The notes under the pieces are model-generated. The model was not told the DNA's origin and did no database searches. It was given only the letters and a program-made list of their open reading frames with translations. A stretch of DNA of 64,000 bases from Tubiluchus corallicola (Eukaryota > Priapulida > Priapulimorpha > Priapulimorphida > Tubiluchidae). Both the position numbers and the translations under genes were made by a program. Shown piece after piece: positions 1 to 64,000 of the stretch; positions within the stretch are counted from its first letter, which is position 1, and every line of letters starts with the position of its first letter. The stretch spans positions 456,007 to 520,006 of the forward strand of contig JAQGDQ010000138.1 in assembly GCA_030141605.1 (NCBI GenBank), in the 5' to 3' direction.

Positions 1-832
1 ATAGTAATATCAAACTAGCAATGCCCTATAAAAGTTCATAGTAACAGTACCATATTTATATAACTTTCGGAAGCATTCTTCGATAGATTATTGGCATTGT
101 TTTTGGGCACCATCTTGCTCTTCACACACTTTCAGAAACTGTTGTCTGTGCATCTGTATAAAGCCTATAATACTGTAGCAATGATTATAAGCAGCTAGAA
201 CAATTGGTGATACTTTTCTATCTTGTGCGCTTTCTCATCAAGAAATTGTGAGAAAGAGAATGTTGAACTATGCTGTCTCCTCTTGGTCAAGTGAACATCT
301 CTTTAAAAGTAATTTTAAAACCCTGGAATTTGTTTCATCCAAGTTGCAGGAGAATTTTTGAACTTTTGCTATTTTCTCTGGGACAGTCACCTCAACATTC
401 AAATATCATTTTTTTCTGTCTTGTGTTTGTACAAATTTTCATAAAATAAAATTCTCATGGTTTTTGAACAGGTGACCCTCATGCTGCAAAACTAAATTGT
501 GTCTATTGGTATGCTTTAGAATAATCAGGGTACATTGTATGATGCATAACTAAATGTTTTAACTTAAAATAAAATGAAAATCTGAGTTTGAAATTGGATT
601 CTTGTTCAAATTCTCAAAGGTTTTGTTTTATTTTTAATAAAATTTGGCATAAATTCTCTATATTTAACATTTTTATTTTTAGAAGTGTAAAGTGGAAGTC
701 GAAGACCAGACAATTTATAATAACATTCCAACAATTTTTGGTTAATTTTATGCAATACAAAATTATGTATATAATATTAGCAATGATTAGCTAGCACATT
801 AGTACTTTCATAATGTTTTCATCTTTTTTCAG
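1..832 (+). other. intron of the MVB12 gene (no exon recognised)
   Basis: AT-rich sequence upstream of the first recognisable exon. The coding exon that follows begins mid-domain, so at least one 5' exon lies before this window. I found no reading frame here resembling the missing N-terminal part of the MABP domain, and no clear repeat. Confidence 0.6.
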
Positions 833-3800
833 GGAAGGCTGAACAATGTCTTAGCAGATATTGCAATTACTGCTGATAGATCTGCAGTTCCACCTGGGTA
901 TAGCACTGTTGATCTTACTGTTGATACTCGTAAGTAATCTTACACACATGATATCAGCTGAGGGAGAAATAGTTATTACTTATTAAGTGCTGTAGTGATC
1001 TCAATAGACAGTAATGATGTGGTACAGAGTTTTATTTTATGTTCTGCTTGTTATAGCTTTTTACCTATGACCTCAAATAACCTTAAAAGTATAATATCCA
1101 GAGTTAATTAAATTATTTTAAAATGAGTTAGATGTGAAAAGCTTAGATGTAGGGGACCAAAAATATGAAAATTTGTACTCCATTATGCATGTGAAATGTT
1201 CTGCTGCTATTGGTTGTGTTTTTTTATATATTTTTTTGCATTAAAATAAAAGACTATATGATTGTGCTGTCTTATGTGTTTACTTATTTTCACGTTTACA
1301 CATTCATTATAACGATGTATTGTATGTAGCAAATTATGAGAGGTTCATTTAGTCTGCATCACAATATCATATGGTTGCATTATGCATATTTTGTGTTATA
1401 GGAGAAAAAGCGATGAAGAAAAAACAACTAATAGTAAAAATGTTACCAAGAAATGCAACAAGCTCAGCTGTATGTGAAATCATTATTCTTAGTAAGATGA
1501 GACGGCCACCAAATGGTTACACCATTGCTGGGTAGGTTTAAGTTCAATGTTCTGACATTTTAGCTGAGGAAATTCTCACCTCCAAAAAAAGCTGCAGAAA
1601 GCATTGGGAATAGCAGAATCCTAGTTAGGTCCAATGCTTTCCAAGTCTAGCCAAAAACACTAGCTGTACGAAATTTGGATATGAAAACCGTTTGACCATG
1701 ACGCGCCCATGGGAAATTAGTGCTCTTTTTGTTGCCTATATGAATATGTGAAACAAGATTGGCTAAAATGAATGAGCTTTTGTCAAACATCAAGAACTTC
1801 AAGGTGTCAAACATGGGAGCCAGTAGACCTGCAGCATCATCGATGCTTTGGTTTTTAAGTTAAATGAATTATAATTTATGGTTTTATCTATCATTATTTT
1901 CATTTACAAGTGTGCAAGAAACTGCCAGTTTTATTGGTGGAAGTAATGTTGCCGTTGATATTACTAGAGCTCAACATTTTTTTGTAATTTTGTCATTTTT
2001 AAGTTGAGCAAATTAAATTGATGTATTGCTGTAATCTTTTTATTATTTTTTCTCTTCAGCAAGCAGCTGCATAACAGTGCAATAAAAGTAGCTAAAGTAG
2101 CATAGATAGTACGCTTACTTTAGTTTAATGCGTTTGTTGTATAGTGGCTAAGAAGCCTAGTTAAGTTGTTATGATAGTGAAAAATAGTAAGGCAGATATG
2201 ATGGGGCTATGGGAGGATTAGCTGAATGAAACTGAGAGAGATTAGTGACTGATATTGTGATAACTTTATTGAGGTCTCATAAACTTATTCACATGTTTTT
2301 TTTCTGTTTCTACGTTACTGAGGCAAATGAAAATCATTACTAACCCTCCAAAATTTATATAATTTTTCTAGTAGCTTAGTTAAACTCAGAATCTAAAAAC
2401 AGCTGGGTATAAAAATCTGCTATAAAGAATATAGAGTATAAAACTTGTTAAAATTGCAACCATAGTGTGAACTTATTGGGTAGATCTGAAGTGCATTAGA
2501 GGGCTTGTGGGATAGTAATGTTTGGAATTTATGCAACTATTACCCGATATCCCCCTAAAGTTTCTACGCTGTTTCTTTTTGGCACTTGCAATATTAGAAA
2601 TAAATATGTCTCAACAAGTATTGCCATCAAGCGAGAATTGCATAGACCATATAGTCTGTGTGCTGTGTGAAAACAAAATACAAAAGTGCTCTACATTTGG
2701 TTGCTAATGTTTTAGTTATAATTTTTATGAATTTCTCATTTTGCAGTGAGGACTTAAACAGCATGTGCATATGTTTCAAGTATGGACCAGTTCCTGCTGA
2801 GAAACAAGACCAAAGTCAGTCCGTGTAAGTTTTACTTTGTTATTTTCTTTGTTATAGGCATTTGGCATTTGCGTTTCCAGAGCCTTTAGTTTTTAGAACA
2901 AGATGTTAAAAGATATTGTGAAGTATTTTAGTCAAATAATAGTCATTTAAATTTTGACTCCGATGTATGTTGACTATTGTGAACAGATTTATTATTTAGC
3001 AAGTATTTTGCATACTCATTAGTCCCAGTTTGCAGAAAGAGATTGTCATTGAAAAGATTCCTATTGCTTATCAGATAGCTGTTCAGTACATTAATCACTG
3101 TTGCTTAAATTATGTAGAGTTTATGTTTTTTTAGCTCTCAGGCTTTTATTTAAAAAGAAACACATCATTGTTAAGAACGAAAGCAAAAAGGTGAAACTTC
3201 AGTTGTCAATTTAACATTTGTTGGGATTATATCCTCTCTGTTTTGGTGTACGTATTAGAATAAATATGTAGGTCACCGAAGAAAAATTCAGTGGAAAGTG
3301 AGCAAGTCTTCCAGAGACTGTCATATTCCTCATAGTTACACAAAAGTAGTGTTAAGATCACATATGTGATACACTGTCTGATGCTTACAGTGCTGAAGCC
3401 AATTTGCCATACACCCTGAATCCAGCGGGTTACTTACAGCAACATCGTCAAGGTGCAGCCCCTCCTTCTCCTGCTGTTGTGGAGGATGAGAACCGTCCGG
3501 CAGGTTGGGGTCAAACAGGGTCGCGCAATCCTTTGAAACGGATGGACACGGTTTTAGCTAAACACTATAGCAATACAGCTGCAAAAACACGTAAGTAACA
3601 GCGAAGCGTCTCCTCATTTTGAACCACATTTAAATTATTTTAAAGTTTATAATATATCACACTTTGGCTCTTGTAAGAAAAAATATCAAATTTTTCTCAG
3701 CTGCTGGTTTTTGTTTCAGCAATACAAGGTATTCCATTTGAAATCAATCCGAAATTGCAGGGAAACTCCACAGATGTGAGTCTAATAATTTATTGTACAT

Positions 3801-6152
3801 ACGAATGTAATTTTTCTTAGATGATGCAGGTCTGAAAGAGCCTGAATTCATCTTGTTTTGTTGCTATTTGGATAACATTAATGTGCTACTGCAAAAAAAT
3901 GTGGAACACTATGTTGGTAAGGCATTACATGCTAAAATCAGCCAGGTGTGTCAGAGTGCAGAGTCTTGTGACTTCAAAGTCATGATGGCAGTCTAAACAT
4001 TATCTTCTTGTTTAAAATTTTGCACAGTTTGTTTGTTAAAAGTTGTATTTTTATTTGAACTAGGCTGGACAGCCGCATTGGCGTGCCATGTCACCGCACT
4101 CTGAATGAGATCGTCATTTTGGCGATATTTTCAGTTTAATGTAATTGTTAATGTGATGTGATATTCAACAATCTATAATAAAAACAGCAGTTGTTTTAGT
4201 GTGCAAACAACATGCATTCGTTGTTGTGCTTTTCATTTGTCATTAGTATGAATAAGTGTTTGTTAGTGGCACATTTGTTACTGGTATGAGAAAACAAAAA
4301 GCACCGAATTAAGTATGCTGTTGCCTTTAAAACTTCAATAATATAATTACCGGTGCTTTTACTTGAGTTACTAGTAACTAATGTGTATAAAAAATTTACA
4401 TTTTCAGTTCAATATCCGGCAGTTACCATTCATGTCATTAGCTGACATTGAAAATAAAGTAAGTAAATTATTCTTACAACTGTCTTTTGTTAAAGTCGTA
4501 AATACCATCTTGCTTTACTAAGTAATTTTTACTCTCGGTTGAATGTAGTGTAGTAGTTGATTAAACAGGCAGCATGATGAACAGGATTCCTTGAGCTCAA
4601 GTTGGCTTAGAGTTGAAGTTTTACCTTTAATTCAGCTATCTGGATTTGAGCATAATGAGAGGGGCTTCAGTCTTGCGTGGAGTTTAGGAATTATTCTTGT
4701 GCCATAAAGTGCAAAACTACCCTCTACCCAGTGGTACATGTTACATGAATGGAATACAATAACGACTGCTATTCCATACACGAACGGAATGAATTAAATT
4801 TTAGACATTTTCTATAATATAGGAACGGAATGAACGAAAATTTGGAAAAATAATGGCAATACAAAGATTTATACTAGTTTATTAAATAGCTTGTGATAAC
4901 AAAACTTGGAATACTGTCCTATCGACCCTACTATTGAAAGTTTCCATGATTTTATTTAATTGTATGGGAAATGTGTCCCCTCATTTTGAAACCAGACATA
5001 CGCAGACGGTTAGTCGTAGATACCTTTGCATATGCCACATCAAGCCACAAAATTTACAAAATGCTACATTGTAAAATAAAGGAAATAACAGAGTATATTA
5101 ATAATTTATTCGCTGTCGTTTTTATTTCTGAATTAAATGAACGTAGATGTAGATACTTGTAGAAGTTGAAGAAAGTAGATGATACATACATATAGGCGAT
5201 GCAATTTGAAAGTATATGTAGATTAATGGTAGATGAGAAAAAAGCAGATGTTTCAAACGTTGCCATTATGTTCCTGATGGCAAGTACAAAGTAGAAGAGA
5301 GAAAGGAATTGTTTTTTTTTGGAATGTGCATTACTTCTCTCACTGTTTTGGGAGTAATCTTCACTACAATCCTTAAGCAAAGCAGACAAGAAGGCAAATA
5401 AGAAAGTATGCCATATAAAAAGTAATTTTTCTTACCTAGACAAGAAGATAAAGAAGAAGCAACAATAAAGTGGGATTAGCATATAGAAATATAGTCTGTT
5501 ATCTAGTTCACCTATGTGATATAGAATTTGACGCGATGTAGCAAAGAGAACATACATATTGAAATTACTGTACATGTCACGAATGTGCTAAGACTATGTG
5601 TGCTTGCATAACAAAATCGTCTGTAAGTTGGCAATTAACCCTTTCTAGCTATTCACATATCCTGATTCTGCATTTCATGAGGATCATTTTGATACCAAGC
5701 TCATTGCTCTATATTATTTCTAAGCTGAGATAAACCACATTGAAGTGAGGCTCAGGCTATGCAGTGAAAAACATAATCTTGAGAAAATCATTGTTAAAGT
5801 CAGCCATTGTTTATTGTGGCGTCTCTACAAAATACTTAGCAACCGTACGAAAGTGTGGTTAATATGGACTATATTTAGCGTTGGTTTACACAAAATACGA
5901 AAAATTGGCAATTGACTAAATTTTTGGGTCATTCTGCTTTGAAGTGTCATTACATAATTTTAACTATGCCGATTTATGGACGGTTTTGGTACGCAAGCAC
6001 ACATTTGTATTTTTGGATTCATCCAGTTGCTGTACTGTGATATCGTAATTCCGTGCCTAATAAAATTTTTATTCATTTGTTTTTTGTTTCAGTATCATTA
6101 TGACTTCAGTATAGAAAGAACGGCCTTCAGCTACGTTGACGGAGAAGCATGA
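833..6152 (+). CDS. MVB12: MVB12-type ESCRT-I subunit (3' part of gene, 7 exons)
   Basis: Subunit of ESCRT-I, which sorts ubiquitinated cargo into multivesicular bodies at the endosome. Exons: 833-929, 1402-1531, 2747-2824, 3391-3590, 3720-3775, 4408-4458 and 6093-6152 (TGA at 6150). All junctions are GT-AG and the phases match at every join, giving about 223 residues. The first three exons encode the second half of the MABP domain: a VPPGY motif, then VDT, then a Lys-rich strand, then PPNGYTIAGEDLNSM, which follows the order seen in vertebrate MVB12A/B. Exon 3391-3590 is a low-complexity linker. The last three exons form the UMA domain: GIPFEINPK, then FMSLADIE, then YHYDFSIER. The 5' exons are outside the window. 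The gene converges on POLR2I, and a TIR element sits in the last intron. I cannot tell the A from the B paralogue; a single ancestral gene is likely. Confidence 0.9.
5597..6003. mobile_element. TIR element, copy 1 (non-autonomous DNA transposon)
   Basis: About 407 bp in the last intron of MVB12, ending 89 bp before the final exon. It starts TGTGTGCTTGCATAAC and ends with the imperfect reverse complement (GCAAGCACACA), giving inverted ends of about 25 bp. The reverse complement of the whole stretch recurs at 15650-16316, so it is a dispersed family. No transposase frame is present. Superfamily is not determined because no clear target duplication is visible. Confidence 0.75.
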
Positions 6153-6341
6153 GGAAACTAACGCTAGCCGCATCTAAGAAAGCTGCTTTAGTCAAATGAG
6201 TGAATGTTAGTCATAACAGTTTATTCTGCCTTCTCAGAGCATTTCTGCTTTTAATTTTTACTATCTTACACACCCTACTGATAGTTAGTTAAAAGATCTG
6301 TTGTATATGCATGGTTGCATGTCAAATTTATACAGCTGATC

Positions 6342-6347
6342 AATAAA
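6342..6347 (+). promoter_or_regulatory. polyadenylation signal AATAAA of MVB12
   Basis: Canonical AATAAA about 190 bp after the MVB12 stop codon and the first such hexamer downstream of it. It is the likely end of the MVB12 transcript. Confidence 0.6.
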
Positions 6348-7914
6348 TACCTTTTCAATAGATGTAGCATGCCTCTGTTTAACATTACATTTTTAGAGGT
6401 CTTCTGCTGCCACTTTAGTGCATGTTTTTTGTTTTCAAAATATATATTGAATTGTCATGCCTCGCTGTATTTTTAACTTTTTGTTTCTAGTATATTTATA
6501 TACCAGTGTCGATTACGTATGTAAAAAGCTTCAGATGTCTATAGTAACTTGTAACACCTAGAGTTATGATTTTGTTGAACTGCTTGGTATCAAAATGCTA
6601 TTTTGTAGTTTGTAGCTGACAAAAAGAATTCCCTAGGCTAGGAAGGTCATGCTGTTCTTACTCAAATTATTTGGTACTAAATATCAAATTGAGTAAAGAA
6701 CATGATACAGAAATGGTGAAAACTACTGCTGTCATAGTTAACATGCATTTATTTTAAATGGTCGTCTTTTAAATTGAAATATTTCAGTAGCATTTTAGGA
6801 ACCCTAATATAAACAAGGATATATACAAGGATATGAAGGATATATACTTTACAATGTTATTTTGGTAAACCAAGCTGCGATTTCACATTTCTTACTGTAA
6901 ATTTCTTTGATCGTATTCCCCCACTTAACACGAATATACCTGCATTTGTCTTTACTGCTCATGAATGACTAAGTTGAAGCATATTGTATAGCTGGAGGTT
7001 ACACACATTTCATCTTTAAAATTGATGTGATAGGCTGATAGCATTGCCAATTGCACAATTGCCATTGTGTTTCAACACTGGTTTTAGTCATAACTTGGTT
7101 TTTTAATTTTAATAATAATCAGCAGATTGCTATTTTATACTTTACATGCAAGGTAAATTATGAAAGATAACAGTTTGATTTGTAGTAAAAGTAGGATTTT
7201 TTAGATATATTATATACATTATTAATGTACATCAGTAGTATTTAAATGCAAAAGAATCAAACTTGTAAAACATGTAATGAGTATTGAAATAATGAGTGTA
7301 TTTTTATTGTAACAAACCCAATAATACTCGTAGAACTTTTACAATTTTTCTTCTTCTAATACAGTCAGTACAGTAGCACGAAGGTGTGACAGTTTAGTTA
7401 AAGATCTTATTGTGCTGCAAATGCACTAAACAATTGAAAAATTAAAATATTTATAATAATAAAATAATAGCAAACAATCGCATAAGTTATTATCACATCT
7501 TGTTATCAATCCTGTACATGCACATAATACGCCAACTTATTTCACTAAGCACTGGAACTGGAGAAAGTAAATTCATTCATGGAAATTCATGGATAAGGTC
7601 ATTCATGGAATCCTTTACACGAGTTTATAGAGCACTGTCTGGGTAGAAATGGTCGTGGTACCAACAAAAAGTCATATTGTTATTTACATGTTAGGATACT
7701 ATTGTGCAACAATTGTATTATTTATTTACATGTTAGGATACTATTGTGCAACAAATGTATTATTTTTAGAATGAATCAAATACTAACTTGAGGTTCAAAT
7801 GACACCTCCACTTTTGTTTTCATGAAAGACGGAATCTTGCAGTAAAATACTTGGTTGCAATCAGTGGGTAAAATATTACAGTAAGTACATACTAAGTCCA
7901 GTGGTGGCGTTTGA
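6348..7914. other. convergent intergenic / 3' UTR region
   Basis: Lies between the 3' ends of MVB12 (+) and POLR2I (-). It contains a 42-bp direct tandem duplication at 7681-7764. TTTATT at 7303-7308 is a possible minus-strand polyadenylation signal for POLR2I. No further gene is seen. Confidence 0.5.
7681..7764. repeat. 42-bp tandem duplication
   Basis: Two nearly identical adjacent copies beginning TATTTACATGTTAGGATACT at 7681 and 7723, in the presumed 3' UTR of POLR2I. They differ only slightly, so the event is fairly recent. Confidence 0.85.
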
Positions 7915-10900
7915 TCATTCAGTCCAGCGGTGAGTGCAGTTAGAGTTCGTGCAAACGTAGTACAGCCGCATACCTTCCTACAATGTGTGAAATAAACTAT
8001 AAAATATGGCATATACAAAGACTACAAAATACATGCAACACGAAATTTTATATTTTTCTAACAAAATGAAAATCAACTTTTGTATTTTCAGTTTAGGTTT
8101 ATTGTGCACATACTTCACTTACATTAATAGTGCAATAACTTTCCAAATTCTGCATTAACTTTTGTAGCAATAGAAAAACAGCGTCAGTTTAAGTTTAGAT
8201 GCATTCCTTACAAAGTAGGTTTGACAGCTCTATAAGAAACACGATCTTAAATAACTTATTACATTTTGAAATCTATTCAAGTTTCTAGTGTATTCAAAAG
8301 GTTTGCTCAAATTTCTTTTTTTACATTTTTAAGCAAGGCATTTTGCCCTCATATATCGTGGTAATTTCAATATTTTTTTTAAGTGTATATTAAAATATAG
8401 TAAATGTTGTTCGATTGTTGGTTCTCGCTTTAAAAACAAACGTGTAATTCTCAAACTCTTTTGGTCTTTTTGCTGCTCATTTTATGGCAGTTCAATACAT
8501 GAGTTATCTGACAAAAGTGTGAAATCCTTAGTAACTGAGTTAAGGTAGGCTTTAAGTGCAGGATGTTGATTCAAATATGACTCGAATATGATTCATTGCA
8601 TCTCGTGCATCTGACCATTCACAATTTTAATTACAAAATGTATGTAAATGTTGAGCAGTCGTATAAAAAAATGGGCAAGACGATGAGATTGTGAGAAACT
8701 TATCTATCATAACTGATAATAGAAACAGCAACAATGGCGAAGAACCGCACAATTACACATTCAAGAAAGTTTATAGTTTTAGCCGAATTGACTTTGTGTT
8801 GTGAACTTTTATGGACACTTAATCATGAATTTGTAATCACGGATTTTTCTAATGATGAAGTAAAACAGCTGCTGCTAAACTTATTAACTGACTAATTAAA
8901 TGCTGGCCTATCCTAACAGTATAATATGTAAAACCAATTCTATGCTGTTGTAATATACTAGTTTTTTTAAATTTAAATTTATGTAAATATTGTACAGATT
9001 AACTAAATTATTATCGCAATTGTGTGAAATATAACACTCATTTGTAAAGCAAAATAAATAATATACACATAGACTGAACGACTGTACTAGCCTATAACTT
9101 TTTATCTGAAAAAATATGCACAATACCTCTCCTTTTTTGGTTTGAGATTGAAAAAATACTGCCTCTTTGTGCCCGCATTTTGGACAGGAATGGTCCTCTG
9201 TACGAGGTAGTGTTGGATCTGCAATCACGTCAGCAACAAGATGAGTCAACTCACTGCGGAAGAAAAGATAACCACCATACAATGTATCATATAAAACAGA
9301 GTACAATTTCATCTGCCTACAGAAAAGTTAGTTCAAAATTACATTTATATCGTCTTTCAGCATTTAGCTCCAAGGTTCCTGCACTACAAACTCAGTCAAA
9401 ATACTACACCAAATTCTAATATGAGACTGGTGCAAATGCATAAGACAGACAATTACATGATTCCACCAATCAGAGTGAGAAAGTATGTGTTAATGTAAAT
9501 AAATAAGAACATGAAAGAAAAAAATGAAATAGAACGAGAGGAGAGAGAGCAACTAGTAGTATATGCAAGTTCCTAAGGCAGCATAAGTTGTTACTTACTA
9601 TGTACTTAATATACTTACTCAACTTCATGCATTATCTTATTCACATATATGCAGTTGTTGTCTGCAATCTGCTGATATTCACAATTTCGACACTATATAA
9701 TATAAAAACAAACCATGTGTACATAAATGGAAAAAATACAAGCAAAAAAAATCACAGAAGAATAACTCTGTTTTATAAAAATAGCTGTTATTTCAAAACA
9801 CAAACCAGAAATTTGAAAACAGTCATAAAGCAGTAAACCTGATTCTAAAATAAAAGTCACATAATTAAAGAAGGCTTGCTCAGCATATAAAAAAGAAGTA
9901 AAAGCCACTATGCGAAAAAAATTACATTATAATATACCAAAAAACATTATACAAGTATACCAATTAGTAACTGAATACGAAAATTCTGTTATAATGAAAG
10001 TACAGTATACAAGCATGCAATCACAAAAACAATTACGCTTATTTATATTCAAAATCACAAACTGAAATGGGAACGGAAGCACTCTTTAAAGTGCTTAAAT
10101 TCATTCTCACGCAGCATAATTTAAAAATTTCTTACATGTTAATACAAGGTCTACTACGGTGATTACACAGCACCCTCCTCCTACATCTACTAGGAAAAGC
10201 AGTTAAACTCTACAACTATCCTGCTTCCCACCGAATGTAAGTAAAAATGGCATAGGAAAAAAATGGCCAGGAAAAAATAACACATTTGGTAAAATATGTT
10301 TATGGCTAGAGTAATAGCGGGGATTATTTTAGTTATTTCTACCTCTGCCAAGAAAGTCGTGCTGCAACATGGTTTGTTTGCTTGGTGGCTGTTTTTGTCT
10401 GTATGGCAGTAAGCTATTACACAAAAACTACCTAACAGATTTCTAGGAAACATTGTGAAGAAAGGTTGGTATAGGGTGCTAAAATGGGAATTTTTTCTCT
10501 GGTTCTTTTTTCACAGAACTTGACCAAATACCATATACAAAAAAGTATTCATGAAGCACTTCATGGAGTGCTTCATGAAGTCTCATAGGGAGCATTTAGT
10601 ACTTCTTTTTGTTATCTCCACCTGGACAAATAACGAGTTAATTCCTGTTCCATTATGAGAAATTCTTGCTAGTAAAACTGTGTAGCACTGTCTATAATCT
10701 TTACTTACTAATGTGTATAGCCTTATAAGATAACTTGGTATGTAAAACTAAATACGTATATATTGTCAGTCTATTACCATCGCCAAAATTAACGGTTAAA
10801 AAGGTAGGAAAACACTATGTGGAACATTTGTGCATTATTGATTATAAATCTGTTTAATGAACAAACATTTTGTGAGTCTGGTATGTTGCTAGTGACTCTT

Positions 10901-13900
10901 TTGTGAGTCTATATAACGCCAATCAGACGAATAAGTTCAGCATTGTTTGGCTTTGGCAGAGATTTGCTAATACTGGCCCTACTGAGCGCATTCTACTTAT
11001 TAGAAATCAATTGCATCAAAATAACATATGTGCCATTTTGCCTAGTTTTCATTTGTACCATTTTTACCTACTTTTCCATTTGTGCCATTTTTACCATACT
11101 ATTCTTTTGTTCGCTCAATCTTGGTTTTCAACTAGCGTGAGTATCGTCAGTAGTTAGTAGTGAAGCCCCATCTTCGACACTTTTTATACCCCACCATTTT
11201 TAGATGGTTATTTTAATACCAAATCCGTGAGCCAGTAGAAATGCCTTCGAGGCAGCACTTTTTAATTCTTTACAAAAGTACATTTTTAGACATTTGGGAA
11301 AAACTTTCTCATTTTTTTCGAATGAGCTAATAAGTACTGTGAGAAGAAAGGTTGCTTTAAACTTTTAAGTTAAAACATTTTACATGGTACACCTAAAGTT
11401 TGGTTGCGGTATAGTTTTATTTAATTTCAGTTGTCATTTATCAAAGGTTTGCCATATTAACTTTTTTGAATCTCAGACAGTCTAAACTGGTTCATTGTTT
11501 CCACTTTAATGGCTTCATTAATGTGACAAACCATCTATTATTTACTTGTTTGTCACTTTTTCATTTCACAGTCCTTTATGGTGACAGCTGTACACTGGCT
11601 AGTGTAAGTTGCTTGCATTATACATACTTTACAGCTACAGCCTGAGACGGGCAGCCCTGGCAGTCAGTCGGCCGTTATTGAAAGGCCTAGGTCACGTAAA
11701 ACGACCATCGTCTGATCTTTCACGTCTGTGAAAAGACAGTCAGAAATGTCGATTAGCATTGTCGATGTTATGGTGCAGTAGCCGTCACTATTTCTTCTGT
11801 CAACAGCCATTGTTTACAGTGCTGACAGGTCTATGTCGAGTATGTTGCTTTGGTTCGACGAGGTAGTTACCGTTACTGTCATTGTACGAGGATTCGTCCA
11901 AACCTGAAACCACGCTAAAGTTTATGGTGGACAGTCCATTGTTGGTGGAGCAAACCATAGTTGGTGAATCCATGGATGTTACCCCACAGGTTAGCAGCTG
12001 TCGTTTCACAAGATGTTCATGGAGCGTCTGGTAAGCCAAGACTTTTGTACATTTGCTCAGCATTTGCTAGTTAGCATAATTCCGTTTGCATATGGTCATT
12101 GTTGGATTGCCGTCATCGAGAGCGCGTCATCATTTGCATGCGCTACCATCACTAACACCTCCCCTCTCTATTATTAGACTAAAGAATATATTTGCTGTAC
12201 TGTGATTGATTGTTATTGCTAACTATTTCTTTTCTCCTGGTCAAAATCTATTAAAGTAGTAATGAATTAAATTTCATTATATATAGCTTAATAGTTGGTT
12301 TGGTATTCTATCTACCATCGAATATTACTAGCTCATCAAGGCTCCTAGGCTTGGGTTCCGCATGCTCCCATATGAAACAATTAAGCCTTAGCCCGACTCC
12401 AAGATTCTAGTAGTAAATTGTCTAACACTATAGAACCCCAGAACCACGTGTTACACCTCGTTTATAGGGCGGTCGTGCCTGCTTTTCATGACATTGAGAA
12501 TCAGATTACATTACCTATAGACATGGTGTCACAATTACCAAAAAGCTTTGTGTAGGTTTTAAGAATAAACCTAGATGACTTTTTTTGCACTGTAGATGGG
12601 CAATGCTATGTTGCACAAAGAGCACAGGTGTTTAATTTCACTGTGATTGCATTTTGTGTGATGTTTACATCAAAGAATCAGTTGGTGCAAAATTGAGACA
12701 AACACTATAAAACCTTACAGAACTGGAATATCTGCATGTGAAATTTTACGAAAAAAAATTTGCAACTGATCGATGCCCTAACACGTGCCCAACCTTAAAG
12801 TACCATTTTCTAAAACCAAAACAATTAAGAGGTCTGAAGTTCTTTGACTTTTACAAGCTGCATGTACTGGCTGTTAAGCGACAATACTTGATCACTAAAG
12901 GTCATGCTATTAGGCTGATGTGTATAAAAATAGGCCTCTATCAAAATTTAATGTGAATTCCTCGGTTTACTTATGGGTTTAAAAGCTAGTTACGAGGGAT
13001 GGCCTTACAAAGTCAGATTTGATTAGACCTTAATAGCTATTATAGGCTGTGCAGTATTATGCTTGAAAATTTGTTTAAATACTGTAGCCATCAATCATTT
13101 GTTCGAGTAAGCAAGTTTAAAATTTGAAAAAGTGAGGTCTTATTTAATTTAGCAGATATTTTATTTGTAGTTATGTTCAGTAGTATGAGTGACACGTACA
13201 GTAGGTGTCACTTAATAGACTCACTTTGGGACCAACGTGTTTTGACCCAATTAACCGACTGAACCTATTAACTGATGGGGCTAGTATTACAGATATAGAA
13301 GTATGAGTCATCAGCTTACTATGCACTGCAAAGTTTTTTAATGAATTTTAGAAATGCAGTAATGCCTAAATTCCTTTGCGCAGTTAAAAATTAGAAAAAT
13401 ATTCTAAAATATTAATTTGTATAAGTGAATTAGCAATAAATTGAAAAGCATACGTCTCTAAATCACAGACCTTTCTAAGTCTGTTTATTTACAAAAATTA
13501 CAAAAATTCCTTCAAAGTTGGCTGACTAATTTTCTCGCGAAGAAGTTGGCCTACAAAGTTCTCATAATTATAAAAACATTGAAAATCTGTTGTTGTGTTT
13601 GACTAAGACAGTTCTGAATCATCTGATCACTTAGATTGTCCGTATTTGCTGTAAAATGTTTACTCTTGTAAGTCTCAAGGAATACTGGCTGATTACTGTA
13701 CCTGCATCTTTGACTGTTAATTCATTAAGCCCAAAAGCGTGATTTGCAACGAGATCATTAAAAGGAAACCGCTAGGCAAATGATTAAATGTTTAGCTTCC
13801 AGAAATTCGATGGGTAACAGTGGGCGAGCGGGTAACAGATCCAAAGCAAAACTGCTACGCTACCATATTAGCGCATGATAAACGTACCTGCTTATAAACA

Positions 13901-16900
13901 GAACGGTATTTAACATGATTGTTTCCGCACACATAGTGCACAAAAGGGAAGTAAAGATGACATAAAAGTAGGAAAGGCTCTTTTGCACATACAAATATCT
14001 TATTTTAAGTAGGTGAAGGAAAAATATTGAGCAAATATGCAGAGTTATTTGAGTCAATTGCCGATAGTTTTTATGTTTATTTGAACGTTCCAGGCGTTTT
14101 TGAGTCAATTAAGCGATTGAGTCTATTAACCGTGAGTCTACCAAGCGGCGCCTACTGTCCTACCAAATGACACTGTTGAGGCATTTCAATGTCTTAGCCT
14201 TATTCGACCAATACCTATAAAAAGTGTGGTTTTCTATGGGTTGCTTATGAAACCTATTTGTCCTGCAAAATGTACAGCAAAAATATAAAGATAAAACATT
14301 CATTTGACGATAACACGCATAAATTTTGCAAAGCAAAAGCAAATTCTACGTAATACTCCTGGCGACTCACACGAATGAAATCACCACGAACAGCGACAAA
14401 CACTTCAAAATCAAGATGGCGATAATGAAACGTATGCATTCTTCCGTTCTTCACTTACAGTATAAGGACATCAATTTAAACCTTAATTTAAAGTGCTTCC
14501 ATTCCACTTTATACTGGAAAATTTTAAACAAATGTTTGCAAAAAAAAAGGTCTGATTATAAATACTTACGGCATACAAAAGAACTTTATTTTCTTTGTCT
14601 TCTTTAGGATATAACATATTATTACTGAAATAAGAAGTAGTTATTGTAAATTAATTTGCAACATCTGGATATGAAGTACTGTACGAGGAGTATAAAAAAC
14701 TGTGTGTATAACGTACAGCAGATACACAACATGTTAAATAAAAAATCCCATGCTAGAAACGAAAAAACATGACGTTTCAGTCCACCACTAATGAAAAATG
14801 CATAAAAGATCACTAAAAGATTTTTTAACCACTTCAGTGCATATAGGATGAGATTGTACTAACATGCTAAATATGTGATTTAACTGACATGTATGCCAGT
14901 ACTTAGCAATGATACCCACACATGCCAAGCACTTCATGAATCAGGGAACCAAAAATAAACAGTGGTGCTGCCCTCTGTTGGCCAAAACATTATATGCAGG
15001 CCAGAAAATGCCAAAAATGTCGACAAAACTAGGGGCTACCGAATTCACTGTATTGCTGCATTTTGATTTTTGTTGTTGAAAGTGTATTTTGCAACATGCT
15101 TTGAATTATGCCACAAAAAACAAAACTAATTTCGAAAAGATATGATGAAGAAGGTGTTGATAAAAGTGGTGGTACTCATGATAGTAGTGGTGAACAACTG
15201 TGGCAGCAGCACCAGTGAGAAATTACGGAGGGTGTCAACAGTTATGGTTTGTGTCAATATCAGTTTTGACAGTGCAGGTGATGGTGATGTAGCAAAAGTT
15301 GCAGTAATCTGTAGCCTGCAGTAGTATGTGAAGCAGTAGCAACTTTTTTTCTTAAAAAATGCTCTAATGCTAGCTACAATATAAATTGTGCAAGAGTGAA
15401 GCAGGTAATTTTTACAATGCGTAATCACAGATAAAGAGGAATATGCAGCACAAAGAAAACTCAAGAAGAAAACACACAAAATATCCCAGAAAACCATTGC
15501 TGATAAATCATGAAGTACAGGATAAATCCGAATAGAAATGCACAAAATATTTAAAAAGCACTGTTATAACATAAAAGAAAATGATATAAGCATATTACCA
15601 GCAACAGACTCATTGAACATTTAAAAAGCCAAAAATTAGATATACCATTTGTGTGCTTGCAAACCAAAAACATCCATAAGTCGGCATAGTTAAGACTAAA
15701 TCATGATGCTTCAAAGAAGAATGCACCAAAAATTTGGTCAAATGTGAATTTTTTTGTTTTTTATAAAAACAAATGGTAAATATATTGGACTTTTATATTC
15801 TAGCATCAAATTATCAAGAAAATGTCCAAAAAATATTAAAAATTTAATCTTATAACCCCATGCCCTCTTTTCTGAATAGAAACTAGTATGGCAATTGTAA
15901 AAAAACTTGTTTTTTCAAACTCCGATAGTAGCTTGTGGAATCAGTCATTTTGCTTCTGCTTTTTTCTGTTGACAAGAGCAAATCTTCGTCAGGAAGAGCC
16001 ATCTACTGGATATAAACATAACGTCAATGTGTTCTTGCAAAGTCCATAGCAACCACATTTTCATACGGTTTCTAAGTGTTTTGTAGAGACAAGACAAAAA
16101 AACAATGGCTGACTTTAACAGCGATTTTCTCAAGATTATGTTTTTCAGTGCAAAGTGTGCACCTCAACTTCAACGTGGATTATCTCAGCTTAGAAATAAC
16201 ATTGAGTGAAAAGCTTGGTAACAAAATGATCCTTATGAAATGGAAATTCAGGATATGTGAATAGCTAGAAAGGGTTAATTGCCAACTTACGGACGATTTT
16301 GCTATGCAAGCACACATTTATAGTTTAGAATCCATGAATTCTTCATAGCAAAAAATGTATTAGTTGGTATAAATATCTCTCTACAAAGAAAAACTTTTTT
16401 ATGTATTTTTTATTAAAACTAGCAGTCAAAATTTACCTTTTTGTGACTAGTAAGACACTGTATTATGAATTCATTGTCGGAATACTGGTAATACAACACA
16501 CTAATAATAAAATTCTAAAAAAAAACATTTCCCAAATTAGGTGACAAACTGGCCATACAACTCATTTATTTCTTTTCCTGGCGCTATTACACTTTCGCAC
16601 CACCTAGCTTTTCCTAGGTTATTACTCGTTTCTAGGCCCGTAGGTCATTATTCTATTATTCTTACGTCATCAGTGAATGTTTCCGCTAATCTAATTGTAA
16701 TTTAATCATTTATTTAGGTATAATTACCAATAATTACGCTGTATTCACAGTTCTACACAGTATCGCCATCTTGTTTGTGTGTGTAGTCACGTGACGAATT
16801 TCGTACTAGTTCATGCATTATCAGGGCCTAGCTTAAAAGGCACGTGACACACTTTCATCTTAATTGCATTTACGAAATAAAGAAAAAACCTTTACTTTTA

Positions 16901-17620
16901 TAATCTAATATGTGGGAAGACTGTAATATGATACAAACTCCCGTGGCTGCAACCATAATAATCATAAATTATGCAAAAACACTAAAAATACAGGTTAAGG
17001 GCCACTACGTCACTGCGCGAGAGCGATTGCGCATTAGTGGTGTAAACACGGTTATTCACGTGCAGCTTTTTGCGCAATGGCGGCGATAAGTAATGTATGA
17101 TTTTAATCTGATTTTAATCTGGAATTATAGAGCGTAAAAAGCACTAATATTATGGGAATATGGTGTATATTACGCCTGCTGGTCTGCTTTCTGGCCTGCA
17201 GGCGTGAAAAGAATCAATAGGCCAGGAAAAGCTAGGCGGTGCGAAAGTGTAATAGCGCCCTTTTCCTCAAATTACTTAAAACTATGTAAATTGAAATTAT
17301 TCACTATTATTCATTATTATTAATTATTGAAATTTACTATACAACACAGCAGTGACTACAAACTAGGATTGTAGCAACACAACACTCGTTTCATTCCCGA
17401 ACGTCTTCCCACTATCTACATATTAATATACTAAGTAAGTACTTTATAATTATGGTAATTATAGTACTATGATATAGTATTACGCTAACAATAACACTTT
17501 ATTAACAGATCATTTTTAATCAAGACAGACCAAGTTTAATACCAACCATTCTTCACAAAATTTAATGCCAACGAATGCCGGACCATCGCTTGTCTTCTGT
17601 ACACTTTCGTCATAACTCAT
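7915..17620 (-). CDS. POLR2I: RNA polymerase II subunit RPB9 (5 exons, complete)
   Basis: Small zinc-ribbon subunit of RNA polymerase II, in the nucleus, needed for transcription fidelity and elongation. Minus-strand exons in order: 17547-17620 (ATG at 17620-17618), 14570-14624, 9619-9692, 9127-9253 and 7915-7977 (TGA at 7917-7915). All introns are GT-AG and the phases join perfectly, giving 130 residues against 125 in human. Zinc ribbon 1: C22-x2-C25 and C44-x2-C47. Zinc ribbon 2: C91-x2-C94 and C119-x4-C124. The family signatures [21 protein letters not shown] and RLYYVC followed by HRWTE at the C-terminus are all present. The N-terminal 15 residues are divergent. Exons of 55-127 bp sit in introns of up to 4.9 kb that hold several TIR elements. 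The gene looks intact. Confidence 0.96.
7978..9126 (-). other. POLR2I intron 4
   Basis: About 1.1 kb of AT-rich intron with GT-AG borders on the minus strand. No nested gene or clear repeat is seen. Confidence 0.7.
10548..10579. repeat. perfect 12-bp inverted repeat (hairpin)
   Basis: TTCATGAAGCAC at 10548-10559 and its exact reverse complement at 10568-10579, with an 8-nt centre that is itself nearly palindromic. Role unknown. Confidence 0.85.
11640..12130. other. GC-richer island inside POLR2I intron 2, unknown
   Basis: About 500 bp clearly richer in G+C and CpG than the surrounding intron. On the minus strand an 87-codon frame (11800-12063) is open but matches nothing I recognise. It could be an exon of a nested gene, a decayed transposon or a regulatory island. 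No TIRs, repeat copies or splice evidence were found to decide. Confidence 0.3.
13199..14157. mobile_element. putative TIR element with CAGTAGG ends
   Basis: Inverted ends: CAGTAGGTGTCACTT at 13199 and the reverse complement of CAGTAGGCGCCGCTT at 14157. Both continue into TAGACTCAC with a few mismatches, about 25 bp in all. TA precedes the left end, but TC follows the right end. CAGT ends are reminiscent of pogo/Tigger-type elements, though that is only suggestive. There is no transposase frame. It lies in POLR2I intron 2. Confidence 0.6.
15650..16316. mobile_element. TIR element, copy 2 (same family as 5597-6003)
   Basis: About 667 bp in POLR2I intron 1, starting TGTGTGCTTGCAAACC and ending GCAAGCACACA. 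It is the reverse complement of the shorter copy at 5597-6003. Homology is clear at both ends and in central blocks such as TCTCTACAAAA and TCAGCTTAGAAATA. The 260-bp difference reflects internal deletion in one copy. No transposase is seen. Confidence 0.75.
16580..17259. mobile_element. non-autonomous DNA transposon with 36-bp TIRs and 8-bp TSD
   Basis: The left end starts GGCGCTATTACACTTTCGCA at 16580. The right end at 17259 is its reverse complement over about 36 bp with one mismatch. Perfect 8-bp target duplications CTTTTCCT lie immediately outside at 16572-16579 and 17260-17267. An 8-bp duplication fits hAT, P or Merlin-type transposases; the GG start would fit Merlin better than hAT, but this is not decided. 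The 680-bp interior has no transposase frame. It contains several CACGTG or near-CACGTG motifs and an ATGGCGGC motif. It lies in intron 1 of POLR2I, about 290 bp from exon 1. Confidence 0.9.
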
Positions 17621-18429
17621 CTTTATGGATGATTTAGCAATACTTAAATCAGCAGCACTATTTTTGTTTCTTTACACTTTTTACAGTGTTCCTCAGTTGA
17701 AACATGAACTAGGTTGCCTCATGCTTCTGATTTTTTTTTCAGAAACGCACCTTTCTCTCTAAAGCTAACCAAACACAAATTTGCAATTCAATTCATCCAG
17801 TTTACTGATCACTCTCTTTCCGCAGGATTAAGGATTAATTAAGGAATTAAGTAGGCGTAGGATCTACTTAGAAGTCTAATACTCACTATGTCCATAATAT
17901 GCTCAGGGGATGGTCAAAGGACCATCTGGTCTAGGGATCACACAGACACCGGTAAAAGTACACCTTAACCACTTTAAAAGTTGTTTAAAAAGAACCACAC
18001 CAGTGAATGTGTTGACAGCAGCTTTTGTGAAATTGTAACTTTACTTACCACCAGTCTTTTCTTTTAATAATCATAACTTACATAATTATCATGTTTTACA
18101 AAGCCACATGACAAAAAATACAGTTGTGACGAACGAAATCAGAATCATGAGCGAAACAGTTATTTTTCCGTCATTTATCTATGCGACCTTACAATTAAAT
18201 ATTTTTAGTTTGCTTGTCACAGTGTTGTCTTTTGTGTATATATTTCCTACACTGTATTTTTATTTAGGTGATTGTTGTGTAAACATCACCTTGTAATTGT
18301 GTCGAAATATTGCAGATGCTGTGTCTGAATAAAAGCCATGTCTTTTCTTAAGTAAGTGTTCGCTGTTATCTTTATTTTAAGAATTTGTTTTCCCTATCAC
18401 AAAGCAAATTTAAATTAATCATTTTAAAG

Positions 18430-18501
18430 ATATATATATATATATATATATTATGTATATATATATAAGTATGTATGTATATATGTATGTATGTATGTAT
18501 G

Positions 18502-18535
<34 letters not shown>

Positions 18536-18632
18536 TGTATGTATGTATGTATGTATGTATGTATGTATGTATGTATGTATGTATGTATGTATGTATGTAT
18601 GTATGTATGTATGTATGTATGTATGTATGTAT
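18430..18632. repeat. TA then GTAT tetranucleotide microsatellite
   Basis: A (TA)n run followed by about 160 bp of nearly pure GTAT repeats. It opens long artefactual frames on both strands, which should not be called genes. Confidence 0.98.
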
Positions 18633-19377
18633 AATTTTTAAGCAATTTTTTATTTTAAAACTGGATTTAAAAAATAAAATATAAGTCGTATGACTCCTTG
18701 CCATCCATAAAAATAACAAATAAAATACACAGAAGGACACGGTAAATTGAAATTGAAATTCAATGGCCTAAGTTAAATAAACTATTTCCCCTCAAACTAT
18801 TTTACAAAATTTATAGCTGTACCAATCTATGAACCTTCTGAACATTACAATAAATATTACATAAATTTTACACAGAAAAGAATAAACGATAGTAAAACAA
18901 ACCATAAATTTTTCTTGTTTACATTGATGTAATAAAGTGGAATAACTCTAAAAAAAGAGGGTCCAATGACTATTGTGAGATACAGATTTAAATTAAAATA
19001 AAATCGAACATGTAAAATAAAATGAGGCAGGTAGCAAAGAATTTGAGTTGAGACTTGCACCATAATACAAGCAATGAGACATGTTATAAAAACAAAATTT
19101 ATGTTGCTGTAGTAAAATGACCAAAGAAACCAGAGACAGAAAGGAAATTTAATAACAAAGTTTCAACGAGTCCATAGCATTTTGAAGAAAATCTATAGCA
19201 TACATTTCGAGAGCTGGATTCATGATATGCGTGTAGGAATGAACGTCAGCAGTTTATAGCTAGTTTGAGTGAAGTAAATTACAAACAAGAGTAAGCTAGC
19301 ATTTCCATTTGCAATAGTAGCTAACAGAGTACAATAATGGATCATGATATACAGAATAAAATAAAAGCAAGACCGAC

Positions 19378-20045
19378 TAAAGAATGAGTAATAAGAGTTA
19401 CCAGGTATTGTATGCACATAAATTGCGTATCCAAGCTGGACCATTCCCCGCTTTTATTGATTTTTTTAACTTGAAATACAGAAACAACTTGTTTAATGTA
19501 ATTACTTATATGATTCCACATGTCGGCACGATAGTGCCCAAAAGACTTTTTACCAAATTTTACAGTATCAAATGCAGGAATATTTAATACATTTATGCTT
19601 CTAAGATTATAGTTACTCTTTCTTGGATTTATAAGATCCTATAAAAAGCTGGGGAATGACCATGACCTATCTTTTACATTTTTATAGCAAGTGTACTTAA
19701 TATTCTAATTTTTCAAAGTGGTACACTTGCATTGTACAATACATGTTCATGATTTGATCTAACGTCACGTGTTACATATCTTATCACAAGAACATGCAAC
19801 TTTTCAAGCTTGTCAAAGTAAGTTTTTTACAAAGGAACCAGACAACTGGACAAAAATTGAAGTTAGAAAGTATAAAAGTGTCTTTTTCGGCATTTTTGTT
19901 CAAAAAATAGGCAATTCTGCTAAAAGCTTTAACTTGCCTCGTGGCTTTTTTGCAAATCACACTTATATGAAGTTATGAACAGAGAAAGATTAAGTTGGTC
20001 AATATGTACTCCAAGACGTTTGGCCAATTTATCACACGTCAGATG
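19378..20045 (-). mobile_element. decayed LINE 3' end (CR1/L2-like), minus strand
   Basis: Read on the minus strand with frameshifts, the conceptual product shows the C-terminal signature of animal non-LTR retrotransposon ORF2. A KRLGVHIDQL block comes first, then a stretch resembling the post-RT region, then a VKFGKKSFGHYRADMWNHIS block. The last corresponds to the usual 'YG.nSf.Y.g..lWN.lp' motif, followed by the W-C-C tail region. Several stops and frame changes show it is dead. Clade assignment is by pattern only. Confidence 0.65.
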
Positions 20046-20851
20046 TGTTGGAACCAGCAACTTTGGTTGCTACTGGCACTTGATTCACTGAATGCTGTGT
20101 CAAATCATAAAATTATTATTATTTTTGCTAAAAAACGTATCTTTCTTCAAGTTCATCATACTTTTAGCTGGTTCTGCGCCATTAGCCTAGACAAACTTAA
20201 CAAAATTTTAGATGATTAAAACTCTGTTGCCATATTATAGGTGATTGTAATGCCAATGACTGATGGCAGCTGATAAATAGAAGCTGTTTGAATTTTATAC
20301 ACAAGAAAGCTTAAAGATTTTAAGAATGCTGTTGTTGTACAACTACATTTGGCTTGCTGTGTGTGCTGCTCTTTATTGTGGTCGTAATAATAGCAGCAGC
20401 AGGGCCAGCAGCAGCAGTGGCGTAATGTAATGGCTTTTGCTGTTGTTTTTCTGATCAACGTTACCTTCATTGTCATCTGGTAGTTTTTGTTGCGCATTTA
20501 CTTGTTGTTATTGGTGTTACTTTTGTTGCTTTCATTGATATTGTTATTCTGTTGCTTTTATCCAAGTCATTGTCTTATTGCTCCTATTGCTGTTATTGCG
20601 GTCGCTTTTTGGTTTTATTTTCATTAAGAATTGTCGTTTTGTTGCTGGTGTTGTTTTATTATGGGGCAGTTACCATTTTCGCTAGTTAACCGGCACTTAT
20701 TAAGTTATTATTAACATCAGCATTATTAGCACAGGACGCAAACCATAGATACGTAAGGCATTCTTTATTCTAAATTCGGCGCTGGAAGCAGGGAATTAAT
20801 TTACTTGGCCTCCAGTTGTTGTTAACTTATTCTCGTTAGACGTGGAGGGAA

Positions 20852-23800
20852 ATGGCGAACTTTGTGTTGAAGTTTTGTTTAATCCACGTGTGCTTTGTTA
20901 ATTTAATCTTGGGATTACCCGAGCAAGGATTATACTCACAAGAATTCTCATATGATCCTACTAAGGAAGAAGAAACATTTACAAATTTTCCATACATTCA
21001 CATGTCGAAGAGCATGTACAAAAACTCAGAAGTTTTTCTCACAGGTATAATCTTCAGTTATTACCGATATTGTTATGCAGTAGTAAACAGTAATTATACA
21101 TTCGCCTTACCCGAACGTATAATTATTGGTTGAGGCCAATAGAAAACTGTTTGAGATGGTGGAAGGTGAGTTTCGGGTTCGATTATTCAATCGTAATCAT
21201 CTTTGTAGTACTCATTCTTGCAGCTACTTTGACTCCTGTTATGGGTTTAATTTTGGTAGCCTTGTGTGTAAGGAATCCTGCACTGGGTTACATCATGCGC
21301 TCACATCCTATAGTACTTTTTATGGCGCTTGCACTTTAACTATAATCACTATAATGATATGATATATTATAATAAAACACTTTAACTTATAGTTTTACAA
21401 ATGTTGTACCTGTGAAATCAAATGACAGTGTGACACTGTTTCACTTCTTTCATCTCTTTAGTCCTGCCTCATTTTGGTAATCAATACCGGATTTAGTATA
21501 TTCTGATATTCTCTGTCTCTTCCAATTCTGTGCCATATACCCTCGTCCCCCCCCCCCCCCACTCAGTTTATTAACACACACAGCTAGCTTAAACGTACAT
21601 ATTCAAACAAATGTTGAACAGGGCAGTTGTATATATAGATCTAAGTTTGAACTGTTCTCTGTGCTAATATGATTGTGTAGCCAGGCTTTTCTTAGTATGT
21701 AAAAGTATTTAAAGATGAGAAATCAGATCCTTCGAATTACCATGTCATTGGTTTGCAGCCGCATCATCAGTAGAGTCTACTAAGTGTTTTATTTAACATT
21801 TCCCTTGCTTTGTACAATGCAGTATGTTTCTTAGCTGATAGTGACATAAATTCTATAAGATATATGAATTATAGCTTTGCCTATTATTGCTCCACTGCTG
21901 TTGTGTGCTGCCTTTATCTTTGGAAGTACCTTATAAACTTCAATTGTAAAGTATAAGTGGAAGTACACCGTCTAGGTCTATTATTTTGCTGCATTTTGAA
22001 GGCTGTAAAGTTTTTGTGTAGTGTGTTAAACCTACATTGACAGTAGTGATATTTGCTAGCAGAGCTGATATTGCATGTGTGAATATCTCAAGTTTTGGAA
22101 AAAGTAGTTTGTATTAGACACTGCTGCATATATACACTGATATAATTTGCTATGCTGAGTTGACCCTAACTGCACGCTTAGTCACTCACTTTCTTCTCTA
22201 CGCTTGGTTCCCAATAACTTAATTATGGATTTCCTTTTTTGAGACAATGAGACACATGTTAAGAGCGAGATATATGCAAGTGACAATGAAACCAGTTTGC
22301 AGTGTAGGACTAGCGCATTGTTATCTTGCAGAGATATGAAAATTGTGAATGCTATGATTCACCTTCCCTTATTTTCATTTTTAAGAATTAGAAGTGGTCA
22401 GAAGCATTATTAGAAGTGGTTGTAATGAGCTTTTTGAGTGCCCAATGTCAGTTATTTTTTAAGACGATGCTGAATGTTTGTTAAATTTTAACGTCGATAT
22501 TTAACAGTTTATAATTTTACCAGTATAAATTGAAATTTGAACTTCCTATGACTAAATTTGTTCAGAATAAGTTATCATTTAATAAACTCTCAGTCAAGTT
22601 GTAACTTTTTATAACTTTTCAAGTCAAATGTAAATGTGTTCGTGACAACAAATGTGATATAAGTTATTGAAATATAACAACACAAAGTTTGGTCATTCAA
22701 ATGCAGCAGCAAAGCATGCATATGTGAACAATAATCACCTAAGGTGTGTTTTGGTCTTCCAATTGTGAATTTGTGACCAAAAACAAAATCGAGATTGCAC
22801 TCTAACTTTGTGTTTTATAAAATAAGTACAGTCTTTCTAGTGTAAGTTACAGTACTTGTACTTTTTTGAAAATTGATTGCTTTAATAGTTTTTTATATTT
22901 ATAATAGACATGAAAAAGAAAATTCAATTAAATCAGTTCTTAAAGTGTAACGTAAATTTAGCCATAAATATTTTCACTTATAGCACATGATTTTATAGTG
23001 ATCAGTTAATTTTTGTGTGAAGTAATCATAGGTGTGTTTTGACATTAGATGTTGTAATAATTTGTGTTGAGTTTTTTTAAGCAGTTAAATAAACTTGGTC
23101 AGATCAGAGCATTTGCAGACTGTTAATTATCTGGATTTGCGTGCTTTGTGGATCACTTGAAACTGATTTTGAACTACAAACATGAGTAACTTTCATGTAT
23201 GTTTAGACACTGGTAATATTTATTAATTGCTTTTCTATTTCAGTTCACTGTGATTCAGAGACAAATGATGTACCTATATTGATGAACATAGGATGGACCA
23301 TGAGACAAACACCATGTGCACAAGAATATGTCAACATTAGCCCAGACATGCTGAAAAATTATTATGATGATCCAACCTCAATTACAGCTGAATATGATAA
23401 TTATGTGATAAATTATACTTCTAAGTGTGCTGACAAATGGAACTGTGAGGATGGGGATGTTAGTCTGTTATTGGAAAACAATGAGTGGCTTACCTTCACT
23501 GCTCCACTACAAACAAATGAAATCAACGAAGAAGAAAAGGCGATAGATGAAGAAAAAGCAGATGTGAAGGAAGTCACTGACATTAAAGCAGATGCTGATA
23601 ATACTAAGAACAAAGAAAGTGTTGAAGAAAAATCAACCCGCAAGAAAAGAAACATTTGGGATTTGAGTCGCACAAGGCAAAAACGTGCTCAATTTGAGTC
23701 ACCACTCGATGATAAGTCTTCAGAAAATGGTGTTGATGCGCTCAAACAACGCCAAGGTGATAATAAGAATACACCTGAGGTATCCGATGGGGTAGTACCA

Positions 23801-25102
23801 CCAAGTGAAGATAAGAATACACCTAAGGGATCCGATGAGGTACAACCATCAAGTGATGATAAAAATACACCCAAAGCATCCAGTGATAAGTCTCAATCTA
23901 AAACTGATGAAACTGCTAAGGCTAAAAAGGCAATTACAAGAGTTCCATTAGACGGGGTGTATCTGTTTGTCCTGAAAGTGGAACCAATCAACAATAAATC
24001 CAAATCTGATGTTAAATTTAATTTTACCATCACAATAAAACTGAAAGGCGAATATGGATATTTGTCTGCAATTGACTGGCCACTCCTGCCATTTTATGGA
24101 GCTCTTTGCATTGTTTATGCCATTTACGCCATTGTATGGTTAGTGATCAGCGCCTGGCAATGGAGGGATTTGCTACGTGTACAGTTCTGGATTGGTGGAG
24201 TAATTGCATTAGGTTTACTAGAGAAGGCTGTATTTTATGCAGAATACAGTAACATAAACAGTCGTGGGTACTCTATATATGGCGCTGTTGTATTTGCCGA
24301 GTTGATATCTGTACTGAAGCGCACGTTATCTAGGATGCTAGTCATCATCGTCTGCCTAGGCTTTGGAATTGTAAAACCTAGGCTGGGGCAAATGCTTCAC
24401 AGAGTACTTGGTGTTGGAGGCCTTTACTTTGTTCTTGCTTCCATAGAAGGATGCATGCGAGCTGTAAAACCTCGTCTAGATATGTCCAGTGGAATTATGC
24501 TTGCAGTGATTCCTCTGTCTGTTGTAGATGCTGGTATTTGCTGGTGGGTGTTTAGTAGTTTAGTGCAGACAATGAGAACACTCCGTCTTCGCAGGAATGT
24601 TGTAAAGCTGTCACTTTACAGACACTTCACGAATGCTTTGGTTTTTTGCGTTCTCGCATCAGTCGTTTTTATGGTGTGGTCAATCAAGACCCACAGATTT
24701 ACCGAGTGTTTAGATGACTGGAAAGAATTGTGGATTGATGATGCTTTCTGGCCTTTGCTATTCACAATCATTTTGCTTATAATAATGATTTTGTGGCGGC
24801 CTACAGCTAACAACACACGATATGCGTTTACTCCCCTCTTAGACCAAGCTGACGAAGAGTCTGAGGAGCCGATGCTAAATGATGCATTTGATGGTATGAA
24901 GCTTCGTGGCCAAGGTCAGAGTCCTAATGGTAATCCACCTAGGAAGCCGTATCACGATGATGTACGAGATAAAGTAGAAGACGATCTGAAATGGGTAGAT
25001 GAAAATATTCCATCTAGTGTAGTAGATGCTGCAATACCAACATTCGTAGATTCCGATGAAGAAATAATGACAACAAAATTTGAAATGTCTAAAATGGATT
25101 AG
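20852..25102 (+). CDS. TMEM87A: TMEM87 Golgi GOLD-domain seven-pass membrane protein (2 exons)
   Basis: Golgi multi-pass protein of the GOLD-seven-helix group, linked to retrograde endosome-to-Golgi transport; ion-channel roles are debated. Exon 1, 20852-21044, gives a signal peptide (residues 1 to about 20) and the start of the luminal domain. Exon 2, 23244-25102, holds everything else. The phase-1 join is consistent, giving 683 residues against about 555 in human. The excess is an acidic, Lys-rich insert at about residues 156-296 with tandem DKNTPK repeats. It carries basic clusters RKKR (197-200) and RQKR (209-212). The seven-helix block starts near 344. Diagnostic blocks include WRDLLRVQFWIG, LEKAVFYAEY, GIVKPRLG and NVVKLSLYRHFTN. 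The cytosolic tail has EEPMLNDAFDGMK and ends DLKWVDENIPSS then DSDEE, all as in vertebrates. It converges on VHL. Confidence 0.95.
21045..23243 (+). other. TMEM87 intron 1
   Basis: A 2.2-kb GT-AG intron. It holds a small open frame with two hydrophobic stretches followed by AATAAA (see 21224-21339) and a C-homopolymer near 21547. Otherwise it is unremarkable AT-rich sequence. Confidence 0.8.
21224..21339 (+). CDS. possible alternative terminal exon of TMEM87
   Basis: A good acceptor (TTCTTGCAG) ends at 21223. Spliced from exon 1 (phase 1) it continues in frame for 38 residues, largely hydrophobic, to a TAA at 21337-21339. AATAAA follows at 21371-21376. The same frame extends upstream to an ATG at 21130, giving a 68-codon frame with one strong hydrophobic segment. 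This would make a short, truncated product with the signal peptide. It is inferred only from splice phase and a nearby polyA signal; chance is quite possible. Confidence 0.25.
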
Positions 25103-27968
25103 TTTGAAGAAAAAGGCTGCAACTTTTGTGATTTTAACATGTGGTACAGTTAAAAGTTGACTAAATAATATTCTATTTATAAGGTGATGTACAAGTATTT
25201 AAAACAAATAGGCCTATTATATAGTTTGTATAAATGCATGGGTGTATATTTCATATTGTTCACTCTTGGATGATACAGTACTGAATATGCATTAAGTTCT
25301 CGCTTAGGTTCATATGAATTTTTATATAATATTTAGACATTAGCTTCAGTATATAGGATGCTGTGACGTATAAAATTTATTTTACACCGTCAGTATATCT
25401 CAGTGCTTCTCAGTGTATCTTTGCCACATGAACTAATGGCCTATTACTACAATGCACCAAATAATGACTAGTAGTTTTAGGTCTTTGATGCCAGGGGACA
25501 GCTAACATGTTATGCATTCAGTTTTTTTTGTTTCAACTGGTATGTAGTTCAATATACTACATTAAGGTTTCCAGAGCCCTGCATCTTAGAGATTACTGAC
25601 GGAAATATTTGAAAATTTGTATTTCATTGTGACCCAAAGCCATTGCACTTTTAGCACTGATTACTTGTTCAATGCCGATTTTTTTTATATTAGTTTTATT
25701 TCATTATTGGCTATGACAAAACCCGGAGTCATGACACACATGTATTTAGTGTTAGTCTTTAATGAAATTTCCATAAAACCATTTGACTACAACCCTTGTC
25801 TAGGCATTATTTTTTACTAACATATGCGAGTATGGTAATAATATGGTAGAAATTTTGCTTGTTTTATCACTCACAATTGTCAAGTGTATGGAAATAACAT
25901 TCACAGTACAGATTATTTTGATCAATCAGCACATTTTTTCGTTGGCGGCTAAATGATCTTTCATTAACTCTATTCTGTAAATCGTAAATTTTTTAATCCT
26001 CAGAGGGTGAAATTACAAACTTTAAAACTTCCTTTAACTGTTTAATCTATGTTCATACATATCACTAGCAACATTATTCAACCTGCTACAGAAATTAACT
26101 AGAAATTGATACGCAAATCAGCAACGACCAGCGTGAGGCCAACAAATCTGGCATGTGTTTACAAAATTATTTTGCCTAGTTTGCCTTAAATTTTATTTGT
26201 GGATTGTGGGAATTACTGAGAAATACCATGTCAAGTAGTTTGCTAATACCCCCCCCCCCCGAGACCAAATACAATTTTTTAAGTTAGGATGATTTGCAAT
26301 TCAATGCAAGGATACTTTGTAGTCTTTTGTTTAGCTTATTTTTTTCAAAACTGTAAAAAGGGATAAGACTTCAGTCAAGTAATGATGACATGCTATTCAA
26401 CGGTGATACGTGAGGTAAGAGAAGCCTCGGCTTATAATAGTAATAGTAGATGGTGCCACGTTTCATAGGATAATTTGCACAGTAAAATATTTTCCTACGT
26501 GTACAGTGCCTGTTATCATGAACTGATTATTATTAAACCATTGACCGATACAGGACCAATGTTCAAGAATCAGTTTGCAGTTGCTTTTTATTTCAAATAA
26601 ATGTTTTTTTCTTCACTGGTGGCTATTATTCAACTAGCAATTTCTTAATTTGTTATTGGCAAGTTTGTTTTCAAGCAAACTTTATTCTGTGGCACTTTAT
26701 ATTGTAATTTAGCATAACATTTATAATAAACATTGATGCATTTGGGCAGAAGTTATAACATGTTTTAACATAATTATATTATCTGTAATATTTTTCTTTT
26801 AGTTTTGCAGTGTAACATAGCAAATGAAAGCTATTCTTGCATGATCATAAGTACACTATTTTTAGTAACGGATTTGCAAGTCAGGTAGTAAAATACCACA
26901 CTAGACTGCAGAATGCACAATGTAAAAGATTCATTACGTATGGTTGATAAGTTGATTAAAACCATTACTCTCTGTTTGACTTGTAATGTTTGTACATAAT
27001 AATATAAGCTGCTATTATAATTAAAGCTCATTCATTTCTTTATTATATTTGTTCTACATTACAACAAAACATTTTAATCAGCATTACTACAACCATTTTA
27101 AATAGTAACTAAATCGAATTGGTTTACAAATAAATAAAAAATATTTTGTTAGAAAGTACATGTGTTAATAATATAGTCTGCTATGCATACTGTGTAGTTT
27201 TTTTGCATATATTTATTTTGTGACTTTAAAATTAAATTTTTCATGCTGCTATTTATTTTTGCAGTTTGAGAATCTCGAAACTGTACAAGAAACAATAAAC
27301 AACATTAACTTTCATTACTGCTATGTCATGTTGAATTTTCAGTTCCTAATAGCACAGACTGTCTCCATGTATATGCGTATGAAAACGTATGTTCAGAATA
27401 AGTAACTTTAGCTGCCATTGCTGCACGTTAGTGCAATGAGAATCCCATCCTGACTTAGTGTTTGTAGTTTAAATAAAAAGTATAAGCATAAGTAATATAA
27501 TGAGCTCAATTTATCCTTTACCCCCAATCGTTATGCAGGTCCATGATATGCATAATTACTGTGCATTTCTTTGAAAGAAGCAATTGTTGGAATTTACCTA
27601 GCTTGCAAAAATTCTTCCCTCAACTATGGAATTTTCTGCTACTCTTGTTGACACTACTTCATCTATCACTGTATTATTGTCAGGTATCTGAGCCTACATT
27701 GTGAATGTGATTTTAACTCACAATTATCTGGATTTGCAATTGATTCATCTTGTTGTTATAATCTTGGTTGCACTACAGTTGTATTTTGTGAGTTCTGTTA
27801 TGAAGACAACAAAATCTGCAATTGGATAACAAGCAAATCACGATATAGCAATGTGACTCCTGTCTTGGACGGCATTATATGGACTGGATAAAGCATTCGT
27901 CTGTAAGGATGCTTTCAAGATACAGTAATATGACCATTATCTTGGAAAGTATTACTTGGTTATCTGTG
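25103..27968. other. convergent 3' region between TMEM87 and VHL
   Basis: Presumed 3' UTRs of both genes and AT-rich spacer. A C-homopolymer lies near 26249. Candidate polyA hexamers exist (for example AATAAA at 26725-26730 on +), but none stands out. The short frames here look like chance. A 77-80 bp duplication overlaps the VHL end (27861-27995). Confidence 0.5.
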
Positions 27969-27995
27969 TTAAGTATTCATCTGTGAGCATGCCTT
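27861..27995. repeat. tandem duplication across the VHL stop codon / 3' UTR
   Basis: Two diverged copies offset by 77-80 bp. CTTGGA at 27864 pairs with CTTGGA at 27941, and AAGCATTCGTCTGTAAGGAT at 27891 pairs with AAGTATTCATCTGTGAGCAT at 27971. The upper copy contains the last codons and stop of VHL (minus strand); the lower copy lies in its 3' UTR. Confidence 0.65.
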
Positions 27996-30900
27996 CCGAA
28001 TATCATTTTTTAAACAATCGGGTATTTGCAGGTTCTCTACTTCATCTCCATTCAGCAGACTACAGATGACTTGTATACATCGTCTCATTAAAGAATAAAC
28101 TAGAAAAAACAAAAAGTGAGAATAAATACTATATTGCAAAATTCAGGATGATGCTTTGTTGCATTACTACAATACATTATGTGGGTTAATTGAGATCTGT
28201 GCATGAGTCATTTCGTGATTTTAATTCACATTATTTTAATGTGGAAAGAAAATTAAGTAAAAAGGACCCTACTTAACACAGCAAAGTTTTAGTTTCTATG
28301 TTTTAAATTAAAATGGCCTAGTTAAAATATTCGAATGCCAAGTGCCAGACGAATATTGGCGGATCCAGCATCCACTAAATGCACAGCAAATTTTAACTGC
28401 CTATTAGTCCAAAGAAGTGGCAATAATTTAAAACTATTACAGCAAAAATTTATATTATAACAAACATATATAGCATGGAACATATTTTACAACATAGGTT
28501 GCAGTTAGCATGAACTTTAAAGATACTGTAATCACTGTCAGTTGCTTTGGTGATGTCAATTATGACATGTTTACCTGGTGCACCTTTTTGGAAAAGTTAG
28601 AATACTTTATTTTGGGAAAAACGGGCCATTTTTGGAGATTTTTCACCCGCATTCCTCCCTGTGCCAATAATAAACCATCAATGGGACCACACTAGAGCGA
28701 GAACCTTCGTTTGATAAATAGATTGTCAAAAATAGTGCGGTCATTGAAGTTGTAGTCATGGAAATTACATATAAACAAATAAATATGTACACATACATAT
28801 CTAGGGATTTAATATACAGATAGCTACATAAAAGCATTAAATGTAATACGGCTACATAATTGCCTGTTTTGGTAGAAATTTACTTTGGGCCGTTAGACAG
28901 AGTTTTAGAGTAGGATGATATAAAGTGCATAATTGACATGTAAAGACAGCTTAGTAGAGGCAGAGACAATGATAGTGTTATTTTTGATACTGCCGTTTCT
29001 CCAACAAATATCACTGATGTTATCTGGCAGCAGTTAGATGTTGAAATGGCACTTTTTGTGCTTTTACTTATGCAAAAATATGTTATTTACGAATTTTATT
29101 AACTGTTTACTGGAAGAATTAGTCAATTTTTCTTTATTTGAAATTATTTCTGTAAAAGTAATTATAGTTCAAGATAAAAATGAATAATTGTGAATACAAG
29201 CGTACAGGGTATTATCATCAAATTCTTATTTTTGAACCAGGTACTGTATATATGATAAGAATGTGTTCAAAGGGATGTATTACATTTCTAAATGAACACT
29301 AGTAAAGAATTGCTTAGTTTTTTATGTAATTCAGGAACAAATTCAATCACATAAATGCCAATTGAATCAGATAATTAGATCATTGGTAGAGCTGCTCTGT
29401 GTCTTATTTGCAAATTTGTGTCTTATGTGCCACATTGAAAGATTTCCTGAATTCCTGAAATCCATAGAACAAACACCTTGTCAGTGTAATAAGTTTGATG
29501 CACTTGTACATGTTGCTGTGTGTAATGCCAATCCACAAAACAGTAATACTTGAATAAAATGTTGATGCAAAATACTAGCTATATAAACTCAGTTGGCCAG
29601 GACTTTTATTATGAGCTTAATTAATAGCTGACTTAAGACCAGTAATACTTGTTCAACGTATTCACCTGGAATTGTAATGTTTACAAAATCTGTTTGTACA
29701 ATGCAATCATTTCTCAGCGGCGGTCTTGGAAAGTAGACATCTTTGTAAAAAGCTACAAGCTTGTCTTTGGTTTTTTTGTCTCTAAAAATCCATGGATGTG
29801 TAACAAAAGTGTTTACATCAAACCATTCGCCAGGTCTAAGAGTATTGTATCTGAAAATTGTATCAAGAATTACCTACATGTAGATGAACAAAATTTATGC
29901 GACGAAAAATATTTCACCATCCATTCAGTAGAAACCGTTAAAATATTTTTCACCTTACTGCAAAATGAAGTGGAAGTATATTAACAAAGCAAACAAACTT
30001 TTGTGTATTAGTTAGCTACCATGTTAATACAAATTAGAAAATACAAATTGAAAATGCACCTTGAATCTTATTACCTTTGACGCACAATAAGGACCCTAAT
30101 ATCTAAATATTTCTAGTTATTAGTAATTGTCAATAAAGTGACTTTACAGAAGTTATTTCCATCAATAAAATGAAAGGCATTTATGCCTTTTCAGTGCTAC
30201 GTTCCCAAATGATTTTTTATGAAATTTGCAAGGTAGTTCATATTGAAATTTAATTGAAGGGTGAGCTGATCAAATACATTTAGATATCGGAGGCGATGGG
30301 AAAAATAAGTGTTAAGCTTCTTACTGGGCGCTGTAATATTATATCATTGCTCAAACTGGTAGCAACTAGACACTGAACTGTGACTTGTTCTAAAAGTGAA
30401 TGACACACTTGAAGTCTGGATAATTTAGTAATTAATATAAATTAACTATTATAAAACCATCGACAAAACATTATGTAAGCCAACAATTTATTTATTCAGT
30501 CAAGTGAACTGACATTTTGATTGCATTCCCATCATCAGCAATTTTAATGTTTTATTAGATAATTTGCAATCTTAAAATGATATAAAGTTGCTATCACTGC
30601 ATTTCTAATCTAAAAAAAGTATAACAAATTTAATGGTTATTAAATTACTGCAATAATTACTTCAATGCATGCACGAGTAAGAAATACAAAATGAACTGCA
30701 TTTACGATATCATTTAATAGTTAATCACGTGTATTTCTATAGGATAGTGCACACTAACATAGCCAGCACAGAAATGCTTGCAAGCTGGTAAGTGACGTGA
30801 AACACATTAGTCTATCGCTCTGCCTCCGCAGTGACGTAAGCACGCTGAGTGGCATTCAGGACTTCAGCTCCCGCTGAACAACAGTTCTTTTTAGTAAACA

Positions 30901-32435
30901 ATATGACAACTAATGTGATCATGCTTTTTCATTCACAAAATTTGCAAGGTAGCAGATATTTTAACAAGAAATTAAAACTTTAAGTAACCAAAAATTTCAT
31001 CACAATTTAAGGAGAATGTAGCGAGAAAGTTTCAAAGAACTACAAAATGCAAAGAGTGCCTAGTCGGGTTATTATTACAAAGGAACTAAGCTAGTTAAGC
31101 CTAGCTTTAAGTCAAATGGGCAACAAAATCTGTTTATGAAGTGTCTTTTGCCTTGAATATATGAACACATCATGTATATGTTCTACATTTAACAGATCAC
31201 GTGGTCGTTCGCAAGCTTCTATCTACTTTTTGCATTTTTTCAACTGTTTGTTAGACTACAGAAATGGAATGAATTTGATTGTTCAATTCCGTAGATGATC
31301 TTGCCCAAGCTACCTAACTCATAAGTCCCAATGGCATCTTTTAGCCAAAATTATAACCAGAAGAATAGCATTTTATTGACTATTTCAGGATACAAATTTT
31401 ACATTGATATATAACATAAATTTTGACCACATTTGAATTAATTTGGACTGTGAAGATCTTATTGAGGTTTATAAAAACTGACCAGCAAAGAAAATTTTTT
31501 GCCTGAAAATCTCTGAAAAAAATTTGCCTGAAAGTGAATTCCCATGAGTGTGCTCGCTTATTACATAATCCGAACAGTTGTCACATGTTCCCATAGATGA
31601 GTTCAACTCTGTCTCACTAGGCCTCAACTATTGCTAACTGGCCATTCCTATATAACCTGTGCTATAATTTTATATCTGCCAACTCGGGCTTCAATATAAA
31701 GTTATAAATTTCATTATCACCTTTGTTCAAGTAGGCCATTTTACATTTGCGATCATTAAAGCAGCAAAATATGATTGACCTAATTAACCTCATTAAGTTA
31801 ATTTGTATTTTTAAGGTTAATTAAATACATGTCTTTATCTAGCTTGCAAGGTTGTACATTAACCTAAACTGCATATTTTATTACTAACAAATTCAGTAAC
31901 TCATAGACGTAAGTGCCTGGCAAAAATTGATAGGGATTTCGATTGTGATATGGTGCCCTCTTCGTGATTTTTGTTGTATAAAAATTAATTTCTCATACAG
32001 GAAAGTAGACGTAAGGCATAAAATTATACAATACTCACGAAAGCCCAAGTAAAAAATGAAAGAGTTTCACTTAGACAGATTTAGTGCATCTTTAAATGCA
32101 ACTATTTCAAACTACGTATAACACTGCTACGTACCACGCAATAGATGACTCAGATTTCTAATGTGCTTTTTCAACAGTAACATATATAACAATAAACTGA
32201 TCTATGTAATAATAATGGTAATATAAAGCATTTCATGTAAACTACATCCATCTAAACAGTATCAGTAAACTATAAATATAATTTAGTATTACCTTCTTAG
32301 CTCACCTTCATAACTGACCCAATAAACGTCTGTCGTTCTACTAGTCTTATTGAAAAATCTTACTGATGATGGTTGTGTGGAAGATTCCGATCTTAATACC
32401 CCCGAATATTCCCACATTTCCCCAGCTTCTGCCAT
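27969..32435 (-). CDS. VHL: von Hippel-Lindau tumour suppressor homologue (3 exons, complete)
   Basis: Substrate receptor of the CUL2-Elongin B/C ubiquitin ligase that recognises hydroxylated HIF-alpha. Exons on the minus strand: 32293-32435 (ATG 32435-32433), 29666-29850 and 27969-28099 (TAA 27971-27969). Joins are phase 2 and phase 1 with GT-AG borders, giving 152 residues, close to human VHL19 (160). The beta domain has VLRSESSTQPS and then RYNTLRPGEW. Next is THPWIFRD, so the pocket residues equivalent to human Y98, H115 and W117 are present (Y49, H66, W68); human S111 appears to be replaced by Thr. The alpha domain VYSLMRRCIQV keeps the BC-box Leu113 and Cys117. There is no N-terminal acidic repeat. 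The protein should be a working oxygen-sensing ligase receptor. The donor of exon 1 lies just after GAGCTAAGAAG; an upstream GTGAGC would break the frame. Confidence 0.95.
28100..29665 (-). other. VHL intron 2
   Basis: A 1.6-kb AT-rich intron. The frames inside it show no recognisable similarity and no clear repeat copy was found. Confidence 0.75.
29851..32292 (-). other. VHL intron 1
   Basis: A 2.4-kb intron. A somewhat GC-richer patch at about 30740-30890 contains GTGACGT motifs and may be a diverged repeat, but no partner copy was identified in this window. Nothing else is recognised. Confidence 0.7.
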
Positions 32436-32606
32436 TCACTTAGTAAATACTGAAACACATATTAATGATACACATTAAAATGGTGAATAAATGACAGAAA
32501 CATTTTATGGAGTTGACTCTTCTGCTTTTACACAGTTAAATGTCTAGTTTAGTTGATGTAACTAAACTTAATGTAACTATTTCATTTGCGTCTATGGAGT
32601 ACAGAC

Positions 32607-33561
32607 TGTTGGGCACCGAGTAACCCACTAGCCGAAGTAGGACAATTGGCGTACATGGGCTAGTCCAAGTAGGACGCGTTGTACATAGACAGCCCAAGTA
32701 GGACGTGTCGTACATGGGCTGCCCAAATAGGACACTAAAGACAGGTAGCGAATTGAGTTGTTAAGCATACTGGCATCGTCCGCTGTCTCCTTGTTTATGT
32801 AATATTAATAATAATTAAAAACGTCAATACACGTTGAATAATTTATTATACATCTGAGCTGGTACAATGGACAATATTAAATTTGGCTTTGATATTAATG
32901 TTGTTGAAGTGAAATAAACCCACTTTTTAGGCGAGTTCAACATTAAATTGTGTTTAAGGTATATTATTTTTTATTTTGTCTCGCTTCACAGACAGGTGAT
33001 CCGTTTCACTACCTCTTGGACAAATAATTGTTTTCTCCTAAGTAAGCGGTCTAGCGATCTATGTGCTCTACAAGGGCTAGCGAGCCATTTATGACAGGGC
33101 CTTATATGTTACAACACTATTGATATTATTAAAACTAATTGTCTTTGCTTTTCCTAAGAAGTTAAAAATTAATTTTTCGTGTTGTGAAGGCTTAACAGTA
33201 TCTGTCTCATTTTTAAACTTGCAATTATTTCTGTAATAATATTGTGCATAGTTTTCCTCTTTAAAGTATTCAATACTTAGTCTAATGTTATGATTTTAAT
33301 GAAGCTAATAACACTGATGATACCATTGTAAAAAATATATTAATTTTGTAAATTATCATCCATAATTATTATGAAGTTAGTTTTTTTGTAAAACAATTTT
33401 AGTGCTACGTTTTATTATGTCATCATAATTCTCGATTGATGACAAAAAACGCCAGTGCCCATTTGGGCTGCCCACGTACGATACTGCTTTTCCGGTAATT
33501 TAGCACATGCGCTTTACCGGAAATGTCTTACTTCAGTTAGTGGATTACTCGGTGCCCTACA
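32607..33561. mobile_element. TIR element immediately upstream of VHL
   Basis: Left end TGTTGGGCACCGAGTAA at 32607. The right end at 33561 is its reverse complement over 38 bp with five mismatches. The left arm continues into about three degenerate subrepeats of 35-40 bp (core AAGTAGGAC plus GTACAT, about 32634-32745), and related sequence lies near the right end. There is no transposase frame. The flanks share AGAC, but not in perfect register. The element starts about 170 bp upstream of the VHL start codon, so it may be part of its promoter region. Confidence 0.8.
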
Positions 33562-33584
33562 TAGACAACCAGCCTCATAATGTT

Positions 33585-34945
33585 CGCTCCATCATCATCA
33601 TCATCGTCATCCAATGAATCACACGTCCAGTGACATGATTCTGGTCACCTCCCTATGCCAGGACTGCCTGCTCGCGCAATGCCCCAAATACATTTATTTT
33701 TAAGGATCAATGCTGAAGTGTTTAAATCTTTCTGTGCAAAATCTAAATATGTTAGCATTTGCCCTCCTGCAGGTTTTTTAGCTGGTTCTATGGCTTGTTG
33801 AAGAGCTATCTTCACTGGAATATCATCAGGTAGTCTAAGCATATGCCCAGGCAGCATGAGATTATGGATATCCATAAAATAAGACCAAAAATCCACAAAA
33901 TAAAATTTGAAAAATCCATAAAATAAGAAATGCATAAAATAAAAAAATATTTTTTTGAGATTTTTTTGTACAAAATAAGGCAATCAAAACTGAATACAGG
34001 CATTGGATCGGAAACTTCAGCCTAGAGGGCATTCTACATTCGTACCAAATAGATGAATTACTTGAACTGAAGTGATGAATTATAAGGCATTGTCTCGTAA
34101 AATTTGGTTAAATTTGAAGTGATATGAAACCGATAAAATTAAAACTAAGTCCTGCGTGTTTAATTGATTTCCCCCTGGGCATCTCTTTCCAGATATAGTC
34201 TATTTCTTATTTTATTGATATCCATAAAATAAAACTTCAGAAATCCATAAAATAAGCTATTTTATTTATTTTATACATATCCATAATCTTATGCACCCTG
34301 CATATGCCCAATCCATCTTAAATGGCGTCTTTTTATTTTTCTTGTCCAAGGTTCTTCTTTTATTTTTTCATATAGATCTTTGTTTGAAATTTTCTTTGGC
34401 CATCTAATACCCAAAATGTTTTTGTAATTTCGCCTTTGAAACGCATCGATTTAAGCTTTATGATTTGCTTTTAATGTTCAGAGCTCAGAGTTATACAGAA
34501 ATACAGTTTCAACTAAGGCTGAGAATATTCTAATTTTTGTTTCCAAAGTAATGTTCCTATTCTCAAAAACTTTTGTGAGTTTTGAGTAAGCTGATAATGC
34601 CATTATCTTCCGTCTTGATATGTCGTGTTCTGTTGCCAGTAGACTACCGAGATACTTGCATCTTTGCCATGATTCATCACCATGGCGTTATGTGAAACTC
34701 TTCAGTTTTATTTTTGTTTACAACGAGATCCATTCTGTTCAGTTTCTCCTCTATTGAGTTTTTTATTTCATCTACTTCTGCTTTGTTTCTTGTAACCCAT
34801 GCCACATCATCAGCATATTGCATAGATATAGTAGTTGACTTACTTTGTAGAAAGCTGTAACTGTGTTCTTGTCTTACTTCATTCGGTATTACTTCAGGAT
34901 CAAGAATTGTGTAGTTGTGATCTTCTAGGTCTTTCAATGATATAA
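33585..34945 (-). mobile_element. 5'-truncated LINE with RT motif, split by a nested insertion
   Basis: Minus-strand non-LTR retrotransposon fragment. The conceptual product includes the reverse-transcriptase active-site box MQYADDVAWV (near 34810) and a CKYLGSLLATEHDI block. It also has FLYNSELWTL, a block around RWPKKISNKDLYEK, and RHLRWIGHM. The C-terminal LRLPDDIPVKIALQQAIEPA frame resumes at 33645-33850 after a 451-bp insertion. Scattered stops and frame changes show decay. The 3' end is an ATG/GAT trinucleotide tail at 33589-33606. The flank GTTCGCTCCATCATCATC occurs at both ends (33581 and 34951), consistent with a target-site duplication. Confidence 0.8.
33850..34300. mobile_element. 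TIR element nested in the LINE, 10-bp TSD
   Basis: The direct repeat GCATATGCCC lies at 33840-33849 and again at 34301-34310. Between them the ends AGGCAGCATGAGATTATGGA and the reverse complement of AGGGTGCATAAGATTATGGA form TIRs of about 35 bp. The interior repeats the motif ATCCATAAAATAA several times. There is no transposase frame. A 9-10 bp duplication would fit Mutator-like elements, but the assignment is open. Confidence 0.8.
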
Positions 34946-34949
34946 CTTT

Positions 34950-35150
34950 GTTCGCTCCATCATCATCATCATACGCCCGTCACGTCTATTGTAGACATTG
35001 GGCATTCTAAAATAAAAGAAATCTGCCTTAGACAGGCAAGCGCAGCAGTAATCCACGCCCAAAATGGCTAAAAACCAATATGGGAAATCCTCAGTAGTTT
35101 TTTCAGCATCAAAGTGACGTGAAAGGAAGTCACGAAATGTGTTACGCATT
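34950..35150 (-). mobile_element. 3' end of a second LINE copy, minus strand
   Basis: Ends on the minus strand with the same ATGATGATGGAGCGAAC tail as the LINE at 33585-34945, preceded by a short open stretch of unknown content. It is probably the 3' UTR of a related element into whose tail the other LINE inserted, or the flanking half of its target duplication. Confidence 0.45.
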
Positions 35151-35524
35151 TCGTTTTTGTGATTATCGGCTACACTAGCGGCATCAAACGGCGGATAATT
35201 AAAAATTTTTGAACATTGACTGTAATAATAATATTCTTAAGTTCACCAATAATGTTGGCACACGCGCAATTTCGATAAGCCAATATCACTTTTGCGTTTA
35301 TAATAAAGGAAGAATATCTCAATTAAAAGCAATTAATAGTTTAGAAGACTGAAAACATTCCATGAAAAGGAAAAAATTGTAGCAATAAGTTTGTATTATG
35401 TACTTACAAATACTCAGTCTTCTTGTCAGTAAAATTTTATTGTTCTTCCTGAGGAAAGAGGCTAGCTGACTGCGTGATGGGCTGCCTACTATGTAAAAAG
35501 TAATGCATTTTTTATTGATTTATT

Positions 35525-35683
35525 GATTTTTCTCTCCCTCCCTCTCTTAGAGAGAAAGAGAGGGATTCAGAGAGAGAGAGAGAAAGAGAGGGAGAGGAAG
35601 AGGCAGTGAAAGGGAGGGAGAGAGAGAAAGAGGGGAGAAAGAGAGAGAGAGAGAAAGAGAAAGACAGAGAGATGGAGGGAGGG

Positions 35684-35715
<32 letters not shown>

Positions 35716-35812
35716 CACGCACGCACGCATGCACACATACACACACACACACGCACGCACGCACGCACACACACACACGCACGCACACACACACACACAC
35801 ACACACAGATCC
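35525..35812. repeat. compound GA / ACAG / CA microsatellite
   Basis: A purine-rich GA array (about 35540-35695), then ACAG repeats, then CACG/CA repeats to about 35808. Overlapping frames on both strands are composed of RE, LS or CV repeats and are artefacts. Confidence 0.97.
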
Positions 35813-37880
35813 TTTTGTTGAAGGTTTTGCCATTTGTTTCTTGGTCGTTACTCCAATGCGAGGTGGCGGATTTGACACATTAAAAATTGCACCCATCTAT
35901 GTGCTCTGCAATTAATGTATATAATTATACATATATTATATTGTAGGTTTGCATATAAATAATTCGCACGCATACATGCACACAACAAGTAATTGCATAC
36001 GGTGCTTCATATATAAATAATCAATACAGTAGCAGAGATGAATAGGATTGAACTGGCAGCCTAGGGCGTCGTAACGTCTTGATACACCCATGCACACACA
36101 CTCATATACATGTATGATGTATGCAGTATTACATACAAAGATTCTATGAAGCCGAGCATATATATTTAACTATGTAAAATGATTACCCTTAGCACCTAGG
36201 CCTGTATAAAACCAATTAATTTAAGCCCACCAATAAATAATATTTATCAAGACTTGTCAGTGGATTTAGCCACAAGTGCTTCATTAGTACTCTTACACAA
36301 GTGCATTTTTTGCACATTAACAAACTGTATTTAGTGAACTTTTTTGACGTAAGGCTAACTGAATCTTAAAAAAATTAGGCTAAATATAAGAGACGTCTCT
36401 ACACATAATACATAAGGTGTTATGACACGCCAGCAGATTCTAATTTATGCGCCAAATTGGCTTTTCACTTGAATTCTGTAACTTGATCTTGACCTAGTTA
36501 GTTGGTTGTTATAGAGGTGGAAGTAATGTCGGCTGCTTAGGATGACAACTCTGATGTTTATTTTTTGTTCACTGATAATAAAAAAGAGGAGGAGTAATGT
36601 CGTAAGTGCATCTCTGTTTGTTCAACATGATTTCATAACCAGCTCCAACTCATAACAAAGGCCAATGTATGATTATATGCTTTTTAAACATCTTTTAACT
36701 TGGAATTAACAAAACATGCAGTTGCTTAGATTAAGTTTTGTTCTGGAAAAGTTATTTGCTCTTCTGAAACAGTCGATTTTTTTCTGTGAAAGGTATTACA
36801 CGTGAAAGTCAGGCCTAATATTTCTTCAAGTTATATTTCCTGATAAGAACATATTAAATACGAATGTTTTTTTTAGAAAAAAATCTTTCTCCAGAAATAG
36901 AATACTACATAAGCCAGGCATTTGCAAACTTTCTTTATGATCAACTTTCTTAACTGTAAATAAGCCTATTAATTTTCATGAGATATGAATATAATAGTTT
37001 TTATTTTAGTTACTAATTATTCTTAAAGCCTTATGCTTGCGTTAAATAATATTCATATTCAAAAGTATAACAGCCGCTATAAATCGCCAAAGACAGATGT
37101 AGGCCTTGCAGTCTTTGCTTAATGTACAAAATATTTAACTTGTAACAAAAGGTACAAAACCATGTGATAATTGGCATTTTGTTACAAGTTAAATGAGCAC
37201 CTGTCCACCGGCCTGGCTTTGCTGGTCTCATCAATTCATCTGCTACAGTACACACCAGTGCGCGAACGGCTTGCGCTATAGCGTACCTGACAACAACAGT
37301 CCGTACTGCTATGCCGCTAGGGCGACACTAACTGCGCGAAGTCTTTTTGTCTGTCTGTGCCTGTAACTGTAAAGGTGCTATGAATGCTACTTTCTACAAA
37401 GTTTTAAACAGTTTTGCACCTATTTAAGCCAGACTGTCTTTAGAGTTTTTTATATTAGTGACACCAAAGTATTTGTTAAATATGCTGAAATTAAATCAGG
37501 CATATGAGCATAGCACATTCTAAACTAGTGTATCATGTTTGAAATGTGTTGTAGGAAAACGTTATGTCCACTCGCAGTTTGCATTTCTAAAATCACAACA
37601 AGGTAGTTGAACAGTGAAAAATATTATTGATGTCCTGCTTTATTATACACAACACTGTAACACTTTCTATAAGCTGGATAATTAGAAATAGTCAGGAGAG
37701 AATAACTGTGTCATGTAGATTCTGCGAGCGCTGTGGTTGTCCTAGAAATGTGACTACCTTGTTGAATACACTAGTCAGCGTGACTAGTGTAGGCAATATT
37801 TCCATTTTACTAAGTTAAAAAAAAATCGGTAACAAAATTGATATTAGAAATATGTCTGCACTTGAAAAAAACGTGTTATT
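35813..37880. other. intergenic, no gene recognised
   Basis: AT-rich spacer with an 18-bp hairpin (37133-37194). A GC-richer patch at about 37195-37330 carries a minus-strand start-containing frame (ATG near 37255), but nothing recognisable follows it. It might be a first exon or promoter; evidence is insufficient. Confidence 0.4.
37133..37194. repeat. perfect 18-bp inverted repeat
   Basis: ATTTAACTTGTAACAAAA at 37133-37150 and its exact reverse complement at 37177-37194, with a 26-bp spacer. It is capable of forming a stable stem. Confidence 0.9.
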
Positions 37881-37894
37881 TTTCAATAGTTTTG

Positions 37895-39060
37895 CCGTGA
37901 TGACGAAAATGCTCTACCGAGTAATGAGGAGCCCCATGAAAGTTTGAAAGAGTAGTCCTCTTGGGTATGTCTGGCTGACTGAAGATATATCATTTTCATT
38001 CCCTGTGTTAACTGTAAATGTACGACACTTGAGTTCGTGGATGAATATACCGAAAGTAATTTCTAAAGTAAATTGCCCATAGCATTTATGAGTGAGTCTT
38101 CTAGAGCCCCACGAGAAACTCTGGACTGGCGGAAAAGAGTAGCTGAGTCAAATATTGTTTCAAGTCAACGTATGGATAAAAAAGCCTGTAATGTTGATTA
38201 TTAATAATTGCCAATTCGTCAACTGTTTAGTGCCGTAATCTTGCAGCTATTTCTTCCAGAGTCATAAATCTTGTTATGTCTAGCCGATCTAGATAGTATA
38301 TAGCAGAAATCGCTTGTGGGTTGCGATCTATAAAAGTTTGCAAAACTACTGCAACGGCTAAAAACATACAATTTCCATCCCCCTCTACTGTGATTCTTAA
38401 ATAATCTAAATTTCTTAAAAACTCGTCGAGACTACGTGGGCCTCCTGTACTTACAGCTGTAGTTTCACTTGTCTACAGATTGGTATTGTTACTTTGGAAG
38501 TGTACGATGTTTTTAAGAAGACACCACAGGGCGTTAGATATTCTTGTATGCGCAGTGGTACACTTTCGCAATCTCTTTATTTGACATGTGAATCCGAAAC
38601 TACCACTGGAATAAAATTTTCTGGCAGTGAAAAGTCAAAGTTTAGTGGTAGCTCTGGGAATGGTAAACAGATTTCATGAGGCATGGTTGTTGCATATGTG
38701 GCGAAAAGCCAATTTGATGCAAATTTTGATCTCGTGGTGCAAGCGCTTTTTCAGGCATTGTAATCTCAGAGGGTTTTTTGGGATTGTTATGTGAGAACAT
38801 AATATTGGCTATACGTGCTAGCGCATAGTCTTTCTCATAAATTAGGTTTTCTTGGAATATCTGTTCAATTTTTTATAAAGAACTTCATTCTTAATTGTTC
38901 CTGCTCTCCTTGGTATACCGGGCGGACATGCTTTCATAACATGATTAGCTAGGTTGTGCAAACGTAATTTAACAACCGATATTATGAGTGGAGTGAAATC
39001 TTCTTGCAGAGATCGGACTTGTTTGTCAAATCATGCAGAGCGCGAAATATGCCTCTTCAC
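37895..39060 (-). pseudogene. decayed OTU-type cysteine protease gene
   Basis: Minus-strand conceptual translation shows the OTU catalytic box GDGNCMFLAVA (about 38355-38390). About 400 bases further on, in a shifted frame, is an APHYSVEHF block that fits the OTU catalytic His-Tyr. OTU domains are deubiquitinase-like cysteine proteases, found in cellular proteins and in some viruses and transposons. Upstream (39060-38680) is a second conserved-looking stretch, including VVKLRLHNLANHVMKACPPG and EKDYALARIANIMFSHNN, which I do not recognise. At least three frame changes and several stops interrupt it. The surroundings are transposon-rich, so origin from a mobile element is likely but unproved. 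Confidence 0.6.
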
Positions 39061-40084
39061 CGTATTAAGTAAAGGAAAGCTGTTTAAAATAATGATTTAA
39101 GATTAAACCATTAATTAAATTACTATATTAATAAAGATTAAATCCTTGACGATGCAAGATTAAATTATCGTCTTGACTAGAAGGCCAGTTAGGAATAGCA
39201 TATCACGTGATGATCAGCTGACGTTCGACCGGCTTAGGCTTAGTAACCTTTATGCGCAGAAGCTGAGGGTGCATTAGATAGTTAGACAAAAGGAATTTGA
39301 GGCCCGCACCTCGGGCAGATTAGCAGCTGTCTTGAAGACGGAGGGCTGGAATTGCTATCCTCTTATGTTTACCGTATTTGTGCTTGATGTCTAATAAACG
39401 TGCAGTTTACTAAACAAAGTCTTGACAGTTTACCATGCCCATCGTGGCTGTTCCACACGCAATCTTCACGAGCCACAGCCACCAACACAATAAACTGCAA
39501 GCAGCTACAACCACTATCATAAACAGACTTTATTTCATCAGAAACAGCTATTATTTTATTGTAGTGTACATGGTGTAACAGGGTCACGTCTTCTTAGTAC
39601 GATGCTGAGTTCTCGTAAATACCATTTGCGTCATCCATGCTTTTTCGGAATACTGTGAGATTTTCAATAATTTTTGACTATATACAGGCTTGTGTACATA
39701 TTCTTTCTTTTCATTCGTTTCCCGTTATAAATACTCTGATGAAGTTTATGGAAAAAATAAACGAATGCTCAGCATGTTTTTACGTCGCAGAAATATGTTT
39801 TAGCACTAACATAGAACAATGGCTAACACAAGTGATTTAGCATTTGTTTTATCATGGTTATAAAAGTACATTTATCATGACCAGAAAGCGAGGAATTCTG
39901 CTTTATGATTTAAAATAATAGTTATACATGTCTGTCTTCATTTAGCATTGTAAAGAGTGAACCGAACGGGTTGTGACTGAGGGTGTTATCTTGACATCTA
40001 ATTTTTTTCGCCACCTTAAACGTGTGGTCCGCTGACATGTGTAAATGTTTCTCTTAAAGCAGCGCTGAAGGCATTTTTGATGTT
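39061..40084. other. unassigned, possible retroelement remnant
   Basis: A GC-richer stretch (about 39180-39400) with a TAATAAA-type signal near 39391 looks LTR-like or transposon-derived, but no second copy is present to prove an LTR. No gene is recognised. Confidence 0.3.
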
Positions 40085-41010
40085 AAGCTTAAATCAAAGC
40101 TTCCTTTGCCCGCTTATGCTGTGGAATTTCGCAACGCAACTCACTGTCATTGACAACAAAAGTAGTGAAGTTGAAATCAGATTTCATCAAAACTTTTGGC
40201 ACATTGTGTACAACCGTGCGTGCTTCATTTATTGTTGCAGCTGATCTGAGACAGCCTTCAACGTAGAACGACTTCACGATGGAATCCATTCGTTCAAACA
40301 TGACGGCACATCGCAGAGCATATGTAGAACTGGCTGCACACCAGCCACTAATCAAATGTGAAGTCATACGACAATGCAATATGCAGCCATTCTTATACCA
40401 CAAGAAACGAAATGTATCTCTGTCTTTGAGTGGTATACATACTTGGTTATTGCATAGGGATGTTGTCTGAAACGAAGAAGAACATGTTTATTAATGAGAT
40501 CTGGACCTTGCATGCATCGCTCATTGAAAGAGCTTCCATGATATTTGCTGGCGCAGTTGAATGCAACCCTAAGCTTGTCTGATTTCTTGTCCATTACAAC
40601 CATGATGAGGCAAATACCATATTCTTTCTGCACTGAAAATGTCTTCTGCATGGGCAAGCTCTGTGTAACCGTTACCATTCTTAAGGAGCTTGGTAATCTC
40701 GTTATCATACTACTGGAAAAGCTTCCTCTTATCCAGTCTCTTAATGAGTGACTCTAGACATGCCTTTACTACTACAAACATATTCGGAAGCGGTCCACTG
40801 CTATCCTTCCATGGAATGGGAATCTCAAAGTGGCTACCCACCATATGGCATTCAAGACTGAAATGCTACTTACCAAGACGGCAGCTAATGGCGATAAACC
40901 CATCGACCATCTATCCGCCGGTGTGCCGCAATGCTACCACCTACTTGGGTGTAATAACTTCCAGGCCTATTAGGCCAAGGTTATGTTATTATCGAGTGTT
41001 TGTCACATGA
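40085..41010 (-). mobile_element. fossil BEL/Pao LTR-retrotransposon polymerase fragment
   Basis: The minus strand shows, in family order, the segment before RT (HFEIPIPWKD, then a KRLDKRKLFQ block and ITKLLKNGY). Next is the RT start region (DKLRVAFNCASKYHGSSFN, then MQGPDLINK and LLRFRQHP). Last is the late RT region (FYVEGCLRSA followed by EARTVVHNV). YVEG sits where the catalytic Y-x-D-D box is expected, so the active site is lost. The middle of RT is deleted or scrambled, and there is a frame change between 40364 and 40403. No gag, protease, integrase or LTRs are found nearby. BEL/Pao elements are restricted to animals, which supports the metazoan assignment. Confidence 0.85.
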
Positions 41011-41035
41011 TTTGCAAAGACCATCGTTTAGGAGG
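40955..41035. repeat. dispersed repeat, copy 1
   Basis: The stretch starting CTTCCAGGCCTATTAGGCCA resembles 49125-49185 (CTTCCAGGACCTAGTAGGCC), including the following TTATCGAGTGTT / TTGTCGGGTGTT and CACATG / CGCATG blocks. It is probably a short dispersed element end. Confidence 0.5.
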
Positions 41036-41879
41036 TGTGGCTTCCCAAGTTTGGTCATGTCGACACCTGGTATGTATGTATATATTTATAGGGAAATATA
41101 GTTTTTTTATGCTAATCTGGCTTCTTTGAGGTTCCATGAAACGGCAACGGGTTCAGGTTTCGACAAAACGGAGCTGGCTGTTGATTGCCAATGCATAGCA
41201 GTTTACTTGTTTTTTTTTCGTTTGGATAGCTAGCGCTTGTTGTAGGAGTAATGGCTTCTCAAAAATGGGCATTATTGGCGATTTTCGGGTCATAACTCAC
41301 GCGGGTCAAAGGGCAATGACCCGAAATTATGATGTCGGATGGTCTTCTGCCCTGGCTACATGAAACGAAATTTGGTCAAGCAGCCTCGTCTAGTTCTTGA
41401 TTTATTGCAATTAGATCCGTATGTCGGAAACTAAGTATCATAGAGTAATACTAACGTTTCATGGCGAATCGAATCACGTATTGCACACCTCTGTATGTTT
41501 ATAGTAAAGAATGTCGATTTTTCCCTATATGTTAAGTATGGTATCGGTATTCGTCCAGAAAAACAGCGTGGCAGTACTGTGGCGTTGAAGACCGTGTGGC
41601 ACATCGTTGGATAGAGAATTGATCAATACGGTGCGCCATTTTGGTAGGTGTTCAGCATTGAGTTACACACGGGCTTTGTAACATAGGTGAGTATCCTAGT
41701 TACAATTAAAAAATTTCCTGTTAACAGTTTAATGAACAATACTATGTATTGCACTGTTTCTAATATCTACTGGCAAAAGATAGACTGGCAAAATGATAGA
41801 CTGGCGAAATGTAATACTTATTGCGTTATTTCTAATATCAAATTGCGAAAATTAGACTGGCGAAATGACATACAATCGC
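41036..41879. other. repeat-like spacer before the minisatellite
   Basis: No gene is seen. At 41764-41865 a short motif (AGACTGGCGAAATG and variants) recurs. It resembles the GGCGAAC motif array at 50255-50520. Confidence 0.45.
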
Positions 41880-42577
41880 TTGGTTGTATCCGAGTTTACT
41901 GTTTACATTTACATCAACAGAGATGGGTTATATCCGAGATTTGTGTTTACGTTTACCACAAGATTCAACAAGGATTGGTTATATCCGAGTTTGGTGTTTG
42001 CATTTAACACAGGATTCAATAAGATTGGTTATATCCGAAAATGGTGTCAACATTTACCACAGGATTCAATAACGATTCGTTATATCCGAGAATGGTGTCA
42101 ACATGTACCACAGGATTCAATAAAGATTCGTTATATCCGAGAATGGTGTCAACATTTAACACAGGCTTCAATAAAGATTGGTTATATCCGAGTTTGGTGT
42201 TTGCATTTAACACAGGATTCAATAAAGATTGGTTATATCCGAGGATGGTGTCAACATTTAACACAGGATTCAATAAAGGTTGGTTATATCCGAGTTTGGT
42301 GTATGCATTTACTACAGGATTCAATAAAGATTTGTTATCTCCGAGAATGGTGTCAACATTTAACACAGGATTCAATAAAGATTGGTTATATCCGAGAATG
42401 GTGTCAACATTTACCACAGGATTCAATAAAGATTCGTTATATCCGAGGATGGTGTCAACATTTAACACAGGATTCAATAAAGATTGGTTATATCCGGGTG
42501 TGGTGTCAACATTTAACACAGGATTAAATAAAGATTGGTTATATCCGAGAATGGTGTCAACATTCAATACAGATTGA
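41880..42577. repeat. 51-bp minisatellite (about 13 units)
   Basis: Units begin TTATATCCGAGAATGGTGTC and carry CACAGGATTCAATAAAGATT, with period 51. As 51 is divisible by three and the unit lacks stops in several frames, long frames stay open on both strands: about 220 and 178 codons on +, 183 on -. They encode 17-residue repeats. Two unit types alternate irregularly (GTGTCAACATTTA versus GTGTTTGCATTTA). The first two units are diverged. No start context, splice context or unique flanking coding sequence supports a gene. Confidence 0.95.
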
Positions 42578-44876
42578 TGCCATTCATGTTCGGCTATTTG
42601 CGTTTATTATTCATATTTATAATTTGTTTTATTGTATTTTCCTAGATTTTGGTTTAAATCTGACTTCTGAGAGATTTCAGTTACCCGTGTAACAATGTAC
42701 ATTTTGTTAAACATGCAACTGATTCGCTTTTTCATTGATGGGGGAATTTAAAAATGCACTGCATTAAAGATGAATAGTTACTATTTAGATATTTTTTTGT
42801 TTTTCTGTATCTGTTCTTGTTTCTTTCACTTGATGGTAATGCACGGTGGGACAGTGAATCTTTTCTGTTTCTTCTTTTTCTCTCCCCCCTCCCCGCCCAA
42901 TGGAAATAAAAGCAATGGAAAACGACATCTGCAAGTTTTGTTATTTCGCATAATCACTGACAACGGTTAGGTCTTTTAAATAAATAATGTAAATTATCTT
43001 AACAACGCTTTTAGTCTATTTTCCTTTAGCAAACGTTTCTGCCATTGTATTACACTGTCATTGACGTACTTTCTTTTAGTTATTTCTACGCTTCCTAACC
43101 TTGCTGTGAAGTCAAGTGTTCACTGTTCTTGGTTTTATTTATATCCTTATTGATATTTTGTCAATAGAATGATTTTACTGTTGTATCACGTAAAAAGCAG
43201 AGAGTAGCAGAAATTTGTAGTTTCTGCATCATTTTTATTGCGTGATTCGATGGCCTGACGAAAACTGCAGTGAGCAATTGAATGTTTGCTACGGTGGAAA
43301 CTTGGCTAGAGGAAATGCAGCCATGATTGCTGAAGCTACCAAACTATAAGCAAAAGGAATTATACTAAATTCCCACAATGCCACTGCTTTATGTGAACTA
43401 CGTTAAGTGATATGTTGCATGCCAGCTTTCATTAGAAATGAAAATAGACAATGATTGAAAATTCGTGTATACCCAAATGAGATAACATGCTATTATGGCA
43501 CAGTGTGTTAATCTAACATTAGAAGTATAAATTGAAGCACTTATTTTATTACTTAGCTTGGCATGCTAGCATTAAATGGATGCTGGCAAGAGGGATAAAA
43601 TATCATAAACAGAATAGCACCGTTGTGCAGACAACAAGACATGGCTCCGAAACGTTGCTTGCTTTGATTTCATCTGTTAATTTAAGCAAAAGAGTGTCTA
43701 ACTGTGGACAGCGAATCCTGTGAGCTGATGTACTTTAACTGTTGTTTAATTGATTGATCGCCAAATGATCAATCGATTGGGTATTTAATCACTTGCTACC
43801 GGAAATTAAGTATTTAGCTAGATGGTCGCCTTCAGTTGCAAATTCGCAGTGAATCAGCTTGTTCGTTCAATTTTGACATTCATTTCTTCTGAGAAAGCAG
43901 AAATCACCAAGTACAAAGGAAAATGAACATACAACAGCAACATGTTTTATCCAATTAGGCAACGTAGCATCATGAAACAACCTAGCAATATTTGGTGAGC
44001 TACCTAAACCACACAAAAAGTACGGAAATCAGTCACGTAAATTTCTGTGGCGCCCTCTGCTCTTGAGAAATGCGTTATTATGCGTCATAAGGTTTCATTA
44101 ATAAGAAACAGGGCAGGATTGAGAATTTGTGTAAAGCTGAATGAGATCATTGATTATAGTGGGATTTTGAGAAGTGCAATGGGCATTTCATTTCACGTAA
44201 TCCCTGGAGAAATGTAATACCCGTATAGTATGGTTGTTAAATAGCAATCACGGATATAATATTGAAATCGTGATAGGCTAGACGATTGGAGTTGACAGGG
44301 TGACTGAATCTGTGCCATTCGGCGTGCAGAAATGTTAGCTTGCAGGCAGATCCATTTGTTTTACTATTTATGTTTAATTTTGTATTATAACTTTGGTGTA
44401 TTATAAAATGGTGCTCAACTCATTATGATGGCATAAACAAGCATCTTTGTATAGACTGCAGGATATGGCTTCAGTGGTGTTGTCACATGTTAGGCAAAGT
44501 ACATTGATGAGGCAGCCAAGCGGGAACTGAGACAATTTTTACCTCTAATCGCAAGAGTTTATTTATATGTTAGAACTGACTGGATGATCACCTTTAATCA
44601 CTTTCTTATATTTCTTGAGAGTTTTTACCTGGTAGGCAACCGAACTGATAGCCTATTAGTTACTCTGTCGTTTCCTTCTTTCTGACTCAGTGAAAGCAAT
44701 TACAACAATTGATAGTCGGTTATGGTCAGTTGTTATCTGCCAACTTGACTTGATCGAAATATAGCTACTCTAAACGACATTCACTTAATTCTGCACACCT
44801 TCAATCAAAAAAGTATTTTGCCCCATTTGGACGTGCCTTACCTTGAATATATAGAAAGCATCAACTGCAAAAGAAA
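42578..44876. other. intergenic upstream of GPCR, nothing recognised
   Basis: AT-rich, with no repeat family or exon identified. TATATAG at about 44848, some 30 bp before the GPCR start codon, could be a TATA-like element or simply 5' UTR. Confidence 0.5.
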
Positions 44877-45875
44877 ATGAATAACACAACAGTGACAGTC
44901 GATGATTTTCCGCAGTTCGTCGTAGGAGTCTTGGGTTTTGAGGCAGTCGCTGTGATTGTGGCCAATGGAGTGGTCATTTTTGTCATTTACAAATCAATAA
45001 ATCTGAGAAGTGTGACATATTTCTTCATCGCAAACCTGTCCACGGCTGATGCTTTCTTTGGCACTACTGTACTGTTTCAGGTCTTTGTTTATCAACTGCG
45101 CCTGCAGAACACTTGGCACTGGTGCAAGATCACAGCGGCACTGATTATGATCGGCAACCAAGTCGCAATTTACTCCTACTTCTTTCTTTCTATCGAGAGG
45201 TATCTCGCTGTGTTTTATCCACTTAGGCATGGGGTCATTATGACAACCAGAATCATCTGGTGTTTCATCGTTGCTGGTTGGATGGTGGGTTTTGTTTTTG
45301 CCATACTTACAAGTGTGACGTACGATGAGGCATCGCTCAGGAGACATTGCTTGACGTTGGGTGGAGCAATGGCAACCTGGTGGTGGACTGTGCTCATGTT
45401 TATCAACTTCTTAGTATTCATTTTTGTGGTTTTTCTCTATTTATGTATAGCCAAGGAAACAATGCGCCACCTTAGAAGAATTCACACGCCACGTGTTAAT
45501 ATAAAATTAAATGTGATAAGCCCTTTTAAAAGCCATGAAACCACATCAATAATGACTCGCAAGCAACAGTCAGCAAATGTGCAACAAGAAAATAACAACT
45601 TCATGAAGAGTACGCTCAGGATGATGAAGACGTTGCTTCTCGTTCTGGGAATTTTCTTTGTCCTGTGGCTGCCATGGGTAGTCTGTGTACTAGTGGTTGC
45701 CTTTTGTCCATCATCAGTTTGTGTGAACATGAAGCCGGATAGTTATGTATTTCTGTATGTGGGCTCTGTCGGACTAAGTAACTGTTTTTTTAATGTGTTC
45801 ATCTATGCTGCCCGAATCAAGGAATTTAGAAATGCCATCAAGAAGACATTCTGCTGCTTCTCTGAAACTGCATAG
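44877..45875 (+). CDS. rhodopsin-like (class A) G protein-coupled receptor, single exon
   Basis: Plasma-membrane seven-helix receptor, 332 residues, intronless. Helices lie at about 14-38, 47-71, 83-109, 125-147, 168-192, 250-275 and 288-311. Conserved positions: N30 (1.50), D58 (2.50) and the disulphide pair C83/C158. ERY at 107-109 replaces DRY, W135 is 4.50, and LWLP at 263-266 stands where CWxP is usual. N305-VFIY replaces NPxxY. The short N-terminus has an NNTT glycosylation site, and CC at 326-327 is a likely palmitoylation site. A short N-terminus without peptide-receptor features and the PLRH after ERY suggest an amine/adenosine/lipid-type relative, but the ligand cannot be named. The start is chosen as the only Met before helix 1. 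It appears intact. Confidence 0.93.
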   Translation: MNNTTVTVDDFPQFVVGVLGFEAVAVIVANGVVIFVIYKSINLRSVTYFFIANLSTADAFFGTTVLFQVFVYQLRLQNTWHWCKITAALIMIGNQVAIYSYFFLSIERYLAVFYPLRHGVIMTTRIIWCFIVAGWMVGFVFAILTSVTYDEASLRRHCLTLGGAMATWWWTVLMFINFLVFIFVVFLYLCIAKETMRHLRRIHTPRVNIKLNVISPFKSHETTSIMTRKQQSANVQQENNNFMKSTLRMMKTLLLVLGIFFVLWLPWVVCVLVVAFCPSSVCVNMKPDSYVFLYVGSVGLSNCFFNVFIYAARIKEFRNAIKKTFCCFSETA

Positions 45876-46909
45876 CTGTCTTAAGCGACTTTACATTATC
45901 AAGGCTTTACTAATTTTAATTAAAAAATCGGATTTTAAACCCTTTTTGTGCAATGTTGGTCTACGTTCACCAGATGAAGTGGCGAAGCAAAAATAGGCCC
46001 CTTGACATGCAGCTGAACAAGAAAAGTGCCTTCAGGAATTAAAGAAAAAGTGCGACATAGACATTGGTACAGAATGTTTGAGAGTCACCCTAAACAGAAT
46101 CTTTTCAATTATGAAATGTGCTCCACAATTACCAAATAGGCCAGTTATTGCTTATAATTCACAGAAAATAACTCTGTGTACTAATTAATGGGGATATATA
46201 ATAGGAAACTGGACAACTCGTTAAGGCAAGAAAGTGGATTTGTAACGTGAGAACGATTAGGTTGCGAATCATGTTGGTCTTTACATATAAGCAGCAGTGA
46301 GTGATCACTGCGTGTGATTGGCTACTAAAGTTAAGCAATACCAAATCTGACAACTGATTCGTTGTGAGACCGCTTAAGAATTTCACTCTTGGATAGTTTT
46401 TTCTGTGATTCCGAACTATTTCATTCGTTTCTCGGTGTTTAGAGCATGTGTACAATGTGACTGTGACATCTCTGCCAGGTATTTCACCTGAGAGGGTTAT
46501 TTTGATAATGAACTAAGATCTGGTCTTGCCATAAAGCGCTTGTAAAAATTTTGCGAAGGAGCATAATTTATTGGGCAAGTTTAGACCCCAAGATATTCAC
46601 AAATCTGTATAGTTCGCAAAGCCATGGTGTTTTCATTTTTTATAATTATTAGTAATTAAGCTTTACTTCAAATCCTATGAAAATCAATTGAATTTGACGT
46701 AATTATATGTAGCAAATGATACAACGCAAATTACTTTGAGAAAGCAATATCATTCAAAAGAAAAACTTGAAATTGTAGCAAGAAAATTTCAACACGATAT
46801 TAAAAAATAAAGAAGATTGACCCTTTAAACATGAAGTGACCCTTGAAGTGATTCTGATTTCTGATTGTCATTAGTTAAAGCATGTTAGATTACTGAAGGA
46901 CAGCAGAAA
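45876..46909. other. 3' region of GPCR and spacer
   Basis: Presumed 3' UTR, then AT-rich spacer. An AATAAA occurs near 46806; no other gene is recognised. Confidence 0.5.
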
Positions 46910-47074
46910 GAGAAAGATCGAAAGAGAGAGTGAGAGGGGCGAGGAGAGAAAGAACGAAAAGGCAGAGAGAGAAAGTCAGCAAGGGATAGAGAAAGAGGGG
47001 GAGAGAGAGGAGGGAGAGAGAAAGACAGAGTGGGAGGGGGAAAAAGAGAGCGAGAAAGAGAGGATGAGAGCGAG

Positions 47075-47124
<50 letters not shown>

Positions 47125-47260
47125 AGAGAGACGGACTGAAGAAAGGCGAGACGAAGAGAGAGAGGAGAGAGAAAGGGGAAGAGATAAAGAAAGTGGGGAA
47201 GACAAAGAGGGAGGGAGAGAAAGAGAGGAAAAGATGGGATAGGAAGGGAGGGAGGCAAAA
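46910..47260. repeat. GA-rich purine tract
   Basis: About 350 bp of almost pure purine on +, with a core of perfect GA repeats around 47080-47115. Overlapping Ser/Leu-rich or Arg/Glu-rich frames on both strands are artefacts. It could form triplex DNA. Confidence 0.95.
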
Positions 47261-47439
47261 ACGGAGAAGCAAACAGAAAAAGGGAAATCGAAGGCGTTAT
47301 CCTACTAAAATAGCAGATTTAGCCTTTTTAATCCTTAACCGTAATTTTTTTGTTAAAGAATCTTTCTGGGAAATGTAACGAGTTTTTTTAGGAAAAATAT
47401 TCTGGCTTATAATTTAAAAGTGCAGTGCAATAAGAAACG

Positions 47440-47960
47440 CAAAATTATCAATTTGTACGATATGCAGTACATGTACATTCGTCATCTTCCCACAAGTTTA
47501 TCATCCTTTGAAACATACCATAACATGATGAATTTCGTATATCATTTGACAATTTATTCCACAAAATTGCAGCAGAATATAGAAAAGAGTTTAAACCGTA
47601 TTTAGTAGATTTGATCCGTCGTACCTTTTCAATTTTATCATATCGGAAAGAGTATTCGATTTTTTAACTGCTGCAAGGTCAAATAAGAAGCTGTGTCCTT
47701 TTTGTTTAGAATTTTAAATGTTTCTAATGCTAATGTTCTTATGCGTTTTAGTAATCTTCTAATTCGTTTAAGGACGTTTGTTTGTTTTTATGTTTTATGC
47801 AAATATGTGAGATAATGTTATCGAATTTTAATAGATCATCTACAGTGAGCACCAAGATTTTCATTTGATTTTCGCATTTGATTTTATTTGTATCAATGTC
47901 GAAGTCTAGATTTAGTTTTTTTGACTTGTTTCCAATGGCAATGGCATGAATGTTTTTTGG
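47440..47960 (-). mobile_element. decayed LINE 3' end, minus strand
   Basis: Minus-strand translation gives AIGNKSKKLNLDFDIDTNKI, then a DDLLKFDNIISHICIK block, then RIRTLALETFKILNKKDT. After a frame change comes KYGLNSFLYSAAILWNKLSN and a W..DECTC tail. This is the post-RT to C-terminus order of CR1/L2-like non-LTR elements. An internal deletion has removed the part between the second and third blocks. Not functional. Confidence 0.75.
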
Positions 47961-48870
47961 ATAGCTTTCATGCCAGTTTATTATTTTGGACGTTAAAGTT
48001 AGATTCTAACGTTGGTCTATGGCTTGTGGCGTATTCTGTGCTGCATGATAGGGGATGTGTGCTTATTTGGAATTTCATGATGTTCCACTTTTTAACGCCA
48101 AGTAAGTGAAGTACCGATAAAAACTACACTTGGATAAGGTTTATTACTTTTCGTCTCATTTCAAAATCTTATGCTTTTGACTTTGTTACGTTGGATGTTT
48201 ACAAAATTGATATCGAGCTTTTTGCCGTAACCTTATCATATGTTATAGTCCGGGACCAGGAACCCGTGACAAAATAATCTCCTCATCGGGATCATGACTT
48301 TCAACCACATACTGCATATCGTAGATATGACTGTGGCATTCCACAAATGGCTACCCGTTTGTCATGGGAGCGGCATTTATCAGCCAGTTTCCAAAGAAAA
48401 ACCATTAAGTAAGATAAAAGGAATGGATGGAAGAGTGCAATGTAATAGTTTATAAAAAAGGCCATCACGTAGATCAGTCCTGTTATAAAAAATTCTGCAT
48501 GCCAATTATGATTGTATCATTTGGAACAATGCCGCCAGAGAATCACCCCTTAATGTCTGACCATAACTTAATGGCTGGATAATATTGGACAAGTGGCTTC
48601 ATCCAAAATGGTTCGAAGGTTCCACCGGCCTTTGATTGCATATTAGATAAAACTGTAAGTGTTCGTAATGCAAGTGTTAATTCCACTGGTATTACTGCTA
48701 ATGACAACGATGACAACAACGACGACGACGATCACGACGGTGATGATGTCATTGATGACGATGATTATAGTGATATCGCTGATGATGGTGCTGGGGTGGC
48801 ATTTAACCTCAGTTAAAGTCAACTGTAGTGAAAAGCTGTTATTTCTGTTAAATAGTTTTTTTAATAAGAT

Positions 48871-48994
48871 AGCACAGTTATCCTAATTAGATTAGATTAA
48901 TTTTTTTATTTGATAGCCAAGAGCTCCTAACCAGCACAGTTATCCTAATTAGATTAGATTATTTTTTTATTTGATAGCCAAGAGCTCCTAACCA
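48871..48994. repeat. 62-bp tandem duplication
   Basis: Two adjacent copies starting AGCACAGTTATCCTAATTAG at 48871 and 48933, nearly identical. Confidence 0.9.
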
Positions 48995-49109
48995 GAGGTC
49001 TTAACTCTGCACTATTTGGCAACAACAAAAATAAAAATTTCACAATGCCATTTCATTAGAGGATGGAGCCTCTTTCTGTTTAAGGTCTCATAAAATGCTA
49101 ATCTTTTGC

Positions 49110-49185
49110 CACTGGACGAAATGGCTTCCAGGACCTAGTAGGCCAGGAGCAGGTAATTGTCGGGTGTTGGTCGCATGTCTATAAA
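49110..49185. repeat. dispersed repeat, copy 2
   Basis: Partner of 40955-41035, in the same orientation, with several matching blocks over about 75 bp. Confidence 0.5.
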
Positions 49186-50254
49186 GGGTTCACGTAGGGA
49201 GTTATCTAAGCATCCAAAATCAATCAACATGACGTTTTTGGGCTAATAAGTCAGGCAGATCATAAGCTTACGACCTTATCACAATGTCTGGCTGCCCTCC
49301 ACACCTGCTACAAATACACTTAACCTGGTAAAGTAGAGTTTTCTAGTCTTTGAGTTATTTAAAAAAGCGTATTTCGGAAAATAAAGCATCGTAGACCGAA
49401 AAAGAACAGCAGATTTTGAATGTATGCTCCTGCTTTTTGGCGCTTTCTGGGTAAACCGCGACTCGCAATTTTGACAAGATGCATCTGATTCTCCGTTTCA
49501 TGCGGAAGCCAATGGTGTATGACGCGCCTCTGTACGATTTATGTCTTCCATTTACAGAGTGTTTAAAGGAAAACCATGTCATTTTATTGTTATTCGCTTA
49601 TCTTATTTTGCTAAGCCTGGCACGTTTGACGCCTTATAGAACGGTAACGGTTCACGATAAGAAAAGCTGCATTGCATAGAATTGTTTTGCTGACTTGATA
49701 TGTTTGAGGCCCTTTAAAAATGGACCCTAACACCAGGGTTTACAGCAACTGTGCCCCAAATTAGTGTTAGCTTTTATTTACGCGTAGCCATTTAAGGTAA
49801 TGATTTTTTACCGGAAAAACTTTTGGTGACAACGTTTCAAAATATAAAAATGTCTTTGTGACTTAAATTTTCAAAAAGTCTAAAATCGACATATCTCTAC
49901 CTGTTTGAGTTCAGTTCAAGCGATTTTTGCGCGGCTGGTGCACAGTGACACCGACTACCATATGTCCGAATTTCATTTAAAATCGATTGTTACGTGCGAA
50001 AGAAACTTTTTTTACAAGTGTGTATAAGTGTAATGCATAAACCTACCTTATCTGGTGGAGTTGTGACCTACCCCACAAAATATGTTTTCACTGGTTTCTA
50101 AAAAGATATTTTGGGTCGGGATAGGAACCACCACGGTTGTGTTCAGTGCTAAAAAACCCTTTTTTGGGACGAGGCAAAAAAGAGTTTTGAATCCATACCC
50201 ATCACATGTAAGGGTCCAGACCCATCATAATTATGTGCTAACTTAGTAGAGAAA

Positions 50255-50520
50255 TTTTACTGGCGAGCTATGCTAGTGACGAACCGTAAAAACTGGCAAA
50301 CCGTAGTAGTGGCGAACTGAAACATCTGTTAAAGTGACAGACATTAACGTAGTAGAGACATTTTGCTGACGAATTGTGCTAGTGGCGAACCGTAGCAGGC
50401 GAACTGAAACACGTTTATTAATGGGATAAGGTAATAACATATATAGCAAAGAAATTGTACTGGCGAACTATACTAGCGGCGAATCGTAGTAATTCGAATA
50501 CTACGTAGTAACCGTAGTAA
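50255..50520. repeat. diverged tandem array with GGCGAAC motif
   Basis: Two to three irregular units of roughly 100 bp. Each carries ACTGGCGA followed by CTAGTGGCGAACCGTAG and then GGCGAACTGAAACA. A similar short motif occurs at 41764-41865. Confidence 0.6.
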
Positions 50521-51388
50521 TTCGAATCCAGTTTTAAATATTTTCGAATAAATTTTTGAATTACTAATGAAAGTAGTCTCATAAAGATCATGCATATTAC
50601 TTAATTTTGTACTGCGGTAAAAACGCTAATAATTTGTTTAAAATTGTACACACAAATCGCTGCCAAATTGTGTTATTTCAAACGTTTTACTGATATTGAA
50701 TGTATGTGGTTGAAGTTCAGAATTTTTCTAATCTAAAATTTTAGTGTTTGCAACGAATTCGATCTGAAAAAATTCTGAATTTGATCAAGTTGATTTGTAA
50801 TGTTTCTAATAAAGTTTTATGTATTACCAGTTTAAGAAAGGGAAAGGAAAGACACTTGAGAAGGGGTATAATTGCATGAATTTTAAGAAAAAAAATGCGA
50901 TAATAAAATTTTGTCATAGAAACTCTTGAAACTAAGGTAATTTATTAAATTATACATGTTTTCTAAATTATACCTTCCTTCCAAATTTGACGACGAGTAA
51001 AACTTTTTGGAAACATTTGTTAACACGGTGTTTTACCTCTTTGTAATTGTGGCTGTTAGCTTTCATTGTTTAAGATCAAAATTTGCTGCCTGTGTTTTCA
51101 GGACAAAAATTTGTTTCGCAATTTGTGTCTAAGCACATTCTTTAAAATGAAATGACCTGCTATATTGATGTAGGTGAAACACCTGTATGTTCTTCTGAAG
51201 CGCTCAAGTGCAATTTTAATAGCTCTTTTGGATCGCACTGATAGCAAGCATAGTAATTTGGCTGTTAGTAGTGGAGCTTACAAATCTCTTTCTTCAGGCG
51301 ATTAAAACCTGTTGGCCACTTACTTAGAACTGGTGTGTTAATTATTCCTAGTCCTTTACCTTTTTTCAGTAGCTGTACAAGAACGAAC

Positions 51389-51887
51389 ATGAACGTTTTA
51401 TTGCGTTTTATCTGCTTGGCGACAGTATGTTCAACTTGGTGTAGTACAGTACTAAGTATTGGTGAAGGCGATAGCGTTCTAACGGCTCTGAAATTTGTTT
51501 CTGAAATCAGGAAAAATGTTGAAAAATGTGACCCTGGTACAGGGCTAGTGCTTCCATTCTTTTACACGAGTCACGTCTGGAAGGAACAAGCTTCTATCGC
51601 CATTCATACAGCAAACCTGTTAGGTCAACTTCTACCACAAGGTGGAGACCAACTTGACGAAGAGTTGACTGATTTGTTATACACATTTGTGACAAATAAT
51701 GTAAAAAGTGATGATTACGTGTTTGGAGCAGTTCTTGCGTTCGAGCCAAGTTATTTAAGTCCACCGAGAAGTAAATTTGCACCGTACGCTTTTATGCAAC
51801 GAAATGGGACTGTAGGATATAAAGATTTGTCGGTTTTCTATGATTATGTGAACACAGAGACAGAATGGTATGCAGACGCCCTTCAAT
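51389..51887 (+). CDS. alternative first exon A of the GPR158-like receptor
   Basis: The start ATG at 51389 is chosen because it directly precedes a good signal peptide (residues 1 to about 25); an in-frame ATG at 51335 would add 18 residues before it. It encodes 166 residues plus one base and ends at CAAT|GTAAGT (phase 1). Cache-domain blocks: LPFFYTSHVWKEQA, LVTNNVKSDD-type (here FVTNNVKSDD), KFAPYAFMQRNGT and DLSVFYDYV. It can splice in frame to 54640, giving Gln-Tyr-Ala at the join. It is homologous to exon B, roughly 60-65% identical by eye over the conserved 110 residues. Confidence 0.85.
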
Positions 51888-54800
51888 GTAAGTAATGCAC
51901 ACATACTCGCACACCATCACTCAAGCACGTATGCAAACCTTCCTTTCAGAACCTTTTTAGAACCTTCCTTTAGTGTATTATAGTCAGTTGGTTTCCTGAG
52001 CTAGATCTGAAGAGTCAAGTGCCTCTGTGGGCGTAGTTACTCAGAGTTAACTCATAGTGAGCATCTTGAATTCACGTCCCAGTTTAGGTGTTTATAGTGT
52101 TTTGTACTATATAAAACAGATACGACAAAGTATTGTGTTACATAATTAAACCTTTGCCATCTCGAATGTCTGGTACTATGTCAGTGGAGACATCATCCAT
52201 ACACCGACACCAATGAAGTTGAGGCTACTAAGCAAGATAGTAAATTAGAAAGTCTACAAAATATTGCACCTAAATGAGGATGTCTATTTCGTCGTAATGC
52301 CGGCGTCATTCTTTAGCCACTTTTTATATTGTGACTCAACAATAGAATTACTTTGTATTCTAAATTTTTATGAAAAAACGGATCCTTGGCAACGGAAAAT
52401 GGTATACTAAATAACATGTCCAGGTAGTTGGGCAAAAAACTCATTAAGCAAGTCTGAATGCTTTGCCTTTTGTACTAGTTTATATACTGTCACGTTAAAT
52501 TTCTAATTTCTGAGCCAACTTAATATTTGTATATTTTTTAAATGTTTCTTTCATAATGTGAGCCTGCTTTGCATAATACAATATATTGCAGAATAACGAT
52601 ATGCGTTTATGGATTTCAAGAACTATAATGGGAAATGTGATTATATAAACATAAAGCGTCAAAGCATTTTATGTCTTAAGAATACTTTATGTATTCAATG
52701 TGACTGAAACTGGAAATTTGATACAAAAATACACTGTACCAAGTGTCTTAGCAAACAGTGCGAAGTTACATGGATAAAATTTCCAGGGCTCAGCTTAAAA
52801 TTTGCAAACAATAGTAACAGTATGAGTTGGCCAACAGGCGGGCTTATCCGGCTGGGCACACCACACAAATCTATACAATTATTGCAACAAGTCAAATTGA
52901 AATCATGTTCGTTTTTTAAGGATGTCCGCTTCAGTAGAACTATAGAATAGATCAGTCAAAGTAAACTAAAAAGAACTGCGATTGTTTGTATTGGAAGCTG
53001 TAATTCCACGATGTCAATATTGAATGTTACTTGGGGCTATTAAAACCAGTTAGCTGTTCGAGCACTTTGACATTAAGAAAAATCTATAATTTTCTCCTGT
53101 CCTGCCAATCGCGAATGTGTGATTTTGCAACTAACATGAGAGTCATAAATTATTTTGCTGTTTCTGTAACAACGTACTTGGTTTTATGTGGTGCAGCGTC
53201 GAGTATACCTGTAGAAGGCGATGCTGTGGAAAAGGCTTTAGAACTCGTTTTTAAGATCAGAGAAAATTTTGACAACTGCGTTCACGCTGACGAAGCACTG
53301 ACTCTTCCATTCTTTTATACCAGTCATGTGTGGAAAAAGCAAGCCTACAGCGCCATTTCTGTTGTTAACCTGCTAAGTCAAATTCTTCCTTTTGATGCGA
53401 TTCAGCCTGACGAAACGTTTGATGATTTGCTATACGCACTAGTAACAAATAATGTGAAAAGTGATGACCACGTGTTTGGGTCGGCTATTGCGTTTAAACC
53501 AAAGTATTTGCATCTCTCTAGGTCTCAGTTTGCACCCTACGCTTTTGTACTACCAAATGGTACGATAAATTTTAAAGATCTATCGCTTTTTTATGATTAC
53601 GTGGACTTGAAACCTGAATGGTATGCAAATGCCCTCCAATGTAAGTGTTTTTCACTAATAAGCGCATACTGCTCTGTCAGAATTTATTGCCATATAAAAT
53701 AATTTTTGGCTTTCTTTTTTGACAATAAATTAGCTATGGGGTAGTAAACCGATTCTGAAATTTCAGAATCATTTATTACACCCGACAAACTCAAATCATT
53801 TTAACACTACTGAGTCGTTGAAAACTGTAATGGTTGATACATGTGCAATTGTGCTTTCTCTACAATACTTAAAAAGAAAGAGCAAACCATTTTATTTCAT
53901 GCATTGCAATTTTTAACAGAGCATTTAATTAAATAATTACGTTGATAATGACACATTTTGCATATTCCACTAATTGAACTGAACTGAATTGAATTGAATT
54001 GAATTATTTTGCGTCATACATAAAAAAACTACAAGAAAAGTTAACATGAGATTGCATAATTAGTAAGAGGGACGGGGTGGAGAAAGACCAGACGGTCACC
54101 GAGCATCCACCCCTCACTCATAAAATCTTAATTAGTAACACAATGGCAGAGTTTGGAATGAGCAGGGCATTAGTGTGCAGTTTTCAAAAATAAAAATAAA
54201 TAAACATAGAATGGAAAACTAATATACGTGTACACAAACTCAAATGCGGGGATATTAGAAGTGATTTTCCCAGAGAGCATAAACAGTAGAAAGATTACGT
54301 TATTCACGTGAACATAACCACTTTAGGGGCGAAGATATTTGGCTGAAAACGGAAATGAAAGCCAAAAAACATAACCAGTGGAAGCTATTTTTCTACAAAA
54401 ATGTTGAAGAAACACTCATTTGTTATAGCTTCAAGAACTTTATAGACAAATGATAGTAAGGCTAATAAAGAGTTATATAAAGGATATGTTTGTGAGATGA
54501 ACGCATAATTTCCAAAAAGACCACACAAACATGCATTAATTATGTAACATGCACTATACGTGCTACCAATCATTAATCATTATTTGTCATGACATTCGCA
54601 CTTCCATAAAAATTACTACTAGAGTTACTTTGTTTCCAGATGCGAATGATAGAAGCAGAGAAACACACAAAGTAGCGACGAAAGGTGGTGTGGTGACATG
54701 CCCTATTGTAACGTACGATGATGGTTATTGGTCTCACCCTTATTTTGACTGTGGAGGAGGGGACATATGGATGGTAACATACTCTGTACCTTTCTACAGA

Positions 54801-57800
54801 TGTGACAATGGTTCTGCTGCAAGGTCCATTGATTTTCAACCATTGTAAGTTTTGCAGAGTGAGTTTTTCTTGTGCAGGCGGTGTTTACCACGAATGCTGT
54901 GTTTTCCTGATGATCCATTAGCTTAGTAGCTCATTCGGTTTCTTGGGCGCCTTTGCCACCGACCGTACATATCTAAATATCTTCATCTCTAGACTCGGAT
55001 TCTTCGAAACTGTGCAACTTAGCGCGCTTAAGAGTGCATTTAAGCCGTTTATAATAGTGTTTTAGAATTATTTATCACTTGTTAGCACTGTTTAACACTC
55101 CAATATAAAAATAAAAAATAATAAGTGGTTACCATGACCTACTGCATAAGATAAAGACATTTTACCAACATAAATTGTAAAGATTTACAGCGTCAGCCAG
55201 AAAAATCATTATCTGAAATTCTTTAATAAAACAAAAATTACAAGTCAAAAAGGCATTAAAAAATTAAGACAATATAACAAGAAAAATTTAGTCGTAAATT
55301 TATTTTATTTCTGTTGAACTTTTAAAAATGTGATGTATAAAATTCTCTTTCCATCATAAAAAGGGATTTCTTTCCAAAATTTATTGTTTTAAATGAAAAT
55401 GAAGCCCATTTATAATATTTTCTTTATCTACATAATTTATAAAGTTGTACTGTTTGCTTTCCCTTTTATTTTTGCCTCTTTGCGAAGCCTAGGTCGGAAC
55501 TGATTATTAATTGAATTAATCTCATTTTGAGGAAATATGTCCTCGCTGAGCTAAGTTTCCATGTGCTGAAATCTAAAGCATCTACGTCGGAGCTGTTCTG
55601 TAAGTTATATTTTTTTATTTAGTGAAGTGAGTTTTTTTTATTTAAAACGGACAAATTAAAAAAATTATTTTTCTTTGTTATGGAAATACAATTTTGAACA
55701 TCACATTTTTAAAAAATTCAACAAAAATAAAAGATAAAACTTACAACTATTTTTCGTGTGTATAAAATATACACATATTCGCCGTTATTCTGTTAAATTT
55801 GTACGCGTTTTTGATTTGTAATTTTTGCATGTAGTGTTTTTGGACGACACTGCATACGTCATGAATTTCCTGTATCAAAGTACGATAAAGAATCATAAAC
55901 GGCATTGGTTATATATGAAGTATGATGCTGATTATGATGAGACAGATGATGATGATGATGATGGTGGTGTGGTGTTGATGATATTGATGATGATGATGGT
56001 AATGATGATGTTGATGTTGATAATGATGATGGTGCTGCTGCTGCTGATGATGATAACGATGATTTGTAACGGCGATGACGATAGACATAATTTCACAGAT
56101 ATAGCTCTAACAACTTTTCCGTTCGTCACGACTCGTACACCAAACTAAAAACTCATCTGGGTCTAATATCTTCACAGTGATTGTCTAGTTTTGACTCATT
56201 TGGATTTCATGGAAGGACGGTGGTTTCTTTCAGCCACAATAACAGTTTTTTTCATAAGCCAACAGGAATTCCAGAAAAGGATAAACATGCTTCTGGAAGA
56301 GGAAAGGAACAGCCTAGAAAGCGCAGGAAATATTATATAAAAATCGTGAACGAAAGTGAACGAAATGCGACAATTGTATTAAGTATAAATGAGACCCATG
56401 TCGAGGATTACTTCAAGGTCACAAAGTGAATCTTCATAATAAAATAACCAAACTCAATAGTAGCTGCAGTTTGGTCACCAGAGCTTCCAGTTATTATATT
56501 ATTATACAGGGGCATCGCAACTATTGACGTTGAACTCGATTCACTTGACATAAACCAATGTCCTGCAACTCCAGAAGAACAAAAATTTGCAGAGAAAGAA
56601 AAAGACAGAAATCCATTTCGAGGGACTGATCGTTGCGATCCAGAAAGTACCAAGGTACAAAAAGTTCAATGCCGACATTTACAAAAAATGAAAAACAAAT
56701 GTTGTATGAGTAGTAATAAATAGAAGGAAAAAAATTAGGCCTCACTCAGTTGAACGTTAGAATCCTTAAATGTTCTAAAGCTAGCTTCGTTTAATTTTTG
56801 TCTGGAGATATGTTGTATGCCGATTAATAAGCAAATAAATGCGAGACTTTTATTGGAATAATGTGATTAATAAGATATGCGTGTTTGTTGATCGGATTCA
56901 GATATTTTTGTGCAAAGCACCCAACCACATATTGTTATAATACAACAGTATTATAAAGCAGTTTTGATTTAATTAATTAGTGTGTCTTTGCTGCCGGAAA
57001 AGGATTCCAGCGTGGTGGTTACCATTGCGCCTGCAAAGATGGTTTCTATTATAAAGGACAACCCCAGTTCACAGGATTCGACGGAGAAGACGTTGAAGAA
57101 GCTTTTGCAAACGAACAGGCGGGACTGCCAAATGTTTACAGCAGCTTAAAATGCACCAAATGTCAACCGGGCTGTGACTCATGCGTTGATGACACTCCAT
57201 GCATATTAAACATCCGTAAGAGTTTAACTATTGGGTTTTTAGTGATCATTGGATTAAGCTTTGTCTTGGCTCTGACTTTTCTGGGGATTTTCTGGATTGG
57301 AAGCGGGAATATGGTTAGTATAATTTTATATCTATTTTGGGTAATAAATTACTTAAGTGTGCTCTCGTTTCTTCCAGCTAAAACGGAGAGCTGTAATAGA
57401 TCTAAAATTACTGCCTAGGACGAAAGGTTAATGCATTTCACCAGTCACAACTGGAAAAAGGTCTTTCTATGTCTTTCTTCTGGAAAAAGACATTTTTCAG
57501 CGATCACCAGTTACAACAGATAAATAAAAGTCATTAGCGTGTATCAGCCAAACCTTTCTTCTAATAATATGAAAAGTAAACGTAAGGATAATTCAGTACT
57601 TCATTTTTATGTATTTTGCGTACATGTAGGCTGTAAAAACATCTTCAATGGTGCTGATACTTCTTGTGACGCTTGGAATTTGCATGATGTTGTCTGAAGT
57701 AATTGTTGTCAGTTTTAAGCCAAAGCAACCGCTGTGTCATCTCGGTGTTTGGCTATTCGTTATTGGGTTTCTGCTTGCTTACAGTTCCCTGACTATGATG

Positions 57801-57808
57801 GCAGTGAG
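51389..57808 (+). CDS. GPR158/GPR179-like class C receptor (5' half; Cache, stalk, TM1-3)
   Basis: Orphan class C receptor family with an extracellular Cache domain; the mammalian member GPR158 is reported as a glycine receptor. Common exons: 54640-54844 (ANDRSRETH, then PYFDCGGGDIWMVTYSVPF), 56510-56654 (GIATIDVELDSLDINQCP) and 56981-57313. The last is a Cys-rich EGF-like stalk (GFQRGGYHCACKDGFY), then KCTKCQPGCDSCVDD, then TM1. Exon 57630-57808 gives TM2-TM3. These follow either of two first exons (51389-51887 or 53136-53640). Phases 1, 2, 0 and 0 agree at all joins, and the last exon ends in phase 2. TM4-TM7 and the cytoplasmic tail were not found downstream to 64000. The gene either continues past the window through a long repeat-filled intron or is truncated. 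Ligand cannot be inferred. Confidence 0.9.
51888..53135. other. spacer between the two alternative first exons
   Basis: About 1.25 kb, presumed to contain the promoter of exon B. No copy of the downstream exons (second Cache part, stalk, TM) lies here, so exon A has no private downstream gene body. Confidence 0.7.
53136..53640 (+). CDS. alternative first exon B of the GPR158-like receptor
   Basis: ATG at 53136 starts a signal peptide (residues 1 to about 25). A frame-continuous ATG at 53031 would add 35 residues before it and is less likely. It encodes 168 residues plus one base and ends at CAAT|GTAAGT in the same phase as exon A. Conserved blocks: LPFFYTSHVWKKQA, LVTNNVKSDD, QFAPYAFVLPNGT, DLSLFYDYV and EWYANALQ. 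The variable positions cluster at the middle (Q-D-E-rich in A, FDAIQPDETF in B) and after the NGT sequon. Being nearer to the common exons, B could use the 54640 acceptor by default. Confidence 0.88.
53641..54639 (+). other. intron after first exon B
   Basis: GT-AG intron containing a GAATT pentanucleotide run and a LINE-like 3' tail on the minus strand (53960-54130). Otherwise AT-rich. Confidence 0.7.
53960..54130 (-). mobile_element. possible LINE 3' tail with (TTCAA)n, minus strand
   Basis: On the minus strand, a GC-richer stretch (GTGGATGCTCGGTGACCGTC and following) runs into a TTCAATTCAATTCA tail. Short-repeat tails of this kind are common at LINE 3' ends. No coding part remains. Confidence 0.4.
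54845..56509 (+). other. intron of the GPR158-like receptor
   Basis: 1.66-kb GT-AG intron. It contains a GAT-rich microsatellite (55925-56060). The open frame at 56181-56429 is not bordered by usable splice sites in the right phase and is probably chance. Confidence 0.7.
55925..56060. repeat. GAT-rich microsatellite
   Basis: Imperfect GATGAT array with GTG and GCT interruptions. Met/Asp-rich frames over it are artefacts. Confidence 0.95.
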
Positions 57809-58204
57809 GTAAGTGATAAGTTTGAATATAGCAAGATGTTGAAACGGGGATTCTTCATCCTGCTGTAAAACCTTGTCTAAGTGCCCTAAGTAGTTTTAAT
57901 ACCTTGTCCATTTAGTGTTCAAATGTCTTGAATGTTAAATTTCTGTCAAAACAGACAGTTACATAACCTAGTTACATGTAATGCTTTTATGTAGGCGGTT
58001 TGCAATAGACATGCAGGCCAAGAACGTATGAACAAAACACATCGTTGTAAATAAACCCTTATATATAATGCTACAACGGCCATGTCAGGCAGTCAGATTT
58101 TGAAGAGTACAGAGTAGGCCCTACTACACCGCTAAACGTTTATTAAAAGTCACTGCAAAAATTCTCCAGAAGAAAGTTTCAGGTTGATGAATTACACCGT
58201 CTGT
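57809..58204 (+). other. start of the intron after TM3 exon
   Basis: Follows a strong donor (GAG|GTAAGT). No acceptor followed by TM4-like coding sequence was recognised. Confidence 0.5.
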
Positions 58205-58690
58205 GGTTGTTGCTTGCTCGAATGCTGGACAAAACTGCTGGAATATTTGCAAAAATTCGTCACTATTACGCACTGGTATATCCATATCTGCAACGCTGCT
58301 TGTTGGCATGGGAACAAACTAAATTGTTTATATTGCAGCCTTTAATCACCATTCAGAACGAAATTGTTAAAATAATTACATTCGCCAATTTCAGAGCACA
58401 TGCAACTCTTTCTTACAGCCAACTCCAGCTATTAAAACTGGAAGATATTTATAACCTTGAAATGTTTAAATTTACGTATAAATTCCCAAATAATCTTCTG
58501 CCCGAACTTTTCAAAAACTTTTTTACTTATAATGTTCATACTTATTACACAAGGTCTACTAGCAAAGGAATTTTTTTCAAATAACTTAAATAGTCTGCAG
58601 CATAATGGTGCAAAATAATTTACCCTCTGAGCTAAAGTCGTGCACGGTTTTGACTTCAAAAGACTTTAAAAAATATTATTGAATAAGTAC
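58205..58690 (+). mobile_element. decayed LINE 3' end, plus strand
   Basis: The frame at 58207-58584 carries the post-RT signature: IQNEIVKIITFANFRAHATL, then LKLEDIYNLEMFKFTYK, then NVHTYYTRSTSKGIFFK. It continues after a frame change into a NNLPSELKSC-type block near 58620. This is typical of non-LTR ORF2 C-termini. Degenerate, and inserted downstream of the receptor exons. Confidence 0.75.
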
Positions 58691-60216
58691 TCTCTCTCAA
58701 TCTATCAACAAATGTTAACATAGCAATACGTAACTGAACGAAGTACAATGTGGAAGTTACGTATTGCTACACATATACGTATAAGCCGATGCAACGTTAT
58801 TTAATTAGTTAATGAATTTTACTACTAATATATACATTTATATACATACATATACATATGTAATTTGTATATATGTAGTTCTTAAATCTTTTGGATGCCA
58901 CCAGAGGTATTGGTACAAGAAAAATTAAAACTACATGAAGACAGTAAAATTTGAGACAGTAAAATTTTAGGCAGTAACATTTTCTAAAATTTACACAAAA
59001 AGCTATCTAGGTCAATAAAAATTTTTCCTGCCAACATATTCAGCATTTAATTACGACTTAACAAAATTGGGAAGTTCGCTGAATTTACAAATGTCACATT
59101 TACACGATACACCAGTCCATGAGTTAATTAGACGTTTAAATGTGAGACACGAATCCGACAAGTAAACAATTCCTAGATCTTAAAGCACAAGAACTAGTTT
59201 ACTCATCTTAAAGCACAAGAACTAGTTTACTCAGGTTCATTTAGCAAACAAAAGTTATTAGATCAAACTCTTAATTTCAATAGGGATTAGTTGGATAACA
59301 AAGTACTGACATTGAAATCTAGTTTCGCTAACATATTTGTGAAAGTCATGTATGAAGTTGTAGTTGAACACTTGTAGAAAACGAATGAACGCTATATTAC
59401 ATATCTGCGCAAAAACTGAAACCGTTTATTAAACTAAATACTTAGTAAAATACACAAGTAAAATGAAGATCACGACTGCTGCACTGCACTCAGAGTGTGA
59501 GTGTTAGACAGCGTGTAGCACGACTGCACTGCACTGAGAGCGTGACAGAGAGTCACATAAGTAAATCGACTGCACGTCACTGAGAGCGTGACAGAGAGAC
59601 AGTGGCTAGAAGTGAAATCCAACCAGTTAATATAGGTAGAGAACTATGCAAAAACTTGGCTTCACATATCCCATTACAGTAAAAATAGGGGAGATCCAGT
59701 GAGTTTGCATATTCACTGCACCGAGCAATTGTACTAAGGGTGAGTTTAACTAGTAAATGTAAAGGGACTAATCAATAGATGGCAGCACCTAAAATATACA
59801 GTTACAACAGTTCACAATATTGTTTAATAAGGTTTAGTCATTCATTTAATTGTTTGTTCATTCTTTGACTCTTTGCATCGTTCAAAAAGTATTTTATTTA
59901 TATTAATAACAAAATTATCGATTTAATTATTAATTCGTTTGCAGTACAATCGGGAATTTGCTTTGATCACATCAGTAAATGCTTAAAGTTCAATATCTTT
60001 AAGTTTAACGTAAGTGTAAAATGAAGTTGCGTTCTCTGATTCGTAGATAAATCTCTGCTGTTCGATTTATAATTTCCGGTTTGATTTTATTTCTTAGTGA
60101 GAATTTTTACTTATTACAGGTTAAACAAATCAAAGCCAAATAATCTGGCCCACACCACTATCTCGCTGTTAACAATGTAGTTTTCAAAAAGATGCAACCT
60201 TTCTTCACTACTCATC
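58691..60216. other. repeat-rich spacer
   Basis: Contains a 15-bp perfect inverted repeat (58721-58735 / 58755-58769), a 28-bp tandem duplication (about 59177-59232) and a short tandem array built on ACTGCACTGAGAGCGTGACAG (59475-59605). No exon is recognised. Confidence 0.55.
59475..59605. repeat. short tandem array, ACTGAGAGCGTGACAGAGAG motif
   Basis: Three irregular units of 40-50 bp with a shared ACTGCACTGCACTGAGAG core, partly diverged. Confidence 0.65.
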
Positions 60217-60271
60217 AATGGTTTGCTGATGTTGTTATATTTAAATACGTTAACAACATCAGCAAACCATT
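60217..60271. repeat. perfect 21-bp inverted repeat
   Basis: AATGGTTTGCTGATGTTGTTA at 60217-60237 is exactly the reverse complement of 60251-60271, with a 13-bp spacer. It sits at the 5' edge of the LINE fragment that follows and may be a fold-back made during insertion. Confidence 0.95.
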
Positions 60272-60551
60272 CCAGAATAACAGATTTACCTTTTTTCCAA
60301 ATCCTATCGTTAATTCCAGAACAAGCAATCTAAAACAAATTAGGACAAATACCCACTATGGAAGGAACTCTGTAATCAAACAAGCAATTCTACTTTGGAA
60401 TTCTCTACCATTACAGGTTAAACAAATCAAGTCCCTATCAGCATTTAAAACAAAATTAAAATCACTAATATTAACCAGATATGAAATACCATCACACCAG
60501 TACAACAACATACACACTAATTCAGAATTCATATATCCACGGCCATATTAA
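60250..60551 (+). mobile_element. LINE ORF2 C-terminus, plus strand
   Basis: Open frame to TAA at 60551 with the signature THYGRNSVIKQAILLWNSLP, then VKQIKSLSAFKTKLKSLIL. This is the very C-terminal block of a non-LTR ORF2. It is uninterrupted, so younger than the other LINE fragments here. It is truncated at its 5' end near the palindrome. Confidence 0.8.
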
Positions 60552-60847
60552 TTAAATCATAGTTTTTTTTTATATTTTTTGTGTATAGTTGTAAATATGT
60601 TTGATTTTATTCGTCATTACTACACAGTAGTTTAGGTTGCACTGACGCATTTGCCTTTAGCAGTGTAAGTTTTTATTAACTAACACTGATTGATCATCTC
60701 TGTAAAGTTTTTATCAGTGATTATCAATGTTTTTAATGGCAAATAAAGATTATTATATATATATATACTTAATTACTTGTGATATTCACCGGAAGTTGTT
60801 GTTCCCTCTTCAAGCCCTGAGCATCATAAAAGATGAAGAAGAACTTC

Positions 60848-60930
<83 letters not shown>

Positions 60931-60932
60931 GG
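60848..60932. repeat. (TTG)n trinucleotide array
   Basis: About 28 perfect TTG units (AAC on the minus strand). It could be the 3' tail of the minus-strand 5S-headed element that ends here, or an independent microsatellite. Confidence 0.98.
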
Positions 60933-61039
60933 CAAACTAGTTAATACTGGCCCAGAAATTAGTTCAAGTTATGTAACATTACCAACTGTCAAGAGAAATT
61001 GTTACCAAGTAATGTAACAATGTATAGGAACCTATTGTA

Positions 61040-61617
61040 TTTCGTAAAAAACAGTTTGTCACAGATAGATACTTGTTGGCATCCTTCTGTCTCGGAAGAC
61101 AAAGGAGTGTGCGCCAAGAGAGTCAGTTATTGATCACATTGATGGAGCTGCAGCTTCGACTGTGGCTGAGCAGTCCGATCCTTGAACGTCTCCAGGGCGC
61201 ACGCCTGGGCAAGGTGTATGGAGATCCCGAGTTGTCCAGACAACAGGAACCCCCTCTCTTCCTCCCTGGTGTAGTCCAAAGGAAAGCGGAGCTATACGTT
61301 TGGCACCAGGTTGGCTGCAGGAGCTGCCGGAGTCAGTGAGCATGCTGCACTGATCTGCCTTCGGGGCTCTACTCCTGATTTGGAAGGTTTACTCCTCTAC
61401 ACATGGCTGTTGGGTCACTTGACCTCCTCCGCCCTCTAACCGTTGGCTGCTTGTGCAGCTCCTCCGCCTAGTGTCGAGATACAGTGTGAGCATCCCGCAA
61501 GCCTACAGCACCTGGTATTCCTAGGTGGTCACCAATCCAAGTACTAACCAGGCTCTAAGTTGCTTGACTTCGGTGATCAGACGAGAACCGGTGTTTTCAA
61601 CGTGATATGGCCGTAGT
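61040..61617 (-). mobile_element. candidate 5S-headed SINE (SINE3-like)
   Basis: On the minus strand a 5S rRNA-like head (61617-61501) runs without a T-stretch terminator into a GC-rich unique body (to about 61040). AT-rich sequence and an AAC array follow (60932-60848). 5S-derived heads define SINE3 elements, and lack of a Pol III terminator after the head fits a SINE rather than a free 5S gene. No second copy exists in this window to prove mobility. Confidence 0.5.
61501..61617 (-). rRNA. 5S rRNA-like sequence (gene copy or SINE head)
   Basis: About 117 nt on the minus strand matching animal 5S rRNA end to end. Blocks: CTACGGCCATATCACG, then ACCGGTTCTCGTCTGATCAC, CGAAGTCAAGCAAC, CCTGGTTAGTACTTGGAT and GGTGCTGTAGGC. 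The box A, intermediate and box C promoter region is recognisable. Substitutions such as GATTGGTGACCACC where GATGGGTGACCGCC is usual look like CpG decay, suggesting a non-functional or SINE-borne copy. Confidence 0.88.
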
Positions 61618-62504
61618 TGATAGAACATTACGTTTTTCAATTCAATATAATTAATTCATGTTACAATCTCAGCTAGATTGTGCACAATCTAAGAGATTCT
61701 GATTCACAATTATTGGGTTACTTTCTTGCGACGTAACTCTTATAAACGGATCTATTTCGCTGTGATGTCGGTTTAGTTCCCGTTCTCGTTCAAGTAATAC
61801 AAAACACCGCCATTTACTCATTGTGAAGTAAAAATATAAAAATACCTACTAAATTTTCAGGAAACTTTAGATCTATGGCAACCATAAACGCTTATGTATA
61901 ATCTGTTAACAGTTAATTTATTGCCATCATATTAGGAGCAGTAAGCAAAGATTGCATAAAATGTTCATGCATTATTTATCATCAGTGTACGATCTATTAG
62001 CGCTTGTTATTTCATGCAGTTTTTGTTGTTTTTGTTGCTGTTATTTTATGGAATGATGTGGGCGGCATCGCGTGGTGTGGGTGATGTTGAGTGAGTGGTG
62101 TGGGGTGGGGTGGGGTGGAGTGAAGTGGGGTTGTTTTTTTAACATCTTGATCTGACAAAAGGACACTGTTACAGAAAAATTGTTGAATGGCTTAAAGCAG
62201 CCGGCAGAAAGGCATCATCCGAAACACAGTCCGAAATGGCATCAAAGTTTGTGCATTTCACAAGCACGTTCGAGCAAAAACGCGAGCGTGCGTGCGTGCG
62301 TGCGTGCGTGCCATTTTTGATCACCTAGTTTTGAAAAGGGGCTGTAACTTGGTTTGCTGAGCAGCCAGGAATGCTTTGTCATAGTAGAACTTCATATCTC
62401 GAAAACGATACGAATCAAGACAAAGAAACTTTGTAGGCGAGTAACCCGATGCTTCACATTCCGGACTAGTTTTTTCAACGCCATCTTTCTTCATGTTTCA
62501 CATA
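61618..62504. other. spacer with simple repeats
   Basis: Holds a G-rich GTGGGGTGGGGTGG stretch (about 62096-62130) that could form a G-quadruplex and a (GTGC)n run (62284-62310). No gene is seen. Confidence 0.55.
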
Positions 62505-62640
62505 ATCTATCGCGGCTTTTACAATACGCTGCTTTTTAATTTTCATGGAAGCAATTTTCTGGTAAAGAATTCCACAGATAAGCAGCTCGAGAGGAAAAAC
62601 TAGGTTTATACGCAGGCGTTCTACATTTAAGAACATCTAC
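62505..62640 (-). mobile_element. LINE C-terminal scrap, minus strand
   Basis: Minus-strand translation YKPSFSSRAAYLWNSLPENC matches the usual LINE 'A..LWNSLP' block. A MITE lies just beyond its upstream edge (62654-62767). Stops follow shortly; not functional. Confidence 0.6.
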
Positions 62641-62653
62641 TTGTTCATACCAT

Positions 62654-62767
62654 GTTCAGACGCAGAGATTTGTCTCGCAATAAGTTGCCAAGCCGTTTAC
62701 ACGTTGCAACTTTACTCTCAGACAGAAGTTGCGCAACAAGTTGCGAGAAAAATCTCTACGTCTGAAC
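62654..62767. mobile_element. 114-bp palindromic MITE
   Basis: GTTCAGACGCAGAGATTTGT at the left and the reverse complement of GTTCAGACGTAGAGATTTTT at the right. Homology of the arms continues for about 40 bp with mismatches (CTCGCAA-TTGC blocks). ACCAT occurs next to both ends, though not exactly adjacent on the right. It is small, with no coding capacity; the transposase family is unassigned. Confidence 0.8.
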
Positions 62768-63663
62768 GCACCATAAATGTTTTTCACTTATTTTTAAACA
62801 ATACATTTGTGACTAGCCAATCACTTTCCAGGCCACACTAAAGTGGCAATGCTTGCGAAGGTTTCCTGCACATAAGCAGGAAAAATGGATGTTGATATTC
62901 TAATTCCACTTGTTCAGGACTTTCGGCACCTGCAATCGCACACAGCCTGTAAAAAAACGAGAAATCAGAAATCCAGTTAGATGTTCCGTAGTTCCATTCA
63001 GAGGCGACAGGGGGCAATCGTGAGAAGGCACAAAATTTTTCTAAAATTCAGTAACTGTTAATTATTAATAACAGATCCGACATTAACAAAACAATTAACA
63101 TTTAGTCAGATATCATCATAGCAGATTTAATTACAACATGCAGCCTAGAAAAATGCAAATATTGTTACTTAACTTCGTGTGCAGGGGGTCGTGTGGCTTA
63201 GCACATCGATAATTTTGGGAGAAACAGTGGCGTTTCTCTAAATGCCGATTGTATTTTTGTGAAAACCTGTAGTGTTCTGTATCCTTCATAATCTTTGCAT
63301 GTTTTAGTACTGGAGATGACTGTTTATGGACTGTTGTGTTACGCGCTACTAATGTATGGAAAAGAGTTATTCTGCTGCAGTACCGCAAATCAAACTCAGG
63401 GTGATTCTTAGAAAAAATTCGTTTATATTTATCCCATCATATCGAAAAAGGAAAAAAAGGAAATTATGTCCAAAAGCGCGCATAATTTGCAGTTTCACCC
63501 AGGAACAAAAGATAAAACATTAAAAGGGTAGGGCGCCAGAAGTTTTTACACCCCAGGAGCCACAAGCACTTGCTACTCACACTCCACGTAACTGGATTAT
63601 GGACGTGGCTTCCGTGTTACTATAATGGGCTCTTTTATGTGGGCGTCCAACTGAAAGTCAAAA
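62768..63663. other. spacer before telomere-like block
   Basis: No gene or repeat copy is recognised. A short minus-strand frame (63131-63388) shows no familiar motif. Confidence 0.5.
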
Positions 63664-64000
63664 AACCCTAACCCTAACCCAACGCAAACCCAACCCAAAC
63701 CCTACCCCTACCCCTAGCCCTAACCCTAACCCAACCCGACTCTAACCCTAACCCTAGCCCTACCCCTGACCCTGACCCTCACCCTAACCCTAGCCCTGCC
63801 CCTGACCCTAACCCTAACCCTAACCCTAACCCTAACCCTAGCCCTAACCCAACCTAAACCCTACCGCTAGCCCTAACCCTAACCCAAACCCTACTGCTAG
63901 CCCTAACCCTAACCCAACTCTAACCTAGCCCTAACCCTAGCACAACTCTAACCTAGCCCTAACCCTAACCCAACTCTAACCTAGCCCTAACCCTAGCACA
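63664..64000. repeat. degenerate telomere-like CCCTAA array (interstitial orientation)
   Basis: About 337 bp of CCCTAA units with many variants (CCCTAG, CCCAAC, CCCTAC, CCCTGA), running to the window edge. The C-rich strand is + here. A true right-hand chromosome end would show TTAGGG on +. So, relative to the genes at left, this is an internal telomeric block or the junction with an inverted segment. Confidence 0.95.

What the first reader, a model, noticed from the sequence alone, without database searches (positions are those of the whole stretch)
51389..54844. Two tandem alternative first exons swap half the ligand-binding Cache domain of one class C receptor
Exons A (51389-51887) and B (53136-53640) are homologous. 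Each has its own signal peptide, and each ends CAAT|GTAAGT in phase 1, compatible with the single acceptor at 54640. No second copy of the downstream exons exists between or after them. One receptor locus could therefore make two receptors with different N-terminal halves of the Cache domain and the same transducing part, a combinatorial sensor within one gene. I know of no such arrangement in vertebrate GPR158/GPR179.
Basis: partly seen in the sequence, partly recalled or inferred. Interest (0 to 1): 0.9.

Follow-up and report, generated by a model that had tools for sequence, protein, structure and literature searches.

The report
Receptor gene with two first exons
An animal gene for a GPR158-type receptor has two related starting exons in a row, each coding a different front half of the sensing domain, so one gene could make two receptors, though no RNA evidence was available.

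Summary
Exons A (51389-51887) and B (53136-53640) are homologous (54% protein identity, E 2e-61). Both end CAAT|GTAAGT in phase 1 and either joins exon 2 (54640-54844) in frame. Exons 2-5 give the second Cache half, the EGF-like stalk and TM1-3 of a GPR158/GPR179-like receptor (human GPR158, E 1.6e-18).

For two working first exons: dN/dS is 0.22-0.50 at dS 0.8-1.3; the introns are unrelated, so this is no assembly duplicate; TTAAAACCNGTT occurs only twice on the + strand of the window, 87 and 96 nt before the two ATGs; and the assembly holds no close second copy of exons 2, 4 or 5.

Against or open: no RNA data, no related species, structure prediction off. Signal peptides are plausible only. 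The contig ends 6.2 kb after exon 5, so TM4-7 is not seen. Homology of the wider upstream flank is not significant. An in-frame A-to-B splice at 53197 is possible.

The plan matches genes with multiple variable first exons (UGT1) and Drosophila Gr39a. My paper searches found no such report for GPR158/GPR179. Verdict: real, most likely alternative first exons; a new variant of a known kind, function unproven.

The parts
51389..51887 (+). First exon A: possible signal peptide plus N-terminal half of the Cache domain; donor CAAT|GTAAGT, phase 1
   Evidence: Reading frame and donor; Pfam MCP-like_PDC_1 E 7.7e-8; 3lic E 4.9e-5
53136..53640 (+). First exon B: homologous alternative to A, same donor and phase
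   Evidence: 54% identity to A, E 2e-61; Pfam MCP-like_PDC_1 E 8.6e-7
51289..51316 (+). Promoter-proximal block upstream of A; holds TTAAAACCTGTT at 51302, 87 nt before the ATG
   Evidence: 22 of 28 identical to 53027-53054, in register; motif TTAAAACCNGTT found twice on the + strand of the window
53027..53054 (+). Matching block upstream of B; TTAAAACCAGTT at 53040, 96 nt before the ATG
54640..54844 (+). Shared exon 2: second half of the Cache domain; acceptor TTTCCAG, phase 1 in, phase 2 out
   Evidence: In-frame joins; Pfam MCP-like_PDC_1 E 5.7e-9 and GPR158_179_EC 2.7e-6
56510..56654 (+). Shared exon 3: end of the Cache domain into the stalk (phase 2 in, phase 0 out)
   Evidence: aligned with human GPR158
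56981..57313 (+). Shared exon 4: EGF-like stalk and TM1 (phase 0 in and out)
   Evidence: Human GPR158 (7she) E 3.2e-9 (longer frame 56981-57418)
57630..57808 (+). Shared exon 5: TM2-3, strong donor GAG|GTAAGT; last receptor exon recognised before the contig end
   Evidence: 7tm_3 E 1.7e-6 but 28.4 bits, under the 33.5 cut-off; donor rank 1 of 1103
53197..53640 (+). Possible internal acceptor in B (GGTGCAG|CG), phase 1, which would allow an in-frame A-to-B fusion
   Evidence: Acceptor rank 28 of 1067 on a home-made score; in-frame product

Best explanation
A single GPR158/GPR179-like receptor gene with two alternative first exons, each probably with its own promoter. A transcript starting at A or at B uses its first-exon donor to splice to the one phase-compatible acceptor at 54640. 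B has no good acceptor just before its ATG, so A should usually skip it, which makes the choice mutually exclusive. The two mRNAs would encode receptors with the same second Cache half, stalk and 7TM part but different first Cache halves (60% identical over 141 mature residues). Shown: exon anatomy, phases, homology, constraint, no close second copy of exons 2, 4, 5 in the assembly. Inferred: promoters, splicing, the two proteins, and an effect on ligand recognition or on Cache-Cache dimer contacts.
For: Phase-1 donors identical in A and B and a single in-frame acceptor. dN/dS 0.22-0.50 at dS 0.81-1.26 over several methods; in a substitution-only neutral simulation 1 of 4000 copies stayed open with its ATG at 0.6 changes per site, 7 of 4000 at 0.5. 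Upstream 140 nt of A and B alike: global score reached by 2 of 1000 shuffles, local block by 9 of 2000, and by 1 of 93 real control windows, which overlaps B's own upstream stretch; TTAAAACCNGTT only at 51302 and 53040 on the + strand. No close sister of exons 2, 4, 5 in the assembly. Three relatives with both exons in hand (C64, C1027, C1717) also split the Cache domain between the W[Y/W] motif and the DDGxW motif. Shared part is GPR158/179-like.
Against: No transcript data. The upstream likeness is limited to about 140 nt: over 600 nt upstream 45 of 300 shuffles do as well, and the motif was picked after seeing the alignment. A good acceptor lies 16-19 nt before A's ATG (ranks 6 and 9 of 1067), which would fit an upstream 5'UTR exon rather than a promoter there. 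Signal peptides are not distinctive by hydrophobicity. The exon 4 acceptor (rank 338 of 1067) and exon 3 donor (rank 145 of 1103) score weakly. The relatives' intron is in phase 2, not 1, and they have an acceptor-like AG at the start of the mature part. TM4-7 not seen.
Confidence: 0.7

Rival explanations
1. A is a silent leftover: promoter and exon 1 were duplicated, or a whole gene copy was duplicated and later lost its downstream exons, and A no longer contributes to a receptor.
For: No RNA evidence. No exon 2-like remnant between A and B is compatible with a clean loss. Gr39a exons are known to be lost and pseudogenised (PMC2204066, abstract).
Against: A keeps its frame, ATG and donor after dS 0.8-1.3. 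A is not the faster copy: branch 0.28 against B's 0.43, and it keeps the outgroup residue 8-11 times against 5-7, though that difference is not significant (p 0.48-0.79).
Confidence: 0.13
2. A is spliced in frame into B at 53197, giving one longer receptor with two first halves of the Cache domain in tandem and one second half.
For: The AG at 53196 starts a phase-1-compatible, in-frame segment at the end of B's leader; its score (rank 28 of 1067) beats that of the exon 2 acceptor (rank 51) on my simple scale.
Against: Would put a lone half Cache domain before a full one. The equivalent AG in A scores poorly (rank 149). B has its own ATG and upstream block.
Confidence: 0.06
3. A belongs to a second receptor gene whose other exons are missing from, or misplaced in, this assembly.
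For: The contig breaks 6.2 kb after exon 5. Contig C550 (48 kb) has an exon 4 relative at 46% identity with no exon 2 or 5 recognised within 1.5 kb, and C1132 has a first-exon relative with no exon 2 found in the 7 kb after it, so family pieces are scattered over short contigs.
Against: A lies 1.2 kb upstream of B on the same strand with no exon 2-like sequence between. No exon 2 in the assembly is closer than 63% and no exon 5 closer than 33%.
Confidence: 0.09

Closest known systems
Vertebrate UGT1 (UGT1A) cluster and other multiple-variable-first-exon clusters
   Same: [quoted passage not shown] in UGT1 the variable part binds the acceptor substrate (PMC1885805 abstract; PMC3325998 listing).
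   Different: Two copies only; an unrelated protein family; here the boundary cuts through one ligand-binding domain. Transcripts not shown.
Drosophila Gr39a gustatory receptor locus
   Same: A chemosensory receptor locus with alternative large exons joined to small conserved ones; exon duplication and divergence under purifying selection (PMC2204066 abstract).
   Different: Insect Grs are not class C receptors; there the large exons carry most of the receptor (recalled), here only about half of the extracellular sensor domain.
GPR158 (mGlyR) / GPR179 class C receptors
   Same: Cache domain on an EGF-like stalk and a class C 7TM part (PMC12716839 passages); profile match to human GPR158 and GPR179.
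   Different: First Cache half has no significant sequence match to human GPR158 and is nearer to a bacterial sensor (3lic); no report of duplicated first exons turned up.
Bacterial dCache_1 sensors (amino acid, amine and purine binding)
   Same: Y.....x.WY spacing as in the amino-acid motif, with Y201 and D241 in the shared exons at the places of Y144 and D173 (my mapping by spacing; motif residues from passages of PMC10104139 and PMC11245519).
   Different: The carboxylate-binding R126 position is T158 in A and P160 in B.

Membership tests
GPR158/GPR179 class C receptors | Cache domain | tested here: met
   Pfam MCP-like_PDC_1 over A, B and exon 2, GPR158_179_EC over exon 2; 3lic match E 3.2e-12
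GPR158/GPR179 class C receptors | EGF-like stalk homologous to GPR158 | tested here: met
   Human GPR158 E 3.2e-9 with the exon 4 frame; Pfam GPR158_179_EC there is 20.8 bits, under its 28.1 cut-off
GPR158/GPR179 class C receptors | Complete class C 7TM domain | tested here: inconclusive
   TM1-3 aligned with human GPR158, 7tm_3 28.4 bits under the 33.5 cut-off; TM4-7 beyond the contig end
GPR158/GPR179 class C receptors | Coupling to RGS7-Gbeta5 by the C-terminal part | not testable with these tools
   C-terminal exons not in the contig
Glycine receptor mGlyR | Glycine-contact residues (S172, R173, Y269, E271, D307; recalled) | tested here: inconclusive
   Y201, D203 and D241 align with Y269, E271 and D307; F112 and G113 stand at S172 and R173 in a part of the alignment that is not significant
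Multiple-variable-first-exon genes | Tandem homologous first exons with compatible donors and one set of downstream exons | tested here: met
   no close second copy of exons 2, 4, 5
Multiple-variable-first-exon genes | Own promoter before each first exon | tested here: inconclusive
   Shared block in register, but strong acceptors before A and no wider flank homology
Multiple-variable-first-exon genes | Transcripts joining each first exon to the common exons | not testable with these tools
   no RNA data on hand
dCache_1AA amino acid sensors | Arginine that binds the ligand carboxylate (R126 of PctA) | tested here: not met
   T158 in A, P160 in B by spacing; not filed as a member

The most novel reading that the evidence does not exclude
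One class C receptor gene makes two small-molecule receptors by exchanging, through first-exon choice, the Cache half that carries one wall of the binding pocket and the Cache-Cache dimer contacts, so that cells expressing one or both exons hold A/A, B/B or mixed A/B dimers with different ligand responses.
Probability: 0.25. Interest if true: 0.7.

Novelty: new variant of a known kind. Interest (0 to 1): 0.5.

Why it matters
GPR158 was only recently given a ligand (glycine), and what its relatives in other animals sense is largely open (recalled). A gene that offers two natural versions of half the sensor on one constant transducer is a ready-made experiment on which residues set the ligand and on how Cache dimers signal. 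If transcripts confirm it, it adds class C receptors to the small set of receptor loci that diversify by first-exon duplication instead of gene duplication.

Tried and rejected
Assembly duplication: rejected, because A and B differ at 30% of DNA positions and their introns do not match; a DNA search of the assembly with A found only A and B.

Finding the missing TM4-7 exons: a TM6-7 query from the relative on C460 gave 34 places. The best distant one, C1461, lies inside a 1.57-Mb contig, and C80 (18 kb) is 76% like C460, so neither could be tied to this gene.

Pseudogene by relative rate: A is the slower copy but not significantly.

Related species: the assembly has no relatives in the collection, so conservation of the pair was not tested; no RNA data exist here. 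Eukaryote sequences outside this assembly were not searched.

Paper searches returned nothing; others returned no report of first-exon duplication in GPR158/GPR179, judged from titles and abstract starts, and from passages of two of the papers. The Science paper on mGlyR was not held.

Full report
Setting. The window is the last 64 kb of contig C1152 (520006 bases) of an unnamed 343.5-Mb assembly in 2344 contigs. It holds the 5' part of a receptor gene on the + strand: first exons A 51389-51887 and B 53136-53640, then exon 2 54640-54844, exon 3 56510-56654, exon 4 56981-57313 and exon 5 57630-57808, with phases 1, 2, 0, 0 at the junctions and phase 2 at the end of exon 5. I found no later exon before the contig end. 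Exon 5 ends in a strong donor (GAG|GTAAGT, rank 1 of 1103 candidates), so the gene should go on.

What the gene is. A profile of the two spliced versions matches human GPR158 (E 1.6e-18) and GPR179 (E 4.4e-18) over the second Cache half, stalk and TM1-3; the first Cache half is not significantly alike in these (about -2.5 bits) but matches a bacterial sensor, 3lic (E 3.2e-12 for the whole profile). Alone, A matches 3lic at E 4.9e-5, exon 2 at 3.1e-5, and exon 4's frame matches GPR158 at 3.2e-9. Pfam gives MCP-like_PDC_1 for A, B and exon 2 above its cut-off; GPR158_179_EC is just above cut-off for exon 2 and below it for exon 4; 7tm_3 for exon 5 is below its cut-off.

The two first exons. A and B share 91 of 168 aligned residues (E 2e-61) and 301 of 433 bases, from 51464 in A to the GTAAGT of the donor. 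dN/dS is 0.26 by a Nei-Gojobori count (0.22 for the mature part, 0.48 for the first 25 residues), and 0.27, 0.39, 0.50 and 0.38 by four Biopython methods, with dS 0.81-1.26 (ratios of the printed dN and dS). Under neutral substitution without indels, 7 of 4000 simulated copies kept frame and start at 0.5 changes per site and 1 of 4000 at 0.6. So both copies were held under constraint for most of their separate history. This does not exclude a recent loss of use.

Upstream. The 140 nt before the two ATGs are more alike than expected: 2 of 1000 shuffles reach the global score, 9 of 2000 the local one, and 1 of 93 control windows, which overlaps the B stretch itself. The block 51289-51316 / 53027-53054 is 22 of 28 identical and in register; TTAAAACCNGTT occurs at 51302 and 53040 only, on the + strand. 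Against this: over 600 nt upstream 45 of 300 shuffles do as well, the motif was chosen afterwards, and no TTAAAAC was found in the 1500 nt before the start of the C1132 relative. A has strong acceptors at 51370 and 51373 (ranks 9 and 6 of 1067) while the best between 52480 and B's ATG scores about zero (52921, rank 76) (weights recalled). Thus B looks like a true first exon, and A is either a first exon or is preceded by a 5'UTR exon.

Paralogues. In the assembly A finds 8 places at E up to 10: A, B, four relatives at 29-35% (C64, C1132, C1027, C1717) and two weak ones. Exon 2 finds 13 places, next best 63%; exon 4 21 places, next best 46%; exon 5 12 places, none but itself above 33%. Within the stretches fetched, each of C1027 (8 kb further upstream), C64 (6 kb), C1132 (7 kb) and C1717 (1.5 kb) shows one first-exon homologue at E up to 0.1. 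In a six-sequence tree A and B are neighbours, A on the shorter branch (0.28 against 0.43); A keeps outgroup residues slightly more often, not significantly. C64, C1027 and C1717 also have an intron between the W[Y/W] and DDGxW motifs, read by me as phase 2 against phase 1 here, and an AG right before the mature part, so their leader may lie in a separate exon; C1132 has a continuous frame from an ATG and a possible phase-1 donor, but no exon 2 was found there.

What a swap would change. By spacing, the amino-acid dCache motif of PctA (Y121, R126, W128, Y129, Y144, D173; passages) falls on Y153, T158, W160, Y161 of exon A and on Y201 and D241 of the shared exons. B is the same except P160 at the R126 place. 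Thus the pocket is split between variable and shared exons, but the known contact positions are nearly the same in A and B; of 77 differences most lie elsewhere. In human mGlyR the contacts of an inhibitory nanobody at the Cache dimer interface are residues 140-153, 162, 166 and 195-200 (PMC12834959, passages), all in the first half; so first-exon choice could as well alter dimer contacts as ligand choice. This is inference.

Verdict. Real and probably functional alternative first exons (0.70); silent leftover 0.13; part of an unseen second gene 0.09; A-to-B fusion 0.06. The gene plan is known from UGT1-type clusters and Gr39a (abstracts); its use in a GPR158-like receptor, with the boundary inside the sensor domain, is new as far as my searches go.

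Noticed in passing
61500-61618 (-): A full-length 5S rRNA match (98.8 bits, E 2.5e-20) downstream of the receptor exons; a lone 5S copy or a 5S-derived repeat.
   Followed up: partly
63664-63995: Degenerate AACCCT array (57 copies, 77% matches) at the contig end. On the + strand it reads CCCTAA, the wrong way round for a telomere at this end (recalled rule), so it looks internal and may be what broke the assembly.
   Followed up: partly
41914-42572: 51-nt minisatellite, 12.9 copies, 87% matches, open in reading frames on both strands.
   Followed up: no
60848-60931: Perfect (TTG)28 array.
   Followed up: no
58147-58584 and 60144-60551: Two open frames that look to me like transposon-derived pieces; Pfam gave no match for either.
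   Followed up: partly
23207-25102 and 44847-45875: A GOST-type seven-transmembrane frame (GOST_TM E 3.5e-86) and a single-exon rhodopsin-type receptor frame (7tm_1 E 1.7e-33).
   Followed up: no
L009 and L010 (C1027, C1717): Two GPR158-like relatives whose first-exon segments are 91% identical (128 of 140 residues), a recent duplicate pair or two uncollapsed haplotypes.
   Followed up: partly
G000: The assembly holds a sizeable GPR158-like family spread over many contigs; TM6-7-like matches above 70% identity to the C460 query occur at 7 further places besides the query's own.
   Followed up: partly
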